Assembly: GCF_009834785.1 (NCBI RefSeq)
Contig: NZ_WUYX01000070.1
Coordinates: 21,622-85,621, forward strand
Length of the DNA stretch: 64,000 bases
Direction of reading: 5' to 3'
Origin: Natronorubrum halalkaliphilum
Lineage (GTDB): Archaea; Halobacteriota; Halobacteria; Halobacteriales; Natrialbaceae
A program made the translations under genes and the position numbers. The notes below the pieces were generated by a model. That model was not told the DNA's origin. It ran no database searches and saw only the letters and a program-made list of their open reading frames with translations. Positions 1 through 64,000 of this stretch are shown piece after piece (within the stretch, counting starts at the first letter, position 1; the number at the start of each line of letters is the position of its first letter).

Positions 1-204
1 GACGACGATGACGGGCTGATGGGCGACGATGACGACGACCTCATCGGAGACGACGATGACCGTCGGACGGACGATGACGGATTGATGGACGATGACGACG
101 ACGATCTGATTGGCGACGACGATGACGGACTGATGGACGACGATGATGGCCTGATGGACGACGACGATGACGATGACGACATCATCGGTGACGACACCCG
201 ATAG
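1..204 (+). CDS. Asp-rich repeat protein, C-terminal end only
   Basis: The reading frame is open from the window edge to a TAG at 202-204, so only the C-terminal 67 residues are visible. They are almost wholly Asp, broken by regularly spaced Gly-Leu-Met or Leu-Ile-Gly triplets, in units like DDDDGLMDDDD. An ATG at 19 is internal to the repeat and is not a convincing start. The same DDGLMDDD motif occurs in the lipoprotein at 44306-45010, so the two are probably related surface or secreted proteins. Such tails could bind cations or keep the surface hydrated in high salt; this is inference. The function of the missing N-terminal part is unknown. Confidence 0.7.
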   Translation, partial: DDDDGLMGDDDDDLIGDDDDRRTDDDGLMDDDDDDLIGDDDDGLMDDDDGLMDDDDDDDDIIGDDTR

Positions 205-466
205 TCACGTCATCACGCCAATCCGACGTCGCCTCCGCTGGCTACTCTCAATTTTCGATCGCCGATACCGACCCGAGAACTGATCGGTCGCTACCGACGG
301 GATAGTCGCTTCCGTTGGTTGCACTCGAGCCTTCGAGTCGAAAACTATCGACGGCTTCTCGCTCGAGCAGTTTGCGTCCGAAACGAGACAGTCGAGAAGA
401 CGCGCACTGGCGAAACGACCGTCCGGGACGGAAGATCGGACCGAGAAAAGCGGCTATAGAACGCCG

Positions 467-1684
467 TTACTCCGGCTGATCGGCGGCATCGATTGGGTCG
501 GTTTCGAGATCGTCGTCCTCCCGCGGCCCTCGTTCGACCGAGAGATCAGTGTCATCCTGTGACATCTGATCCCGGTCGGCATCGCGGTCGGCGTTTGGTT
601 CGGACTGACGGGCCTGTGACCGAGACGTCTCGAGTGCTTGTCCGGACGATCCCTCGCGCTGGCTCTGTCCTCGACGGTGACTGGTCGGTTGACGCTGTCG
701 ACGCTGATCGCGCTTGCCTCCTCCCGAATCGATCCGCTGTGAGTACTGCTCTCGGTGACGACCGCGGGTCGATCGATCGGGGCCCTGTTGGAACGGTTGT
801 GGTCCGTCCTGTGTCTGCTGATTCCGCGGCTGTTGATTCCGTGGTGTCGGTGACTGTTGGTTCCGGGGCTGCGGTGATGTTTGTGGCTGTTGATTCTGTG
901 ACTGTGGGTATCGATCCTGGCTCTGGTCCTGTCCCTGTCCTTGCCCCTGCCGAGTATCGCGCCCAGACTGGCTGTGCTGTTGTCCTCGAGCGGATTGGCC
1001 CTGAGACGGACTGGAGTCGGAGGGGCCCTGATCGTGATGGGGCTGCTGAGTCTGGGCCTGGTCCTCAAACTCTGTTTGTGATGGGGGCTGTCGGTCGATC
1101 GAACCGGACGGCTCACCGCCGTACGTGTTCTCCCGGGGGATCCATTCGCCGGCCTGTGCGTACTGCTGTGTCGGCTCCTGGGAGTGGGACTGCTGGACCC
1201 CCATCTGTTGGGCACCCGTCTGCCGTCCACTGCGCTGTTGCCCAGCCCGGGTGGCATCCGTCATGGGCCCGCCCGGTCCCTGCTGAAGTCTCGGCTGCTC
1301 GAGCATTTGCTGACCCCCCATCTGATTTGCTTCTAACTGTTGTTGCAACGGCGCCTGATTCGCGGCGTGCATCCCCTTCTCCATCGCGCGTTCCATCTCG
1401 GGCATAACGGCCTCGATCCCGTCCAGATAGCTCCGCATCATCGACCGGGTGAACTGCTGGCCCGGGAACCCCTGCAGCATCGACATCGTCATCTCGAGTC
1501 CCCGTTGCTGAGCCGTCTCCTGCCACTGAATCGCACTCAGGCTCATTCGCACGATGTTCCGCTGGAGATCCATCGCCTGCTCGATGGCGTCCCGTCCCTG
1601 ATTGATCGTCGTCTGTTGGAGTTGTGCCGTTGGATCGTGCTGTGACTGCTGAGATCGGTGTTGATGTTGGTGTTGGTCCGTCAT
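467..1684 (-). CDS. Gln-rich low-complexity protein
   Basis: This encodes 405 residues from the ATG at 1684. The frame stays open to 1855, but the upstream part has no coding character, and the chosen start begins MTDQHQHQH. After a short His/Gln N-terminus comes an ordered-looking helical region (about residues 20-110, with Met-rich segments such as SMLQGFPGQQF and MPEMERAMEKGM). The remaining roughly 290 residues are dominated by Gln, Arg, Ser, Pro and Gly and end in a very acidic tail. The helical part is reminiscent of granule-associated phasin-type helices, but no pha genes are nearby and I do not assign that function. Large ORFs on the other strand are shadows of the biased codons. Confidence 0.75.
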   Translation of the reverse strand: MTDQHQHQHRSQQSQHDPTAQLQQTTINQGRDAIEQAMDLQRNIVRMSLSAIQWQETAQQRGLEMTMSMLQGFPGQQFTRSMMRSYLDGIEAVMPEMERAMEKGMHAANQAPLQQQLEANQMGGQQMLEQPRLQQGPGGPMTDATRAGQQRSGRQTGAQQMGVQQSHSQEPTQQYAQAGEWIPRENTYGGEPSGSIDRQPPSQTEFEDQAQTQQPHHDQGPSDSSPSQGQSARGQQHSQSGRDTRQGQGQGQDQSQDRYPQSQNQQPQTSPQPRNQQSPTPRNQQPRNQQTQDGPQPFQQGPDRSTRGRHREQYSQRIDSGGGKRDQRRQRQPTSHRRGQSQREGSSGQALETSRSQARQSEPNADRDADRDQMSQDDTDLSVERGPREDDDLETDPIDAADQPE

Positions 1685-1951
1685 CGGTTTCACTCGAGGA
1701 TCGCTCGATCCTCGCTGGCACGTACGGCGAGCGAGCATCGTATAAAGGTCGCCGTCAGTTCCAGCCGAAAGGAGTCGACCACCGACTGAAACGATTCTGA
1801 ACGCGCGACCAACGCGGTGAAATAACGGCACACGCGGCCAAAGAACACCGTTCAAATTCCCACTGCAGCTCCTGTGTAATCACACTGCGATCCGTCGCCA
1901 ATCGGTAGTTAGCTCGGCGTAACAGGTTCTTGGGAGACTGTTATCGACGGT

Positions 1952-2833
1952 TCAGGGATCTGCATTCGAATCCGAATCCGGACCTGGAACCGAATTCGAC
2001 TCTGTCTCCGGCTCACCGTGTGTCACACCCTCCCGTTCGTCCGCCTGCATGCGACGCAGTGCTGCCCGCCCGTTGCTCGCTTCGTAGCCGAAGAAAACGT
2101 TCTTCCCGTAGGCCTGGGCGACTTCGGTGGCGTGGATCAGGTTGTCGATATCGATGTTTATCGCGTACAATTCGATGCTGAACGGCGTCTCGAGTGCGCT
2201 CTCGAACCCGCGGGCGATCGTCTCGAGCCAGTAGGTCGTCTCGTAGGCCATGTCGTACAGTGGGACGACGAACTCGTCGACGTGTTCCTCGAGGGCCGCG
2301 AGATCGATCCCGGCGCGCTCGTAGAGGTGGCCGGGGTAGGGGTCGGGGTAGAGCGTCATGTAGACGCGACCGGGAATGCGATCGACGGCTTCCTCGACGA
2401 ACTCGGTGATGACGCTGGCGCGCCACTCGAAGCGGTCGTCGTACTCGCTCGCCTCGAAGGACTGCTCGCAGACGCCACAGCGACAGTATTCGTCGCGCGG
2501 GAACCCGATATCGTCGAGTCGGACGTCCTCGTTCGCGTCGACGCAGTCGTCGATGACGTCGAACAGGCCCTCGCGGTAATCCTCGCGACTGGGGCAGATG
2601 TACGCCCAGTCGAAGTACTCTCGGTCTCGCGTGGCCGGGCGGCCGAAGTCGTCGACGGGAACGAGCGACGGATCGGCGTCCGCTGCAGCGTTGTCGCCGA
2701 AGCAAGACACCATGTTTACGCCGTCTTCGATCGGTTCGGCGGACCGGCCGGTAACGTCTTTGACCTCGTAGAATCCGCGATCGAACTCCGGCCACCGGAC
2801 TTCTTCAGCGTTACGCGTGACGACGCCGTACAT
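1952..2833 (-). CDS. Putative TIM-barrel, glycosidase-like protein
   Basis: This encodes 293 residues. Features include a Tyr/Trp/Asp-rich barrel-like pattern (DDIGFPRDEY, VYMTLYPDPYPG, FVVPLYDMAYET, IELYAINIDID) and a CRCGVC cysteine cluster at residues 117-122. The pattern resembles the putative glycosyl-hydrolase-like TIM-barrel families in which Asp/Glu side chains sit at strand ends, but no catalytic pair can be named with certainty. The last 20 or so residues are a Ser/Asp/Pro-rich tail. It lies downstream of the pyrBI genes on the same strand, separated by a 39-residue membrane peptide gene. Its substrate is unknown. Confidence 0.6.
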   Translation of the reverse strand: MYGVVTRNAEEVRWPEFDRGFYEVKDVTGRSAEPIEDGVNMVSCFGDNAAADADPSLVPVDDFGRPATRDREYFDWAYICPSREDYREGLFDVIDDCVDANEDVRLDDIGFPRDEYCRCGVCEQSFEASEYDDRFEWRASVITEFVEEAVDRIPGRVYMTLYPDPYPGHLYERAGIDLAALEEHVDEFVVPLYDMAYETTYWLETIARGFESALETPFSIELYAINIDIDNLIHATEVAQAYGKNVFFGYEASNGRAALRRMQADEREGVTHGEPETESNSVPGPDSDSNADP

Positions 2834-2891
2834 AACTCACCGTACGACGCCGTCGCCGTAAGCCGTTCGGAATCGAACGGGGGGTGTTCGA

Positions 2892-3011
2892 TTACTCGAC
2901 CGGTTCGTACTCGACTTCTTCGATATCGACATCGGAGGAGCCGCCGGAAACGACTTTCCAGAGAACGGCGATGACGAACAGGGCAACCAGGATTTTGACT
3001 GTACGTGACAT
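2892..3011 (-). CDS. 39-residue single-pass membrane peptide
   Basis: An ATG at 3011 opens 39 codons ending in TAA at 2892-2894. The product starts MSRTVKI, continues with a hydrophobic helix (about residues 6-18, ILVALFVIAVLW) and finishes with an acidic cytosolic or external tail ending EEVEYEPVE. Codon third positions are GC-rich, as in neighbouring genes, which supports real coding. It sits 58 bases upstream of the barrel-protein gene and downstream of pyrI, all on the minus strand. No function can be named; a small membrane anchor or regulator is plausible. Confidence 0.6.
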   Translation of the reverse strand: MSRTVKILVALFVIAVLWKVVSGGSSDVDIEEVEYEPVE

Positions 3012-3122
3012 GTACAGTCGAACAATGTATTGACAGACACTTAGATATTCGGGATACTCATCGATGCCTGAAGATCAAACCGGATCGTTACGGAAACTAC
3101 AGCAGTCCGGATCCGAGGCCGG

Positions 3123-3611
3123 TCAGGTGTCGATCAGCGAGGCGATCCCCCTACGAACGATCGTCTCGCAGTACGCACAACGGACGCCATCGTCGAGCAC
3201 CTCGAACCGGGACACGACTGGCTCTCCTCCGGTCGTGATACAGCCCGGATTGGGACACGAGAGGACGCCCTCGACGGCACCGGGGCGTTCGACGCGGTGT
3301 TTCTCGATCACCTCGTAGTCGCGAACGATGTTGATCGTGGCGTCCGGCGCGATCAGCGAGAGCACGTCGACCTCGTCCTGACTGAGCTCCCGGCCCTCTA
3401 CCTTGACGATGTCCTTGCGCGCCAGGCGATCCGACGGAACGTTCATCCCGACCGAGACCTCCTCGCCGTCGCTCCCGTCGATGCCGAGAATTGCGAGGAC
3501 GTTCAGCGCCTGACCGCCCCGAACGTGGTCGATAACGGTCCCGCTGCGAATCTTGCTGACCCGCAACTCGTGGTCGTCGTGGCCGTCGTGGTGGTCGTGA
3601 TCGTCACTCAT
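3123..3611 (-). CDS. pyrI: Aspartate carbamoyltransferase regulatory subunit
   Basis: This is the regulatory chain of aspartate transcarbamylase, which binds nucleotide effectors and joins catalytic trimers into the holoenzyme of de novo pyrimidine synthesis. The 162-residue product has an unusual His/Asp-rich N-terminus ([15 protein letters not shown]) before the allosteric domain ([14 protein letters not shown]). It has the C-terminal zinc domain with four cysteines in the pattern CPNPGC ... CAYC. The start at 3611 is chosen because it overlaps the pyrB stop codon by 8 bases, indicating translational coupling in a pyrB-pyrI operon. The His-rich leader might bind metal, which is inference. 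Confidence 0.97.
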
Positions 3612-4539
3612 CGCGTTCACCCCCCGTCTCGCTGAGCAACAGATCGAGCAGCGCCATCCGCACCGGGACACCGTTGTGCGCCTGCTCGAAGTAGGCCGCG
3701 TGCTCCGTCTCGTCGATCGACGGCGCGATTTCGTCGACGCGCGGCAGGGGATGCATGATGGTCAACTCGTCGCTCGCGACCTCGAGCGTCTCGAGATCGA
3801 TCTGGTACTCGCCCGCGACTTTCTGATACTCGTTCTCGTCGGGGAACCGCTCGCGCTGAATCCGGGTCATATAGAGGACGTCCAGCGACGGCAGGACTTC
3901 CTCCAGCGAGTCGTGCTCGCGGACCTGTGCGCCGTCGCCCGCCTGATGCAGGTCGTAGACGACCTCGCGGGGCAACTGCAGACTCTCCGGGCTGATGAAA
4001 TGCTGGTGGGCGTCGAAGTTCGTCAGCGCGTAGGCCAGCGAGTGGACGGTCCGGCCGTACTTCAGGTCGCCCATGATCCCGATCGTCAGGTCGTCCAATC
4101 CGGCGTTTTCCCGAATCGTGTACAGATCGAGCAGCGTCTGAGTTGGATGGTGGCCCGCTCCGTCGCCGGCGTTCAACAGCGGCACGTCGACGAATTCGCT
4201 GGCCATCGTCGCCGCACCCTGTTTGGGGTGGCGCAAGACGAGTGCGTCGGCGTACCCCTCGATGACGCGGACGGTGTCCGCGAGCGTCTCGCCTTTCTTT
4301 ACGCTCGAGGATTCGACGGACCCCATGTCGACGACGTCGCCCCCGAGTCGTTTCATTGCAGCTTCGAAGCTCATCTTCGTCCGCGTGCTCGGCTCGAAAA
4401 AGAGGAGGCCGAGCAACGTGTTCGCGTGACGGTCGGCGACGGTCGACGGATCAGCGTCGATTTCGGCCGCCCGGTCGAGGACCGTTTCGATGTCCGCCCG
4501 CGAGAGTTGTTTGCTCGTGATGAGGTGATCGTGACGCAT
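3604..4539 (-). CDS. pyrB: Aspartate carbamoyltransferase catalytic subunit
   Basis: The enzyme transfers the carbamoyl group from carbamoyl phosphate to aspartate, the committed step of pyrimidine synthesis. The 311-residue protein starts MRHDHLITS at 4539; an upstream in-frame Met at 4626 would add 29 residues not typical of the family. The carbamoyl-phosphate loop STRTK is at residues 51-55, the HPTQ motif follows mid-protein, and HPLPRVDEI marks the aspartate domain. Length is normal for the family (about 300-310). The 3' end overlaps pyrI. The divergent gene at 4694 shares the 154-base upstream region. Confidence 0.97.
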
Positions 4540-4693
4540 TCGTTCGTGTTGGCTCTTGCCGGCCCCTTGAATCTCTCCATTCGCAGTCGACTGCGCTCCG
4601 CCCGACCCGATTCTCACGGACGACACTGGCCGACGAGACGTTGTATCGAAGCCAAAGAGTTATGCGGGCACTGGGGCAATTGAGCACAATTGT

Positions 4694-5320
4694 ATGGTCG
4701 GTCGGCTGGAAACCGGAATCGACGTGCTGGATCGGAAGCTCGACGGTGGGTTACCTCCGGGGTGTGTCGTCGCGTACACTGCCAAGCCAGCCAGCCAGTC
4801 GGAGCTGCTCCTGTACGAACTCACGGCCGCCCGCGGAACGCTGTACCTCTCGACCGAACGCTCGGCCGACGCCGTCACGCACGCGATCGAAAGCTCACCG
4901 TCCGCCGTCGGCAGTCCGACCGTTCGACACGTCACCAGCGACGACCCGCTCGAGGAAGCGACCCAACTCATCAGTGCCCTGCCCGACGGTGCCAACCTCA
5001 TCATCGACACGATGGACGTCCTGGAACGATCCGACACCGACGACTACGTCGAGTTTTGTAACGAACTCAAAACACACATGCTCGAGACCGGATCGATCGC
5101 AGTGTTACACTGTCTGAAGAGCGACGACGAACCCGCAAACCGCTCGCGGACGTTCCACGCGGCCGACGCCGTCTTCGATCTCCGGACCATGATCGCCGGC
5201 AGCGAACTCGAGAGTCACCTCACGATTCCCAAGTTCCGCGGCGGGAGTCAGCCGACCGAGGCGATCAAACTCGAACTGACGGAGGAAGTGGCGATCGATA
5301 CGAGTCGGGATATCGCTTGA
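4694..5320 (+). CDS. RecA/KaiC-like protein with degenerate Walker A
   Basis: This 208-residue protein has the layout of haloarchaeal RAD55/KaiC-like ATPases: an N-terminal GIDVLDRKLDGGLPPG, a Walker-B-like strand LIIDTMDVL near residues 100-108, and a FRGGSQPTEAIKLE region typical of the C-terminal part. However, the P-loop position reads AYTAKPASQSE instead of GxxGxGKS/T, so ATP binding in the usual way is unlikely. The core is therefore probably a regulatory or scaffolding pseudo-ATPase. It is divergent from pyrB. I do not recognise a more specific name. Confidence 0.75.
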   Translation: MVGRLETGIDVLDRKLDGGLPPGCVVAYTAKPASQSELLLYELTAARGTLYLSTERSADAVTHAIESSPSAVGSPTVRHVTSDDPLEEATQLISALPDGANLIIDTMDVLERSDTDDYVEFCNELKTHMLETGSIAVLHCLKSDDEPANRSRTFHAADAVFDLRTMIAGSELESHLTIPKFRGGSQPTEAIKLELTEEVAIDTSRDIA

Positions 5321-5431
5321 TCGTTTTGTCTCCTGGCTGCCTAATCGCCCGATATCCGCCGCCTGAAAACGCTGAACTCTCGAGCGGTGTGAGAAGAACC
5401 GATGGCTCGTTACATCGAACGCAGACGTCAA

Positions 5432-5941
5432 CTACTCGGATCGAACCTCGATCGAGCCGACCATGTCGTCTTCGTGGGCCTCACAGAGGTAGATCTCCAT
5501 CTCTTCGGTCGCTTCGACGGTGAGGGAGGTCGTTTCACCTTCCTCCTCGACAAAACTCGTCGCCTCGGCTGGGCCATCCTCGTCCCAGATTGCGAAGTTG
5601 TGATTACTGCCGTCCCTATTCGTCCAGAGAAACTCGTACTCCGATCCCTCGTAGAGTGCAATATCCGGGTTTTCGATATCCTCGATAACAGACGGTCTTC
5701 GACCGACCCAGCCGTCTTCGCTGGCGTCGAACTCGATCGTCTCGACGTCGTCCCACTCCTCGTCCCAGTCGTCTTCCGGCGGGTCGGCTTGCTCGTCCTC
5801 TTCCGACTCACGTTCGTCGTCGCGATCGGTTTCTCCCGGGTCACCGCCCCCTTCGGTACACCCTGCAAGGATCCCAGCAGCGGCCGCTACGCCGCCGATT
5901 CGAAGAAACGTCCGTCGTGAACGCGGATTCGGTCGTTTCAT
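5432..5941 (-). CDS. Tat lipoprotein, halocyanin-like blue copper protein
   Basis: The 169-residue product begins MKRPNPRSRRTFLRIGG, a twin-arginine signal, and has a lipobox ending in Cys28 (GILAGC). A 40-residue acidic linker rich in Asp/Glu leads to a cupredoxin domain with a plausible type 1 copper site: His114 (SNHNF), Cys153, His156 and Met160 (CEAHEDDM). It probably acts as a membrane-anchored one-electron carrier outside the cell. The ATG at 5941 is chosen over an in-frame Met 30 codons upstream because the Tat motif then sits at the N-terminus and a TATA box lies 23-30 bases before it. Confidence 0.85.
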   Translation of the reverse strand: MKRPNPRSRRTFLRIGGVAAAAGILAGCTEGGGDPGETDRDDERESEEDEQADPPEDDWDEEWDDVETIEFDASEDGWVGRRPSVIEDIENPDIALYEGSEYEFLWTNRDGSNHNFAIWDEDGPAEATSFVEEEGETTSLTVEATEEMEIYLCEAHEDDMVGSIEVRSE

Positions 5942-6253
5942 TGTACGGCGTAGGTGGCCGACGAAAATAAACGACTTGCGGACACTTGCGTGGCCGGTGG
6001 GAAACTCGGCCCGCCAGCGGAGAAATCGCACCCTCGACTACGGTTTCGACCGGCACGAACGCGGGCCGTTCCCGAACGGCTGCTACGGTTCCTGTCCGTC
6101 AGTACCGACGCACCGACAGCCGCCGTGGCTCACTGATCGATACAACAGTCCGTCTGACTCTCGCACAAAACGACGGTCGGCTCCACACCGACACCGTTCG
6201 GTGGCGGTTCCTGACAGTGTCGTTCGAAAAATTCGGCTCTCGGGCTGTGTCGC
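5942..6253. other. 312-base gene-free stretch
   Basis: This lies between the copper lipoprotein start and the FKBP gene end, both on the minus strand. Apart from the TATA box at 5964-5971 I see no coding frame with normal codon bias, no strong repeat and no tRNA. The ORFs crossing it are Arg/Ser-rich and look spurious. Confidence 0.6.
5964..5971 (-). promoter_or_regulatory. TATA box of the copper lipoprotein gene
   Basis: The minus strand reads TTTATTTT here, 23-30 bases before the ATG at 5941. That spacing implies a leaderless transcript, as is common in haloarchaea, and supports the chosen start. Confidence 0.55.
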
Positions 6254-7225
6254 TTACTCTTCGGCGCCTTCGAGTTCTTCGACGATCTCGTCGGCATCGA
6301 CGTCGGCGTCCTCGAGGGCCTCCTCGATGTCGCCGCCGCCCATACCGCCCATGCCGCCCATCATACCGCCCATACCCATGCCACCCATGCCGTCGATGAC
6401 TTCCTGGACGATGACGCGGTCGACGCCGACCTTCTCGATGACGTCCTGTCCGATCTGCTGTTTGCCCATCATCCACTGCTGATTCATCGTCATCTGGGGC
6501 GTGGCCTCGAGGTAGAGCGTCTCCTTCTCGACGGTCTCGGTCTCGAACTCCGGTTCGGCGGGTTCGTCGTCTTCGTCCTCGTCCTCGTCCTCATCAGGCT
6601 CGACGGGAACCTCCTCCTCGACTTCGTCCGTCTCGATCCAGAGGTCGGGCTCCATCCCGAGGTACATCTCGAACAGGCCGGACGCCTGCTGTTCGCGGTC
6701 CTCGACGGTGTCGGCGACCGTGTACTCGTACTCGACGTCCTCGCCGGCCAGCGGGTGGTTGAAGTCGACCCGCGCGCGGCCGCCGATGATGGTGCTGATG
6801 TAGCCCTGCTGGCCGTCGATCTGGACGTTCGCACCGGGGTAGCGGTCGTCCTCGTCGATTTTCTCGGCGCTGACGGTCTGGACGTCGTCAGGGTCGTACT
6901 CGCCGAAGGCGTCTTCGGCATCGATCGTTACGGTGCCGGAGTCGCCGGGCTCGCTGCCGACGATGGCCTCCTCGACGCCTTCGAAGATGTGGCCTTCGCC
7001 CAGGATGATCGTTCGCGGCTTGAACTCCTGGCCCTGGTCGTCGACGCCCTCTTCCTCGGCAACTTCGGGGTCGGTCGTGTCGACCAGCTGGTCGTCCTCG
7101 GCGGTGTATGCGGTGTACTCGATCTCGACGAAATCGCCGTGCTGCAGTCCGTCGGCGTTCTCGTCTCCTTCTGCGTCAACGTCATCGGCCTGCTCCTCGA
7201 GCTCGGCCTCCTGTTCCTCGGTCAT
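6254..7225 (-). CDS. slyD: Long FKBP-type peptidyl-prolyl isomerase with Met-Gly tail
   Basis: This 323-residue prolyl isomerase/chaperone begins MTEEQEAELEEQ; the frame extends upstream only as non-coding Arg/Ser-rich sequence. The FKBP domain (GDFVEIEYTAYTAEDDQLVDTT, split here by the family's normal insert, then NHPLAGEDVEYEY) is followed by a long archaeal C-terminal extension. This carries a poly-Asp/Glu linker near residues 205-225 and a beta domain (ETLYLEATPQMTMNQQWM). Near residues 280-298 is a Met/Gly repeat (MGGMGMGGMMGGMGGMGG) before an acidic end. The Met-Gly segment resembles the flexible GGM tails of GroEL and thermosomes. The slyD name is by family and less certain than the activity. 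Confidence 0.9.
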   Translation of the reverse strand: MTEEQEAELEEQADDVDAEGDENADGLQHGDFVEIEYTAYTAEDDQLVDTTDPEVAEEEGVDDQGQEFKPRTIILGEGHIFEGVEEAIVGSEPGDSGTVTIDAEDAFGEYDPDDVQTVSAEKIDEDDRYPGANVQIDGQQGYISTIIGGRARVDFNHPLAGEDVEYEYTVADTVEDREQQASGLFEMYLGMEPDLWIETDEVEEEVPVEPDEDEDEDEDDEPAEPEFETETVEKETLYLEATPQMTMNQQWMMGKQQIGQDVIEKVGVDRVIVQEVIDGMGGMGMGGMMGGMGGMGGGDIEEALEDADVDADEIVEELEGAEE

Positions 7226-7313
7226 ACGTTGTACGTCCCGCCGTCGACATTTAAGTACGACGCTTTGCGCCGAGAACGACCGATACTTACGGGCGCTCGC
7301 CGTTCCCCCGGCC

Positions 7314-7871
7314 ATGTACGAAGTCGAAGTGAAGGTGCCCGCGGCGCTCGAGGCCGTCCGTTCTCGACTCGAGGCCCTCGGCGCGGACCGAGAGGGGACT
7401 ATCGTGCAGGCGGACACGTACTACGACGCGCCCCACCGTTCGTTCGTCGACACCGACGAGGCGCTGCGGATCCGCCGCGAGTCGAATCCCGAGTCAGGGA
7501 CCGACGAGACCCGCATCACCTACAAGGGCCCGCTGCTCGACGACGAATCAAAGAGCCGCGAGGAGTTCGAAACGGCGGTCGGCGACGGCGAGACGATGGA
7601 CGCCGTCCTGACGCACCTCGGCTTCGAACCCGCCGCAACGGTTCGCAAGGAGCGGGAACGCTACGGCCTCGAGGGCGATGGCTATAGCTATACGGTCACG
7701 CTCGATTCGGTCGACGACGTCGGCGAGTACGTCGAGGTCGAAACGGACGTCGAACGCGAAGCCGACCTCGAGCCGGCTCGAGAAGGGGCGTACGACGTTC
7801 TCGAACGGCTCGAACTCGATCCAACCGAGCAGCTTCGAACCTCGTATCTGGGACTGTTACTCGAGTCTTGA
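7314..7871 (+). CDS. CYTH domain protein (class IV adenylate cyclase/CyaB-like)
   Basis: This 185-residue CYTH-fold protein begins MYEVEVKV with the hallmark ExExK signature at its N-terminus. Further charged strands typical of the triphosphate tunnel follow (ALRIRRES, RITYKGPLL, YVEVETD). CYTH proteins hydrolyse or cyclise nucleotide or inorganic triphosphates; archaeal CyaB-like members include adenylate cyclases and thiamine- or inorganic triphosphatases, so the substrate is open. The ATG at 7314 is preferred over ORF starts further upstream because homology begins exactly there. It is divergent from the FKBP gene with 88 bases between. Confidence 0.88.
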   Translation: MYEVEVKVPAALEAVRSRLEALGADREGTIVQADTYYDAPHRSFVDTDEALRIRRESNPESGTDETRITYKGPLLDDESKSREEFETAVGDGETMDAVLTHLGFEPAATVRKERERYGLEGDGYSYTVTLDSVDDVGEYVEVETDVEREADLEPAREGAYDVLERLELDPTEQLRTSYLGLLLES

Positions 7872-7930
7872 ACGCGGTGGCTGTCACGTATTACCACCAG
7901 GTATTTTTCGAACCCATCCTGTTTCCGCAA

Positions 7931-7939
7931 GTTATAGAA
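7931..7939 (+). promoter_or_regulatory. TATA box of methionine adenosyltransferase gene
   Basis: GTTATAGAA lies 24-32 bases before the ATG at 7963, the spacing expected for a leaderless haloarchaeal promoter. Confidence 0.55.
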
Positions 7940-7962
7940 CCACCGTCCGCCAATTCCCCCTA

Positions 7963-9168
7963 ATGAGTGAGCGGAACATCCGGGTCGAGCCCATCGACCG
8001 ACAGGCAGTAGAGGACCAGGAAGTCGAAATCGTTGAACGAAAGGGGATCGGCCACCCCGACTCGATCTGTGACGGAATCGCCGAGGCCGTTGCCGGCGCG
8101 CTGGCCCGGGAGTACCTCGATCGCGTGGGCGAAGTACTGCACTTCAACACCGACGAAACCCAACTCGTCGCGGGCGAAGCCGCGCCCGCCTTCGGCGGCG
8201 GCGAAGTCGTCGACCCGATCTATCTGCTGATCGTCGGCCGCGCGACCAAACACTACGAGGGCCAGACCATCCCCGCCGAGACCATCGCGTTGCGCGCCGC
8301 TCGCGAGTACCTCGAGGAGACGATTCCACAACTCACCTTCGGCGAGGATATCGTCGTCGACGTCAAACTCGGCGAAGGGAGCGGCGACCTCCAGGAAGTG
8401 TTCGGCGAGGACGAAGTGAGCGTCCCGATGGCCAACGACACGAGTTTCGGCGTCGGCCACGCGCCCCTGACCGAAACCGAGCAGATCGTCCTCGAGGCCG
8501 AGTCGCGGCTGAACGGCGAGTTTGCCGCGGAGAATCCCTACCTCGGATCGGACGTGAAGATCATGGGCAAACGCGAGGGTGACGAGATTGACGTGACCGT
8601 CGCGGCGGCGATGGTCGACGAGCACGTCGCGGATCTGGACGCCTACATCGACGCCGTCGAGTCGGTCCGCGAGTTCGTCGAGGAAGTTGCGAACGAACAC
8701 ACGGACCGCGCGGTCGACGTCCACGTCAACACGGCCGACAATTACGACGAGGGCTCGATCTATCTGACCGTCACCGGTACCTCCGCCGAGCAGGGCGACG
8801 ACGGCTCGGTCGGTCGCGGGAACCGTGCGAACGGGCTCATTACACCCAACCGCTCGATGTCGATGGAAGCCACCAGCGGGAAGAACCCGGTCAACCACAT
8901 CGGGAAGATCTACAACCTGCTCTCGACCGAAATCGCCGAGGAGGTCGTGGGCGAGGTCGACGGCATTCGCGACCTGCGCGTTCGCCTTCTCAGCCAGATC
9001 GGTCGGCCGATCGACCAGCCCCACGTCGCCGACGTCCACGTCGTCACCGAGGATGGCGTCGCGCTCGGCGACGTCAAAGAGGACGTCGAAGCGATCGTTG
9101 ACGAGGAACTCGCCGACGTCACCGGCATCACCCGCCGCGTGATCGACGGCGAACTGACGACGTTCTGA
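7963..9168 (+). CDS. mat: Archaeal S-adenosylmethionine synthetase
   Basis: The enzyme makes S-adenosylmethionine from ATP and methionine. This is the archaeal form, 401 residues, with the typical opening [21 protein letters not shown], the [12 protein letters not shown] segment and the nucleotide/phosphate-binding [14 protein letters not shown]. It ends [13 protein letters not shown] as haloarchaeal members do. The ATG at 7963 directly follows a well-spaced TATA box; the open frame upstream lacks homology. The product supplies methyl groups to, among others, the methyltransferase at 61426, and with folD and glyA it forms the one-carbon theme in the window. Confidence 0.97.
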
Positions 9169-9201
9169 GGCGACACCGGAGAATCGTTTTCTGCCGAATC
9201 G

Positions 9202-9885
9202 CTACTCGAGCAGCCAGTCGTAACCCTCGAGGAGTGCTTGTTGTCCTCCGGAGTCGATTATCTCACCGTGTCCGGGCACGACGCGGTCGAACTCCCAGGC
9301 GAGGACGTCCCGTATCGAGCGACGGAACGTCGCCTCGTTCTGTATCGTGAGTCGGAGTTCGATCGGCGGTCCCAGGCGATTTCGGATCCGGAGCGCGCGG
9401 GCCACGAGTCGCGTCTTCAGTGGGCTATCGTCTCCCACGTGAAACCCGACATCTCCGAGGATCAGCGTCCGACTCGGCCGATGGAAGAAGGCGAGTTCCG
9501 TGAGCCAACGGTGGCCGGCGACGACGACCTGATCGATATCGGTGCCCCACCGCGGATCAGGGGTATCGCCCAGCACGTGGTCGAACCGCAGGTCCGGTCG
9601 CCGCGCGGGGAGACCGGGGGCGGCCAGCAACGTCGCGTCGGGATACGCGGCGCGGTACTGTTCCATGTACAGGTGGCCGTGGAGCTTGCTCGCCGGTGCG
9701 ACGAACCGGACTTCGCCGAGTTCCTCGAGCGCCGTTTTCAGTTCGGGAGTCAACTCGGCCGGCGACTGAACGAACAGGCCGCCGCTCGAAAGTTTCATTA
9801 CCGACATAATTCGACCGAGCTCGACGCCGAGAAACCGAAGCGACTCCTCGTAGGTCCAGAACCGATTACCCCGCTGTGTGAGCAT
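9202..9885 (-). CDS. DUF4336 metallo-hydrolase-like protein
   Basis: This encodes 227 residues matching DUF4336, a metallo-beta-lactamase-like family of unknown substrate. Visible markers are VAPASKLHGHLYMEQYRAAY, PDATLLAAPGL, the DIDQVVVAGHRWLTELAFFH block, the strand TLILGDVGFHVG and a C-terminal VVPGHGEII motif typical of the metal site of this fold. Length fits the family. The gene is divergent from the MFS transporter at 10190, with a perfect inverted repeat between them, so they may be co-regulated. Substrate and pathway are unknown. Confidence 0.82.
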   Translation of the reverse strand: MLTQRGNRFWTYEESLRFLGVELGRIMSVMKLSSGGLFVQSPAELTPELKTALEELGEVRFVAPASKLHGHLYMEQYRAAYPDATLLAAPGLPARRPDLRFDHVLGDTPDPRWGTDIDQVVVAGHRWLTELAFFHRPSRTLILGDVGFHVGDDSPLKTRLVARALRIRNRLGPPIELRLTIQNEATFRRSIRDVLAWEFDRVVPGHGEIIDSGGQQALLEGYDWLLE

Positions 9886-10189
9886 CCTATCCGTTCTATC
9901 GTCGAGTTAACGTATATAACAGCGAGCCGATCCCAGACTGCTGGGACCGGGCGGCTGATACGGTTTACTGTAGTCAATTACCGCCGATCACCGACCCCGT
10001 CCCTGATGATCGGCGGTACATAGTTACAGCAATCCGTATGAATCTCCAGTACTCGGTGTCTTTCTCTCTCGAGGACAACGGGAAGATAACGCCGCCTCGG
10101 GGATCGCCGATTTCGATAGACCCTTTAGCCGCGATCCAGTCTGTTTTCCCAACGGGTTACGAATCGAAATACCTAGAGAGCGATCGCCA
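9886..10189. other. 304-base divergent intergenic region
   Basis: This is the promoter region shared by the DUF4336 gene (minus) and the MFS gene (plus). It holds a perfect 12-base inverted repeat (9979-10018) and an AT-rich segment near 9908-9920 (AACGTATATAACA) that could be a TATA element for the minus-strand gene. The short ORFs within it lack coding bias. Confidence 0.6.
9979..10018. repeat. Perfect 12-base inverted repeat, operator candidate
   Basis: TACCGCCGATCA at 9979-9990 is repeated inverted at 10007-10018 with a 16-base spacer. Its position midway between two divergent genes suits a dimeric repressor site better than a terminator, because no gene ends nearby. Confidence 0.6.
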
Positions 10190-11419
10190 GTGTCCCTTCC
10201 ATCCGCCAGTTCGAACCGCATCGTCCTCGCCGTCGTCGCGAGTACCTTCTTCGTCGGATTTGGCGGCGGCGTCATTTTCCCGATCCTGCCGAATCTGGGC
10301 GAAGTGCTGGGAATTTCGGCGTTCATGGTTGGCCTCATTCTGAGCGCGAATCGGTTTACGCGCCTCGTGGCTAACGCGCCGGCCGGCGCTCTCGTCGACC
10401 GAATCGGGACCCGAAAACCGTTCATCGTCGGGCTGGCGATCGAAGGCGTCGCGACGTTCATGTATGTCGTCGCGATCCTCTCACCGCTGCCCGAGTTCTG
10501 GTTTATGCTCGCCCGCATCCTCTGGGGCGTCGGCAGCGCGCTCGTCTTCGCGACCGCCTACACGATCACCGCCGACGTCAGCGAGGCCGACTCGCGGGGT
10601 ACGAGCATGGGCATCGTCCGCGCGGGCATCACGTTCGGCTTTCCCGCGGGGCTCGTCCTCGGCGGCGTCGTCAGCGACGTCTGGGGCAACGTCGAAGCGT
10701 TCGTCCTCGCAGCGTCGTTCGCCGCCCTCGCGAGCGTCATCGCGTACCTGATCGTCCCCGAAACCCACGTCGAGGGCGAACAGGATTCGGTCAAGCCCTG
10801 GGACATCGAAACGAGCGTCCCCGCCCTGACGATCGGATTCGTCAATTTCGGACTCTACTTCGCGTACATCGGCGTCCTCTTCTCGACGCTCGTCTTGCTG
10901 CTCGACGCACGGGCGATCTCCATCTTCGGACTCGACGCCCAGGGCTCCTCGGGCATGCTGATGGCCGTAACGGTGCTCGCCGGCGCAGTGTTCACGCTCG
11001 GCGGCGGTGCGCTGAGCGACTCGGTCGGGGCCCGCGTTCCCGTCATGATCGGCTTCCTCGCGACCTCGTGTATCGGCTTCGCGGTCCTGGCCTTCGGCTC
11101 GAGTTTCGAAATTCTGGTCCTCGCCTGTATTCTGATCGGGGCCGGTCAGGGCGGCGTCGGCGGTCCGCTGACGGCGCTGCTCGCGGACCTCACGCCGGAG
11201 GAGCGTGTCGGCCGCGCGATGGGGACGAACAACGTTCTCGGCGACGTCGGCGGCGGACTCGGGCCACTCGTCTCGCTGCCGCTCGTCGAAACGGTCGGGT
11301 TCGAGGTTATCTACGGATTGAGTGCGATCGTCCCGATGCTCGCCGGAATCGTGCTCCTCGTCGGCATCTACGCACACACCGGTCGCATGAGTCCGACGAT
11401 CGGCGAATCGGTCGGCTGA
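10190..11419 (+). CDS. MFS transporter
   Basis: This 409-residue major facilitator transporter has about 12 hydrophobic segments, starting with VLAVVASTFFVGFGGGVIFPIL. The family loop signature between helices 2 and 3 is visible (NAPAGALVDRIGTRKP). A second-half counterpart GGALSDSVGARVPV is present too, so both six-helix halves are intact. The start is GTG at 10190 (MSLPSASSN); the first helix follows after about 10 residues. It is probably a proton-coupled exporter of drug-like or metabolite substrates, but the substrate cannot be read from sequence. It is divergent from the DUF4336 gene across a candidate operator. Confidence 0.9.
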   Translation: MSLPSASSNRIVLAVVASTFFVGFGGGVIFPILPNLGEVLGISAFMVGLILSANRFTRLVANAPAGALVDRIGTRKPFIVGLAIEGVATFMYVVAILSPLPEFWFMLARILWGVGSALVFATAYTITADVSEADSRGTSMGIVRAGITFGFPAGLVLGGVVSDVWGNVEAFVLAASFAALASVIAYLIVPETHVEGEQDSVKPWDIETSVPALTIGFVNFGLYFAYIGVLFSTLVLLLDARAISIFGLDAQGSSGMLMAVTVLAGAVFTLGGGALSDSVGARVPVMIGFLATSCIGFAVLAFGSSFEILVLACILIGAGQGGVGGPLTALLADLTPEERVGRAMGTNNVLGDVGGGLGPLVSLPLVETVGFEVIYGLSAIVPMLAGIVLLVGIYAHTGRMSPTIGESVG

Positions 11420-11516
11420 CAGTGTCCCACCCGTCAGCTGGCTCTGACGACTGTTAGCGGTACCCGAACCGCCGGTCGTGTCGGCGTCGCCCCGAGACGT
11501 CGTCCTCGTAACCCCC

Positions 11517-11524
11517 TTATAGCT
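11517..11524 (+). promoter_or_regulatory. TATA box of thiI
   Basis: CTTATAGC lies 21-28 bases before the thiI ATG at 11545, consistent with a leaderless transcript. Confidence 0.5.
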
Positions 11525-11544
11525 CCGGCCGACTATCCCCGTTT

Positions 11545-12723
11545 ATGCACCCGCCGGGAGCCGATACCGTCCTCCTCCGTCACGGGGACGTCAACACCAA
11601 GAGCAACACCGTCAAGCGGTACATGGAGGGGCTCCTCGTCGAAAATCTCGAGGCCCTGCTCGCGGATCGATCGATACCCGGCGAGGTCGAACGCCGCTGG
11701 AATCGACCGCTGATTCACACCGCAGAAGACGCCATTTCGGACGCGACTGCGGCCGCGTCGGACGCCTTCGGCGTCGTCTCCGCGAGTCCGGCCCTAACCG
11801 TCAGCACCGAGAAAGAACGGATTCTCGAGGCCCTCGTCGAAACCGCCCGTGCGTGTTACGACGGCGGCGCGTTCGCCGTCGACGCCCGCCGGTCCGATAA
11901 GAGCCTCCCCTATGGCAGCGAGGAACTCGCCCGGGACGGCGGGACCGCTATCTGGGAGGCCGTCGATGACGAGTTCGACCCCGAAGTCGACCTCGACGAC
12001 CCCGATATCACCTTCGGCGTCGAAGTTCGGGAAGATCTCGCGTTCATCTACCTCGAGAAAGTCCCCGGACCGGGCGGGCTCCCGCTCGGCGCTCAGGAGC
12101 CGGTGATCGTCCTGGTCAGCGGCGGGATCGACTCGCCGGTCGCGGCCTACGAGATGATGACGCGGGGCAGCCCGGTTATTCCGGCCTACGTCGATCTCGG
12201 AGCCTACGGCGGCATCGACCACGAGGCGCGCGCGATGGAAACCGTTCGAAAACTCTCGCAGTACGCGCCTAACTTCGACATGCAGGTCTACAAGGTTCCG
12301 GGCGGCGAGACCGTCGATCTGCTGGTCTCCGAGATGGAACAGGGCCGGATGCTCTCGCTTCGCCGGTTTTTCTACCGCGCCGCCGAAACGCTGGCCGAAC
12401 GCGTCAACGCCAACGGAATCGTCACCGGGGAAGCGATGGGCCAGAAGTCGAGCCAGACCGTCCGGAACCTCGGCGTCACCAGTCGCGCCGCCCGCCTGCC
12501 GATCCACCGGCCTCTACTCACACTGGACAAGCAGGATATCGTCGCCAAAGCCCGCGAAATCGACACCTACACCGATTCGACGATCAACGCCGGCTGTAAT
12601 CGGGTTGCCCCGGATCGGGTCGAAACGAACGCGCGACTCGAGCCGCTCTTGGAAGCGGAACCCGACGATCTGCTCGAGCGAGCCGAGGCGGCCGCGCGAA
12701 ACGCCGAACTGGTCGAACCCTGA
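11545..12723 (+). CDS. thiI: tRNA 4-thiouridine synthetase ThiI
   Basis: ThiI adenylates uridine 8 of tRNA and inserts sulfur; in some organisms it also supplies sulfur for thiamine. The 392-residue protein has the N-terminal ferredoxin-like plus THUMP region (residues about 1-170) and a PP-loop ATPase motif SGGIDSP starting at Ser192. The tRNA-binding region TGEAMGQKSSQTVRNL follows. There is no C-terminal rhodanese domain, as is usual in archaea, so sulfur must come from another donor. A conserved Cys lies in NAGCNRVAPD near the end. The DUF5804 gene follows 40 bases downstream and may be co-transcribed. Confidence 0.95.
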   Translation: MHPPGADTVLLRHGDVNTKSNTVKRYMEGLLVENLEALLADRSIPGEVERRWNRPLIHTAEDAISDATAAASDAFGVVSASPALTVSTEKERILEALVETARACYDGGAFAVDARRSDKSLPYGSEELARDGGTAIWEAVDDEFDPEVDLDDPDITFGVEVREDLAFIYLEKVPGPGGLPLGAQEPVIVLVSGGIDSPVAAYEMMTRGSPVIPAYVDLGAYGGIDHEARAMETVRKLSQYAPNFDMQVYKVPGGETVDLLVSEMEQGRMLSLRRFFYRAAETLAERVNANGIVTGEAMGQKSSQTVRNLGVTSRAARLPIHRPLLTLDKQDIVAKAREIDTYTDSTINAGCNRVAPDRVETNARLEPLLEAEPDDLLERAEAAARNAELVEP

Positions 12724-12763
12724 TCCGTAACCCACATTACACAGACGCACCCACCACAGACTA

Positions 12764-13396
12764 GTGACCCGCGTCTGTCTCATCGGGACGGCCGACTGCA
12801 CCCTCCAGTACGAACTCCTCTCCCGGGAGACGTCCCGCGAGGCGCTCTCGACGTACGACCTCGAGCGCCCGTTCGAGAACTCGCTTGCGCTTGACACCGT
12901 CAGCGTCGGGGCCGCCGTCTCGCTGCTCAACGACCTGAACTGGTATCTCACGCGGTTCGTCGACGAAGCGCTCGTCCAGGAACCGTCCATCAGCGACGAC
13001 GAGTGGCTCTCGAGAGACCTCGCACGGGAACTTCGAAACGGCGAGGTTAAACCCGGCGAAACGGCGGAGTTCTGCAAGATTTACGGCCTCGAGCGCGTGG
13101 GCCCGGACGGGGGATCGATGCAGGAAGAGGCAGCAGAGGGGTCGAGTCAGGCTGGGGCTACCGCCTCGAAGGGTGGTTCCGAACCAGCACGGAACGACAC
13201 CTCTGACTCGGTGACCGCCGCGACGGAAGACTCGAGTGACACCGCCGCGACGAGTGCCGGTGACGGCGGTTCGGTCTGGCGGCTCGTCGAACCCCTGTAC
13301 GTGCGCCGAACCGACGGCGAACTGCCGACGTACGATCTCAGAGCCGTCGAAAAGACCCTCGTTGTTCGACTGACCGAAGCTGAACATTCGCCGTAG
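12764..13396 (+). CDS. DUF5804-type haloarchaeal protein
   Basis: This encodes 210 residues from a GTG start. The N-terminal 115 residues (TRVCLIGTADCTLQYELLS, ETSREALSTYDLE, SLLNDLNWYLTRFVDEA) match what I know of the haloarchaeal family DUF5804, whose function is unknown. Residues about 120-180 are a Ser/Thr/Ala/Gly/Glu-rich linker, and the C-terminus (SVWRLVEPLYVRRTDGELPTYDL) is ordered again. The low-complexity insert within the conserved domain is unusual. It lies 40 bases after thiI on the same strand. Confidence 0.7.
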   Translation: MTRVCLIGTADCTLQYELLSRETSREALSTYDLERPFENSLALDTVSVGAAVSLLNDLNWYLTRFVDEALVQEPSISDDEWLSRDLARELRNGEVKPGETAEFCKIYGLERVGPDGGSMQEEAAEGSSQAGATASKGGSEPARNDTSDSVTAATEDSSDTAATSAGDGGSVWRLVEPLYVRRTDGELPTYDLRAVEKTLVVRLTEAEHSP

Positions 13397-13399
13397 CTC

Positions 13400-13479
13400 A
13401 TACTGCCGGACAGAAGTCACTGTAGAAGATTCGCCGGACGGAGACAGCAAATCCTCACAATAGTTCTGTCCGACAGTAT
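13400..13479. repeat. 16-base near-perfect inverted repeat between convergent genes
   Basis: ATACTGCCGGACAGAA (13400-13415) is matched inverted at 13464-13479 with one mismatch; the spacer is 48 bases. It starts 3 bases after the DUF5804 stop and lies 120 bases from the nirK stop. It could be a bidirectional terminator or a very short transposon remnant; no target duplication is evident. Confidence 0.6.
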
Positions 13480-13598
13480 CACAATCGTCGTCCGGGCTCC
13501 CTCGAACGGGAGACGGACCCTCGACTATCGCACTCGGCAGAAACCGGTGGACCGATCACACGTCCGGCAGGACGTGGCTGGGGTCCGGTTCGATACCG

Positions 13599-14663
13599 TC
13601 ACGGATCGGGATTGTAGATGTCGGTGTCCTCCTCGCCTTCGACTTCTACCTCTGCGAGCAATCCTTTTCGGACCGTTCGGGAGAGTGCGTGGTCGACGAG
13701 TTTGACGGGTCCGGGAACCGGCAACTCCATTTCGCCGACCCCCGTCGTCCCTGCGGGGAGCGCCGCCCCTTCGACGTTCCGAACGGGCTCCGACTCGATA
13801 TCCCCGTAGTCGTACCAGCGTGCCCAGACGTTACCGATGGGGTGTGGACCACTCATTAGGTTCGGTCCGGCGTTACACCAATAGACGCGTACGGTTTCGT
13901 CCGTTTCCGCGTGAATGCGTCCTTGGTCGCCACCTTCGGTAAAGGTCCCCACCTCGCCGTTGAACAGGACGTACGTGGGGTTCTCGTCGGCGGCGGCGTC
14001 GAAGTCGAAGTTGTGGTGGCCTTCCTCGCCGACCTCCATGTCCGTGTAGAGTTCGTGCTGTCCGAGGTAGAGTTCGCGGTCAACTTCGGGGAGTCCGTCC
14101 TCCGGTTCGACCAGAATCGTGCCGAACATCCCCGTGGAGATGTGGTAGTCGTGTTGTCCCGGGGCGCAGTGATAGTAGAACGCGCCGGGGTACTCCAGTC
14201 GGAACTCGATTTCGACGGGGCCCTCGCCCGGTGCGATCGTCGTGTCGGCCGCCCCACCACCGGGGCCGTAGACCGCGTGGAAATCGATGTTGTGTACGTC
14301 TGCGTTGAGGTCGTCGGGGACGTCGAACGTCAGATGGACAGTGTCGCCGACGCGGGCGCGGACGAACGGACCGGGGATTTGCCCGTCGAACGTCATGAAC
14401 CGATGCGTGACGCCGTCTTCGATCTCCGCGACGAGTTCCTCGGTCTGAATCTCCAATTCGTGGTGTTCCGGTTCGTCCCGATCTATCGGATCCGGTAGGT
14501 CCGTGGGATCGGCAGCGATGCTATCGACGTCGGTCTCTTCCGCCGGACGACCCTCATCTTCGTCGTCGTCCTGCGAGACCGCCGTGCAGCCAGCGACGGC
14601 ACCCAACGCACCAACGGTGCCGAGCGTTTGAATCATTCGGCGTCTGTCGATGTGTTGATTCAC
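13599..14663 (-). CDS. nirK: Copper-containing nitrite reductase, lipoprotein form
   Basis: The enzyme reduces nitrite to nitric oxide in denitrification. The 354-residue precursor has a Tat signal (RRRMIQTLG) and lipobox Cys26, placing it on the outer face of the membrane. Both cupredoxin domains are intact. Type 1 copper ligands are His124, Cys166, His174 and Met179; type 2 ligands are His129, His165 and His325. Catalytic Asp127 and His274 are also present. The spacing (NAGPNLMSGPHPIGN, VDHALSRTVRKG) matches the AniA-like class of NirK. No other denitrification gene is adjacent, and the copper lipoprotein at 5432 is a possible donor only by function. Confidence 0.93.
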   Translation of the reverse strand: MNQHIDRRRMIQTLGTVGALGAVAGCTAVSQDDDEDEGRPAEETDVDSIAADPTDLPDPIDRDEPEHHELEIQTEELVAEIEDGVTHRFMTFDGQIPGPFVRARVGDTVHLTFDVPDDLNADVHNIDFHAVYGPGGGAADTTIAPGEGPVEIEFRLEYPGAFYYHCAPGQHDYHISTGMFGTILVEPEDGLPEVDRELYLGQHELYTDMEVGEEGHHNFDFDAAADENPTYVLFNGEVGTFTEGGDQGRIHAETDETVRVYWCNAGPNLMSGPHPIGNVWARWYDYGDIESEPVRNVEGAALPAGTTGVGEMELPVPGPVKLVDHALSRTVRKGLLAEVEVEGEEDTDIYNPDP

Positions 14664-14977
14664 CTGTTACACTCGCAGATCCGTTATCAAAGAACACACA
14701 CCGAAGAGTGCAAGCCTAAACGACTGGTAAAATCACAGTTGTGCTATGTTCTACTGTACCGATAGTTGTTAAGGGTGATACATCCAGCTTGCTGTGGCCG
14801 TGTACCGGCACAATCGCAGGATGATCCTACTCCCACGGGAATAGGCTACAGTGGTCGTATCAGTGCCGATTTATCGCTCCCGTAACATCGCGTCCCGCGC
14901 GAAACGACCCCCCGTCACCTGTAGGGGGAACTGAACGGTCGTCCACGTTGGTTCGAGGCACCGATCGGGACGAGCTT
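14664..14977. other. 314-base stretch upstream of nirK
   Basis: This is the leader and promoter region of nirK (minus strand) and the 3' flank of the next minus-strand gene. It has an AT-rich core near 14730-14780 with TTAACA-like elements on the minus strand, but no TATA box at the usual leaderless distance, so nirK may have a 5' leader. No coding frame is supported. Confidence 0.55.
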
Positions 14978-15697
14978 TCACGCGTCGTCGCGGTCGCTAT
15001 CGCCCGTCGTCTCGCCGTCACCGTCCGCATCCGATTCGCTTGCGCTGTCGGCGGCCAGCCCGATGCTGCGTGGGTTCCCATCGCGGTCGACGATCGTCAC
15101 CGAAACGTTCGGACTCCCCGCGATCGGCGCGCGGACGAGGTGGCCGACGGTCGTCTCCTGCTGTGCACAGGCCACCTCCTCGCCCGCCGAGTCATCCCTG
15201 ACTACGGCTTCGAGCTCGAGTTCGTCGCCCTCGAGCGTCCCCTCTTCGAGCACCATTTCGTAGCAGAGATTCGGCGCGCCGGCCTCGAGTGCGACCACGA
15301 CGGACGCCTCGAAGTCGGTCACGTCGACGAACTCGGTAAGGGACTCGTCCTCGAGGGGCCGTGTCTCGAGCCAGTCCGTCGCCCGATCGGGCTGGGTGAA
15401 CAGCGTTGCATCGGGATCGGTCGGAACGTCGGCGTGGTTGAAGAGAACGCTTTCAACGTCCTCAAATCCGTCGTGTTCAGTGCTGGTGCCACTGACGTCC
15501 TCATCGTCGTCGGTCCCGCCGGATCCGGGGTCGTCGTCGGTGGTATCGTCCTCGCCTGTATCGTCGTCGGTCCCGTTCGACTCGTCGGGTCCGCTCAGGT
15601 CGTCGTCGGGGCCGCCGGTCTCGTCTAGACATCCGGCGCTGAGGGCGACCAGTCCGGCGGTACCACAGAGGATCCTGCGTCGAGATCGACGTGTCAT
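14978..15697 (-). CDS. Tat lipoprotein of unknown function
   Basis: The 239-residue product starts MTRRSRRRILCGTAG and has a lipobox ending LSAGC near residue 23, so it should be exported folded and lipid-anchored. Residues about 25-75 are an Asp/Gly/Thr/Ser linker. The domain at 80-215 contains two well-placed cysteines (NLCYEMVLEE and EVACAQQE) that could form a disulfide, and the C-terminus is again Asp/Ser-rich. It lies downstream of nirK on the same strand, 314 bases apart. I do not recognise the family. Confidence 0.8.
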   Translation of the reverse strand: MTRRSRRRILCGTAGLVALSAGCLDETGGPDDDLSGPDESNGTDDDTGEDDTTDDDPGSGGTDDDEDVSGTSTEHDGFEDVESVLFNHADVPTDPDATLFTQPDRATDWLETRPLEDESLTEFVDVTDFEASVVVALEAGAPNLCYEMVLEEGTLEGDELELEAVVRDDSAGEEVACAQQETTVGHLVRAPIAGSPNVSVTIVDRDGNPRSIGLAADSASESDADGDGETTGDSDRDDA

Positions 15698-15807
15698 TAT
15701 TCGAGTAGAGAACCGGACGCCTAAAAGTGGTTTGCCAAGGTGAAAGAACGATTTTCGCGACGATCCCGACGGCGGCTCGTCGTCCGAAGGGGCGTCCGAA
15801 CGACCAA

Positions 15808-16785
15808 TCAGTCGAAGAGTCCGGTCGAGAGGTACCGTTCGCCGCTGTCCCAGAAGACGGTGACGACGAGTGGGCAGTCATCGACCGACTCGCCGCCGTC
15901 CGGTTCGGGCGTCGCCACCGGTTCGTCGAACGAGCCCGGAACCTCCGGACACTCCCGCTCCGGCACCGCGATCTCGCGGGCGATCCGCTGCGAGACGAGA
16001 CTCGTCGCCCCGCTGGACTGGCCCACGAGGACGCCCTCCTCGCGGGCGAGGCGGCGGCACTCGTCTTCGGCGTTCTCGAGTTCGACCGTCTCGACGCGGT
16101 CGATCAGATCCAGATCCAGGTTCTCGCTAACGAAGCCGGGTCCCATCCCCTGGAAGTCGTCGTCGCCCGATTCACCCGTCGAGAGAACGGCGTTCGTGGC
16201 CGGTTCGACTGCGATGATCTCCATCTCGGGAAACTCCTCGCGGAGCCGTCGACCGGTCCCCGAGATCGTGCCGCCGGTGCCGACGCCGGCCACGAAGGCG
16301 TCGATCTCGCGGTCCCCGACCTGCTCGACGATCTCCTCGCCGGTCGTTCGGTAGTGGGCTTCCGGATTCGCCGGGTTCTCGAACTGACCCAACTGAATCG
16401 CGCCGGCGGCCTCGAGTTCTTCGGCGCGAGCGCGGGCATCCTCCATGTCGCCGTCGACGAGTTCGAGTTCAGCGCCGTAAGCGGACATGATCTGACGGCG
16501 CTCGGTGGACTTGTCCGACGGCATGACGATCGTCAGGTCGTAATCTCGAGCTGCACAGACCAGCGAGAGACCGATCCCCGTGTTTCCGCTGGTCGGTTCG
16601 ACGAGCCAGTCGCCGGGTTCGATCGTGCCGTCGCGTTCGGCCGCCCGGATCATCTGTAGGGCCGGCCGGTCCTTGGCCGAGCCACCGGGGTTGAAGGATT
16701 CGACCTTCGCAGCGACGGTCGCGCCCTCCGGCGAATCGACCTGGACGAGCGGCGATCCGATCGTGTCCAGGATGCTTCCCTTCAT
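15808..16785 (-). CDS. cysK: Cysteine synthase family PLP enzyme
   Basis: The family condenses O-acetylserine or O-phosphoserine with sulfide to make cysteine. The 325-residue protein starts MKGSILDTIGSPLV and has the PLP lysine Lys38 in NPGGSAKDRPA. It also has the substrate loop PTSGNTGIGL and the phosphate-binding GTGGTISGTG. The C-terminal part carries a short variable Pro/Glu/Asp insert (EPVATPEPDGGES) before VVTVFWDSGERYLS. An upstream in-frame extension to 16905 has no homology. Which activated serine it uses cannot be told from the sequence. It may share a transcript with the dehydrogenase upstream. Confidence 0.92.
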   Translation of the reverse strand: MKGSILDTIGSPLVQVDSPEGATVAAKVESFNPGGSAKDRPALQMIRAAERDGTIEPGDWLVEPTSGNTGIGLSLVCAARDYDLTIVMPSDKSTERRQIMSAYGAELELVDGDMEDARARAEELEAAGAIQLGQFENPANPEAHYRTTGEEIVEQVGDREIDAFVAGVGTGGTISGTGRRLREEFPEMEIIAVEPATNAVLSTGESGDDDFQGMGPGFVSENLDLDLIDRVETVELENAEDECRRLAREEGVLVGQSSGATSLVSQRIAREIAVPERECPEVPGSFDEPVATPEPDGGESVDDCPLVVTVFWDSGERYLSTGLFD

Positions 16786-16909
16786 TGGCCACCCGTAGGT
16801 ATTCGAGACGTAAACCGGTGCTGGACAGAGGCAGGACGTGCCGGTGTATGGACGAGTGTCAGCGGCCGAACTCGAGCGCAAACTGAACCGCGCTCGGACC
16901 GACACTCGA

Positions 16910-16957
16910 ACTCAAACGCAAACTCAAAAACAAGCTCAAAAACAAGCTCAAACCCAA
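16910..16957. repeat. Four tandem copies of a 12-base unit
   Basis: Four adjacent 12-mers of the form RCTCAAANNCAA occupy the gap between the amino-acid dehydrogenase and cysK, 125-172 bases before the cysK start. The two middle copies differ only in their first base. It is a simple repeat in the upstream region of cysK with possible regulatory or slippage effects. Confidence 0.7.
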
Positions 16958-17022
16958 GCGAAATCGCCGTCACTCGCCTTCGCGGATCGGCGAACAACGA
17001 ACGGGCGGCGGAACTGACGTGC

Positions 17023-18084
17023 CTACAGTTGCGTCGGAACCGCTGGCGTCGTCCGCTCGGCGGCTTCGATCTGCTCTCGAGCGTACGCGTCGGCCGCCTC
17101 GAGCACCGTCGTCTCCCGTTCCTCGGCGAGTTCGATCATCTCGAGCAGTCGGTCGCCGATCGCTGCCGCCTCCTCGTAGGCCTCTTCTCGGGTCCCGCCG
17201 AGATACTCCTTGGCGACCGTGATCAGGCCGCCGCCGTTGATCACGTAGTCCGGAGCGTACAGGATACCCCGATCCCGGAGCGCGGTCGCGTGTCGACGTT
17301 CGGCGAGAATGTTGTTCGCGCCGCCCGCGACGATGTCGCAATCGAGTTGCGGAATCGTCTCGTCGTTGATCACGCCGCCGACGGCACAGGGTGCGAAGAT
17401 GTCACACGACTGGTCGAAGACGGCGTCCGACGGGATCGTTTCGACGTCGTGCTCCCGTGCGAACGCGTCGACGGCGTTTTCGTCGATATCCGTAACCGTT
17501 ACCGAAGCGCCGTCGGCGAGCAGTTCCTCGGCCAGCGAGCGGCCGACCTTGCCAAGCCCCTGGATCAAGACCTCGCGACCGCTCGTCGATTCCGTCCCGT
17601 AAACCGACTCGGTACAGGCCCGAACGCCGTGATAAACGCCGTGAGCCGTGATCGGCGATGGATCACCCAGCCCGTTGCTCGTGCCGACTACGTGGTCGGT
17701 TTCGCGGGCGATAACGTCCATATCCGCGACGCCGGAGTTGACGTCGACCGAGGTGATATACCGGCCGCCCAGACAATCGACAGCGCGCCCGTAGGCCTCG
17801 AACAACGCCTCGCTTTTGAGGTCGTCGGGATTGCCGAGGATTACCGCTTTCCCGCCGCCAAGCGGGAGGTCAGCCGCGGCCGCCTTGTACGTCATCGCCT
17901 GGGAAAGCCGCAACACGTCCTCGAGGGCGTGTTGTTCGGTTTCGTAATCGAGCATTCGCGTCCCGCCGAGACTCGGTCCGAGCGTCGTGTCGTGGATCGC
18001 AACGATCGCTTGCAGTCCGGTTTCAGGATCGGTGAAGTGAGATACCTGTTCGTGATCCCGATCGCCGATAGAGTCGAATACCAT
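17023..18084 (-). CDS. Leu/Phe/Val (Glu-family) amino-acid dehydrogenase
   Basis: NAD(P)-dependent oxidative deamination of an amino acid is expected. The 353-residue length and motifs fit the leucine/phenylalanine/valine dehydrogenase branch rather than the longer hexameric glutamate dehydrogenases. GGTRMLDY is followed by catalytic Lys67 (AMTYKAAAADLP) and Lys79 (LGGGKAVI), then the Rossmann motif LIQGLGKVGRSLAEELL. CAVGGVINDETI and YVINGGGLITV complete the signature. The side-chain preference cannot be fixed from sequence. The start at 18084 lies 84 bases from the divergent VOC gene, with AT-rich promoter sequence between. Confidence 0.88.
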   Translation of the reverse strand: MVFDSIGDRDHEQVSHFTDPETGLQAIVAIHDTTLGPSLGGTRMLDYETEQHALEDVLRLSQAMTYKAAAADLPLGGGKAVILGNPDDLKSEALFEAYGRAVDCLGGRYITSVDVNSGVADMDVIARETDHVVGTSNGLGDPSPITAHGVYHGVRACTESVYGTESTSGREVLIQGLGKVGRSLAEELLADGASVTVTDIDENAVDAFAREHDVETIPSDAVFDQSCDIFAPCAVGGVINDETIPQLDCDIVAGGANNILAERRHATALRDRGILYAPDYVINGGGLITVAKEYLGGTREEAYEEAAAIGDRLLEMIELAEERETTVLEAADAYAREQIEAAERTTPAVPTQL

Positions 18085-18138
18085 GCCATATAATATTTTT
18101 GTTTACCGTAAAAATCCCACCGACTTGGCTCCGGGAGC

Positions 18139-18147
18139 GTTTTTATC
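18139..18147 (+). promoter_or_regulatory. TATA box of the VOC protein gene
   Basis: GTTTTTATC lies 22-30 bases before the ATG at 18169, the usual leaderless spacing. An AT-rich run at 18088-18115 would serve the divergent dehydrogenase gene. Confidence 0.5.
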
Positions 18148-18168
18148 AGCGGGCAACAAGGAGCCGGT

Positions 18169-18498
18169 ATGGACGGCATCGTCTTCTTCCGGACCGAACG
18201 CCACGACGACGTGATCGACTTCTATCAGGAGTTCGGCGCCGACGTTTGGCTCGAGCAGCCCGACTGTACCATCCTCGAGGCCGGATCGTTCCGATTCGGG
18301 TTCTGTGACCGAAACGACGCGGACACCGAGGGCATCGTCACGTTCGTCTTCGAAGACCGCGCGGGGGTCGACGACGCCTACGAGCAGATGGGCAACCGAG
18401 CCGAGGGCGAACCACACGCCAACGACACGTACGACATCTACCAGTTCTTCGCCTCGGATCCCGAGGGGCGCACCGTCGAGTTCCAGACGTTCGAGTGA
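18169..18498 (+). CDS. VOC/glyoxalase-fold protein
   Basis: This encodes 109 residues of a single vicinal-oxygen-chelate domain: MDGIVFFRTERHDDVIDFYQEFGADVWLE at the start shows the beta-alpha-beta pattern, and DPEGRTVEFQTFE closes it. Such proteins dimerise to form a metal site and act as lyases, dioxygenases or resistance proteins. Possible metal ligands here are the final Glu of TVEFQ and the early His of ERHDD. It is divergently arranged with the amino-acid dehydrogenase. The substrate is unknown. Confidence 0.8.
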   Translation: MDGIVFFRTERHDDVIDFYQEFGADVWLEQPDCTILEAGSFRFGFCDRNDADTEGIVTFVFEDRAGVDDAYEQMGNRAEGEPHANDTYDIYQFFASDPEGRTVEFQTFE

Positions 18499-18582
18499 CC
18501 GTCCCGAAGCCCCCTCGAGACGACCGCGACGCGGCGGGAGGGAAGCGCGGTCGTTAAGCCGCCGGCCGTGTAATCCGGAGCC

Positions 18583-18954
18583 ATGAGTCTCGAGACCATG
18601 CAGCCGAATCCCACCTGGGACGAAGCGTCCTATCAGGATGCGGTCGACACGCTCGAATCGCACAACGACGAACTGGTGTACAAGGTGTGGGGCGGCGACT
18701 GGTGTAAGGACTGCCGGAAACTGCTCCCGGATCTGGGGGCCGCACTCGAGGCGGCGGGCGTTTCCGAAGAGCGCCTCGAGGAGTACGCCCTCGACCAGGA
18801 CAAGCAGGGCCCCGGAGTCGACGAGTACGGTATCGAGTACATCCCGACCGTCGTGGTAGAAACCGACGACGGCGAGGAAGTTACTCGGTTCGTCGAGTCC
18901 GAGGACCTGCCGCCGGCAATCTGGTTGGCCCAGCGGTTCGACGCGGAACTGTAA
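18583..18954 (+). CDS. Thioredoxin-fold protein with WCKDC motif
   Basis: This 123-residue cytoplasmic protein has a thioredoxin-type active site GGDWCKDC (Cys41 and Cys44) followed by a helix and the cis-Pro strand EYIPTVVVE. WCKDC differs from the classical WCGPC, which suggests a specialised redox partner. There is no signal peptide. It lies 84 bases after the VOC gene on the same strand. Confidence 0.85.
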   Translation: MSLETMQPNPTWDEASYQDAVDTLESHNDELVYKVWGGDWCKDCRKLLPDLGAALEAAGVSEERLEEYALDQDKQGPGVDEYGIEYIPTVVVETDDGEEVTRFVESEDLPPAIWLAQRFDAEL

Positions 18955-19119
18955 CCGGATTCGGGCTACGAGAGCCGACACTTGAGCCGTTCTCTGGAAC
19001 CCGGGCGGATGGAGGACAGTGACAGTTCATCGACGACCGACCGGACCGGTCACTCGAACGACGCAGCGAGGTCACCCGTAGCTGAACTCCGGACGTGTCG
19101 GTCATGGCGCTGTCTCGTG

Positions 19120-19932
19120 CTACCCACCGTCGGCGTCCATCCGCTGTAGGAGTTCGTTCGTGCCGTCCAGACCGACGTTCATGAGCGCGTCGACGACCGA
19201 GAGCTCCGGAATGAAGCCGTCGAAGCGCTGCTCGTAATCCGGATAGTCGAACGACTGGTACGTGAGGGCGACCTCATTCGCCTCGAAGCGCGACTGATCA
19301 AGGTACGACCGTGCACCGGTTCCGGAGAAGTACCGACCGGCGTCGAGTTCCGAACAGATGTCGACGATTCGGTCGGCCTTCGTCGCGTCGATCCCGAGCG
19401 AGGACGAGCGGACGAATCGACACTCGAGGTCGAGACGGTTGGCGATCTCGCGGACCAGGTGGACGTTCAGTTCGCACAGCGAGTCCCGCGTGCGCGCGTA
19501 CGTCTCCTCGAAGAGATCGGCGACCGTGTCGAAGCGAGCAGCGTTGCCGTAGTTCTGCTGGAGGCTCTTTCTGTGGGTCTCGCACCAGTCCTCATCCGCG
19601 ATCGTCACGTCGGCGATCGGGCCGCTCGATCCTCCCCGGACGGGGACCGTGAGCCACGTCCAGCCGTCGGGCGTCTTGATCCGGTTGCGGTTGATCCACG
19701 AGCCGGAGGTATACTCGACGTCGTCGAGGAAAACGAAGACGTCGCTCGCTCGGATCTTGTGGAAGTAGCCGAGCCATGGAAGATAGTTTGGCTGGTGGGC
19801 GGCGACGGTGACGTCGGACCGGCAATCGAGCGCTACGGACTCTGACTGCGACCTTGATCGGCTCACGTCAGTCCACCCCGCATCGCGCGCCAACTCGTTT
19901 GATTCGGGACGGCTCCGAACCAACCTCCCCAC
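19120..19932 (-). CDS. WbqC family protein
   Basis: This 270-residue protein carries the WbqC signature from residue 42 on: AAHQPNYLPWLGYFHKI, VFLDDVEYTSGSWINRNRIK and WLTVPVR, ending with the typical FIPELSVVDALMNVG. WbqC proteins occur in polysaccharide and lipopolysaccharide biosynthesis loci and are thought to modify sugars or amino sugars, but no activity is proven for this one. The family core begins at about residue 40; the 40 residues before it may be spurious. The only other start seen in frame is a GTG at 19866. No glycosyltransferase is adjacent. Confidence 0.8.
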   Translation of the reverse strand: MGRLVRSRPESNELARDAGWTDVSRSRSQSESVALDCRSDVTVAAHQPNYLPWLGYFHKIRASDVFVFLDDVEYTSGSWINRNRIKTPDGWTWLTVPVRGGSSGPIADVTIADEDWCETHRKSLQQNYGNAARFDTVADLFEETYARTRDSLCELNVHLVREIANRLDLECRFVRSSSLGIDATKADRIVDICSELDAGRYFSGTGARSYLDQSRFEANEVALTYQSFDYPDYEQRFDGFIPELSVVDALMNVGLDGTNELLQRMDADGG

Positions 19933-20179
19933 CCGCCGTTACTATTGCTATCGGAAACATGCTACCGGAAAAACATCTTGTGAGTATATCGTTAATGAGC
20001 GGTGAACAGTCAGGTAATCGGATCATTATGCGACAGGAAACTGTTTGTCAGTTTTTCACTTCAGCGCTAACTCGCCCCCGTCAAACGGGGCAAACCGATC
20101 ACGGCGTCGCGAGAACCACCGCGTCGTGACACGTCGATGGTCCGCTGGCGAGGTGCAATGACCGCGACGGCGGGAAGCG

Positions 20180-22378
20180 CTAGAACGGACTGTCCTCGTC
20201 GTCGAGAACCGTCCCGGTCGACCCCTCCACCGTCGCGTCGACATCTGCGTCCGCAGTCTCAGTCAGCCACTCGAGTGCCTCCTCCACGTCGTGGACCGGC
20301 GGCGAACACGTCCGGTTCCGGCAGACGTACAGCGTGGATTCGCCGTCGCGGGCCTCGCGTCCGGCCCAGATCGGCGGCGCGTCTTCGAGGCCTAACTGCT
20401 CGAGCCACGTCTCGAGTCCGGCTTCCGTCGGCGGTCGGCGCGCGAACAGTCGGTCCGGGAGGAACCGATCGGCGAAGCGGTCGCGCCACTCCTCGGGGAG
20501 CGCCTCGGCGGCGACGGTAATCTCGAGTGCGCCTGACTCGAGTCGGTCGGCGGCGAGACAGAGCGACGCGTGCTCGAGCGCGTTCGTCTCGATCTTGTTC
20601 GCGTGCGTCTCGAGGACGGTCGAGGCGATCGCGTCGAACGCATCGTCATCGTCGGCGAACTCGTCGAGCGCGAGCAGCGTCTCGACCGCGACGCCGGTCG
20701 CCGAGGGCGTCGACTGGTCGTTCAGTTCCTGGGGACGCGTGACCAGCGACTCGCCGCTCTCGGGCGTGAAGTACAGGGTTCCCCGGTCGGCGTCCCAGAA
20801 CTCTGCCTCGATGATCCGTGCGAGTTCGAGCGCGAACTCGAGGTGATCGACCTCGCCCGTGGCCTCGTAGCAACCCAGGGCACCCCGGGCGAGGAATGCG
20901 TAGTCCTCGAGGTAGCCGTCGACTTTGACGTCGCCATCCTTGTACCGGCGCGAGAGCCGCTGATCGTCTCCGTTCCAGAGCCGATCCCGAACGAACTCGA
21001 GCGCGTCGACGGCCATGGTAGCGTACTCGTCTTCGCCCAGCACCAGCGCCGCCTCCGCGCAGGTCGCGATCATCAGCCCGTTCCAACTCGCCAGCACCTT
21101 TTCGTCGCGGTTGGGACGCGGCCGCTGCTCGCGGACCTCGAACAGCCGTTCGCGTGCGGTCTCGAGTCGCGTTTCGACCTCGCGCTCCTCGAGGCCGTAC
21201 GCCTCGGCGAGGGCCGGGACGGACTGGACACGATTCGGCTGGTTCGTTCCCTCGAAGTTACCCGACTCGGTGATGTCGTGGCGTTCACAGAAGAGCTCCG
21301 CGGTGGTCTCGTCCGCGAGCACCTCGGTCACTTCGTCGGGGGTCCAGACGTAGAAAACGCCCTCCTCGCGTTCGCCCGTCGGTGTCTCGCTCTGGGCGTC
21401 GAGCGTGCTGAAGAAGCCGCCCTCCTCGTGGGTGAGCTCTCGGGCGACGAACGCGAGCGTCTCCTCGGCAACCTCGGCGTAGCGCTCGGCACCCGTCAGC
21501 TGATAGCCGGCGAGGAACGCCCGCGGAATTTCGGCGTTGTCGTACAGCATCTTCTCGAAGTGAGGCACGGCCCAGTCCCGATCGACGCAGTAACGGTGGA
21601 AGCCGCCGCCCACGTGGTCGTAGAGCCCGCCCGCCGCCATCGCGTCGAGGGACTCCTCGAGCACCTCGAGATACTCGCCGCGGCCCGTTCGGTCGTACGC
21701 GCGGGCGAGCACGCGAAGACGAGACATCTGCGGGAACTTCGGCCCGCTCGAGCCGAAGCCGCCGTACTGCCGGTCGGCGCTTCGGACCGCCGCGTCGGCG
21801 GCGGTCTCGATGACCTCGCTCGAGGGCGGCTCCGGCGCGGCCACGGAGTCGGGCGTCTCCTCGAGGCGGTCTTTCGCCGCGTCGGTCCACTGCTCGGCGC
21901 GGTTCTCGACCGCTTCGCGATCGGTCTCCCAGGACTCGACGAGGTTGTCCAGCACGTCGAGGAAGCCGGGCTGGCCGCGTTTGGGCTCTTTCGGGAAGTA
22001 GGTCCCGACGTAGAACGGCTTGCCCTCGGGGGTGAGCCACGCCGAGAGCGGCCAGCCGCCCCGGCCGGAGACCAGCTGGGCGACAGTCATGTAAATGCTG
22101 TCGACGTCCGGGCGCTCCTCGCGGTCGACCTTGATCGGGACGAACTGCTCGTTGAGCACCGCGGCGACCTCCTCGTCGGCGAAGCTCTCGTCTTCCATGA
22201 CGTGACACCAGTGACACGCCGAGTAGCCGATCGAGAGGAAGATCGGAACGTCGTGCTCGCGGGCGGCCTCGAGAGCCTGCTCGTCCCAGGGCTGCCAGTT
22301 GACGGGGTTGTCCGCGTGCTGGCGCAGGTAGGGGCTTTCCTCCTCGTCGAGGCGGTTTCGGTCCGTCGGAGTAGTCAT
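20180..22378 (-). CDS. DUF255 thioredoxin/six-hairpin protein (YyaL-like)
   Basis: This 732-residue protein has an N-terminal thioredoxin-like DUF255 domain with CHWCHVMEDESF (Cys55, Cys58). A long alpha/alpha barrel region related to sugar epimerases follows (GGLYDHVGGGFHRY, WAVPHFEKMLYDNAE, ASWNGLMI). Members include bacterial YyaL and animal SPATA20; the activity is not established. The start MTTPTDRNRLDEEESPYLRQHADNPVNW is canonical. Near the C-terminus, CRNRTCSPP adds a second Cys pair. The huge plus-strand ORF opposite is a codon-bias shadow. Confidence 0.92.
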   Translation of the reverse strand: MTTPTDRNRLDEEESPYLRQHADNPVNWQPWDEQALEAAREHDVPIFLSIGYSACHWCHVMEDESFADEEVAAVLNEQFVPIKVDREERPDVDSIYMTVAQLVSGRGGWPLSAWLTPEGKPFYVGTYFPKEPKRGQPGFLDVLDNLVESWETDREAVENRAEQWTDAAKDRLEETPDSVAAPEPPSSEVIETAADAAVRSADRQYGGFGSSGPKFPQMSRLRVLARAYDRTGRGEYLEVLEESLDAMAAGGLYDHVGGGFHRYCVDRDWAVPHFEKMLYDNAEIPRAFLAGYQLTGAERYAEVAEETLAFVARELTHEEGGFFSTLDAQSETPTGEREEGVFYVWTPDEVTEVLADETTAELFCERHDITESGNFEGTNQPNRVQSVPALAEAYGLEEREVETRLETARERLFEVREQRPRPNRDEKVLASWNGLMIATCAEAALVLGEDEYATMAVDALEFVRDRLWNGDDQRLSRRYKDGDVKVDGYLEDYAFLARGALGCYEATGEVDHLEFALELARIIEAEFWDADRGTLYFTPESGESLVTRPQELNDQSTPSATGVAVETLLALDEFADDDDAFDAIASTVLETHANKIETNALEHASLCLAADRLESGALEITVAAEALPEEWRDRFADRFLPDRLFARRPPTEAGLETWLEQLGLEDAPPIWAGREARDGESTLYVCRNRTCSPPVHDVEEALEWLTETADADVDATVEGSTGTVLDDEDSPF

Positions 22379-22417
22379 GGGCGAAAATACGGTCGGACGT
22401 TGTAAAAGCCCGGCGTA

Positions 22418-22924
22418 CTACGCGATCCCGAGCACCGAGACGCCGTACACCGAGGCCGCGACGAGCACGACCGTCCACACGAGGATGCCCGCGGTCATCC
22501 AGACGGCGACGGTGCGGCTCCGACTCCCAGCGAGCAACGCGACCAGTGCGGCGACGTGAACGCCGGCGAGTACTGGCCCGCCGAGCGCGAGTCCCGGCAG
22601 TCCGTACCGGTCCCAGAGCCGGCGCGCTCGGGCGTACCGGTCGCTGCGCCCCGACTTTTCGCCGCGGCGGCGCCGAAGCCAGTTCGCGATCTGCTGGTAG
22701 AAGAGAACGAGCGCATACACCGAGAGGACGTTGCCGGCGAACGCGACGACGCCCGCGAGAACGGGATCGAGTCCCAGCCCGATCGCGACCGGAATCACCA
22801 CGAGAATCTCGATCACAGGAATCGCCGCGAAGACGAATACCAGCAGGTACTGGAGGAAGCCGGTCGCCTCCTCGAGGGTCGAGCCGACGTCGACCAGGAG
22901 TGGAACGAACGACATGAGTAACAC
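22418..22924 (-). CDS. Small multidrug export family membrane protein
   Basis: The 168-residue protein has four or five membrane helices: FLQYLLVFVFAAIPVIEILVV, a second hydrophobic run with GNVLSVYALVLFY, an Arg-rich cytosolic loop (LRRRRGEKSGRSDRYAR) and two C-terminal helices. The pattern PxxEILVVIPVAIGLGL matches the small multidrug export protein family (PF06695 type). Transport has not been shown for most members. A second Met three codons in is an alternative start. It is 39 bases upstream of the DUF255 gene on the same strand, so it is probably co-transcribed. Confidence 0.82.
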   Translation of the reverse strand: MLLMSFVPLLVDVGSTLEEATGFLQYLLVFVFAAIPVIEILVVIPVAIGLGLDPVLAGVVAFAGNVLSVYALVLFYQQIANWLRRRRGEKSGRSDRYARARRLWDRYGLPGLALGGPVLAGVHVAALVALLAGSRSRTVAVWMTAGILVWTVVLVAASVYGVSVLGIA

Positions 22925-23056
22925 ACTGTGGAACGACGGGGCGCAGGGTTCGCCCGAAGACGATAGGTCAGTAGACGCTACTGGCGATAAATACGTGACG
23001 CTACTGGGACAAACGTCCGCTAGGCGCGTCTGTACATCGACCGGTCTTCGCTCGAG

Positions 23057-23782
23057 CTACGACTTCTCGAGTTCGAACGCGATTCGGTCGACGTCTTCGC
23101 CCTTCGACGTGTGGTCGACGATCGATACGCGTCCGATATCGCCGAGTCGCGAGACGTGCGTGCCGCCACACGGACACATGTCGAAGTCCTCGATCTCCAC
23201 GACACGAAGCGGATCGACGGAGTCAGGGATCAGGTTGAGCAGCGCCCGCCCTTCGTCGACCTCCGCTTCGACGACATCCCGCGGACGGTTCTCCTTTACA
23301 ACCGCGCGGTCGTGCTCGATCACTTCGTTGGTGCGACGCTCGATGCGTTCGAGGTCATCATCGTCGAACGATGTGGGTTCGAAGTCGATCCGCGACCGAT
23401 CGGGGTAGACCTGGTTCCCGGCCGTGCTCGCGCCGTACTCCTCGAGGACGACGCGGGAAACGACGTGTTGGGCGGTGTGCATCCGGCTCAACTGCTGTCG
23501 TCGCCCCTCGTCGATTCGGGCCTGGACCGTCGTCCCCGGTTCGGGGAGCTCCCCCTCGCGAACGTCGACATCGTGGCGGACGTCGCCGTGGTCTTTCTGG
23601 ACGTCGACCACGTCGGCGACGCCGCCCTCCCACTCGAGGGTACCCTGGTCGGCCGGTTGACCGCCGCCTTCCGGGTAAAAGTAGGTTCCGTCGAGGAACA
23701 CGCCGTCGTCGGCCGCTTCGGTGACGGTTGCGGTGAACGTCGTCACGTCGTCGGCATCGGGAAGGTATCGTAACTCGGTCAC
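23057..23782 (-). CDS. alaX: Alanyl-tRNA editing hydrolase AlaX
   Basis: AlaX hydrolyses serine or glycine mis-attached to tRNA-Ala, acting in trans. The 241-residue product shows the full zinc site: HTAQH (His102, His106) and the later CPCGGTH pair. The N-terminal GTYFYPEGGGQPADQG motif corresponds to the second domain of the AlaX-M type. The free-standing protein lacks the synthetase core of AlaRS. The start at 23782 is the only Met before the conserved region. Confidence 0.93.
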   Translation of the reverse strand: MTELRYLPDADDVTTFTATVTEAADDGVFLDGTYFYPEGGGQPADQGTLEWEGGVADVVDVQKDHGDVRHDVDVREGELPEPGTTVQARIDEGRRQQLSRMHTAQHVVSRVVLEEYGASTAGNQVYPDRSRIDFEPTSFDDDDLERIERRTNEVIEHDRAVVKENRPRDVVEAEVDEGRALLNLIPDSVDPLRVVEIEDFDMCPCGGTHVSRLGDIGRVSIVDHTSKGEDVDRIAFELEKS

Positions 23783-23941
23783 GGACTGGGGTTAGAACCG
23801 AAGCGTAAAGACGCTACTGACGACGACTCGAACGGGGTGTGTGCGTCGACAACCGGAACGAGCCGACCCCGGTCCGGAGCCGGTCGGTGAGCTCCGATTC
23901 TCGGGCGACGGGAGCCACAAGAACGGGAGGGAGAGCGAGAG

Positions 23942-24967
23942 CTACCGCGCCGGACCCGCGTCGGGTGCGAAGTCGTCGACCAGCTGCTCGAGCGTCCGAT
24001 CGATCGTCTCGATCTGCTCGGTCTGAGCGTCGACTTCGGACGCGATCGCACCGGTATCCTCGGCGATGGACTCCGCGCTGGCGACGCTCTGATCGACCAT
24101 GCTCGCGACCTCCTCCGTGCTCGAGGCCTGCTGGTCGGTCGCCGCGGCGACTTCGTCGATGCCGTCGGAGACTTCGTCGACGGTGTCGTAGATATCCTCG
24201 AGGATCTCGGCGGCGTGATCGACCGATTCGATGCCGCGTTCGATGCGCTCGTTGTTCTCGTCTAAGCTCGTGGCGGCGGCGTCGGTCTTCTCCTCGACGT
24301 CCCGAATCATCCGTTCGATCTCGCTGGCTCGCTGCTGTGAATCCTCGGCCAGCGATTTAACTTCCGAGGCGACGACGGCGAACCCGTTGCCCGACTCGTC
24401 GGCGTGGGCGGCCTCGATCGACGCGTTCAGCGCGAGCAGGTTCGTCTGATCGGCGATGTTGTTGATCACCGAGACGATCTCGTCGATCTCCTCGACACTC
24501 TCCTGGATCGCCGTGACGTCGTCGGTCACCTCGGCCGCGGCCTCGCGGATCGCCGCCATCGCGGTCCCCACATCGTCCGCCGACTCCTGGCCCGCTTCGG
24601 CCAGGTCCCGAGCGGTCTCGCCGGCCGCGGCGACCTCCTCCGAGGACGAGGCGATCTCCTCGACCGACGCCGACAGACTCGAGGTTTCGTCGGCGACGTG
24701 CATGATCGCGTCGTACTGTTCGTTCGCCTCGTCGTGGATCTCGTCGAGACGATCGCTGATTTCGACGGTCCCGTCGCCCAGTTTGGCGATGGACCGTTGC
24801 ATCTCCCTCGCGTTCTCGTCATCGTAGTCGGCGTCCGCATCGATGTCCGCGACGTCGCTCGTATCGACGTCGGTCTCCTCGCTACTGGCCACCGTTCGGT
24901 CGAGTGATCCGGACTCAAAAGCCACCGTCGGCCCCCTCGTGTAGCGAAACTCGACTCCGGGACCCAC
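23942..24967 (-). CDS. Soluble methyl-accepting chemotaxis-type transducer
   Basis: The product is up to 341 residues, nearly all helical coiled coil. The highly conserved signalling tip is present ([39 protein letters not shown]). Flanking heptads contain Glu/Gln-rich candidate methylation sites. There is no membrane helix and no recognisable sensory domain: the N-terminal 50 residues are only an acidic linker. This would be a cytoplasmic Htr that relays a partner's signal to CheA/CheW. The start is uncertain: GTG at 24967 is given, and GTG at 24925 would also fit. No che genes are nearby. Confidence 0.85.
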
Positions 24968-25220
24968 AGAAACAGCCAGCCATGGTTCGGTTACGTGATG
25001 CCATCTACTTCGTACGCTCGAAAAGTAGCATATAAAACCTGCTTGCCAACTATGAAGGTGAGCGTGTCAAGCACAGACAATGCTTTCGCGATGTGGCTGA
25101 CGATCCGACGATGGGGCCCCAACGATCCGCCGGGATCGGACTCGAGACGAGAGACTGCGTCCCTCGAACGACACCGGGACGCGTTCCGTCTCGACGTCCC
25201 CCTTTAGCGCGGGGACGATC

Positions 25221-27947
25221 TCACTCCGTCAGCAACTTCCGCAACACGAGGTGGAGCACGCCGCCGTTCTCGACGTACTTGACGGCTGCCGGCGTGCCGA
25301 CCTGTGCGGTTACGTCGAACTCGGTGGTCTCGCCCTCGTCGTCCTCGGCGACGACGGTGAGTTCGGCGTTCGGCTCGAGGCCGTCGTCTAAGCCCCGAAT
25401 GTCGAAGTGTTCGGAGCCGTCGAGGCCGAGTTCCTCCCAGCCGTCGCCGTCTTCGAACTGCAGGGGCAGGACGCCCATGCCGAGGAGGTTGTCGCGGTAG
25501 ATGCGCTCGTAGCTCTTGCCGATGGTCGCGCGGATACCGAGCAGATCGGTTCCTTTCGCGGCCCAGTCGCGGCTCGAGCCGGTCCCCAGTTCCTCGCCGG
25601 CCATGACGATGAGCGGGGTGTCCTCGTCGCGGTAGCGCTCGGAGGCCTCGAAGACGGTCGTCTCTTCGTCGGTCGGATGATGGATCGTGTAGCCACCCTC
25701 CTTTCCGTCGAGCATCTGGTTCTCGATGCGGACGTTCGCGAAGGTGCCCCGCATCATGACCTCGTGGTTCCCGCGGCGGGAGCCGTAGGTGTTGAACTCG
25801 TACGGTTCGACGCCGCGCTCCGCGAGCCACTGGCCGGCGGGCAGATCCTCGCTGAACGGCCCCGCCGGACTAATGTGGTCGGTCGTGACCGTGTCACCGA
25901 GGGTGAGCAGACAGCGCGCGTCCGCGATGTCTTCGACGCCGGGTTCGTCGAGCGGGAAGTCCTGGAAGAACGGCGGCTCACGGATGTACGTCGACTTCGA
26001 ATCCCACTCGTAGACCTCGCCGGTCGGCGCATCGAGTGCTTCCCAGCGGTCGTCGCCCTCGAAGACGCTCGCGTACTTCTCCTCGAACAGTTCGGCGGAG
26101 ACGCTGTCGTGGATCGTCTCTTTGACCTCCTGTGGGTCCGGCCAGACGTCCTCGAGGAAGACCGGTTCCCCGTCGTCGTTCGTGCCGATCGGCTCCTCTT
26201 CGAGGTCGATATCCATCTTCCCCGCGAGGCCGTACGCCACTACGAGCGGCGGACTGGCGAGATAGTTCGCGCGAATCTTCGGGTGAATCCGGGCCTCGAA
26301 GTTACGGTTGCCCGAGAGGACGCTGGTCGTCCAGAGGTCGTGGTCGTCGATGGCGGCCTCGATCGGTTCGGCGAGCGGGCCCGCGTTACCGATACAGGTC
26401 GTACAGCCGTAGCCGACGACGTGGTAGCCCAACTCCTCGAGGTCATCAAGCAGGTCGGCCTGTTTGAGATACTCGGTGACGACCTTGCTGCCGGGTGCGA
26501 GACTCGTCTTGACGTATTCGGGTACCTCGAGTCCCTGTTCGGCTGCATTTCGAGCGAGCAGTCCCGCAGCGACCATCACCGAGGGGTTCGAGGTGTTCGT
26601 ACAACTCGTGATCGCGCTGACCAGAACGGAGCCGTGGCCGATCTCGACCTCGGTTCCGTCCTCGAGGGTGACTGGAATTTTCTCGTCGAGTCCGGGCTGT
26701 TCCTTGGCGACGAGTCCACCGTCGCTCTCTGCGGCTCCCGAATCGATCACACCCTCCTCCGCGAGCAGCGTCGGGAAGTGCTCGTCCAGATCGCCCATCG
26801 GGATGCGGGCATGGGGCTTCTTGTGGCCCGCGAGGCTGGGTTCGACGGTGCCGAGGTCGAACTCGACTTCCTCGGTGAACTCCGGATCGTGCTCGCCAAA
26901 GAGACCCTGCGCTTCGAGGTACTCCTCGACGAGTTCGATGTGGTCATCCTCGCGGCCGGTCAACTCGAGGTAGTCGAGCGTCGCGTCGTCGACCGGGAAC
27001 ATGCTGATCGTCGACCCCTGCTCGGGGGCCATGTTCGCGATCGTCGCGCGATCCGCGACCGAAAGCTGCGAGACGCCGGGACCGAAGAACTCAACGAACT
27101 TGTCGACGACGCCAACCTGGCGAAGCTTTTCCGTGATGTGGAGCACGAGGTCGGTCGCGGTCGCGCCCTCTGGCAGTTCGCCGGTCAGTTTGACGCCGAC
27201 GACCTCCGGAAGCGTCATCGTGATCGGTTGGCCGAGCAGCGCGGCTTCGGCTTCGATCCCGCCGACGCCCCAGCCGACGACGCCGATGCCGCCGATCATC
27301 GGGGTGTGGCTGTCCGTGCCGACGAGGGTGTCGGGCAGGAGCCACTGCTCGCCGTCCTCCTCGCGGGCGTGGACGACCTTGCCGAGGTGTTCGAGATTGA
27401 CCTGGTGGACGATCCCGGTTCCCGGCGGCACGACGTTGAAGTCCTCGAAGGCCTGTTCCGCCCACTTGATCGCGCGGTAGCGCTCCTCGTTTCGCTCGTA
27501 CTCGAGTTCGACGTTCTGCTCGTAGGCGTCCTCGCTGCCGAAGTAGTCGACCTGCACGCTGTGGTCGATCACGAGGTCACACGGGACTTCAGGTTCGACG
27601 ACGGAGGGATCCTTCCCGGCGCGGTCCGCGGCCGAGCGCAGTGCGGCCAGGTCGACGACCGCCGGAACGCCGGTCAAGTCCTGGAGCACGACGCGGGAGG
27701 GCTGGAAGGGGACTTCGACGTCGGGGACGTCGGGTTCCCAGGAAGCCGCGTTTTCGACGTCCTGCGCCGAAATCATGTCGCCGTCGGCGTTTCGGAGCAC
27801 CGACTCGAGCAGCACGCGGATGCTTACCGGCAGTTTCTCGAGGTCACAGAGTCCCTGCTCCTCGAGGACCGTAAGATCGGCCATCTTGTACGTTTCGCCG
27901 TCGTGGTCGAACTCCCGGATCGCCTCCGAGAACTCATCAGTTGCCAT
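25221..27947 (-). CDS. acnA: Aconitate hydratase
   Basis: This enzyme interconverts citrate and isocitrate in the TCA cycle using a 4Fe-4S cluster. The 908-residue protein is of the AcnA/IRP1 type. Cluster cysteines are in SCTNTSNPS and GCTTCIGNAGP; DTLVGTDSHTPM, GVGGIEAEAA and the C-terminal swivel domain motif GEELGTGSSRDWAAKG are all intact. The start MATDEFSEAIREFDHDG at 27947 is preferred to a Met eight codons upstream, which reads through a Pro-rich leader. The 866-codon open frame on the opposite strand is a shadow. Confidence 0.96.
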   Translation of the reverse strand: MATDEFSEAIREFDHDGETYKMADLTVLEEQGLCDLEKLPVSIRVLLESVLRNADGDMISAQDVENAASWEPDVPDVEVPFQPSRVVLQDLTGVPAVVDLAALRSAADRAGKDPSVVEPEVPCDLVIDHSVQVDYFGSEDAYEQNVELEYERNEERYRAIKWAEQAFEDFNVVPPGTGIVHQVNLEHLGKVVHAREEDGEQWLLPDTLVGTDSHTPMIGGIGVVGWGVGGIEAEAALLGQPITMTLPEVVGVKLTGELPEGATATDLVLHITEKLRQVGVVDKFVEFFGPGVSQLSVADRATIANMAPEQGSTISMFPVDDATLDYLELTGREDDHIELVEEYLEAQGLFGEHDPEFTEEVEFDLGTVEPSLAGHKKPHARIPMGDLDEHFPTLLAEEGVIDSGAAESDGGLVAKEQPGLDEKIPVTLEDGTEVEIGHGSVLVSAITSCTNTSNPSVMVAAGLLARNAAEQGLEVPEYVKTSLAPGSKVVTEYLKQADLLDDLEELGYHVVGYGCTTCIGNAGPLAEPIEAAIDDHDLWTTSVLSGNRNFEARIHPKIRANYLASPPLVVAYGLAGKMDIDLEEEPIGTNDDGEPVFLEDVWPDPQEVKETIHDSVSAELFEEKYASVFEGDDRWEALDAPTGEVYEWDSKSTYIREPPFFQDFPLDEPGVEDIADARCLLTLGDTVTTDHISPAGPFSEDLPAGQWLAERGVEPYEFNTYGSRRGNHEVMMRGTFANVRIENQMLDGKEGGYTIHHPTDEETTVFEASERYRDEDTPLIVMAGEELGTGSSRDWAAKGTDLLGIRATIGKSYERIYRDNLLGMGVLPLQFEDGDGWEELGLDGSEHFDIRGLDDGLEPNAELTVVAEDDEGETTEFDVTAQVGTPAAVKYVENGGVLHLVLRKLLTE

Positions 27948-28067
27948 AGGGTAGCTTCGAGGTGGGGGCATTTGAATCCCTCGAGAATCCGCCGTAGAGC
28001 CATTTAGACCCCATATTTGGCGGGGATAGGTAGTGGTTTATAGGAGCGTCGCGTGTCGGCTCCGCTC

Positions 28068-28916
28068 TCAGTAGCCGAGTCGGTCGAGGGTCGCCTCGAG
28101 ATCGGCGACGTATCGCCCGCCGAAGAGGTGGACGTGGACGAGCAGCGGGTACAGTCGGTAAACGTATCGCCGGCGGTCGAAAAAGCCCGCGTCGACGGCG
28201 TGGTGAGTCTCGTATCGGTCGAAGAACGCGTCGCCGAACGTCCCGGTCCAGTCGATGTATGCGAGTTCGATCTCTGGGTGACCGTAGTACGTCGCCGGGT
28301 CCAGAAACGCCGTCACCTCGCCGTCTCGAGAAAGGATGTTCGTCGTCCAGATGTCGCCGTGGATCAGCGACGGAGCGTCTGGTTCGTCGAGCAGCGCCTC
28401 GAGTGCATCGCCGACCGCGGCGACGCGTTCGGCGAGTGACGACGGGAGCGCCCCGCTTTCGACTGCCACGCGTGTGAGGTGCTCGAGTCGGTGCTCGCGA
28501 TAGAAGTCGATCCAGGAGTCGGTCCACGGATTCGGCTGTCTGACCGGGCCGGTGAGGGTGTCTCGTTTGAACCCGAACGCGTCCGCGCGCTCGCCGTGAA
28601 GCGCAGCGAGCCGATCCGCCGCGTCTCGAGCGGCGGCGGGGCCGTGGTCGGTCGATCCCTCGACGTACTCGAGGATCATCAGGTCGGAATCGGCGAACAG
28701 GACGTCCGGAACGGGCAACTCGCTCTCGCGGGCCAGTGTCCGGAGCATGAACGCCTCGACCTCGAGGGGCGTCTCGTCGACCTTCGCGACGACCGGCGGC
28801 CCGTCCGCACGGTCGATGCGGTACACCGCCCCGATCTGGCCGCCCTCGAGTTCGGTGACCTCCGCAGGGTGAACATCGAGGACTCGCGCGACGTCGGCTG
28901 CGATCGATTCCGCCAT
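28068..28916 (-). CDS. Fructosamine kinase/phosphotransferase family protein
   Basis: This 282-residue protein has the fructosamine-3-kinase and aminoglycoside-phosphotransferase fold. It shows LEGGQIGAVYRID, the nucleotide-binding strand VVAKVDE, the catalytic loop SLIHGDIWTTNIL (HGDxxxxN) and the metal-binding AFLDPATYYGHPEIELAY. Fructosamine kinases phosphorylate glycated lysines so that the sugar falls off, which repairs protein; the archaeal substrate is untested. The gene follows folA by 9 bases, so thyA, folA and this gene form one transcription unit. Confidence 0.88.
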   Translation of the reverse strand: MAESIAADVARVLDVHPAEVTELEGGQIGAVYRIDRADGPPVVAKVDETPLEVEAFMLRTLARESELPVPDVLFADSDLMILEYVEGSTDHGPAAARDAADRLAALHGERADAFGFKRDTLTGPVRQPNPWTDSWIDFYREHRLEHLTRVAVESGALPSSLAERVAAVGDALEALLDEPDAPSLIHGDIWTTNILSRDGEVTAFLDPATYYGHPEIELAYIDWTGTFGDAFFDRYETHHAVDAGFFDRRRYVYRLYPLLVHVHLFGGRYVADLEATLDRLGY

Positions 28917-28925
28917 CCCATCCGA

Positions 28926-29525
28926 TCAGTCCCGGCGGACGTACTCGAGGAACGCGAACCCGTCCCGCTCGTCGCGAGCGACCTCGCGCCACGCGTCTCG
29001 ATCCCACTCGGGAAAGGTCGTCTCCCCGTCGGGTTCGTCGTGAACTTCGGTCACGAGCAGTCGATCGAGCGCCGGCAGAAACTGTTCGTAGACGGTCGCG
29101 CCGCCGGCGACGAAGAGCCGGTCGGCGTCGTCGTGGCGCTCGCGGGCAGCCGTTTCGGCCCGCTCGAGAGCTTCCTCGAGACTCCCCGCGACCACGGCGT
29201 TGTCCGGCGTCTCGAGTTCTCGACTCGTCAGGACCACCGTCGTTCGGCCCGGCAGGGGTTCGCCGAGCGCCTCGAGGATGCTCTCGTAGGTGACTCGGCC
29301 CATGATGACCGGGTGATCCATCGTCACCGCTTTGAACTGCTGCAGATCTTCCGGGATGTGCCAGGGCATCTCGCCGTCCTTGCCGATGACGCCGTTTTCC
29401 GCGACCGCGACGATACCGACGAGTTCGCGGTCGCTCTCGAGGGACGGGAGATCGACCGCTTCCGGTTCGGTTTCGGTTTCCGTCCCCGTTCCGGTCTCCG
29501 TCTCGCTCGATCCGCGCCCGTTCAT
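28926..29525 (-). CDS. folA: Dihydrofolate reductase
   Basis: The enzyme regenerates tetrahydrofolate after thymidylate synthesis. The 199-residue protein has the DHFR core LVGIVAVAENGVIGKDGEMPWHIPED, MDHPVIMGRVTYESI and LFVAGGATVYEQFL. Before the core lies a 35-residue N-terminal extension with alternating Thr-Glu (GTGTETETEPE) that is unusual for the family. The ATG at 29525 overlaps the thyA TGA by four bases (ATGA), indicating translational coupling with thyA. Confidence 0.94.
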   Translation of the reverse strand: MNGRGSSETETGTGTETETEPEAVDLPSLESDRELVGIVAVAENGVIGKDGEMPWHIPEDLQQFKAVTMDHPVIMGRVTYESILEALGEPLPGRTTVVLTSRELETPDNAVVAGSLEEALERAETAARERHDDADRLFVAGGATVYEQFLPALDRLLVTEVHDEPDGETTFPEWDRDAWREVARDERDGFAFLEYVRRD

Positions 29526-30538
29526 TCGGCCACCGAGAACTCGAGTCCGTCGTGGGACTCGTAGTCCCGCAGTTTCACGTCCTCGTAGGCTAACTCGTCG
29601 ATCGACGTCTCCGCGACCTCGAGCGTCGGCTGCTCGAGTGGCTCTCGAGACAGTTGCTCGAGCAGCCCAGGGACGTGATCGAGGCGTTCGTCGCCCTCGG
29701 CCTCGGCGGGCGCTTCGGACTCGAGCCACTCGCGGACCGCGAGGTAGTCCTCGCGGGATTCGGCGTCGGCCAGCCGGGACTGCAGCGACTCGAGGTTGTC
29801 CGCGTACCACTCACCGCGTGCGCCGCGGCCGCAGTAGACGTGAGCGTCGACGACGGTGTGAGCGAACGAGCCGGGTTCGAACCCAGTCTGTTGCGCTACC
29901 ACCTTCGTCAGGAGCGCGTAGGCCGCGATGTTAAACGGGACGCCCAGCGCGATGTCGCCCGAGCGCTGCGTGAGATGGCAGTTCAGCCGGTCGCCCTGGA
30001 CGTTGAAGACGAACGAGTAGTGACACGGCGGCAGCGTCGAGACGGCCGCGTTGGCCGGGTGCCAGGCGTTGACCACGAGACGGCGGGAGTTCGGCGAATC
30101 CGAGAGCGTGTCGACGACGTACTGTAACTGGTCGAACGTCCGCCGACCGTCTTCCTCCTCGGTGACCCATCGGTGGGACTCGTCGGGCCAGGACTCGCCC
30201 TCGAGTTGCGCTCCCTGCTCGGGAACCGGATACCGTCGCCAGAAGCGGCCGTACGCGGTGTCGAGTTTCCCCTCTTCGTCGGCCCACGCGTCCCAGATCT
30301 TCGTCTCCTCGCGGAGGGTTCGGATGTGTTCTTCGCCCGAGAGATACCAGCAGACCTCGTGGAGCATCGAGTTCCACCGGTAGCCGTCCATCTGTTTCGT
30401 CGTGAGGAGGGGGTACCCCTCCTGCAGATCGACCTCGTAGTGCTCGCTGAAGGCCGAAATCGTGTCGACACCGGTTCGATTGGGCTTGTACGCGCCCCCG
30501 CTGAGAGCCGACTCGACGAGATCGAGATACTGTTGCAT
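29522..30538 (-). CDS. thyA: Thymidylate synthase
   Basis: The enzyme methylates dUMP to dTMP with methylenetetrahydrofolate, consuming tetrahydrofolate that folA restores. The 338-residue protein starts MQQYLDLVESALSGG. It has the active-site cysteine in LPPCHYSFVFNVQ, the QRSGDIALGVPFNIAAYALL block and the folate-binding VDAHVY. It is longer than the roughly 264 residues of bacterial ThyA, mainly through acidic insertions after AWADEEGKLD and near the C-terminus (EAPAEAEGDERLD). The start at 30538 leaves 111 bases to the divergent mrfB-like gene. Confidence 0.96.
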   Translation of the reverse strand: MQQYLDLVESALSGGAYKPNRTGVDTISAFSEHYEVDLQEGYPLLTTKQMDGYRWNSMLHEVCWYLSGEEHIRTLREETKIWDAWADEEGKLDTAYGRFWRRYPVPEQGAQLEGESWPDESHRWVTEEEDGRRTFDQLQYVVDTLSDSPNSRRLVVNAWHPANAAVSTLPPCHYSFVFNVQGDRLNCHLTQRSGDIALGVPFNIAAYALLTKVVAQQTGFEPGSFAHTVVDAHVYCGRGARGEWYADNLESLQSRLADAESREDYLAVREWLESEAPAEAEGDERLDHVPGLLEQLSREPLEQPTLEVAETSIDELAYEDVKLRDYESHDGLEFSVAE

Positions 30539-30649
30539 TGTCGCCTCATTTGGAGCGACCCTACATAGTGGATTCGGCACCGGTCGAGTCAATTCACTTT
30601 CACTCCGCTGTCCAAACCCTCTTTGTCGTCCCGCGCGTTCCGACGAGCG

Positions 30650-32266
30650 ATGACCGCTCGAGACGGCGCGACCCTCCTCGCCCTCCCGCCCTCGGCGATC
30701 GCCGACCGCCCCGTCGCGACGCTCGAGGATCTCGATACGACCCTCGACCCCGACGCCGTCTGGGTGCTCGGACCGACCCGCGAGCCCCAGGCCTTCGCCC
30801 GGGCCCGAAGCGCGTTCGACGCGCCGGCGTTTCACCCGCCGCTCGAGACGGGGAGCGAGGGATCACTTAAGCGGCAGCCGCTCGGCGATAGCGAAATCGC
30901 CGTCACTGCAGGAATCGGGTCCCTCCGCGCAAATTCAGCTGACGTCTCGAACACGCTCGCTGAACAGTCCGACATCGCCGCGCTCGTCTGCGACGACGTG
31001 ACGACGACCGTTCGTCCGACCGCTCTCGAGACGACCCTCGAGGGCGCAGGGACACTCGCCGATGCGCTGCCGTCCGGCCAGGTCACGACCGTCTTGTCGG
31101 GGAGCGAACCGGCCGGCTACGACGAACTGTGGCACCTCGAGCCCGAAACCGGCGCGGTCCGGGCCGTCGAACACGACCTGCTCGGGGGGATCGAGCCGCT
31201 CGACGAGAACTGCGTCTCGGTTCGCTTGCAGGGTGCAGGCCCCGTCGAGGGCTACGACCGGCGTCAATCGATCGCGAGCCTGAGGCTCACCGACGATGGT
31301 GTCGATCGCGTCGATACCCACAAGATCACCAACTTCGGCCTCGAGGCCGTCTCCGGAATCGGCCCGAAAACCGCCGAGCGACTCGCCGGACGCGGGGTGA
31401 CGACCCGCACGGAACTCCTCGAGACCCCCGTCCAGACGCTGGCCGATCTCCCGAACGTGGGCCGGAAGGGGGCGCGCACGATGCACCGGCACGCGAGGGT
31501 TCTCGAGACGGGCGACCCCCGACGACTCAGCGGCGAGTCCCTGCCCGGCGAGGATTGGCACACGCCGCCGCTCTGCGTCGACATCGAGACCGATGGCCTC
31601 TCGCCGACGATCATCTGGCAGATCGGCGTCTACGACCCCGCGACGGACGACTACCGTGCGTTCGTCGAGCGCGACGATCCGTCTGACCCGGGATCGGTGC
31701 TCGAGGCCTTCTGCGACTGGCTGCTGGGCGTCCACCCCGATCGGGCGCTGCTGACGTGGAACGGGTGGCGATTTGACTACCGACACCTCGGGGCCTTCAT
31801 CGCGAAGCACGTCCCCTACTACGCCGACGAGTGGGAGTCGATCCCCAAATTCGACCTCTACCTCTGGGCCGTCGGCGACGACAACGCCTTGCTTCCCGGC
31901 CGAACGAACAAACTCGAGGCCGTTTCCGACGCGCTCGGCTACGAGAGCGCGGGGACCGGGCTCGACGGGGCGCAGACTGCCGCCGCGTACCAGCGATTCA
32001 TGCGAACGGGCGACCCCCTCGAGTGGGAGCGCCACGAAGCCTACTGCGAGGACGACTGTCGAGCGCTGTGGCACGTCTACGAGCGGCTTCGGGACGCGCC
32101 CCAGGCCGAGTCCCGGATCGATTCGAACCGCCGCGACTCGAGTCGGGTAGAGACGGACACCGCGAGCGGAGAATCCGCAAACGCAGACTCGACGGATCGA
32201 ACGGCGGACAGACAGCCCTCGAGCGAGCCCAAGAAAAGCGAACAGACCGGGTTGAGTGATTTCTAA
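30650..32266 (+). CDS. mrfB: MrfB/YprB-like exonuclease with helix-hairpin-helix domain
   Basis: This 538-residue protein combines an N-terminal domain of unknown type (1-240), two helix-hairpin-helix DNA-binding motifs (AVSGIGPKTAERLAGRGV and LADLPNVGRKGA, about 240-290) and a C-terminal RNase H-like exonuclease. The nuclease has Asp311 and Glu313 in VDIETDG, an Asp in NGWRFDYRHL, and Tyr465...Asp469, the DEDDy arrangement of YprB. The last 50 residues are a disordered charged tail. The next gene, 3 bases downstream, is the matching MrfA helicase. In Bacillus subtilis MrfA/MrfB excise mitomycin adducts independently of UvrABC. ATG at 30650 is chosen; a TTG at 30623 is possible. Confidence 0.85.
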   Translation: MTARDGATLLALPPSAIADRPVATLEDLDTTLDPDAVWVLGPTREPQAFARARSAFDAPAFHPPLETGSEGSLKRQPLGDSEIAVTAGIGSLRANSADVSNTLAEQSDIAALVCDDVTTTVRPTALETTLEGAGTLADALPSGQVTTVLSGSEPAGYDELWHLEPETGAVRAVEHDLLGGIEPLDENCVSVRLQGAGPVEGYDRRQSIASLRLTDDGVDRVDTHKITNFGLEAVSGIGPKTAERLAGRGVTTRTELLETPVQTLADLPNVGRKGARTMHRHARVLETGDPRRLSGESLPGEDWHTPPLCVDIETDGLSPTIIWQIGVYDPATDDYRAFVERDDPSDPGSVLEAFCDWLLGVHPDRALLTWNGWRFDYRHLGAFIAKHVPYYADEWESIPKFDLYLWAVGDDNALLPGRTNKLEAVSDALGYESAGTGLDGAQTAAAYQRFMRTGDPLEWERHEAYCEDDCRALWHVYERLRDAPQAESRIDSNRRDSSRVETDTASGESANADSTDRTADRQPSSEPKKSEQTGLSDF

Positions 32267-32269
32267 CCG

Positions 32270-34945
32270 ATGAGCGAGCACCACTCCGACGAGCGGACCG
32301 AGGTCCCGGTTACCGGCGACGAACTGGTCGAAACGTTCCCCGGCTACCGGAATCCGAACGATATTTCGCTGCTCGAGCGCCCCGGTCGACCCGCGTCGAC
32401 CGTCCCGAGCGCGGACGTCCTCCGAGCGGACCTCGCGGGGCCGCTCGAGCACGACCTCTACACCCATCAGGCGGAAGCTCTCGAAGCGCTTGCCCGCGAC
32501 GAGAACGTCTGCGTTGCGACGAGCACCTCCTCCGGGAAGACCAGGGTGTACGCGCTACAGATCGCCCGGAACTATCTGGCGGCACGGGCTCGAGGCGAGG
32601 CGTCGACCGCATACCTACTGTATCCCACCAAAGCGCTCTCGCGGGATCAGGAACGCAGCCTGAACGACCTCTACGACGAGCTGGGGCTCGACATCACGGT
32701 CAGCGTCTACGACGGCGACACCGAGCGCGGCCGGAATCGCAAGCGAATCCGGGAGGAGGCCGACGTCATCATCACGAACTTCGCGGGCGTCAACACCTAC
32801 CTGCACGACCACGACCGCTGGGCGAAATTTCTCTCGACGTGCGACCTCGTCGTGATCGACGAGTCCCACACCTACACCGGCGTCCACGGAATGCACGTCG
32901 CCTGGATCGTTCGGCGGCTGAAACGCGTGCTGTCGTACTACGACGCCGACCCCCAGTACGTCCTCACGAGCGCGACGATCGGCAACCCCGGCGAGCACTC
33001 GAGCGCCCTGATCGACGAGTCCGTCACCGTCGTCGACGAGGACGGCTCCCCCGCGGGACCTCGGGATCTGGTCCTCTGGAATCCGCCGCCACAGGGCCGA
33101 GAGGCGGACGACGACCGCGACGACTGGAGCGGGGCGGATGACGGTAACGGCGATACCGTCGTCGAACGCGTCCCCGCCACCGTCGAGGCTCCGCGGCTGC
33201 TCTCGCACCTGACCTATCAGGACGCCCAGACGCTGCTGTTTACCCCCTCGAGAAAGCTTGCGGAACTCTCGATCAAGCGGGCCTCGAAACACCGCCAGGA
33301 CAACCACTACTACGCGAATCCCGATCGGGCGAGCGCGATCGAGCCCTACCACGCGGGACACTCCCGGAAGAAGCGCCACGGGACCGAACACCAGCTCAAA
33401 ACCGGACTTCTGGACGGCATCGCATCAACCAACGCCCTCGAGTTGGGAATCGACATCGGCGCGATGGACGCGACGGTCCAGTTGGGCTACCCCGGTCAGC
33501 GCCAGTCGTTCTGGCAGCAGATCGGTCGGGCGGGCCGGGGCGCGAAACGAGCCCTCTCGGTGCTCGTCGCCGAACACCGCACGCTCGATCAGTACGTCGT
33601 GAACAACCCGGACTACCTCCTCGAGAACGACATCGAGGACGCCGTCGTCGACATCGACAACGACGCGGTCTTCGCCCGGCACCTGCGCTGTGCGGCCGAC
33701 GAACTGGCTATCGACGACTCCGACGTCGGCGCGTTCGCCGAGCGCGAGCGCCTCGAGCGAGCGATCGAGATGTGGCGTCGCGCCGGGCAGTTGACCGGCG
33801 CGCTCGAGACCGGCGTCTCCTACGTCGGGCCGCCGCGACCCCAGGGGTCCATTTCGCTGTACGCGACGACGGGCGAGGAGTACGAGGTGACCCTCGAGGA
33901 CGGCGCTGACCCGGCACAGGACCCCGAGATGGAACCGCTCGCGAAGGAGCGAGTCTTGCGGGATTTCCACGAGGGCGCGGTGAGGCTCCATCAGGGACAG
34001 CAGTACGAGGTCACGGCCGTCGATCACGGCTCGCCGCGACCGTCGGTCACGCTCAAACCGACGAATGTGGACTATTACACGCGCACGCGGACCGACGTTA
34101 CCGTCCTCGATGCGGTTTCCGAAGAATCGCGCGACATCGGTGACTTTACCCTTCACTTCGGCCGCGGGCGGGTGCTCGTCTACCACGGCACCTACGACAA
34201 AGTCGCGATCCACGGCGGGAAGAAAACGGACCAATCGATCCCCACGGAGAACCCGCCGCTGTCGATGGAGACCCAACTGTGCTGGCTCGAGGTGCCCCAG
34301 CGCGTCGAGCGGGCGCTGATAGAGAAATACCGGGACTTTTCGGTGCCCGAACTCGAGGACGGGCTCGCGGGAACGGCCCATCTCGGCTACGCGGGCGGCC
34401 TCCACGCCGCCGAGCACGCGACCATCGGCGTTGCGCCCCTCGAGTTGATGGTGGATAAACGGGATCTGGGCGGGCTGGCGACGCTGACGATCGATTCACA
34501 CCTCGATCAGGACGCCGATCCGGACGCCGATTCCCGATTCGGCGCTCCGGGAGCGGCCGACGACGCGCCGAAGAACATCGCCGCCGCCGAAGCGACCGTC
34601 CGCGAAATCGCGACCGACCTCGAGCGCACCCCCGCGAGCGGCTGGTTCATCTACGACGGCATCGAGGGCGGCCTCGGCTTCGCACGAGCGATATACGAGA
34701 ACTACGAGGCCGTCGCGCGGCGGGCGCGCGACCTCATCGCGGACTGTGACTGCGGAAACGTCGGGGGCTGTCCCGCCTGCGTGATGGACGAGCAGTGTGG
34801 GAACGACAACCAGCCGCTGCATCGCGGGGCTGCCGTGGACGTTCTGGATCAGTTACTCGGAACGGAAGATACGAGCGCGCTCGAGGCCCACCTGCCCGAC
34901 GACGAGCACGGCGGCGACCGGCGGCCGCCGCTGTTCTACGCCTGA
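32270..34945 (+). CDS. mrfA: MrfA/YprA-like DEAD-box helicase with DUF1998 zinc cluster
   Basis: This 891-residue superfamily 2 helicase has Walker A TSTSSGKT (Lys90), the DESH box at 197-200, a GIDIG-type motif V and motif VI QQIGRAGRG. The DUF1998 region near the C-terminus carries a cysteine cluster Cys826, Cys828, Cys834, Cys837 and Cys843, which in Bacillus MrfA holds zinc and is needed for function. The gene begins 3 bases after the exonuclease gene. The two products are expected to unwind and degrade damaged DNA as a repair system. Length is longer than bacterial YprA (about 750) because of acidic insertions. Confidence 0.93.
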   Translation: MSEHHSDERTEVPVTGDELVETFPGYRNPNDISLLERPGRPASTVPSADVLRADLAGPLEHDLYTHQAEALEALARDENVCVATSTSSGKTRVYALQIARNYLAARARGEASTAYLLYPTKALSRDQERSLNDLYDELGLDITVSVYDGDTERGRNRKRIREEADVIITNFAGVNTYLHDHDRWAKFLSTCDLVVIDESHTYTGVHGMHVAWIVRRLKRVLSYYDADPQYVLTSATIGNPGEHSSALIDESVTVVDEDGSPAGPRDLVLWNPPPQGREADDDRDDWSGADDGNGDTVVERVPATVEAPRLLSHLTYQDAQTLLFTPSRKLAELSIKRASKHRQDNHYYANPDRASAIEPYHAGHSRKKRHGTEHQLKTGLLDGIASTNALELGIDIGAMDATVQLGYPGQRQSFWQQIGRAGRGAKRALSVLVAEHRTLDQYVVNNPDYLLENDIEDAVVDIDNDAVFARHLRCAADELAIDDSDVGAFAERERLERAIEMWRRAGQLTGALETGVSYVGPPRPQGSISLYATTGEEYEVTLEDGADPAQDPEMEPLAKERVLRDFHEGAVRLHQGQQYEVTAVDHGSPRPSVTLKPTNVDYYTRTRTDVTVLDAVSEESRDIGDFTLHFGRGRVLVYHGTYDKVAIHGGKKTDQSIPTENPPLSMETQLCWLEVPQRVERALIEKYRDFSVPELEDGLAGTAHLGYAGGLHAAEHATIGVAPLELMVDKRDLGGLATLTIDSHLDQDADPDADSRFGAPGAADDAPKNIAAAEATVREIATDLERTPASGWFIYDGIEGGLGFARAIYENYEAVARRARDLIADCDCGNVGGCPACVMDEQCGNDNQPLHRGAAVDVLDQLLGTEDTSALEAHLPDDEHGGDRRPPLFYA

Positions 34946-35028
34946 GCCGGGGCAGCCGCTGCGATTCCGTGGAAATCGTTTCCAGGACGGATCGTTTAGG
35001 TCCGATCGTACCCGGCTCGAAACAGCGG

Positions 35029-37074
35029 CTACGGCTCGACGTACTCGACGTTGAGTTGATCGAACAGGAACGACCAGGTGTCGAGCTGTTCCTCGACGAT
35101 CATCCAGGTCGGCTTGCCCGTTCCGTGACCCGTGTCTCGATTCGTCTTGCAGCGGAACGGCCCGCCGTTCGCGACCGACTGCATGCGAGCGACCATCTTC
35201 CAGGCGTGGACGGGGTGAACCCGGGTGTCGCCCTCGGCGGTTTCGAAGAGCACCGGCGGATACTCGGGTCCGTCCGCGCCACCCTCGACGTTGTGATACG
35301 GCGAGTACGCCTTGATGTACTCGTAGGCCTCGGGGTCGTCGGGCGAGCCGTACTCGCTCGTCCAGGACGCGCCGAGGAGGAAGGTGTGGAACCGGAGCAT
35401 GTCGAGCAGCGGGACCTGACAGCAGACCGCTGCTAGCAGGTCCGGTCGCTGGGTCAGCACCGCGCCGACGGTCAACCCGCCGTTGGAACCGCCCTGAATC
35501 GCCAGCCGCTCGCTCGAGGTGTACCCCTCCTCGAGCAGGTACTCCGCGGCAGCGATCATGTCGTCGAACGTGTGCTGTTTCTGCTCGTGACGGGCCGCCT
35601 CGTGCCACTCCTTCCCGAATTCGCCGCCGCCGCGGAGGTTGGCGACGGCGTAGACGCCGCCCGATCGGAGGAACTCGCCCCCGAATTTCTGGAACGTCGG
35701 CGTCAAACTGTTCTCGAAGCCGCCGTAGCCGTACAGCAACGCGGGGTTGTCGCCGTCGCGCTCGAGGTCCGCGCGGTGAACGACGAACATCGGGATCTCG
35801 GTCCCGTCGCCCGACTCGTACCGGACCTGGTCGACGGTCAGATTGAACTCCAGCGAGACGTCCGGGCGGTCCAGTGCCGCGGACTCGTCCGCCTCGAGGT
35901 CGTAGCGGAACACCGCGGGCGGGTGGTCGAACGACTGGTAGCTGAAAAACGCCTCCGGCGCGTCGCGGTTGCCGTTCAGGCCGGCGAGCGTTCCCGTACC
36001 GGGCAGATCGACCGACCGGAGATGGTCGCCGTTCAGATCGAACGCTTCGAGTTCGGAGACGGCCGCCCGCTCGTACTGGACCAGCAGGCGGTCGTCAGCG
36101 ATCGTCGCGCCGGTGACGATCCCGTCGCGTTCGGGGACGATTTCGGGCAACTCAGCGGGGTCGACTTCGTCGAGGTCACCCGAGAGATCGAGTTCGATGA
36201 ATCGGTAGTATGGGGCGTCCAGATTGGTCCGTACGTAGGCGGTGTCGCCGTGGATCAGCGGCGTGTAAAGATGGTCGGCATCAGTGACGACGGGCGTCAA
36301 CTCGGTTTCGCCGACCTCGGCGTACAGCAGGTCGCTGCGTTCCCAGCCGACGATCAACGAGACGAGTAGGTGATCGCCGTCCCGGTTGGTCGAGAGCATC
36401 GGCCACATCGACGGCACGTCGACCTCGTAAACCAACGCGTCCGCGCCGGGGTCGTCGCCGTGCTCGTGGAGGTAAATCTCCTTTTCGAGTTGGGCCTCGC
36501 CCTCCTTGCCGGTCCGTCCGTAGTAGAACCCGTCGGGCGTCCACGCGAACATGCCGGGGCCTGCGCGGCCGAGACCGGCCAGTTCCTCGAGTTCCTCGCC
36601 GGAGGGCACCTCGATGACCGTCACGTCGTACAGTTCGTTCCCGCCCTCGTCGACGCCGTACGCGAGTCGCTCGCCGTCCGGCGAGACCGTCCACCACCCC
36701 ATCGATTTCGTGGCGTCCTCGCTGAACTCGTTCGGGTCGACGAGCACCTCGCGGTCGTCCTCGAGGGACTCCCGGGAGTAGAGAACGGGTTGCTCATCGT
36801 CGGGCGTCTCGACCTCCTGAAAGTACCCCGTCGGTGCGGCCGTGATCGTCCCGTAGTCGGTCGTCCGGGCAAGGGACTCGAATCGGGGCTGAAGGTCCTC
36901 GCGTACGGGGACCGACTCCAGGTAGTCGTCGGCGTACTCGTTCTGGCGGTCGACCCACTCGTCGACCGCCTCGCCGCCCTGCTCGAGCCAGCGGTAGGGA
37001 TCGTCGATCAGGTCGCCGTGTCGCTCGTAGCTCGTGTTCTCGCGTTTCGTCTGCGGAGGGCCGGACGGAGTCAT
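35029..37074 (-). CDS. Prolyl oligopeptidase family serine peptidase
   Basis: This 681-residue cytosolic peptidase has an N-terminal beta-propeller (about residues 60-400) gating a C-terminal alpha/beta-hydrolase domain. The triad is visible: Ser in AIQGGSNGGLTVGA, Asp in FETAEGDTRVHP and His in RDTGHGTGK. The opening YERHGDLIDDPYRWLE is the standard start of S9A peptidases. No signal peptide is present. It is convergent with the mrfA helicase, with 83 bases between stops. Confidence 0.95.
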   Translation of the reverse strand: MTPSGPPQTKRENTSYERHGDLIDDPYRWLEQGGEAVDEWVDRQNEYADDYLESVPVREDLQPRFESLARTTDYGTITAAPTGYFQEVETPDDEQPVLYSRESLEDDREVLVDPNEFSEDATKSMGWWTVSPDGERLAYGVDEGGNELYDVTVIEVPSGEELEELAGLGRAGPGMFAWTPDGFYYGRTGKEGEAQLEKEIYLHEHGDDPGADALVYEVDVPSMWPMLSTNRDGDHLLVSLIVGWERSDLLYAEVGETELTPVVTDADHLYTPLIHGDTAYVRTNLDAPYYRFIELDLSGDLDEVDPAELPEIVPERDGIVTGATIADDRLLVQYERAAVSELEAFDLNGDHLRSVDLPGTGTLAGLNGNRDAPEAFFSYQSFDHPPAVFRYDLEADESAALDRPDVSLEFNLTVDQVRYESGDGTEIPMFVVHRADLERDGDNPALLYGYGGFENSLTPTFQKFGGEFLRSGGVYAVANLRGGGEFGKEWHEAARHEQKQHTFDDMIAAAEYLLEEGYTSSERLAIQGGSNGGLTVGAVLTQRPDLLAAVCCQVPLLDMLRFHTFLLGASWTSEYGSPDDPEAYEYIKAYSPYHNVEGGADGPEYPPVLFETAEGDTRVHPVHAWKMVARMQSVANGGPFRCKTNRDTGHGTGKPTWMIVEEQLDTWSFLFDQLNVEYVEP

Positions 37075-37248
37075 GTCGGTTGGTTTCGAATACGAACGAC
37101 TTCAACCGACCGGTCGCGGAAGTTCCCGTTCGATTCGGCGGACGCCTCGACGGTCGACAGTTCGGAGCAGCACTCCGCCGGTTCCGCGAGCCGGAATCAC
37201 GGAAATCGCCCCTCGGGCCTCAGAGCCGTCTCTCCTCCGGTACTCCAC

Positions 37249-38065
37249 TCACTCCGAGCGACAGACCGTCGCCTCGAGTCCGTCGGCCTCGATCGAGGTC
37301 GGTTCGCCCTCGAGTTGATACGTGAACCCGTAGGCGGCGCTCCCGCCGGAGCCGTGAACGATCGCGACCGTACCGCGGCGGTCGTCGTCGGTGCAGGCGT
37401 CAGCGTCGGCTCCGTCGGGAAAAGCGAACGGCGCGTACGTCGTCTCGAAGGCCCTCGTCTCCGCCGCGGGAACGACGAGATCCGTTCTCGAGGGTGAGAG
37501 GGGACGGTTCGAGCCGGCTCCGACGACGCCGGGACCGAGATCGGACGCCGAGCGGTCGAACGAGTCGCCTTGCGGATCGACGCACGGATTCGGGACATCG
37601 CCGTAGATGGCGACGAACTGGACGAGCAACGGGACCGAGGTCTGGTTCTCGATATCGAGTCGCGCGCGACTGTCCGGAGAGCGGGTCGACGTTTCGAACG
37701 GCACCGTGGACCGGTTCCCAGATCCACTGCCGGACCGCGCCGTCCGCCGTCTCGGCTTCCACGCGGAGCGACGTGGAGAAGCGCGTCTCGACTCGGTTCG
37801 GGAAAATAACGGGAAACCGGACGGCGTCGCCGGGTTCGTCGATCGATTCGTACGTTTCGTCCGTCGACGAATCGAAGAGGACGGCTCGGCGAACGTCGGC
37901 GGTCTCGCGGAACGCAACGACGAGGTCGGTCCCGTCGAACCAGTGATCGGCGAAGACGTCGTCGGGTTCCGGGCGGTCACCGACGAACGGAAGCGATCCG
38001 ACGCAGCCGGCCGACACGAGGACGCCGGCGGTCGCGAGAGTCTGGAGGAGCGGGCGGCGGTTCAT
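37249..38065 (-). pseudogene. Frameshifted Tat lipoprotein gene
   Basis: The gene starts MNRRPLLQTLATAGVLVSAGC, with a Tat-like signal and lipobox Cys21, and continues in normal haloarchaeal style to about WIWEP (residue 118, near 37712). There the frame turns into Arg-rich nonsense, while the next frame forward becomes sensible (STVPFETSTRS, RARLDIENQTSVPLLVQFVA) and runs to a TGA at 37249. One extra base (or two missing) near 37700-37715 would explain it. Joined, the product is about 270 residues, a membrane-anchored extracellular protein of unknown role. There is no homopolymer at the junction, so a true mutation is as likely as a sequence error. Confidence 0.8.
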
Positions 38066-38175
38066 GGAGAAGGTATGACAGGAACCACGTATGTATCTTT
38101 TATTGACTCGATCGGCCGCCGTTTCGCCGAGCAGTACTCACGACCGTGTACAGGTCTCGCTCGAGGAAAGAGCAA

Positions 38176-38184
38176 CGTTTACAG
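38176..38184 (+). promoter_or_regulatory. TATA-like box of purD
   Basis: CGTTTACAG lies 24-32 bases before the purD ATG at 38208, consistent with a leaderless transcript. The match to a TATA consensus is moderate. Confidence 0.4.
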
Positions 38185-38207
38185 GTTCGTGCGTTCCGCG
38201 TTCTTCC

Positions 38208-39500
38208 ATGCGAGAGAACGTGCTCCTGATCGGCGGCGGCGGCCGCGAACACGCCATCGCTCGTGCGCTCGAGGACAGCGAGGCCGACCTGTACGCCTGT
38301 GCGGGGAACCGTAACCCGGGCATCGCCCGCATCGCGACCGGGTTCGAGACGCTCGAGACGACCAATTCGAAGGCCGTCGTCGAGTACGCACAGGCGGTGG
38401 ACGCGACGATCGCCGTCATCGGCCCCGAGGCACCCCTCGAGGCGGGCGTCGCGGACGAGCTCGAGGCGGCGGGGGTCTACCCCTTCGGTCCGAAGAAAGA
38501 CGACGCCCGTATCGAGACGGATAAGGCGTTCCAACGGCGGTTTATGCGGGAACACGATATCCCGGGCTGTCCGGCGTTCGAGACCTTCGACGACCCGGAG
38601 GCTGCGTGTGACTACATCGACGAGTACGACGGCGACCTGGTTATCAAACCCGCCGGCCTCACGGGCGGCAAGGGCGTCAAAGTCATCGGCGATCAGGTGA
38701 CCGCCGAGGAGGGCAAGGAGTACATCCGGGACTCCGACTACGACCGGATCGTGCTCGAGGAACGCCTGATCGGCGAGGAGTTCACCGTGCAGGCGCTGGT
38801 CGCCAACGACGGGTTCGAAACCGCCCCCGCGGTGCAGGACCACAAACGCGCCTACGAGGGCGACGAGGGGCCGAACACGGGCGGCATGGGCAGCTACTCC
38901 GACGCGTCCGACGAACTGCCGTTTATGACTCCCGAGGACTACGACGAGGCCGTCTCGATCATCGAGGCGACCGTCGACGCCCTCGAGGACTATCGCGGCA
39001 TCCTGTACGGCCAGTTCATGCTCACCGACGAGGGTCCGAAGGTCATCGAGTTCAACGCCCGCTTTGGCGACCCGGAGGCGATGAACACGCTGCCGGTCCT
39101 CGAGACGGACTTCCTCGACGTACTCACCGCGGCCCGGAACGGCAACGCGCCCCCGACCCTCGAGTTCGCCCCCAAGGCGACGGTCTGTAAGTACGCCGTC
39201 CCCGACGGCTACCCGACGGAGCCCGAAGCCGGCGCGAAGGTGCGGATCGACGAGGAAAGCGCCGGGGACGCCCTGCTCTACTATGCGAGCGTCGACGACC
39301 GCGAGGACGGCATCTACACGACCACGTCGCGGTCGTTCGCCGTCGTCGGTCTCGCGGACTCGATCAGCGACGCCGAAGCGATCGCGGAGGACGCGCTCGA
39401 GGCCGCCGGCGAGGAGGGCCTCCACATGCGCCACGACATCGGCAAACCCGACCTCGTCCAGCAGCGCATCGACCACATGAACGAACTCCGCGGCGAGTAG
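38208..39500 (+). CDS. purD: Phosphoribosylamine-glycine ligase
   Basis: The enzyme joins glycine to phosphoribosylamine in step two of purine synthesis. The 430-residue ATP-grasp protein opens with MRENVLLIGGGGREHAIARAL and contains VIKPAGLTGGKGVKV, the NTGGMGSYS loop and the metal site GPKVIEFNARFGDPEA. The ATG at 38208 is chosen because the conserved N-terminal strand follows at once; 39 codons upstream are open but non-coding in character. Glycine supply by glyA (55578) links to this step. Confidence 0.96.
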   Translation: MRENVLLIGGGGREHAIARALEDSEADLYACAGNRNPGIARIATGFETLETTNSKAVVEYAQAVDATIAVIGPEAPLEAGVADELEAAGVYPFGPKKDDARIETDKAFQRRFMREHDIPGCPAFETFDDPEAACDYIDEYDGDLVIKPAGLTGGKGVKVIGDQVTAEEGKEYIRDSDYDRIVLEERLIGEEFTVQALVANDGFETAPAVQDHKRAYEGDEGPNTGGMGSYSDASDELPFMTPEDYDEAVSIIEATVDALEDYRGILYGQFMLTDEGPKVIEFNARFGDPEAMNTLPVLETDFLDVLTAARNGNAPPTLEFAPKATVCKYAVPDGYPTEPEAGAKVRIDEESAGDALLYYASVDDREDGIYTTTSRSFAVVGLADSISDAEAIAEDALEAAGEEGLHMRHDIGKPDLVQQRIDHMNELRGE

Positions 39501-39786
39501 CCGTCCGCGCTACTCGAGCGTACCGGCGTCGTCCGTGATCTCAATCTCATCGTCGACCGTCCGAACGACTATCTGTACGCCACGAACTCGAAAATGACAC
39601 CAGCGCGCTTCAGACTGTGAAAGTAAACGAGTAGTGAGGATACCGGCGGGCGGATAGCGCCGTTTCGTTGACGCGGCCGCTGTCTGCCGCGGTCGGACTC
39701 GAGCCGGATCCATCACTCGGTTGTCAACTGATTAGGGTCAGGAGCCGACAGCCGACGGCCGACGTTCGGCCCCTTCGTCTACGGCC

Positions 39787-40143
39787 CTATTCAGCGCCCT
39801 GCTCGTGATCGCCGGTGAACTCGTCGGTCTCGTCCGACACGGACGACTGGATATCGTCGACGTCGACGCCCGAGCGCAGTTCGTCCTGATCGATCGCCTC
39901 GTCGAGTGTCTGGACGTCGGTCACCGCCTGCAGACCCTCCTGCTCGACCGCGTTCGTGATCGAATCGGCGTCGATGGCCGAGTCCAGCGCGTCGTCGTCG
40001 GCGTTCGTCGCCGACTGGAGTGCCCGACGAACGGCGACGTAGCCCGCCAGTGCGATACCGCCCGACGCGACCGCGCCGGGGATCCCGTAGCGTTTGTAGC
40101 CGAACGTCACTGCCTTTTTGCCGACCGTAAGTGCCCCGATCAT
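39787..40143 (-). CDS. Small membrane-associated haloarchaeal protein
   Basis: This encodes 118 residues from the ATG at 40143 (MIGALTVGKKAVTFGYKRYG). One short hydrophobic segment, VASGGIALAGYVAVRRAL at about residues 25-42, may insert in or lie on the membrane. The rest is an acidic, Ala/Asp/Ser-rich region with loosely repeated DAIDADSI-like units. The open frame upstream of the ATG is Arg-rich and not coding. I do not recognise the family. It lies 56 bases before the end of the aminotransferase gene's flank, on the same strand. Confidence 0.65.
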   Translation of the reverse strand: MIGALTVGKKAVTFGYKRYGIPGAVASGGIALAGYVAVRRALQSATNADDDALDSAIDADSITNAVEQEGLQAVTDVQTLDEAIDQDELRSGVDVDDIQSSVSDETDEFTGDHEQGAE

Positions 40144-40199
40144 CGTACACCGGCTTGGCGCGGACGCCGAAAGAGGCTGGGGCTTTCGTACGACGACGG

Positions 40200-41555
40200 T
40201 TACGAACGCTCCGCCGAAACGTCCGCGACCGACTCGCTGAGCAGTCGGACGCCGAGGTCGATCTCGCGTTCGGTGACGTCGAGCGGCGGCAACAGTCGCA
40301 GGGTCTTGTACCCACACCCGAGCGTCAACAGTCCGCGCTCGAACGCCGCCTCGACGACGGCCTCGCGGCGCGCTTTGGTGTCGAACTCGACGGCGACCAT
40401 CAGGCCGTGACCGCGGACGTCGATCAGTCCCTCGAGTTCCTGCGCTTTCTTTTGCTCTTCGAGACGGCTCCGCAACTGCTCGCCGCGCTCGCGAACGTTC
40501 GCGAGCAGATTCTGCTCGTGGATCACGTCGACCGTGAGGACGCCCTGCATCGCGGCGATGACGTCTCCGGCACCCCAGGTCGACGACAGCCGTCCCGTCT
40601 CCGCCGGGAAGACGTCCGACCGAGAGATCGTCGCCCCCACGCGAAGTCCCTTGCCCGCGGTGATGACGTCCGGCGTGAGATCGAGGTGGTCGACGCCCCA
40701 GAGCTCGCCTGTTCGGCCGAGACCCGTCTGGATCTCGTCGGCGATGATTTTCAGATCGTAGCGCTCGCGCAGGGCCTCGAGGTCGCGGGCGAACTCGGGG
40801 TGAGCCGGCCGATACCCGCCTTCGCCCTGAATCGGCTCGAGGATGAGGAAGGCGACCTCCTCCGGATCGATCACACCCCGTTCCGGGTGGAGCTTATCGG
40901 CGACGACGTTCCCGCCGGGGCCGTCGGTCAGCCAGCGACTCTCGTAGGCCTCCTGCGTCGAGGGGAAGGGGACGCTGACGACGCCGGGAACTTCGGGATA
41001 CCCCCGCCGGTGGACGGCCTTCGAGCGGTTGAGCGAGAGCGCTCCGAGGGTGCGGCCGTGGAACGCGCCGTCGAAGGTGAACGCGCGGTGACCGCCCGAA
41101 GCGTAGCAGCTCTTGATTGCGTTTTCGACGGCCTCAGCCCCGGAGTTCGAGAGAAAGACGCGATCCATATCGTAGTGGTCGGTCATCGCGACCAGTCGAT
41201 CCATCAACTGGGTCGGACCGGGGAGGTCGGGATCGTCGGGGGAGCCGCCGTTGCTCACGTAGAAGTCTTGGCCGGCGATCTTCAGCGGATCGACGAGATC
41301 GAACTCCTCGAGTTTCTCGCGAAGCGTCGGGTTGTTGTACCCCAGCGGCGCTGCGGCGACGTGGCTCGTAAAATCCAACAAGACGTTGCCGTCGACGTCG
41401 GTACAGAACGGACCGACTGCGTCGGCGCTCGTATCCCAGACGAACTCGTAGACGTACGTACTCGGAGCGGCGAAGCGGTGGTGATAATCGGCCCACTGAC
41501 TCGCTCGCTCGCCGGGAATCGTTTCGACCTGTGGTTCGATCGTCTCGCGATCCAT
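40200..41555 (-). CDS. Class III aminotransferase (GABA/ornithine-type)
   Basis: This 451-residue PLP enzyme shows LLDFTSHVAAAPLGYNN, the cofactor loop FLSNSGAEAVENAIK, HGRTLGALSLN, LIIADEIQTGLGRTG (written here as LKIIADEIQTGLGRTG) and the PLP lysine in ITAGKGLRVG. The family includes 4-aminobutyrate, acetylornithine, diaminobutyrate and lysine-epsilon aminotransferases; I cannot select one. The ATG at 41555 begins MDRETIEPQVETIPGE. The very long open frame that continues upstream to 42818 is a shadow of the membrane protein gene. Confidence 0.9.
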   Translation of the reverse strand: MDRETIEPQVETIPGERASQWADYHHRFAAPSTYVYEFVWDTSADAVGPFCTDVDGNVLLDFTSHVAAAPLGYNNPTLREKLEEFDLVDPLKIAGQDFYVSNGGSPDDPDLPGPTQLMDRLVAMTDHYDMDRVFLSNSGAEAVENAIKSCYASGGHRAFTFDGAFHGRTLGALSLNRSKAVHRRGYPEVPGVVSVPFPSTQEAYESRWLTDGPGGNVVADKLHPERGVIDPEEVAFLILEPIQGEGGYRPAHPEFARDLEALRERYDLKIIADEIQTGLGRTGELWGVDHLDLTPDVITAGKGLRVGATISRSDVFPAETGRLSSTWGAGDVIAAMQGVLTVDVIHEQNLLANVRERGEQLRSRLEEQKKAQELEGLIDVRGHGLMVAVEFDTKARREAVVEAAFERGLLTLGCGYKTLRLLPPLDVTEREIDLGVRLLSESVADVSAERS

Positions 41556-41629
41556 ATCCTGAATTAGCACAGTCGCGTGAAATACCCAACCCCTCCCATG
41601 ATCGAAAACATCCCCTCGTTGCTCGAGTC

Positions 41630-42922
41630 CTAGATGAGAATCAGGATCGACGCCAGCGCGCCGCCGAGCAAGAGCAGTCCGCTGTAGGCCGCCACCTGAT
41701 TCCGGAAGCCGTGGTTCGTCGACGTCGACGCCAGCAGGGCTTTGACGACGATGCTCGAGACCGTCGCGAGCAGGATCGCAATCGTCGCCTCTGCGGGGCC
41801 GAGTTGGCCGCCGCGGTAGAGGACGACCGCCGAGGTCGTCGCCCCGGCGCTCGAGACGAAGCCGCTCGCGACGGCGGTTGCGTAGAAGCCGAGCGTCCCG
41901 AACCACGTCTCGGCGAGCGAGCCGAACACGAGGACGACGAGGAAAACGGCCCCGAACGCGAGCGCGTTCGTCATTGAAAACGGGCTCTCGAGTTCCATCG
42001 GGCCGGATTCGCGCCAGTCGGCCGTCGCCGCGGCGACGGCGAACGCGATCAAGATGACGGCACCGAGGGGGACGATCGCCTCGATGAGGATCTCCCGTCT
42101 GCCGCCCACGGTAAAGCCCACGGCGATGGCGAGGTTGCGCGCGGCCATCGCCGCGTTCGCGAGCAAGATCGCAGCGACGGCGTAGGAGGCGGCTTCCGGC
42201 CGCTGACGGACGTGGTCGAGCATCGTTCCGACGACGGCCGTCGACGAGGCGAGCCCCCCGAAGAAGCCGGTAACGGCGATGCCTCGACCACCGTAGCTCG
42301 AGACGATCGCGTAGTTGGCGATCCCGATCCCCGCTACGGCGACGACCATGAGCCAGATCACCTGCGGCTCGAGGGGGATCGTTACGCCGGCGAACTCGGG
42401 AGTCCACTCGGCCGGAAGCAGCGGGTAGATGACGAAGGCCAGGATGGCGAACTCCGTCGTCGATCGCATCTCCTCGTGGCTGAGCCCCCACGCGAACTCG
42501 TGGAGTTCGCGCTTGAGGACGAGCAGGAGCGACGAGAGAACGGCGACCGTGACGCCCTCGAGGATGAACTCGGCGGCGACCAGCGCACCGACGCCGTAGG
42601 CGACGAGCATCGAGACCGAGGTCGTCAGCGAGAGACCGGCTTCGTCGTCGCCCAGCAAGCCCTGAATCCCGAGCATTACGCCCTGGACGATCACGAGCAG
42701 ACCGCCGAGGACGAGCAACGCTTCGCCGATCTCGGTTTCGACGACCAGCAGGGTAAAGACGGCACCGAGGAGGCTGATCAGCGAGAAGGTCCGGATGCCG
42801 GCGGACTTCTGGGACCACTCGCGCTCTAACCCCAGGAACATACCGAGCGCTCCGGCGAGGGCGATTCGGACGACGGTTTCGTCCAACGGCGCGTCGATAA
42901 GCTGGAGGGTGAGCCCGCTCAC
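41630..42922 (-). CDS. MgtC/SapB plus DUF4010 membrane protein
   Basis: This 430-residue polytopic protein has an N-terminal MgtC/SapB-type domain (IALAGALGMFLGLEREW, GIRTFSLISLLGAVF) followed by a DUF4010 domain (IVSSYGGRGIAVTGFFGGLASSTA, SGFVSSAGATTSAVVL). About a dozen membrane helices are visible. Such fusions are widespread but their transported or sensed ligand is unproven; MgtC itself is linked to magnesium limitation. It lies 74 bases upstream of the aminotransferase gene and may be in one transcript with it. Confidence 0.88.
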   Translation of the reverse strand: MSGLTLQLIDAPLDETVVRIALAGALGMFLGLEREWSQKSAGIRTFSLISLLGAVFTLLVVETEIGEALLVLGGLLVIVQGVMLGIQGLLGDDEAGLSLTTSVSMLVAYGVGALVAAEFILEGVTVAVLSSLLLVLKRELHEFAWGLSHEEMRSTTEFAILAFVIYPLLPAEWTPEFAGVTIPLEPQVIWLMVVAVAGIGIANYAIVSSYGGRGIAVTGFFGGLASSTAVVGTMLDHVRQRPEAASYAVAAILLANAAMAARNLAIAVGFTVGGRREILIEAIVPLGAVILIAFAVAAATADWRESGPMELESPFSMTNALAFGAVFLVVLVFGSLAETWFGTLGFYATAVASGFVSSAGATTSAVVLYRGGQLGPAEATIAILLATVSSIVVKALLASTSTNHGFRNQVAAYSGLLLLGGALASILILI

Positions 42923-43058
42923 TGTCGAACGTTCATCGCGACCCTACATAAGCGGCGTGCCGATATCGGCAGCGTGAGCCCTCTCAGGTCGTAAATCGAG
43001 ACCGACGATCCGAGAACCAGTCCGCAAGTGTGGTGACCGTCCGCAATCGGACCACACC

Positions 43059-43334
43059 CTAGAGATCGACGTACTGTGCTTCCCACTCTCGACGCGCCTC
43101 GAGTTCGCGGCGGCCACGCCGAGTGAGCGTGTAGAAGTTCGTCCGGCGATCGCGACGCCCCTTCTCGACGAGCCCTTTGTCGACGAGCGTGTCGAGGTTC
43201 GGGTAGAGCCGCCCGTGATGGATCTCTTTCTCGTAGTACTCCTCGAGTTCCTCTTTAATTGCCAGTCCGTGGGGTTCCTCCTCGCCAGCGATGACGAAGA
43301 GCAAGTCACGCTGGAATCCTGTCAGGTCGTACAT
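43059..43334 (-). CDS. PadR family transcriptional regulator
   Basis: This 91-residue winged-helix protein is typical of PadR: LTGFQRDLLFVIAGEEEPHGLAIKEEL is followed by the recognition helix region HHGRLYPNLDTLVDKGLV and the wing RTNFYTLTRRGRREL. It has no C-terminal sensor domain, as in short haloarchaeal PadR proteins that may respond to stress or small molecules through the dimer core. It lies 136 bases upstream of the MgtC-like gene in the same direction. The upstream TATA box fits a short leader. Confidence 0.92.
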   Translation of the reverse strand: MYDLTGFQRDLLFVIAGEEEPHGLAIKEELEEYYEKEIHHGRLYPNLDTLVDKGLVEKGRRDRRTNFYTLTRRGRRELEARREWEAQYVDL

Positions 43335-43365
43335 TGGGAAAGTACCAGTCGCACTTACTGTCGAA

Positions 43366-43374
43366 TTTTAATAA
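43366..43374 (-). promoter_or_regulatory. TATA box of the PadR gene
   Basis: The minus strand reads TATTAAAAT-like sequence (plus-strand TTTTAATAA region) 32-40 bases before the ATG at 43334, giving an expected leader of about 10 bases. Confidence 0.5.
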
Positions 43375-43619
43375 GGCTATCGGGTTGTTTCGAGTGAAAC
43401 AGCGATATTACCGTTGAAGATAGTCGTCTACGGTTGATTCGAATGATAACGGCCGTGATGGGTTCCCGGATGAAACATACGTAATCCGGTGGTCATGTCT
43501 ACAGTACAGTGTAATCGTTTCTGGATACTTATACTGGCTGGAGGCCCCTGGCTGATCGGAAGCAACCTGCTCGAGAGCAACAGCACTGTTCGGTTATTCG
43601 GTTTGGAAACAGGAAAGCA

Positions 43620-43649
43620 GATCGCGTGGCGGAAAAATGCCACGCGATC
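43620..43649. repeat. Perfect 11-base hairpin
   Basis: GATCGCGTGGC at 43620-43630 pairs with its exact complement at 43639-43649 around an 8-base A-rich loop (GGAAAAAT). The stem is GC-rich and stable. It is the first of two hairpins spaced 26 bases apart. Confidence 0.75.
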
Positions 43650-43675
43650 GCTTGCCGCCCTGAATTGGTCCCCGC

Positions 43676-43705
43676 TGACGCTTCGGCCCTCCAAGCGAAG
43701 CGTCA
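43676..43705. repeat. Perfect 10-base hairpin
   Basis: TGACGCTTCG at 43676-43685 pairs exactly with 43696-43705 around a 10-base loop. It is the second of two tandem hairpins in an otherwise empty region and has no sequence similarity to the first. Confidence 0.75.
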
Positions 43706-43781
43706 CGTGAAAGATTCTGCTGGCCCTACTTAAAGGTAACGACACTGGCCGGAATTGTGATACGAGTCGTGTGTGCTCGAC

Positions 43782-43928
43782 TCAGATGTGTTCCTCTTCG
43801 AGGACCCAGCCGAGCGCGCGTTTGTAGTAGGTAAACATCTGCTCGACACCGTCGTGGCGCATCTCGTCGCTCTCGAGGTGCTCCTTGAGGAACTCGTACT
43901 GCTCGCGGATTTCGTCTTCATCACGCAT
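43782..43928 (-). CDS. 48-residue charged protein
   Basis: The ATG at 43928 opens 48 codons ending with TGA at 43782-43784. The product is a compact helical protein (MRDEDEIREQYEFLKEHLE ... MFTYYKRALGWVLEEEHI) with strongly GC-biased third positions and the acidic composition of a real haloarchaeal protein. A TATA-like CCTTTTTCC on the minus strand about 26 bases before the start supports leaderless expression. It may be a small regulator or a subunit of a larger complex; no family can be named. Confidence 0.65.
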   Translation of the reverse strand: MRDEDEIREQYEFLKEHLESDEMRHDGVEQMFTYYKRALGWVLEEEHI

Positions 43929-44305
43929 AGCCGCCACTACACGAGGCGGAAGGAAAAAGGGTCGGCGAGCGGGTGGCCTAATCCGTGATTAGGTCGGTAC
44001 GGCCCCCATTGTTTGCGCCACTTGCAGCGATAAGCTGTGGATTTCGTTTCGAAAACAGTCGTCCAATGTCTCCTAGTCGTGACCCGCGCGTCGCTCGTGA
44101 CCCGACCTGTGGAAGCCAGCACGGGTGCCGCAGAAGGACAGTCAACACGCACCGGAGCCGCTACCACGAACGGTCGTTCCAGTAGATGACAGCAGCTACC
44201 AAGCTGTATCGCGCCGAAAAAACGAGGGCAGACGGCGACCGAATAGTCGATCGACCGCCCGCGTTCGCGCCGCGCTACTGTACCGGAGTTCGTACGGGAC
44301 GCCGA
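43929..44305. other. 377-base intergenic stretch with small hairpin
   Basis: This lies between the 48-residue gene start and the Asp-rich lipoprotein stop. It holds the leaderless promoter of the small gene (about 43950-43958) and a perfect 7-base hairpin CCTAATC-CGT-GATTAGG at 43977-43993, about 50 bases upstream of that start, which could be an operator. The rest shows no coding frame with normal bias. Confidence 0.55.
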
Positions 44306-45010
44306 TTAGATGTCGTCGTCTTCGTCGTCATCGTCGTCATCTTCGTCGTCATCGTCGTCGTCTTCGCCGAGGGTCAGGGTAATCTCTTCGTCGTCGCCGT
44401 CGATCTCGACGTCGTCTTCGGCTTCTTCGCCTTCGTGCTCTACAGAGGCGGTGTACTCGCCGTCCTCGAGGTCGTCGAACTCGGCTTCGCCGTCTTCGTC
44501 GGTCTCCTCTTCTCGTGGCCAATCTTCGTCGTCGTCATCGTCGTCGAGGCCGTTCTCGTCGTCTTCCTCGTCATCGTCCATCCCGTTCTCATCGTCATCC
44601 TCGTCGTCGTCCATCCCGTTCTCGTCGTCTTCGTCGTCGTCCATCCCCTCCTCATCGTCATCCTCGTCATCGTCCATCCCGTTCTCGTCGTCTTCCTCGT
44701 CATCGTCCATCAGGCCGTCGTCCTCCTCGAGTTCGACGGTTGCGCCTTCGACGGGTTCGCCTTCGTCGTCCTCGACGGTGACCGTCAGCGTGTAGGTCTC
44801 GTCATCGTCTTCTTCCTCTTCGTCCTCGTCGTCGTCCATTCCGTTTTCGTCGTCCTCTTCTTCGGTCGCGGGCTCTTCTTCTTCTTCCGCACCGGGGTCT
44901 TCTTCCTCATCGTCACCGGGGCCCTCGTCGGCACAGCCGGCGAGGACGAGTGCACTTGCGGTACCTGCTGCGGCAACGAACTTTCGACGGTTCAGTCTTT
45001 GATCGGACAT
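44306..45010 (-). CDS. Asp-rich repeat Tat lipoprotein with split beta domain
   Basis: This encodes 234 residues. A Tat signal (RLNRRKFVAAAG) and lipobox Cys26 anchor it outside the membrane, and residues 27-71 are an acidic linker. Residues 72-95 (TYTLTVTVEDDEGEPVEGAT) and 169-214 (TDEDGEAEFDDLEDGEY) are the two halves of one carboxypeptidase-regulatory-like beta-sandwich. Between them sits a 70-residue insert of Asp/Glu runs punctuated by Asn-Gly-Met about every 10-11 residues. The C-terminus is a pure Asp/Glu tail. The insert shares its DDGLMDDD motif with the protein ending at 204. A role in cation binding or cell-surface hydration is inference. Confidence 0.85.
   Translation of the reverse strand: MSDQRLNRRKFVAAAGTASALVLAGCADEGPGDDEEEDPGAEEEEEPATEEEDDENGMDDDEDEEEEDDDETYTLTVTVEDDEGEPVEGATVELEEDDGLMDDDEEDDENGMDDDEDDDEEGMDDDEDDENGMDDDEDDDENGMDDDEEDDENGLDDDDDDEDWPREEETDEDGEAEFDDLEDGEYTASVEHEGEEAEDDVEIDGDDEEITLTLGEDDDDDDEDDDDDDEDDDI
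44510..44725 (-). repeat. 30-33-base tandem coding repeat
   Basis: On the minus strand this stretch encodes about six units of the pattern DDDEDDENGM, differing by one Asp/Glu codon in length (30 or 33 bases). Long GTC/GTCATC/GTCTTC runs on the plus strand make it prone to slippage, so copy number probably varies between strains. Confidence 0.8.
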
Positions 45011-45285
45011 ATCTCTGGATAGGACGTTCCCGTTGGTCTCAGTGCGGCCTGCAACTGCCGCCCGTTAATCACCCATTGAACGTCAGCACAAAACGCATTA
45101 CAGTCATCCGTTGTAGACCGTTCAGCGGGTAAATTCGTCGTGGACGCCCGGAACTGTCGGCCGTCGAACCGAAAAGCTGCACAGCCGAATCGAGATTGAA
45201 TCCCGTCGCCCTCGGTGCAATTTCGATGGATTTTACCGTGGTCCCATTCACAAAATAGTTGTAGGATCAGTACAATGTTCGGCCC

Positions 45286-46296
45286 GTGAAACGACGGATC
45301 GTCCTCGGATTCGTGTTTGCCCTCGCCCTCCTCGCCCTCCTGATAAGCGTCATCGGAAGCCAGGATATCCTCGATGAGCTCTCGAAGGCGGATCTGCGCA
45401 TCCTCAGCCTCGGCTTTTTCTCGGGGTTTCTCGCACTGACGTTTCGCGGACTGGTCTGGGACCGGTTTCTCAGCCTGATCGACAGATCGATGTCTCGCAG
45501 ACGGATTGCGGGCGTCTTCCTGACTGCGATGTTCGTTAAGTACGCGACACCGTACGGGCAACTTGCAACCGAGCCGTTCGTCGCCTATCTGGTCTCGCGC
45601 GACGGCGAAATGGCCTACGAAGACGGCCTCGCGAGCATCCTCTCCGCCGATCTCTTGAACTATATCCCCTACTACTCGTTCGGATTCGTGGCGCTTGCAC
45701 TGATCGCAGGAGGTGACCTCCTCGGGAACGGGATGCGGAATCAGGTCGCCGCTTTCGCCGGGCTGTTCATTGTGGTCGCGTCGATCGTCTTTATCGCCGT
45801 CAGACGACCCTCGATCGTCTACAGGCTCGTTCTCGCCATCACGAGTGTCGTTCGCCGAATCGTCGGTCGGTTCACCGGCCGGTTCGACGACCAACTCTCG
45901 CCAGACCCCGTTCGCAGACGGCTCGATGGATTCTACAGCACGGTTGAGACGATCACGTCCGACAAACGAACGCTCATCGTCGCAACCGTCTACGCCCATC
46001 TCGGGATGGCGTTCCTGATGCTTCCGGTGTACATCGGCGCGATCGCGCTGGGCTACCGAGTCACGGTCCCCGTCGTCATCGCCGTCGTCGCGCTCGGAAA
46101 GCTGGGTTCGGTTGTTCCCGCTCCCGGCGGAACCGGCGGCGTCGAGGCGATCGTCACCGCCGGACTCACCACTCTCGGCCAGCTCGATCCCGCCGCCGCG
46201 CTTACCGTCGCACTCATTTACCGAGCCTGTACCTACTGGCTCACGATCGGAATCGGGGGGCTCTCCGCCGCGGGCCTGTTCGCAACGAAACCGTAG
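45286..46296 (+). CDS. UPF0104/lysylphosphatidylglycerol synthase-type membrane protein
   Basis: This 336-residue polytopic protein is of the flippase-like LPG-synthase transmembrane family (PF03706 type). It shows FFSGFLALTFRGLVWDRFL, the conserved TAMFVKYATPYGQLATEPF, and LGKLGSVVPAPGGTGGVEAIV near the C-terminus. Archaeal relatives include AglD-like membrane domains acting on lipid-linked sugars, but here no catalytic glycosyltransferase domain is attached. The start is GTG at 45286. It is divergent from the Asp-rich lipoprotein, with 275 bases between. Confidence 0.88.
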   Translation: MKRRIVLGFVFALALLALLISVIGSQDILDELSKADLRILSLGFFSGFLALTFRGLVWDRFLSLIDRSMSRRRIAGVFLTAMFVKYATPYGQLATEPFVAYLVSRDGEMAYEDGLASILSADLLNYIPYYSFGFVALALIAGGDLLGNGMRNQVAAFAGLFIVVASIVFIAVRRPSIVYRLVLAITSVVRRIVGRFTGRFDDQLSPDPVRRRLDGFYSTVETITSDKRTLIVATVYAHLGMAFLMLPVYIGAIALGYRVTVPVVIAVVALGKLGSVVPAPGGTGGVEAIVTAGLTTLGQLDPAAALTVALIYRACTYWLTIGIGGLSAAGLFATKP

Positions 46297-46372
46297 TCGC
46301 AGTTCGAATTCGCACTGCACGCACGAACCTGACTCCGGTGTGATTTTTGGGCTCGGACCCATACTACCGCGT

Positions 46373-47131
46373 ATGAAAATCCGGGGTGAGCGTGAGTGTA
46401 CGGAGTGTGGGACCCGCTGGTCGTACTACGAAACGGGCAGCGTGGGCTGTCCGGCCTGTGGCAGCCTCCGCAGCGTCGGCATCGACGAGCGCACCGAACA
46501 CACCGATCTGCAGGTCGGATTCGATCTCACTCCGGTGCGAAACGAAATCGACGAAGCGTCGCTCGATACCATCGCCGAGCGCACCCGAGAAAAATGCCGA
46601 GAGTACATCCGCCGTCGCGGATTCATCAACGCCGGCACTCTCCGCGAACTCGACGACACCTATCTCGCCGCGGGCGAACTGCTCCACGTCTCGGATATCA
46701 TCGCCCGTGATATCCTGCTCGAGGAGCGCGAAGAGCTCTACTTCCTCTCGTTGCTTCGTGACGCCGACGCCAGCGAGTCGAGTGAACCGAAGGGATCCGA
46801 CGGCAGCCAACGCCCGCCCGCCGCGGAGATTCCACCCAGCCTGCGCGGGGCTCGCGGGCTCGCGTACGCGAACGCCGTTCGCGAGTACCGCCGCGATATC
46901 CGTACCTGGGCCGAGGATCGCGACCTGACAAGCGCCGAGCGGAGCGCCCTCGAGACGCTCGGCGAACACGTCAAGCGGATCCGGATGCTCGACGGCGACG
47001 TCGAGCCGCAGTTGGCAGACCGTCTTGTTGCGGCGACTCGAGACCTGGCAAACGGACTCCGCGGCGACGAACTCGCGTTAACCCAGGCTCAGGACCGACT
47101 CGAGAGCCTCGAGTTCGGCGGGGTGGAGTAG
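46373..47131 (+). CDS. Zinc-ribbon haloarchaeal protein
   Basis: This encodes 252 residues, beginning MKIRGERECTECGTRWSYYETG with two CxxC pairs (CTECG and CPACGS) that form an N-terminal zinc ribbon. An all-helical region follows (EIDEASLDTIAERTREKC, ELYFLSLLRDADA), then a Pro/Ser-rich linker and a C-terminal helical region with Arg-Leu-rich segments. This composition is typical of uncharacterised haloarchaeal proteins. The ribbon could bind nucleic acid or protein. The start at 46373 places the ribbon at the N-terminus; upstream codons belong to the UPF0104 gene's tail in another frame. Confidence 0.8.
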   Translation: MKIRGERECTECGTRWSYYETGSVGCPACGSLRSVGIDERTEHTDLQVGFDLTPVRNEIDEASLDTIAERTREKCREYIRRRGFINAGTLRELDDTYLAAGELLHVSDIIARDILLEEREELYFLSLLRDADASESSEPKGSDGSQRPPAAEIPPSLRGARGLAYANAVREYRRDIRTWAEDRDLTSAERSALETLGEHVKRIRMLDGDVEPQLADRLVAATRDLANGLRGDELALTQAQDRLESLEFGGVE

Positions 47132-47232
47132 ACGAGGACCGAAAAGCGGGCGACCGACCGAAGGGGAACGAAAAGTGAGCGAACTGCCGATCGACTTATG
47201 AATTCGTACGGACTGCTGTACCGAGTTGCCGG

Positions 47233-47258
47233 CACAACCACGAACGGCCGTGATTGTG
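47233..47258. terminator. Hairpin between convergent genes
   Basis: CACAACCACG (47233-47242) pairs with 47249-47258 with one mismatch around a 6-base loop. It sits between the stops of the zinc-ribbon gene and folD, so it could end both transcripts. No T-run follows on either strand, so the assignment is tentative. Confidence 0.4.
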
Positions 47259-47284
47259 GCGGTACTGACGGACAGGAGACCGTA

Positions 47285-48178
47285 TCAGGGCAGGTCGACG
47301 GCTACGTCTTCCTGCAGACCCGCTGCCTTGACCGTGTTATATAGTAACATTGCGCGCGTCATGGGACCGACGCCGCCGGGAACGGGCGTGATCGCGCTGG
47401 CTTTTGCTTTCGCGCTCTCGAACTCGACGTCGCCGACGAGTTCGTACCCCTTCTCGGTGTCGGCGGACACACGGTTGACGCCGACGTCGATCACGACCGC
47501 GCCGTCGCCGATCATCGAACCGTCGACGAGTTCGGGTGCGCCGGCGGCGGCGACCACGATGTCCGCGTTCCGGGTCTTCGTTGCAAGGTCCTCAGTTCGG
47601 GAGTGACAGACCGTCACCGTCGCGTTCCCGTCGTCTGCTTTCTGGATCAACAGGTTCGCGAGCGGCTTGCCGACGATGTCCGAGCGACCGACGATGGTGA
47701 CGTCTTTCCCCTCGAGATCGATATCGGCGGACTCGAGGAGCTTCTGGACGCCGTGGGGAGTACAGGGGCGGAATCGGGCGTCGCCGGCGACGAGTCGGCC
47801 GACGTTCTCGGGGTGGAAGCCGTCGACGTCCTTTGCGGGGTCGACTCGGCGGATAACCTCGCGGTAATCGACGTGGTCGGGAACGGGGGCCTGCACGATG
47901 TAGCCGTGAATCTCCGGGTCGTCGTTCAGGTCGGCGATGGCGTCGTACAGCACCTCGGGGTCAGCATCTCCGTCGACGTCGACGTGGTGGCTCTCGATGC
48001 CGACCTCCTCGCAGTCGCGCTGTTTCATGTTCACGTAGGTCTGGCTGGCCGGGTCGTCGCCCATCAACACGGTCGCCAGTCCCGGTCGCGACCCCGCCTC
48101 GGCGAGGGTCTCGATCGCGTCGGTCAGGTCGTCTCGGATCTCGCTGGCGACGGCGTTGCCGTCGATGATCTCGGTCAT
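47285..48178 (-). CDS. folD: Methylenetetrahydrofolate dehydrogenase/cyclohydrolase
   Basis: FolD interconverts methylene- and formyl-tetrahydrofolate using NADP. The 297-residue protein has the active-site segment ASQTYVNMKQRDCEEVGIE (lysine and tyrosine conserved) and GYIVQAPVP. The Rossmann motif VTIVGRSDIVGKPLANLL and the C-terminal TPVPGGVGPMTRAML are also present. It supplies carbon units for purine synthesis and works with glyA (55578) and thyA (29522). In the window it is separated from glyA by an accessory block. Confidence 0.96.
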   Translation of the reverse strand: MTEIIDGNAVASEIRDDLTDAIETLAEAGSRPGLATVLMGDDPASQTYVNMKQRDCEEVGIESHHVDVDGDADPEVLYDAIADLNDDPEIHGYIVQAPVPDHVDYREVIRRVDPAKDVDGFHPENVGRLVAGDARFRPCTPHGVQKLLESADIDLEGKDVTIVGRSDIVGKPLANLLIQKADDGNATVTVCHSRTEDLATKTRNADIVVAAAGAPELVDGSMIGDGAVVIDVGVNRVSADTEKGYELVGDVEFESAKAKASAITPVPGGVGPMTRAMLLYNTVKAAGLQEDVAVDLP

Positions 48179-48279
48179 TACTCGTGTGAGCGGTAGCGAG
48201 GGTAATCAATGCTCGGATCTGTGCCCAGAACCACTGCTTCAAAGCGGAGAAATATGCACGAATATGGGTATCGAACCGG

Positions 48280-49092
48280 TCAGAACCGTTCCTCGAGGAA
48301 CGATCGAATCGCCTCGTTGACCGGCTCCGGTCGCTCGAGGTTCGACGTGTGACCGGCTTCGGGAATCAGTTCCATGCGGGCGTCCGGAAGTTCCTCGAGC
48401 ATCGGTTCGGCCCGCGTGGGGTCGATCGAGGGGTCCTCCTCGCCGTGGACGATGAGAACAGGTACGTCGATCTCCGAGAGCCGGTCGGTGACGTCGGGCC
48501 GCTCGAGCCAGGAGTGGAGTTCGTTGTACACCGCTGCGCCGGGATAGGTCGCCCACCGATCGACCCACTCCGCGACGAGCTCGGGGTTCTCCTCGCGGGT
48601 CGTTTCCCCGAAGAGATAGCCGGTGACGCCCTCCGCCAGCGACCGCGGGTTCGGGTCGGTCGACCCCTCGAGTGGCTCGACGAGTTGCCCGTACGTCTCA
48701 CGTTCCTCGGCCTCGTGAGGTGCCGCCATCGAATCGATCAGAATCAACCCGTCGACCCGTTCCGGATGGGCGAGTGCAAACCGCAGAGCCATGAACCCGC
48801 CCATCGACATTCCGCCGATGACGGCACTCTCCTCGCCGATTCCATCGAGCAGGGCGTCACAGTCCTCGACCAGATCGTCGAGGTCGTACCCCGGCGCATA
48901 CTGATCCGTCCGCGCCCGCAGGTCGTAGGCAACCGCCCGATACTCGGGGGCGAGGGCCTCGAGTTGCGGCCGAAACATCGTCCGATCCATCAGAGTCCCG
49001 TGGGCGAAGACGACGGGGCCCCCGTCGCCACGGTCGGTCGTGACGGCTCCGGTTCTGGTGCGGTACATCGCCGCCGCTGCATCGTCGTCCAT
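48280..49092 (-). CDS. Alpha/beta-hydrolase
   Basis: This 270-residue hydrolase has the oxyanion segment PVVFAHGTLMDRTMF and the nucleophile elbow VIGGMSMGGFMAL (Ser in GMSMG). The acid is in VHGEEDPSIDP and the histidine in PEAGHTSNLERPEPV, so the full triad is intact. This resembles esterases and haloperoxidase-like hydrolases of general metabolism; the substrate is not readable. The start MDDDAAAAMYRTRTG at 49092 is preferred to an in-frame Met far upstream. It lies 101 bases before folD on the same strand. Confidence 0.88.
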   Translation of the reverse strand: MDDDAAAAMYRTRTGAVTTDRGDGGPVVFAHGTLMDRTMFRPQLEALAPEYRAVAYDLRARTDQYAPGYDLDDLVEDCDALLDGIGEESAVIGGMSMGGFMALRFALAHPERVDGLILIDSMAAPHEAEERETYGQLVEPLEGSTDPNPRSLAEGVTGYLFGETTREENPELVAEWVDRWATYPGAAVYNELHSWLERPDVTDRLSEIDVPVLIVHGEEDPSIDPTRAEPMLEELPDARMELIPEAGHTSNLERPEPVNEAIRSFLEERF

Positions 49093-49348
49093 GCGGATTT
49101 GTGACACGATACATTTACAAAAATCTACGCAAAGCGGGTAGTCGTCCAGCGGCGGACCAGTCGACGGGTGGGATGATCCCTCTCGAATCGTGTCGACTTT
49201 CTTATACGGCGTTCGAATGAACACTCGCGAATACAACCGACCGTGGGGAGCGATATACCCGACGGGTATTGACTGAATCGGTGAAGATGTTCCCCGAGTA
49301 ATAAGTATTTTAAAGAGCCCCTGGGTGTCATACTCTGACGTATTATCG

Positions 49349-50803
49349 ATGTCGGGGGACGATTTCAAGCTGATCAACGAGAAGATTGGACCGATCGCTG
49401 CGGTGGCACTACTCATCGGAACGGCGGTGGGAATGAGTATCTTCATTGTGCCGACCCAGATGGCCGTCGTCGCCGGGCCGAGCATCATCGTCGCGATTTT
49501 GCTCTCCATCATCCCGATGGTGCTGGGTATCCTGTTGCTGTTACAACTCGGGGGCGCGATTCCGGTCGCCGGCGGAGCATACGTTTACGCCTCGCGGCTC
49601 GTCGGCCCGTACTGGGGATTCCTGGGGGTTGCGGTACCCGTCATGTCCGTCTGGGCGTACCTCCTGTTCGCCGCGCTCGGCTTCGCCGAGTACGTTCCCG
49701 TCTTCGCCGACTTGCCGACGCTGGCCTCCGTTTACTTCCTGCTTGGGGCCTTCCTGGTGTTCAACTACGTCGGCGTTCGGTTGGCTGCGAACGTCCAGAT
49801 CCTCCTCGTCTGCCTGTTGATGGCGGCGATGGTCACGTTCATCGCAGGGGGGTTGACCTCCTTCGACGCCTCGAACTTCCAGCCCCTGTTCCCATCCGGC
49901 GAGGGTGAGCCGTTCGCCGACGGCTACGCACCGTTCTTCCTCGCCGCCGTAACCCTGTACATCCCGTTCCAGGGTTTCGCGATGATCATCGAGATCGGCG
50001 AGGAACTCGAGAGCCCGGCGAAGAACATTCCGCGCGTTCTGGCGGCGGGAATGACGCTCGTCGCGATTCTAACGATCGGCATCATCGTGGCGCTGATCGG
50101 TGCGGTGCCGTGGCAGGAGATCATCGGCGAGGACGGCGAACCCGTCGAAGGCGGGCTCGCGGCCGTCGCGGAGGGGATCATGCCCGGCTGGGCCATCGCG
50201 TTCGTCGCCATTGGCGCGCTCGTCGCCGCTGCGACGACGACCAATACGCTGTACACCTCCTACTCGCGAACGATCATGCGTGCGGCTCGAGACGACGTCA
50301 TCCCCAACTTCTTCGCGGGTATCGACGATCGATTCGGCACGCCGAACCGGGCGCTGCTGTTACTCGCGCTGGTTCCCCTGCTCGTGGCGCCGTTCACCGG
50401 CCCACTCGATGGGATACTCGCGGTCGACGTACTCGACTGGCTCGTGACGATCACCGTCACCGGTATCTTCATCAGCTTCATGATCAGCGGCGTCGCGCTC
50501 TGGAACCTGCCGAAAGTGTTCCCGGATCGCTACCAGTACTCGTTCTACAAGCTGCCGATGCCGGTGCTCAAGGTCGTGGCTGTCGGCAACGTCATCGTCT
50601 CGGCTATCTTCATGGTGTTCGTTGCCCTCGGTGCACCGAGCGCACTCGGGGTTCAGTTCGGCTGGATCCTGCTGGTTTCGCTGTTGTACGTCTACCGCGT
50701 CCGAACGTACGACAAGGAGGGAGAAGACCTTCGAGACAAGATGTCGCTGCTGCACAAACACGAGGCGATCGGTGCCGACAGCAGCAGTCAGAACGACGAC
50801 TGA
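49349..50803 (+). CDS. APC-family amino-acid permease
   Basis: The 484-residue transporter has 12 membrane helices and the APC signature near helix 1 (IGPIAAVALLIGTAVGMSIFIVP) and helix 6 (FQGFAMIIEIGEELESPAKNIPR). These show the conserved Glu and Pro of amino-acid/polyamine transporters. Either ATG at 49349 (MSGDDFKL) or GTG at 49325 could start it. It is divergent from the hydrolase gene with a 256-base AT-rich intergenic region. The substrate is probably an amino acid or polyamine, direction unknown. Confidence 0.9.
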   Translation: MSGDDFKLINEKIGPIAAVALLIGTAVGMSIFIVPTQMAVVAGPSIIVAILLSIIPMVLGILLLLQLGGAIPVAGGAYVYASRLVGPYWGFLGVAVPVMSVWAYLLFAALGFAEYVPVFADLPTLASVYFLLGAFLVFNYVGVRLAANVQILLVCLLMAAMVTFIAGGLTSFDASNFQPLFPSGEGEPFADGYAPFFLAAVTLYIPFQGFAMIIEIGEELESPAKNIPRVLAAGMTLVAILTIGIIVALIGAVPWQEIIGEDGEPVEGGLAAVAEGIMPGWAIAFVAIGALVAAATTTNTLYTSYSRTIMRAARDDVIPNFFAGIDDRFGTPNRALLLLALVPLLVAPFTGPLDGILAVDVLDWLVTITVTGIFISFMISGVALWNLPKVFPDRYQYSFYKLPMPVLKVVAVGNVIVSAIFMVFVALGAPSALGVQFGWILLVSLLYVYRVRTYDKEGEDLRDKMSLLHKHEAIGADSSSQNDD

Positions 50804-50984
50804 ACCGGTCGGTACCGCTCCTCGATCTCGATTTCGTTCGGCCGAGGCCGTGACCGCCTCGCGTCGACGCGCGAGACGGCTGTTCGACTTCGTCGCGGAT
50901 GTCGTTTGTCACGGAGGACGCCAGTACGCTATTGGAATCACTTCTCACGTGTGGCCGACGGGGATGCGACGCGGATGGCGCGTC

Positions 50985-51194
50985 TCACTCCTCCGGATCC
51001 CTGTCGGTCGTCCCCGTCTCCGAGACCTCCCACGCGGCCGTACCGCGTTCGGCGGTGACGACGACGTCGTACTCGGTCGCGAGGCCGCCGTATTCGTCGG
51101 TGTCAGCCGTCTCGATCAGCGCCAGTGCCTGTCGCTCGTACACCGTTCGCGCCACCTGGAGCGCGGCACCGTCGACGTCGACGATCGACAGCAA
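50985..51194 (-). CDS. Small haloarchaeal protein, start uncertain
   Basis: A frame with strong third-position GC bias runs to a TGA at 50985 and encodes LLSIVDVDGAALQVARTVY followed by an ordered-looking acidic C-terminus (EYDVVVTAERGTAAWEV). No ATG fits: a TTG at 51194 gives 69 residues, while an ATG at 51347 would overlap the divergent flavoprotein gene. It may be a genuine small protein with a non-ATG start or the remains of a longer one. Function is unknown. Confidence 0.45.
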   Translation of the reverse strand: MLSIVDVDGAALQVARTVYERQALALIETADTDEYGGLATEYDVVVTAERGTAAWEVSETGTTDRDPEE

Positions 51195-51280
51195 CTGAGG
51201 ACAGCGGTCCGCCCGGTCCGCCGGACTTCCGAAAAAGCAAGAGTTACGTCTCTCATTTCCGAAAGTTGGGTCAGTATCCA

Positions 51281-52768
51281 ATGGCGTGCAACCAGCGCGA
51301 TGTGGTCGTTGTCGGGGGCGGGATCGCGGGCTGTTTTGCGGCCGCAACGGCAGCGGCCGCCGGGCTCGACGTCGTCCAGTTAGAGCGCAAACCGCGTGAA
51401 CAGGGCGGATTCATCGCCTGCGGCGACGCGATAAAGAGCCCTCGCGACCCGCAGAAGTATCCGGGCCCGATCGACATGGACGCGATCGCCGACGACGAGG
51501 CCGTCCTCGTCGACAACAACATCGACCAGATCGAGTACTGGGACGAGGAACTCGGGGTGCGGAAGGTGTTGCCCTACGAGACGGGCAGCAACGTCATCGA
51601 CCGCTACGAGTTCGGACAGCGACTCCTCGAGCAGGCCGCCGACAACGGCGCAGTCCAACACTACGATACGGTGGTCAACGAGGTGCTTCAGGACGGTCGC
51701 GTTACCGGAGTCAAAGCCGTTCGAGACGGCGAGCCGGTCAGGTACGAGTGTGACGTCCTGATCGACACCGCGGGCGCACAGTCGATCCTGCAAGACATGA
51801 TCGAGTTCGAGACGCTCGACACTCCCGGCGCCCCGACGTTCGAGGTTCCCCACTACACCCACTTCGGGTCGGCCTACCGCGAGATCATCGAGACCGAGAA
51901 ACCGGTCGAGTACCACAACGCCATCGTCGGGAAACCCCTAGAAGAGTTGGGCTACATTTGGTACTTCCCGCGGACACCGACGCAGATCAACGTCGGCCTG
52001 GGATTCCAGATGAACAAGGAGCCGATCCCGCTCGCCGACCGCCTGCGCCGCGACATCGAGGACCGACCCGAGTATCAGGGCGCGAACGTCGCCGAGAAGT
52101 TCGACACGAAAAACAAGCTTGGGTCGGCGATCGCCCTCCGTCGGCCGCTGGATTCGATGGTCGCTCCCGGCTACCTGACCGCGGGTGGCGCGGTGGGGAC
52201 GACGCATCCGATCACGGGCAAAGGCATCCGCGGGGCGGCTTACTCCGGCTACTCCGCCGGACGCGCCGCCGTCGAGGCGATCGAAGACGGTGACGTCTCC
52301 GAACACGGCCTCTGGGAGCACAACCGCTGGCTGTACCGCGAACACGGCGAGGCTGCGAAACTCGCCTCGTGGGACGCGTACAACGTCGCCGCGAGCGCGC
52401 TCGAGGTGAACGTTCTCCGGGCACTCACCGCGTTGCTTCCCGAGGCGGAGCTTCGCGAAATCGTCGGCACCTCCACGGAAGTCGACGACCTCAAAAGCAA
52501 GCTTCTGGTCGGGACCGGCGTTCTCAAGAACTTCCTCGCGGAGTATCGCAGAGACACCTTCGAAACGCTCGGCGTGAGCACGCACGAACTGTACGAGGCC
52601 GTTCTCGGCCTCAGGGAGACGCGTACCTACGTCTCCGAGTACGAACGGCAGTATGACGCCTATCCTGCCGATCGGTCCGGTTTCGAACGGTGGCGTGCCG
52701 AGCGCGACTACATCGATCGAGACTTCTACGACGCGCTCGATCTCTCTCCGTCCGAGCACAAGTACTGA
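51281..52768 (+). CDS. Geranylgeranyl reductase family flavoprotein
   Basis: The 495-residue FAD protein starts MACNQRDVVVVGGGIAGCFAAATAAAAG, a dinucleotide-binding motif, with a second FAD motif in YLTAGGAVGTTHPITGKGIRGA. The family includes digeranylgeranylglycerophospholipid reductase, which saturates archaeal membrane lipids, and related alkene reductases. The CGDA element near residue 46 and the long C-terminal helical region are family traits. Whether this copy reduces lipids, menaquinone or another isoprenoid is unknown; a dedicated lipid reductase is likely elsewhere in the genome. Confidence 0.87.
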   Translation: MACNQRDVVVVGGGIAGCFAAATAAAAGLDVVQLERKPREQGGFIACGDAIKSPRDPQKYPGPIDMDAIADDEAVLVDNNIDQIEYWDEELGVRKVLPYETGSNVIDRYEFGQRLLEQAADNGAVQHYDTVVNEVLQDGRVTGVKAVRDGEPVRYECDVLIDTAGAQSILQDMIEFETLDTPGAPTFEVPHYTHFGSAYREIIETEKPVEYHNAIVGKPLEELGYIWYFPRTPTQINVGLGFQMNKEPIPLADRLRRDIEDRPEYQGANVAEKFDTKNKLGSAIALRRPLDSMVAPGYLTAGGAVGTTHPITGKGIRGAAYSGYSAGRAAVEAIEDGDVSEHGLWEHNRWLYREHGEAAKLASWDAYNVAASALEVNVLRALTALLPEAELREIVGTSTEVDDLKSKLLVGTGVLKNFLAEYRRDTFETLGVSTHELYEAVLGLRETRTYVSEYERQYDAYPADRSGFERWRAERDYIDRDFYDALDLSPSEHKY

Positions 52769-52884
52769 CAGGGACCGCTCCGCGACCGTTCGACCGAGAC
52801 GCTTGAGGACGACTGTGGCCGCGACCCAACCGACGAACCGGCCGATTTCGGAACGTTTGTGGCGACCTATCAGAAACAGAAACC

Positions 52885-54042
52885 GTGACCCGAACCCGAC
52901 TCTTCGCCTCTCTCTGCGGACTCGTCTTCCTCCTCAACCTCGCCAGAATCATCTTCGCGCCGCTGCTGGACGTGATCATTGCGGAGTTCACCATCGGCGA
53001 GGCGACGGCCGGCCTGCTCGTGACGCTCACGTGGGTGGGGAGTGCGGCGCCGCGGTTGCCGACCGGCTGGCTTCTGACGAAGGTGCCGCGTCACGTCGTC
53101 GTGCTCAGCTCCGGGGCGATCCTCGCGGCGGCCTCGGCGTTCGCCGCGATGGGGACGTCGATCGAGCACCTCATGCTCGGGGCCTTCCTGATGGGGATCG
53201 CGTCGGGCGTCTACTTCGTCTCGGCGAACCCGTTTCTGAGCGAGCTCTTCCCGGAGCGGGTCGGTCGCATCGTGGGGATCCACGGCGCCGCCAGCCAGAT
53301 CGCTGCGGTGCTCGCGGCCCCGCTGGTCACGGTGACGGTGCTCGTCGACTGGCGGCTGTCGCTGTGGCTCATCGCCGTCGGCGCGGCGGTGATAACCGGC
53401 TACACGTGGCTCGCCGCGCGGCGGGCGACGCTGCCGAACGCGGGTGCGGACGACCGGAGCTTCGTCGCCGGCGCGCTCTCGGAGTGGCGGGTCATCGTGA
53501 CCGGCCTGGCGATTGTCGGCGTCGCCTCGTTCGTCTGGCAGGGCGTGTTCAACTTCTACGAACTGTACATGCAGTCGAAAGGCATGTCCCCGCGGGCCTC
53601 GAGCATGCTGCTAACCGTCGTCTTCGCCGCCGGCATCCCCGCGTTCTTCGTCGGCGGCGATCTGGCCGATCGACTCCCAAAAGTACCGTACCTGCTCGGC
53701 GTCGTCGGCCTGTTCTCGGTCTCCCTGTTCGTCCTGACGCTGACCGAGGGGTTGATCGGGCTACTCACCCTCTCCGCCGTCGTCGGCGTCGTCATCCACT
53801 CGCTGTTTCCCGCGACCGACACGTTCCTCCTCGAGACGCTCCCCGACTCGACCCGCGGGAGCGCCTACGCGGTGTTCAGTTCCGTGTGGATGCTCACCCA
53901 GTCGCTCGGCTCGTTCGTCCTCGGCCTGTTCGTCGAACAGGGCTACAGCTACGACCAGCTGTTCCAGATCGGCGCCGTCTTCCTCGCGCTCACGATCGTC
54001 GGTCTCGCGATCCTCGAGCGAGCCGGCCGACTTCCAAACTGA
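52885..54042 (+). CDS. MFS transporter
   Basis: This 385-residue transporter has about 12 helices and is a different subfamily from the one at 10190: SAAPRLPTGWLLTKVPR replaces the usual GRLADR-type loop, while GGDLADRLPKVPYL gives the second-half loop. The GTG start at 52885 (MTRTRLFASLCGLVF) is immediately before the first helix. The gene follows the flavoprotein by 116 bases on the same strand, so the pair may be co-expressed; a link to isoprenoid or drug efflux is speculation. Confidence 0.88.
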   Translation: MTRTRLFASLCGLVFLLNLARIIFAPLLDVIIAEFTIGEATAGLLVTLTWVGSAAPRLPTGWLLTKVPRHVVVLSSGAILAAASAFAAMGTSIEHLMLGAFLMGIASGVYFVSANPFLSELFPERVGRIVGIHGAASQIAAVLAAPLVTVTVLVDWRLSLWLIAVGAAVITGYTWLAARRATLPNAGADDRSFVAGALSEWRVIVTGLAIVGVASFVWQGVFNFYELYMQSKGMSPRASSMLLTVVFAAGIPAFFVGGDLADRLPKVPYLLGVVGLFSVSLFVLTLTEGLIGLLTLSAVVGVVIHSLFPATDTFLLETLPDSTRGSAYAVFSSVWMLTQSLGSFVLGLFVEQGYSYDQLFQIGAVFLALTIVGLAILERAGRLPN

Positions 54043-54268
54043 GACGGACATACGGAAGCCGAACGACGTAGCTATCTTTAATCAGCGAAAGAATCCCACC
54101 GTTCACAGCGTCCTCAGAAATCAAAGACTTCTGGTGGGCATCGCAAACCTTCGATTTACTCAATGGGCGTGAATCGCGTCACTGGACGACGCAATCCACC
54201 GTCGGTGGCGGGCTGGATATTCCACGATCATCCATACTATTAAGTTGGTTTATCTACATAGGCTATGT

Positions 54269-55519
54269 ATGGCGATCGAGGTCACTCGCACCTACGTTGG
54301 TTCCATCCAGAACCAGCGGCAGGTCTGCGATGACCTGGATTTGCTCGGACACTCCGCCTCGAAGATCTGGAACGTCGCACGCTGGACAGCCGGTCGAATC
54401 TGGGATGAAGTCGGTGAAATCCCAGCCGAAGAGGTGCTGAAAGCGTATATGAAAAACCAATCGTGCTGGAAAGACCTGAACGCCCAATCCAGTCAGAAAG
54501 TCATCGAAGAACTTTCTGACGCTTTCCAGTCGTGGTTTGATCTGCGACAGAACAACGAGACGGCGAATCCGCCCGGCTACCGCAAACACGATGACGAACG
54601 GCCGCGCAGTACGATCACATTTAAAGTAGACGGGTTCAAACACGACCCCGCCAACAACCGCGTCCGACTCTCAAAAGGTTCAAACCTCAAAGAGAATTGG
54701 TCGGACTTCATCCTCTGTGAGTACCAGACGCGCCCGGACGTTGACCTCTCGGAGGTCAACCGAGTGCAGAACGTCCGCGCCGTCTGGAACGGCGACGAGT
54801 GGGAACTGCACTTCGTCTGCAAAGTCGAACTCGAAACCAACGACTCCGCAGGTGATGAAGTGGCAGGAATCGACCTTGGCATTAAGAACACCGCCACGGT
54901 CGCATTCCCCAACGAGTACGTCCTGTACCCCGGCAACTCGCTCAAACAGAACAAGCACTACTTCACTCGGGCAGAGTACGACACCGAAGGTGAGAACGGG
55001 CCATCAGAAAAGTCGATGTGGGCGCGTCGAAAACTTGCAGACCGCGAGACACACTTCTACCACGTTCTCACGGACACCATCATTACCGAATGCGTTGAAC
55101 GCGGTGTTGGAACGGTGGCAGTGAGTTGGCCTGAAGACGTGCGTGACTCGGACTGGGGCAAGACCGGTAACAAGAAACTCCATACGTGGGCATTCGATCG
55201 TATCTACCAGTACCTCGCGTACAAAGGCGAGATACGTGGCGTCGAGGTACTGAAAGAAAACGAGTGGGATACCTCGAAGACGTGTTCGGCGTGTGGCGAC
55301 GACACGACGTCGAACCGCGTCGAACGTGGCTTGTACGTCTGCTCATCGTGCGAGTTGGTGGCCAATGCGGACTGTAACGGGGCGGAGAATATGCGACAGA
55401 AGATAACTCCGAGTCCTCACGGCGAGGATAGGAGTAACGGCTGTGTGGCACAGCCATCGGTACACCTGTTCGACCGCGAGAGCGGGACGTTCCGCACGAG
55501 AGAACAGGTCGTGTCGTAG
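54269..55519 (+). CDS. tnpB: TnpB, RNA-guided nuclease of IS200/IS605 group
   Basis: This 416-residue TnpB has the complete RuvC triad: Asp202 (AGIDLGIKNT), Glu289 (SWPEDV) and Asp368 (NADCNG). It also has the zinc finger pairs CSACG and CSSCE, so it is probably an active nuclease guided by the RNA made from the element's right end. In such elements TnpB cuts at sites matching the guide to keep the transposon. ATG at 54269 follows a TATA-like ATTAAG at about 54239-54245; the Met at 54245 is less likely. Codon use is less GC-biased than the neighbours, consistent with transfer. Confidence 0.93.
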   Translation: MAIEVTRTYVGSIQNQRQVCDDLDLLGHSASKIWNVARWTAGRIWDEVGEIPAEEVLKAYMKNQSCWKDLNAQSSQKVIEELSDAFQSWFDLRQNNETANPPGYRKHDDERPRSTITFKVDGFKHDPANNRVRLSKGSNLKENWSDFILCEYQTRPDVDLSEVNRVQNVRAVWNGDEWELHFVCKVELETNDSAGDEVAGIDLGIKNTATVAFPNEYVLYPGNSLKQNKHYFTRAEYDTEGENGPSEKSMWARRKLADRETHFYHVLTDTIITECVERGVGTVAVSWPEDVRDSDWGKTGNKKLHTWAFDRIYQYLAYKGEIRGVEVLKENEWDTSKTCSACGDDTTSNRVERGLYVCSSCELVANADCNGAENMRQKITPSPHGEDRSNGCVAQPSVHLFDRESGTFRTREQVVS

Positions 55520-55551
55520 ACCAGCAAATATCCCAACTGCGGTACGGGAAG

Positions 55552-55571
55552 CCGCGCCCTTCAGGGCGCGG
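55552..55571 (+). ncRNA. Terminal hairpin of the predicted omega RNA
   Basis: CCGCGCCC at 55552-55559 and GGGCGCGG at 55564-55571 form a perfect 8-base stem with a TTCA loop, directly before the glyA stop. This is the expected 3' scaffold hairpin of the guide RNA that starts inside tnpB. In Halobacterium salinarum, IS1341-type genes are known to produce such sense-overlapping RNAs. The guide would be the bases following, which run into the glyA gene. Confidence 0.7.
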
Positions 55572-55577
55572 AGGATG

Positions 55578-56825
55578 TCACTCGTACAGCGGGTTCGCGT
55601 CACACAGCGACTCGACTTCCTCGCGGACGTCCTCGAGGACATCATTGTCCTCCGGCGCGTCGATGACCTGAGTGATTAGATCGGCGACTTTTCGGCAGTC
55701 GTCCTCGTCGAAGCCGCGGGTGGTCAGCGCGGGCGTCCCGGCGCGGATGCCCGAGGGATCGAACGCCGAACGCGTCTCGCCGGGGACGGTGTTGCCGTTG
55801 AGAACGATGCCTGCGTCCTCGAGGGCTTCTTCGGCGTCGCCCCCCGACGTCTCGGGGTGGCTCTCGCGCAGGTCGACGAGCACGAGGTGGTTGTCAGTGC
55901 CGTCCGAGACCAGCGAGAAGCCGTTGTCGACGAGGCTCTCGCCGAGCGCCTTCGCGTTCGCGACCGTCTGGGAGGCGTAGTCTTCGAACTCCGGCTGGAG
56001 CGCCTCCTTGAAGCCGACGGCCTTGCCGGCGACGTTGTGCATGAGTGGACCGCCCTGCCCGCCGGGGAACACCGCCGAGTCGACGTCGTCGGCGTACTCC
56101 TCGTCGCACATGACGATCCCACCGCGGCCGGAGCGGATCGTCTTGTGGGTCGACCCCGTGACGAAGTCGGCCGTGCCGACCGGCGACGAGTGAACGCCCG
56201 CGGCCACGAGACCGGTGATGTGAGCGATGTCCGCGAGGTGGAGCGCGTCGACGCTGTCGGCGGCCTCCTGAATGCGCTCCCACTCGATTTCGCGCGGGTA
56301 CGCGGAGTAGCCCGAGACGATGATGTCGGGTTCGAACGCTTCGGCGTGCTCTGCCAGCCCCTCGTAGTCGAGATACCCCGTCTCGGGGTCGACCTCGTAC
56401 TGTTCGACGTCGTACAGTTGGCCGACGAAGTTCGCCGGGTGGCCGTGGCTCAGGTGACCGCCGTGGGTCAGATCCAGCGAGAGGATCTTGTCGCCGGGCT
56501 CTAACATCGCGAAGTAGACGGCCTGGTTGGCCTGCGTGCCCGAGTGTGGCTGGACGTTGACGTGCTCGGCACCGAACAGCTCCGTCGCGCGTTCGATCGC
56601 GAGGTTTTCGACCTCGTCGGCGTACTCGCAGCCGCCGTAGTACCGCGAGCCGGGATACCCCTCGGCGTACTTGTTCGTCAGGGCGCTTCCCTGCGCGTCG
56701 ATGACCGCCTGGCTGACGTGGTTCTCGCTCGCGATCATCTGCAGCGAGTTTCGCTGGCGATCGACCTCTCCCTCGAGTGCATCGGCGACGGCGGGATCGA
56801 CGTCCCGGACCTGCTCGTGTTCCAT
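55578..56825 (-). CDS. glyA: Serine hydroxymethyltransferase
   Basis: The enzyme converts serine and tetrahydrofolate to glycine and methylenetetrahydrofolate. The 415-residue PLP protein starts MEHEQVRDVDPAVADALEGE and has NVQPHSGTQANQAVYFA, LADIAHITGLVAAGVH and the PLP lysine in GSTHKTIRSGRGG. Two earlier in-frame Met codons precede a Cys/Pro leader and are not used. The stop codon lies 6 bases from the TnpB hairpin, so the mobile element inserted almost exactly at the 3' end. Its product supports folD, thyA and purD. Confidence 0.96.
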   Translation of the reverse strand: MEHEQVRDVDPAVADALEGEVDRQRNSLQMIASENHVSQAVIDAQGSALTNKYAEGYPGSRYYGGCEYADEVENLAIERATELFGAEHVNVQPHSGTQANQAVYFAMLEPGDKILSLDLTHGGHLSHGHPANFVGQLYDVEQYEVDPETGYLDYEGLAEHAEAFEPDIIVSGYSAYPREIEWERIQEAADSVDALHLADIAHITGLVAAGVHSSPVGTADFVTGSTHKTIRSGRGGIVMCDEEYADDVDSAVFPGGQGGPLMHNVAGKAVGFKEALQPEFEDYASQTVANAKALGESLVDNGFSLVSDGTDNHLVLVDLRESHPETSGGDAEEALEDAGIVLNGNTVPGETRSAFDPSGIRAGTPALTTRGFDEDDCRKVADLITQVIDAPEDNDVLEDVREEVESLCDANPLYE

Positions 56826-57089
56826 ATCCGATGTGCAGTTTGGCGGCTGCATAAGTGTACCCGTCTTCGGCAAGTGGAGCCACTACCCTCCGTCTTCGAG
56901 ACCGTACGAACGAGTCGGGTCGGCTCTCCACGCTGGTGGTGTCCGGTGCTGTTGTGTTGACCGGAAGAGCTACCGTGGTGCGCCGGGACCAGCAACTATG
57001 ACCGGTTTGGTTCCCAACACGCCGGACTCACAGTCGTTCGCTGCCCACCCGATACAACTAACTTTCCGGAGTGACATTCAGCGTACCGA

Positions 57090-59195
57090 ATGATCGAGTG
57101 GGCGGCGGACGACGGCGCGCTCCGTGTCACCGACGCTGACAACACCGAGTTGTCGGTCCGCGGTGCCGATCTCGTCGTCGGCGGACCGGGGCCGGACATC
57201 CAACGACCAGTCGACGAAACGGTCGTCGCAACGGCTAACGAACTCCGCTTTCCCCACGCGGTCGTCTACGCGTTCTCGCTCGGATCGGGCGAGCAACACG
57301 AACTCGACCTGGGCGGCTCCCCGCTCTCGCTGTCCCCCGGCGAGTACATCGTCGATATCGACACCGACATCAAGACCTATCTTCGGTTTTCCGGCACTGC
57401 GACTATCGAGAAGACCGACGGCTACGACACGATCACCGTCTCCTTTCCCGATCGCACTCGCGTCCTCCTCGGCTTCCGGAGCCACCACGAACTTCCGGCG
57501 GGGACGATCACCGTCCCGGATTCGCCGGAGGCCATCGCAACGGCGATCAGCCACCTCTCGGCATCCCAGAAGACGGATAGTCCGGATCGCACCTACCCCT
57601 CCCTCCGGGGCCATCCGTCGCTTCTCGAGTCCGGCGACGACCTCGAGATTCCCGACTGCATCCGGGAGGATACCGCCGATACCGGCATCGAGGTGGTCGT
57701 CCCGCCGGACTACGAATCGCTGTTCGTCGCCGCGCCGCTTGCGTACTACCTGCAGGCGACGCTTCGGACCTGCGGACGCCGTCGAACCGGTCCCGATCGG
57801 CCGCAGCTTCGGCTCCCTGAACGCGGGGTCGAGGAACAGCTCTCGCCGATGCCCGAACTCGAACACGACGTCGAGCAGTTGTTGCGCAAAACGTACTTCC
57901 TCGACTGTCTCGTCCGCAACGTGGGCCCCCACGGGACGAACCTGGCCGAACTGAACGTGCTCGATGCGCTCGAACTCGACGCCGACGCCCTCTACGATGC
58001 CAGCCCCGAACGGCGTCTCGCGACCTATCTCGAGGTGCCGTACACGGCGATCGAACACCGACTCCCCGACTGGCATCTCTCGACGTACGTCGCGCCGGAG
58101 TACGAGAGCGTCGAGACCCTCCCGTTCCTGCTCGATCGGATGAGCATGATCTACATGCCCCGGACGTCCGAACTCGAGGGCAAGGAGCTGGTCGAGCGCT
58201 CTCTGGAGGACTTTTATCGCGGTGTGGGCGACGAAAACGGTGCCGCGAGCAGAGCCAGCGCCGGCCGGGTCGCCTCGGTGGATATCGTCAAACCCGAACT
58301 CCGAAACGGCCGAGTCCACGGCTGGCTCGCCGACGGCGTGCCGATCGACGTCTTCAAGTCCACGCCGGAGGCCTACCACAACCGACTCGACTATCTCGAA
58401 CGCTCGAGCGATTCGACGTCGATCTGCGTCGTCCTGAACGACCCCGAGATGGCGGGCGAACACGACGACGTCGCCGAAATCTATCGTCAACGCTCCGAGG
58501 ACCTCTCGATGGACGTGACAGTCGGCGAGTCACTCACGACGGCCGATCTGGCACGCGTTTTCGAAGGCGAGTACGACTTCGTCCACTACATCGGCCACTG
58601 TGAGACCGACGGACTCCGCTGTCCGGACGGCTACCTCTCGGCCGCAAACCTCGATCAGTGTAACAGCCAGACGTTCTTCCTCAACGCCTGTGGCTCCTAC
58701 TACGAGGGGATGGGACTGATCGAAAAGGGGAGCGTCGCCGGCGCAGTGACGGTGACCAAGGTACTGAACGACCACGCCGTCAAGGTCGGCTCGACGTTCG
58801 CCAAACTCCTCGTCCACGGGTTCAGCCTCGAGCGGGCACTGGGGCTCGCACGGCGGCGTATCATGATGGGGAAAGACTACGCGGTCGTCGGCGACGGGAC
58901 CCACTCGCTTACGCAGGGCGAACAGCGGTTTCCGATCACCATTACGCTCGAGGAACTCGAGGAGGGGCCGGGCGACTATCTGGTGGAGTTAGACTGTTAT
59001 TCGACGCGTATGAACGGCTCGTACTATTTCCCCCACACGGAGGACAACGAGTACGCCTATCTCTGTGGCACCGAATCGAGTTTCACGCTTACAGAGTCCG
59101 GCCTCGTCACGCTGCTCGAGGAGGTCGAGGGCTCGGTTATCTACGACGGGGACCTCTACTGGTCGACGGGATTATCGCGGCAGTTTAAACGGTGA
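57090..59195 (+). CDS. CHAT-domain (caspase-like) protease
   Basis: This encodes 701 residues. The C-terminal part is a CHAT-type caspase-like peptidase: VHYIGHC gives catalytic His503 and TFFLNACGSYYEGMG gives catalytic Cys534, followed by GAVTVTKVLND and the helix SLERALGLARRRIM. The N-terminal 170 residues are beta-rich (LVVGGPGP, GEYIVDIDTDI), and the middle is an alpha/beta region of unknown type (PDYESLFVAAPLAYYL) that may be the sensor. A short beta domain follows the protease (YLVELDCYSTR). CHAT proteases act in prokaryotic defence and cell-fate systems, but no known partner is adjacent. It is divergent from glyA. Confidence 0.85.
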   Translation: MIEWAADDGALRVTDADNTELSVRGADLVVGGPGPDIQRPVDETVVATANELRFPHAVVYAFSLGSGEQHELDLGGSPLSLSPGEYIVDIDTDIKTYLRFSGTATIEKTDGYDTITVSFPDRTRVLLGFRSHHELPAGTITVPDSPEAIATAISHLSASQKTDSPDRTYPSLRGHPSLLESGDDLEIPDCIREDTADTGIEVVVPPDYESLFVAAPLAYYLQATLRTCGRRRTGPDRPQLRLPERGVEEQLSPMPELEHDVEQLLRKTYFLDCLVRNVGPHGTNLAELNVLDALELDADALYDASPERRLATYLEVPYTAIEHRLPDWHLSTYVAPEYESVETLPFLLDRMSMIYMPRTSELEGKELVERSLEDFYRGVGDENGAASRASAGRVASVDIVKPELRNGRVHGWLADGVPIDVFKSTPEAYHNRLDYLERSSDSTSICVVLNDPEMAGEHDDVAEIYRQRSEDLSMDVTVGESLTTADLARVFEGEYDFVHYIGHCETDGLRCPDGYLSAANLDQCNSQTFFLNACGSYYEGMGLIEKGSVAGAVTVTKVLNDHAVKVGSTFAKLLVHGFSLERALGLARRRIMMGKDYAVVGDGTHSLTQGEQRFPITITLEELEEGPGDYLVELDCYSTRMNGSYYFPHTEDNEYAYLCGTESSFTLTESGLVTLLEEVEGSVIYDGDLYWSTGLSRQFKR

Positions 59196-59295
59196 GACGG
59201 GGTCCCGACCTGCTGTCATGTTTCGTGAGGGTGCAGTACTTCATTTTCTGTGACAGTTAGTTGTGTTATTTCGGCTGATACTATACTGCAATACA

Positions 59296-59303
59296 TTTAA
59301 ATA
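59296..59303 (+). promoter_or_regulatory. Strong TATA box of the 39-residue ORF
   Basis: TTTAAATA is centred 27-28 bases before the ATG at 59327, an ideal haloarchaeal leaderless promoter in AT-rich surroundings. It drives the small ORF independently of the CHAT gene. Confidence 0.7.
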
Positions 59304-59326
59304 AGATACCAATAGTGTGTTAGTGT

Positions 59327-59446
59327 ATGTCCCTCATGATTGCGGCTGAGGCTGGCATTGCGCTTCAAGAGACACTCGTGTACACCGGCCAGACAGTGGC
59401 GAACATTTCACCTCAGGGAATCGTCGTCACGTACAGCGGTCCGTAG
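59327..59446 (+). CDS. 39-residue peptide with leaderless promoter
   Basis: This ORF encodes a 39-residue peptide starting MSLMIAAEAG and ending VVTYSGP. The N-terminus is mildly hydrophobic, with small residues and no charges beyond two Glu, and the C-terminus is beta-like (GIVVTYSG). It begins 132 bases after the CHAT protease stop and has its own strong TATA box. Its position suggests a substrate, inhibitor or regulator of the protease, but it could equally be a short unrelated transcript. No family is recognised. Confidence 0.5.
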   Translation: MSLMIAAEAGIALQETLVYTGQTVANISPQGIVVTYSGP

Positions 59447-59546
59447 TCGAGAACGGCCGATACTTTTCGCCGACAGTTTCCGAATTAACGGATGGCGATG
59501 GCCCACATTTAATCCAACCGACACCGGTCCTACTATTGATTCAACT

Positions 59547-59657
59547 ATGTCATATACTCTCGGATCGGTAGTGAAGAACCGACGAAGGAACCGACAAAAA
59601 CTACCGCATACCCCGCCAGAGTTCAAGTTGTGGCCTGAAAACGGCCAACAAAATTAA
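59547..59657 (+). CDS. Possible 36-residue basic peptide
   Basis: An ATG at 59547 opens 36 codons (MSYTLGSVVKNRRRNRQK, then a Pro-rich end). A TTTAAT-like element lies about 36 bases upstream. The composition is basic, unlike nearly all haloarchaeal proteins, and codon bias is weak, so it may not be translated. It is listed because it lies in the small-ORF gap between the protease and tbsP. Confidence 0.25.
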   Translation: MSYTLGSVVKNRRRNRQKLPHTPPEFKLWPENGQQN

Positions 59658-59688
59658 GTGGTTTGCAATCGTTTACTTCTGTACAGAG

Positions 59689-60507
59689 ATGACCTCGAAT
59701 TTACTCAACCACCAGATTGACGATATCCTCGAATCCATTCTCGAGGATGCGAGCGGGGACGTCTACATGGTCAACCCATCGGCAGACGCCATCGAAGAGT
59801 TCGTGTCCGTTGCGACCGCGTTCGATGGCTCGCTCCCGTCGGTACACATGCTCGCCGACGAGCGAACGCTGAAAGACGTCATGGACGATTTCATCGTCGC
59901 CTCGAACGCCGCTGACCTCATCAGTCAGGACGCACTCGCGCTGCGAACGCTCGAGGAGGCACCCGAGAACTCGCTGCTGATCACCGAAGACCGCGTCATC
60001 GCCGTCGTCCACGCCGGCGACCGCGTCGGCGGCCTGGTCACCGACGACGAAAGCTTCGTCGACGACACCTACGACACCTACGAGGCGCGCTGGGCGGACT
60101 CCTCGCAGTTCAACCTTCGAACCCCGCCGATTACGGACGTCCGCGAGACGCTCGCCGACGAGATCAGTCCCGACGCCGAAGCGGACTTCACGGCGATCCT
60201 CAACTCGCTCGAGACCGCTCGCGGCGACGGAGACGGACTCGACGAGGTCACGATTTCGCTGCTCGTCGCGGCCAAGAACGAGGCCCTGCTGTACGACATC
60301 AGCAAGTGGGGCGAGGACGTCGGCATCGCCTCCAAGGCGACCTTTAGCCGAACCAAGACCAAGCTCGAAGACATGGGCCTGATCGACACCGAGAAGGTTC
60401 CGATCGACGTCGGTCGCCCGCGTCTGCGCCTGAAGATCGGCGACGAGCGACTCAGCGAGGCCGACAACGGCCAGCTCGCCACGGTGGCCCAGTCGATCCT
60501 CAACTAA
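59689..60507 (+). CDS. tbsP: TbsP family transcriptional regulator
   Basis: This 272-residue haloarchaeal regulator belongs to the DUF5821 family, which I know as TbsP. In Haloferax volcanii TbsP works with TrmB on the glycolytic/gluconeogenic switch and cell development. The N-terminal part is an alpha/beta domain (LLNHQIDDILESILEDASG, VHMLADERTLKDVMDDF). The C-terminal winged helix (VGIASKATFSRTKTKLEDMGLIDTEKV) binds DNA. The nearest plus-strand TATA-like element, AAAATTAAG at about 59650, gives a short leader. Its gene lies between the CHAT/small-ORF locus and the RNase P cluster. Confidence 0.85.
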   Translation: MTSNLLNHQIDDILESILEDASGDVYMVNPSADAIEEFVSVATAFDGSLPSVHMLADERTLKDVMDDFIVASNAADLISQDALALRTLEEAPENSLLITEDRVIAVVHAGDRVGGLVTDDESFVDDTYDTYEARWADSSQFNLRTPPITDVRETLADEISPDAEADFTAILNSLETARGDGDGLDEVTISLLVAAKNEALLYDISKWGEDVGIASKATFSRTKTKLEDMGLIDTEKVPIDVGRPRLRLKIGDERLSEADNGQLATVAQSILN

Positions 60508-60737
60508 CGAAACGCACGCCGTCGTCTATCGCGGTCGTGAACGTCACACCGCGCCTGTCCCCGCCTCGATACGGTCCGATTGCGGCACCTCCTTCCGTCT
60601 TCTCACTCCGGAGCGACGCACAGCGCCGCTCGGCCGCTCGTTCAAAATGCCGCCGCCCACTCTCGACTGCCCGTCGTCCGGGCTCGGTCGCGTCCCATGG
60701 CACAAACCCCAAGTCACCGCCGCGAGACGATCCGAGT

Positions 60738-61442
60738 ATGTACGAGGCCGTCCACGCCCATCCCGACGGAGACAGCACGGTCGCCAGACTCGCGAAAACG
60801 GCGGCCGACTGCGGCTACGAGGGCGTGGTCGTCAGGAACCACCACGACTCGCGGGCGGAGTACGACGCCGAACGGATCGGCGAGGAGTACGGCATCGACG
60901 TCGTCGAGGGCCTCGAGATTCGCGCCGCCGATCCGCAGGAAGCCGGCGGCTCGGTAGGTAACTACCGAACCTCGCAGACGATCCTCGGGGTTCACGGCGG
61001 CACGAACGCGATGAATCGCTTTGCCGTCGAAAACGATAAAGTCGACGTGCTCGCCCATCCGATGGCCGACCACGGCGACGTCAACCACGTCCTCGTCAAA
61101 GCCGCCGTCGAGAACGGCGTCCGCATCGAGTTCAACCTCTCGGGCGTCCTCAGAACGAGCGGCGGTCGCCGGGTTAGAGTCATCCAGTCGCTCCGCAAAC
61201 TCGAGGAGATCGTCGACTACTTCGACGCCCCCTACGTGGTGAGTGCGGATCCGAACTCACATCTCGAGGTGCGCACGCCCCGAGAGTTGCGGGCGCTGGG
61301 CGAACAGATCGGGTTCTCGAAGGCCTTTATCGAGGCGGGGTTGACCGAGTGGGGGAGACTCGCCGAACGCAACCGACGCATCAACTCCGAGTCCTTCATT
61401 GAGCCGGGTGTCGAACGGGGCAGGTATGAAGAAGAATCTTGA
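60738..61442 (+). CDS. rnp3: Ribonuclease P protein component 3 (Rpp30)
   Basis: This 234-residue TIM-barrel protein is the Rpp30 homologue: MYEAVHAHPDGDSTVARLAKTA is followed by GYEGVVVRNHHDS, KVDVLAHPMADHG and FDAPYVVSADPNSHLEVRTPRE. It binds RNase P RNA and activates 5' tRNA processing with the Pop5 homologue at 62124. The ATG at 60738 is the first with homology. Its 3' end overlaps the methyltransferase by 17 bases. Confidence 0.95.
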   Translation: MYEAVHAHPDGDSTVARLAKTAADCGYEGVVVRNHHDSRAEYDAERIGEEYGIDVVEGLEIRAADPQEAGGSVGNYRTSQTILGVHGGTNAMNRFAVENDKVDVLAHPMADHGDVNHVLVKAAVENGVRIEFNLSGVLRTSGGRRVRVIQSLRKLEEIVDYFDAPYVVSADPNSHLEVRTPRELRALGEQIGFSKAFIEAGLTEWGRLAERNRRINSESFIEPGVERGRYEEES

Positions 61443-62127
61443 GGACCACGCGTCCCGTTTCGACGAGAAAGCCAGCGAGTACGACGAATCCAAGTCCGAC
61501 GAGTACCGCGCCTGTGCGAACCTGGTGATCGAGCACGCCGCACCCGATCACGAGGATATCGTGCTGGATCTCGCGACCGGAACGGGAGCGATCGCGCTCG
61601 CACTCGCACCCGACGCGGCGCGCGTCGTCGGTCGCGACATCAGCGACGGCATGATGGCGGAAGCCGAGCAGAAAGCCGACGAGGAAGGACTCGAGAATCT
61701 CGAGTTCGAATACGGGACCTTCCGCGAACCCGAGTATGAGGGCGAGGTCGATATCGTCACCTCGAACTTCGCGTTGCACCACCTCTCCGACGACGAAAAG
61801 CGCGAGGCGATCGACGTTATCGCCGGCCTCGAGCCACAGAAATTCGTCCTCGGAGACGTGATGTTCTTCGGCGAGCCGGATCCCGACGCGCCGTTCTACT
61901 CGCCCGAAGTCGACGATCCGGCGACCGTCGGCGTCCTCGCCGACGCCTTTACCGACGCAGGCTTTTCGCTGACCGCCGTCGAACGCGTCCATGACCAGGT
62001 CGGTGTTCTCGTGGCGGAGCGAACGCCGACCGAGACCGAAGCCGAAATTCCGGCCGGAGACGCGGCTGAGACGACCGGTGCGGCCGGCGCGGACGGCGCG
62101 GCTGGCTCGGACGAAACCGACGAATGA
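61426..62127 (+). CDS. SAM-dependent methyltransferase
   Basis: This 233-residue class I methyltransferase has motif I VLDLATGTGAIALALAP, motif II GRDISDGMM and motif IV VTSNFALHHL. The ATG at 61426 lies inside the end of rnp3, and the TGA overlaps the rnp2 ATG (ATGA), so it is translationally coupled on both sides. The last 35 residues are an Ala/Gly/Thr/Glu tail. A methyltransferase gene in this cluster is common in Halobacteria; the substrate is unknown, with tRNA or ribosomal targets suggested by its neighbours. Confidence 0.88.
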   Translation: MKKNLEDHASRFDEKASEYDESKSDEYRACANLVIEHAAPDHEDIVLDLATGTGAIALALAPDAARVVGRDISDGMMAEAEQKADEEGLENLEFEYGTFREPEYEGEVDIVTSNFALHHLSDDEKREAIDVIAGLEPQKFVLGDVMFFGEPDPDAPFYSPEVDDPATVGVLADAFTDAGFSLTAVERVHDQVGVLVAERTPTETEAEIPAGDAAETTGAAGADGAAGSDETDE

Positions 62128-62609
62128 AACACCTCCCGAAACACCTCCAGCCGCGCTGGCGGTATCTCGCCGTCGGCATCGAGAGTTGGCCGGACGCGTC
62201 GATCGACCGGCGGGCGTTCCAGCGCGAGTGCTGGTATGCGGCCCAGAATCTGCTGGGCGATCCGGGCAGCGCCCGCGCCGATATGACGGTCGTCAGGTTC
62301 GATTTCGACGAGGGAATCGGCGAGGCGATGGTTCAGGTCCGCCACGGCGAAACGGATTCGGCACGGGCGGCACTGGCCTGTATCGACGAGATAGACGGCT
62401 CTCCGGTAGGAATTCGAGTCCGCGGTATCAGTGGCACGATCCGTGCCGGTGAAGAAAACTATTTAGGACGCCGCGGGCAAGATTCGGAAGAGAGAAACGT
62501 CGTGTTCGGGAACGAAGAGCGAGTCGCCGTCGTGTGCGATGGATCTGCAGACGTGCGACTCGATGAGGCGTTCACGGGTGCGACAGACCTCGATTACGAT
62601 TTACCGTGA
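62124..62609 (+). CDS. rnp2: Ribonuclease P protein component 2 (Pop5)
   Basis: This 161-residue protein is the archaeal Pop5/Rpp14 homologue: MKHLPKHLQPRWRYLAVGIESW is followed by a ferredoxin-like beta-alpha core (VRFDFDEGIGEAMVQVRHGE) and GISGTIRAGEENYLG. It forms the catalytic-activating pair with Rpp30 in RNase P. The start overlaps the methyltransferase stop by 4 bases. The 3' end is 4 bases before the psmA start, so the operon is continuous. Confidence 0.93.
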   Translation: MKHLPKHLQPRWRYLAVGIESWPDASIDRRAFQRECWYAAQNLLGDPGSARADMTVVRFDFDEGIGEAMVQVRHGETDSARAALACIDEIDGSPVGIRVRGISGTIRAGEENYLGRRGQDSEERNVVFGNEERVAVVCDGSADVRLDEAFTGATDLDYDLP

Positions 62610-62613
62610 TACT

Positions 62614-63372
62614 ATGCAGGGACAACAACAACAGCAGGCATACGACCGAGGCATCACGATCTTCTCGCCCGACGGCCGACTCTATCAGGTCGAGTACGCA
62701 CGCGAGGCGGTCAAGCGAGGCACAGCAAGCATCGGTATCCGAACGAACGACGGCGTCGTTCTCGCCGTCGACAAACGAGTCCCCTCCCCGCTGCTCGAGG
62801 ACTCGAGCGTCGAGAAGATTCACAAGGCCGACAATCACGTCGGGATCGCCAGCGCCGGCCACGTCGCCGACGCTCGCCAGCTGATCGACTTCGCCCGCCG
62901 CCAGACGCAGGTCAACCAACTGCGCTACGGCGAGCCGATCGGCGTCGAGACCTTGACCAAGGAAGTCACCGACCACATCCAGCAGTACACCCAGGTCGGC
63001 GGCGCCCGTCCGTTCGGCGTCGCGCTGATCGTCGGCGGCGTCGAGAACGGCGAGCCGCGCCTGTTCGAAACCGATCCGTCCGGAACGCCCTACGAGTGGA
63101 AGGCCCTCGCCGTCGGCTCGGACCGCGGCGAACTCCAGGAGTACCTCGAGGAGAACTACGACGAGGAAGCCGATCTCGACGGCGGCATCGCGCTCGCACT
63201 CGACGCGCTCGCGTCGGTCAACGACGGCTCCTTGCTCCCCAACGAGGTCGGCCTCGCGACGGTCGACGTCGAGACCGAGTCCTTCGAACAGTTCGACCAC
63301 GACACGATCGAGTCTCACCTCGAGGAGAACGACCTCCTCGACGAGGGTGAGGACGACGAAGACGACGAGTAA
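62614..63372 (+). CDS. psmA: Proteasome alpha subunit
   Basis: This forms the outer alpha rings and gate of the 20S proteasome. The 252-residue protein starts MQGQQQQQAYDRGITIFSPDG (a Gln-run before the conserved YDRGITIFSPDGRLYQVEYA). It continues with RGTASIGIRTNDGVVLAVDK and ends in an acidic DEGEDDEDDE tail, typical of halophiles. It lacks the N-terminal Thr of beta subunits. It follows rnp2 by 4 bases in the conserved RNA-processing/proteolysis cluster. The upstream frame before the ATG at 62614 is non-coding. Confidence 0.96.
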   Translation: MQGQQQQQAYDRGITIFSPDGRLYQVEYAREAVKRGTASIGIRTNDGVVLAVDKRVPSPLLEDSSVEKIHKADNHVGIASAGHVADARQLIDFARRQTQVNQLRYGEPIGVETLTKEVTDHIQQYTQVGGARPFGVALIVGGVENGEPRLFETDPSGTPYEWKALAVGSDRGELQEYLEENYDEEADLDGGIALALDALASVNDGSLLPNEVGLATVDVETESFEQFDHDTIESHLEENDLLDEGEDDEDDE

Positions 63373-63413
63373 TCGAGTTCCCCGCCGATCCGTTCGGCTG
63401 TCAGCCCATTGGT

Positions 63414-63458
63414 GTGCCAACGTGCCAACCCGGTACGTATCAGCGTGCCAATGTGCCA
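63414..63458 (+). repeat. Paired GTGCCAA direct repeats
   Basis: GTGCCAA occurs at 63414, 63422, 63445 and (as GTGCCAG) 63453, that is, two pairs with 8-base internal spacing and the pairs 31 bases apart. They lie between psmA and SBDS, 113-157 bases before the SBDS start, and could be paired regulator sites. Confidence 0.55.
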
Positions 63459-63541
63459 GCGCCGGCAGCGAATCGATCCGTTCGCAGCCGCCAGTCACCG
63501 TCAGCCGCGTCGGATCCGGTCGGATGCCGGCAGGAAAAGCT

Positions 63542-63549
63542 CTTTTAGG
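63542..63549 (+). promoter_or_regulatory. TATA-like box of the SBDS gene
   Basis: CTTTTAGG lies 22-29 bases before the ATG at 63571, so the SBDS gene has its own leaderless promoter even though it follows psmA in the cluster. Confidence 0.45.
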
Positions 63550-63570
63550 CGGCCGGGGGTACTCCCTGGT

Positions 63571-64000
63571 ATGATATCGCTCGACGAGGCGGTGACGGCG
63601 CGACTCGAGTCACACGGGGCGCGCTTCGAAGTGCTCGTAGACCCGGATGCGGCGCTTGCGATCAAACGCGACGAGTTCGACGGCGATCTCGAGGAGGTTA
63701 TCGCCGCCGAAGACGTTTTCGAGGACGCCTCTCGTGGGGATCGGCCCGCCGAGGACGACCTCGAGAAGGTGTTCGACACGACCGACCCTCTCGAGATCAT
63801 CCCCGAAGTGATCAAGCAGGGAGAGATCCAGATCACGGCCGATCAGCGCCGCGAAATGCAAGAACAAAAGCGCAAGCAGCTGGTCGACACCATCACGCGA
63901 AACGCGGTTAACCCGCAGATGGACAACGCGCCCCACCCGCCCGAGCGTATCGAGAACGCGCTCGAGGAGGCCGGGTTCACGGTCGATCCGATGGAGCCGG
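63571..64000 (+). CDS. sbds: Ribosome maturation protein SBDS, 5' part
   Basis: This SDO1/SBDS homologue is cut by the window edge after 143 codons. The N-terminal FYSH domain ([38 protein letters not shown]) and the start of domain II ([16 protein letters not shown]-like: [17 protein letters not shown]) are visible. It helps release the anti-association factor aIF6 from the large ribosomal subunit, and in archaea it precedes the exosome genes, which would lie just beyond the window. Confidence 0.94.

Follow-up and report, generated by a model that had tools for sequence, protein, structure and literature searches.

Gene and domain organisation

Is the CHAT-type protein encoded at 57090-59195 (+) an effector of defence or cell death, as the sequence-only reading relates of bacterial proteases of this class, or does it serve the ordinary life of the haloarchaeal cell? 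The window, which is the whole stretch of 64,000 nucleotides that was analysed, contains the gene as a real open reading frame with an ATG start and 701 amino acids, as seen in the window letters and the list of open reading frames. The coordinates, the strand and the length that had been given for it are exact. The open reading frame, the relatives in Halobacteriales, the structural model and the fold matches place it in clade A of a haloarchaeal family of CHAT-type cysteine peptidase genes. The AlphaFold2 model, computed from 51 relatives, has a mean pLDDT of 83.8 and a pTM of 0.81, and its sole long low-confidence stretch is residues 361-399. The last part of the protein, residues 612-701 (58923-59192, +), is an unassigned C-terminal alpha/beta module according to the model and the conservation in the family.

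Catalytic domain

The model contains a caspase/CHAT fold at residues about 326-611. The top Foldseek rows are SAVED-CHAT (E 1.5e-7), gingipain RgpB (4.5e-6), and separase (1.5e-5). In VIA-align, SAVED-CHAT (PDB 8tl0) aligns with Z 17.6 and an rmsd of 2.4 over 168 residues, corresponding to model residues 440-608, and gingipain RgpB reaches the same Z of 17.6 over 242 residues (model 328-610). Separase follows with Z 16.3-16.7 in alignments that run from model residue 203/207 to 611, then Csx29 with Z 13.3, and caspases with Z about 11.5, caspase-4 and caspase-7 being among the structural matches. The SAVED-CHAT alignment and the conservation delimit the catalytic CHAT domain to residues 440-611 (58407-58922, +), which the family alignment shows to be conserved more strongly than any other part. 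As modelled, this domain has the clan CD (caspase-haemoglobinase) fold of the CHAT peptidases (PF12770).

The family alignments identify His503 (58596-58598, +) as the predicted catalytic histidine and Cys534 (58689-58691, +) as the predicted nucleophile. His503 is found within YIGHC and belongs to an HxxxH motif, and Cys534 is found within LNACGS and belongs to an NAC motif, both motifs being of the CHAT type. The AlphaFold2 secondary structure has His503 directly after strand 497-501 and Cys534 directly after strand 528-532, which is, in the model, the usual clan CD arrangement. Both residues are unchanged in all 90 close relatives of the first alignment, a set of clade A and the two paralogues of the window genome in which some rows are near-duplicates. 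A second alignment, also of 90 rows, comprises clade A, the paralogous clade, and four distant relatives, with 86 haloarchaeal rows, and here each of the two residues is kept in 89 of 90. Chance conservation is therefore excluded. The dyad read from the sequence alone is confirmed by these counts, the feared loss of the histidine or cysteine in most homologues is not seen, and the assignment of the catalytic domain to the CHAT class is upheld by the fold matches together with the strictly conserved dyad.

Several other residues are conserved to the same degree. The invariant columns of the 86 haloarchaeal rows include H499, H503, C511, N532, C534, and S536. Cys511 (58620-58622, +) is invariant in the family alignments, with 90 of 90 rows including the dyad-less relative L170; it may serve in metal binding, in a disulphide or in the structure. 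P170 and R173, which belong to the family signature RTYPSLRGHPS at residues 167-177 (57588-57620, +), are likewise invariant (90/90). The conservation of Cys511, P170, and R173, which equals or exceeds that of the dyad, counts against the explanation preferred below, as does the one distant relative without both catalytic residues. This relative, L170 (9043-11100, -), is the sole dyad loss in the wider set; it comes from outside Halobacteriales, keeps C511 and S536, and is, from its sequence, possibly a natural pseudo-enzyme.

The Pfam CHAT model misses most family members. It finds nothing in the whole window genome and matches 17 of the 51 family members weakly, with E up to 1; the best score is that of L095, the only member above the gathering cut-off (25.0 bits vs 24). 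The window protein has no match in Pfam or NCBIfam, which also counts against the preferred explanation, and a sequence profile compared with PDB chains gives a chance-level match alone (E 0.75). In the NCBI annotation, two plasmid members are named 'caspase family protein' and 'CHAT domain-containing protein'.

N-terminal region

Residues 1-200 folded alone form a beta-sandwich at residues 1-135 (57090-57494, +) with a mean pLDDT of 87.4. Foldseek with this isolated model yields no match below 1e-3, and VIA-align gives a best Z of 8.3 and no confident known fold. The best rows are super-sandwiches of the galactose-mutarotase-like kind from glycoside hydrolases, and YidC; their Z values of 8.3 and below are what this tool usually gives when there is no clear match. 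No carbohydrate function is therefore assigned. In the four relatives from other archaea than Halobacteriales, the N-terminal beta domain is missing or cannot be recognised, and it looks like a haloarchaeal feature because their matches to the profile extend solely from about 79-140 to 607-628.

The model and the structural alignments define an alpha/beta region at residues 195-360 (57672-58169, +). Alignments with separase start at model residues 203-207 and those with gingipain at 326-328. These ranges suggest that residues 195-360 and 400-611 probably make up a two-part unit as in separases and gingipains, in which part of residues 195-360 is probably the non-catalytic half. A linker of low confidence at residues 361-399 (58170-58286, +) precedes the catalytic domain, and its length varies from 26 to 94 aa across the family.

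The sequence-only reading counted about 500 N-terminal residues as unassignable. This holds for Pfam, which recognises nothing there, and does not hold for the stretch from about 203 or 326 to 440, which aligns with separase and gingipain outside their catalytic parts; the truly unassigned part is thus about residues 1-195. The further suggestion that the protease is a switch carrying its own sensor is plausible as a putative role, and the architecture allows it.

Distribution and genomic locus

A relative is present in 268 of 293 Halobacteriales genomes. In a sample of 393 genomes from the phylum, the family occurs in Halobacteriales and one other family only, presumably Methanocellaceae (f25), where 4 of 4 genomes have relatives. 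The phage records and viral contigs searched contain no relative. The gene is distributed like a core gene and not like an accessory one, and prokaryotic CHAT proteases have mostly been discussed as defence effectors. Clade A is one supported group in the tree and has the fixed housekeeping order folD-glyA-[CHAT]-tbsP, and these two features point to vertical inheritance. The catalytic class is already known. In the open-licence literature, a family with its own N-terminal architecture, a fixed housekeeping locus, and near-universal presence in one archaeal order was not found described.

The neighbour tables cover 71 clade A loci, with glyA near the gene in 69, tbsP in 67, and folD in 60. In the window, glyA (serine hydroxymethyltransferase) is the conserved divergent neighbour at 55578-56873 (-), and the tbsP transcriptional regulator is the conserved downstream neighbour at 59689-60507 (+). 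Across clade A, glyA is divergent from the CHAT gene and mostly 55-253 bp apart, and tbsP follows on the strand of the CHAT gene after a gap of 156-848 bp. An operon with tbsP was rejected for these gaps. Because of the orientation of glyA and the distance of tbsP, both look like syntenic neighbours and not operon partners, and they are given here as genomic context. The recurring partner that had been hoped for is thus absent for clade A, and a recurring candidate, DUF7504, is found in the paralogous clade B.

The earlier remark that there is no TPR, gasdermin, or CRISPR partner fits the window locus, where a lone TnpB gene is the sole CRISPR-like gene near. PADLOC assigns no family to the window protein, a clade B member, DUF7504, tbsP, or glyA, and its match at the locus is to the separate TnpB gene only, with Cas12f-type models. 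A link with defence or cell death is not supported, as the gene is near-universal, has a fixed housekeeping locus, and lacks a PADLOC match, its neighbours glyA and tbsP included.

The TnpB gene (RNA-guided nuclease family) is found at 54245-55519 (+), with an MFS gene on one side and glyA on the other. The list of open reading frames from 80 aa up shows no recognisable TnpA next to it, and a TnpB match is nearby in just 1 of 71 other clade A loci.

Clade B paralogues

The window genome has two further copies on contig C68, which belong to clade B and are about 35% identical. More clade B paralogues are found on large plasmids and megaplasmids (25 records). In the genus inferred to be Haloferax, 15 of 15 clade B loci have a DUF7504 gene (PF24336) no more than 2.5 kb from the CHAT gene, and of the other non-redundant loci 16 of 52 do. 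Frequently the DUF7504 gene is upstream of the CHAT gene and on its strand, at a distance of 48-146 bp. This association is suggestive of a candidate partner, the figures being raw counts of co-occurrence. HalX-domain genes also recur at clade B loci.

The C68 pair (48000-76000 of that contig; L106, L107) has aEF-2/DUF5781 on one side and rps7-rps12-nusA-rpoA'' on the other; a DUF7504 gene precedes the first copy, and a HalX-type gene lies between both copies. The DUF5781 protein near the pair (L106, 9660-10538, +) has a HEFAH (HExxH) motif and a weak Peptidase_M78 match, and may therefore be a metalloprotease. At another group of loci (L163, at 3270-8971, and L200, L209, L210, L213, and L214), the clade B gene comes after genes like those of anaerobic glycerol-3-phosphate dehydrogenase, consisting of FAD oxidoreductases and a CCG/Fer4 protein.

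All 15 genomes of one genus have exactly one family member each, which belongs to clade B and has an intact dyad. The PCNA of these genomes is 95-100% identical to PDB 3hi8/3ifv, which we take to be the PCNA of H. volcanii, and that of genome G605 is 100% identical; from this likeness we infer that the genus is Haloferax. TbsP and TrmB both regulate sugar metabolism, and a TrmB gene is near the Haloferax copy, which suggested a link through TrmB; this was rejected because TrmB was found at Haloferax loci only. Two locus tags for the Haloferax gene were also rejected. HVO_2690 belongs to the tsg transport operon, and the neighbours reported for HVO_2248, namely ura2, apt3, and tif2b2 (PMC7824242), are not recognised at the Haloferax locus.

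Function and alternative explanations

The dyad kept over a wide range, the fold, and the distribution as a core gene favour the prediction that the peptidase is active, in housekeeping or under stress. A housekeeping or stress cysteine protease is the best reading, and not a mobile defence system. With somewhat better than even confidence, the protein is predicted to be a cysteine endopeptidase of clan CD, from the CHAT/separase/caspase superfamily, that belongs to the haloarchaeal core and is inherited vertically. Its computed architecture comprises a beta-sandwich, a second alpha/beta region, a variable linker, and a caspase-type domain with the invariant His503/Cys534. Such a protein would be made as a folded, largely inactive enzyme, whose active site would be restrained or oriented by the N-terminal region or the linker, in the manner of separase and TPR-CHAT. 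The restraint would be lifted by a housekeeping or stress signal, and the released enzyme would cut one or a few specific proteins. Clade B, the single Haloferax copy included, would follow the same scheme, with the DUF7504 protein as the likely input partner.

A sharper form of this explanation, which does not exclude it, concerns an orphan enzymatic activity. H. volcanii has a high and specific caspase-like activity that is tied to salt stress and for which the protein was not identified (PMC3615174). Haloferax is genetically tractable and has a single family member per genome, and this clade B gene, whose dyad is intact in each of the 15 genomes, is a natural candidate for the activity, as a hypothesis; caspase-4 and caspase-7 among the structural matches are consistent with it. 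The family, as clade B in Haloferax and perhaps as clade A elsewhere, could then be the source of the basal caspase-like activity of haloarchaea, acting as a housekeeping and salt-stress protease of caspase-like specificity. This is a tentative proposal and rather unlikely. Caspase-like activity is reported too in Pyrococcus furiosus and Sulfolobus solfataricus, both outside the phylum covered by the search. Within that phylum the family was found in Halobacteriales and one other family only, and the same paper raises the proteasome as a possible source (PMC3615174). That an ancient, near-universal protease both acts as a housekeeping switch under an N-terminal regulatory domain of its own and accounts for the orphan activity in Haloferax is, taken as a whole, unlikely. 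If true, it would mean that a caspase-like protease is at work in the constitutive physiology of archaea, and not in defence or cell death.

A caspase-fold protein that serves binding or regulation instead of proteolysis would agree with the invariance of P170, R173, C511, and S536 outside the dyad, and with L170, where C511 and S536 outlast the catalytic pair. However, across the wider set His503 and Cys534 do not vary in any of the 86 haloarchaeal sequences. A protein with no catalytic use for them would not be expected to keep both so strictly, and this counts against such a use, making it quite improbable.

An infection-triggered antiviral or programmed-cell-death protease like Craspase or SAVED-CHAT is very improbable: among solved structures the CRISPR-linked SAVED-CHAT has the closest fold and several clade B paralogues are on megaplasmids, but the lack of a PADLOC match, the lack of homologues in phages and viral contigs, and the near-universal gene at a fixed locus with housekeeping neighbours make it the weaker reading, even if location alone leaves room for a cell-death role.

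Comparison with known systems

SAVED-CHAT: The CHAT catalytic fold is shared with PDB 8tl0, at 17% identity over the aligned part. In contrast, the fold search with residues 1-200 recognised no SAVED domain in the N-terminus, and no CRISPR type III genes are seen beside the window gene.

TPR-CHAT/Csx29 (Craspase): The window protein has the same CHAT protease fold (Z about 13). It differs in that Pfam recognises no TPR in it and there is no gRAMP/Csx30 beside the gene.

Gingipains: Gingipain R/K (Peptidase C25) shares the caspase-like unit, with about 10% identity. Gingipains differ in being secreted Arg/Lys proteases.

Separase: The separases ctSPD and human separase align with the window protein over the second alpha/beta region as well as over the catalytic domain that follows it. 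Their long helical N-terminal scaffold is missing from the window model, and the identity is about 10-14%. Separase is a housekeeping rather than a defence protease, as is proposed by analogy for the window protein, and the family may be an archaeal housekeeping counterpart of separase.
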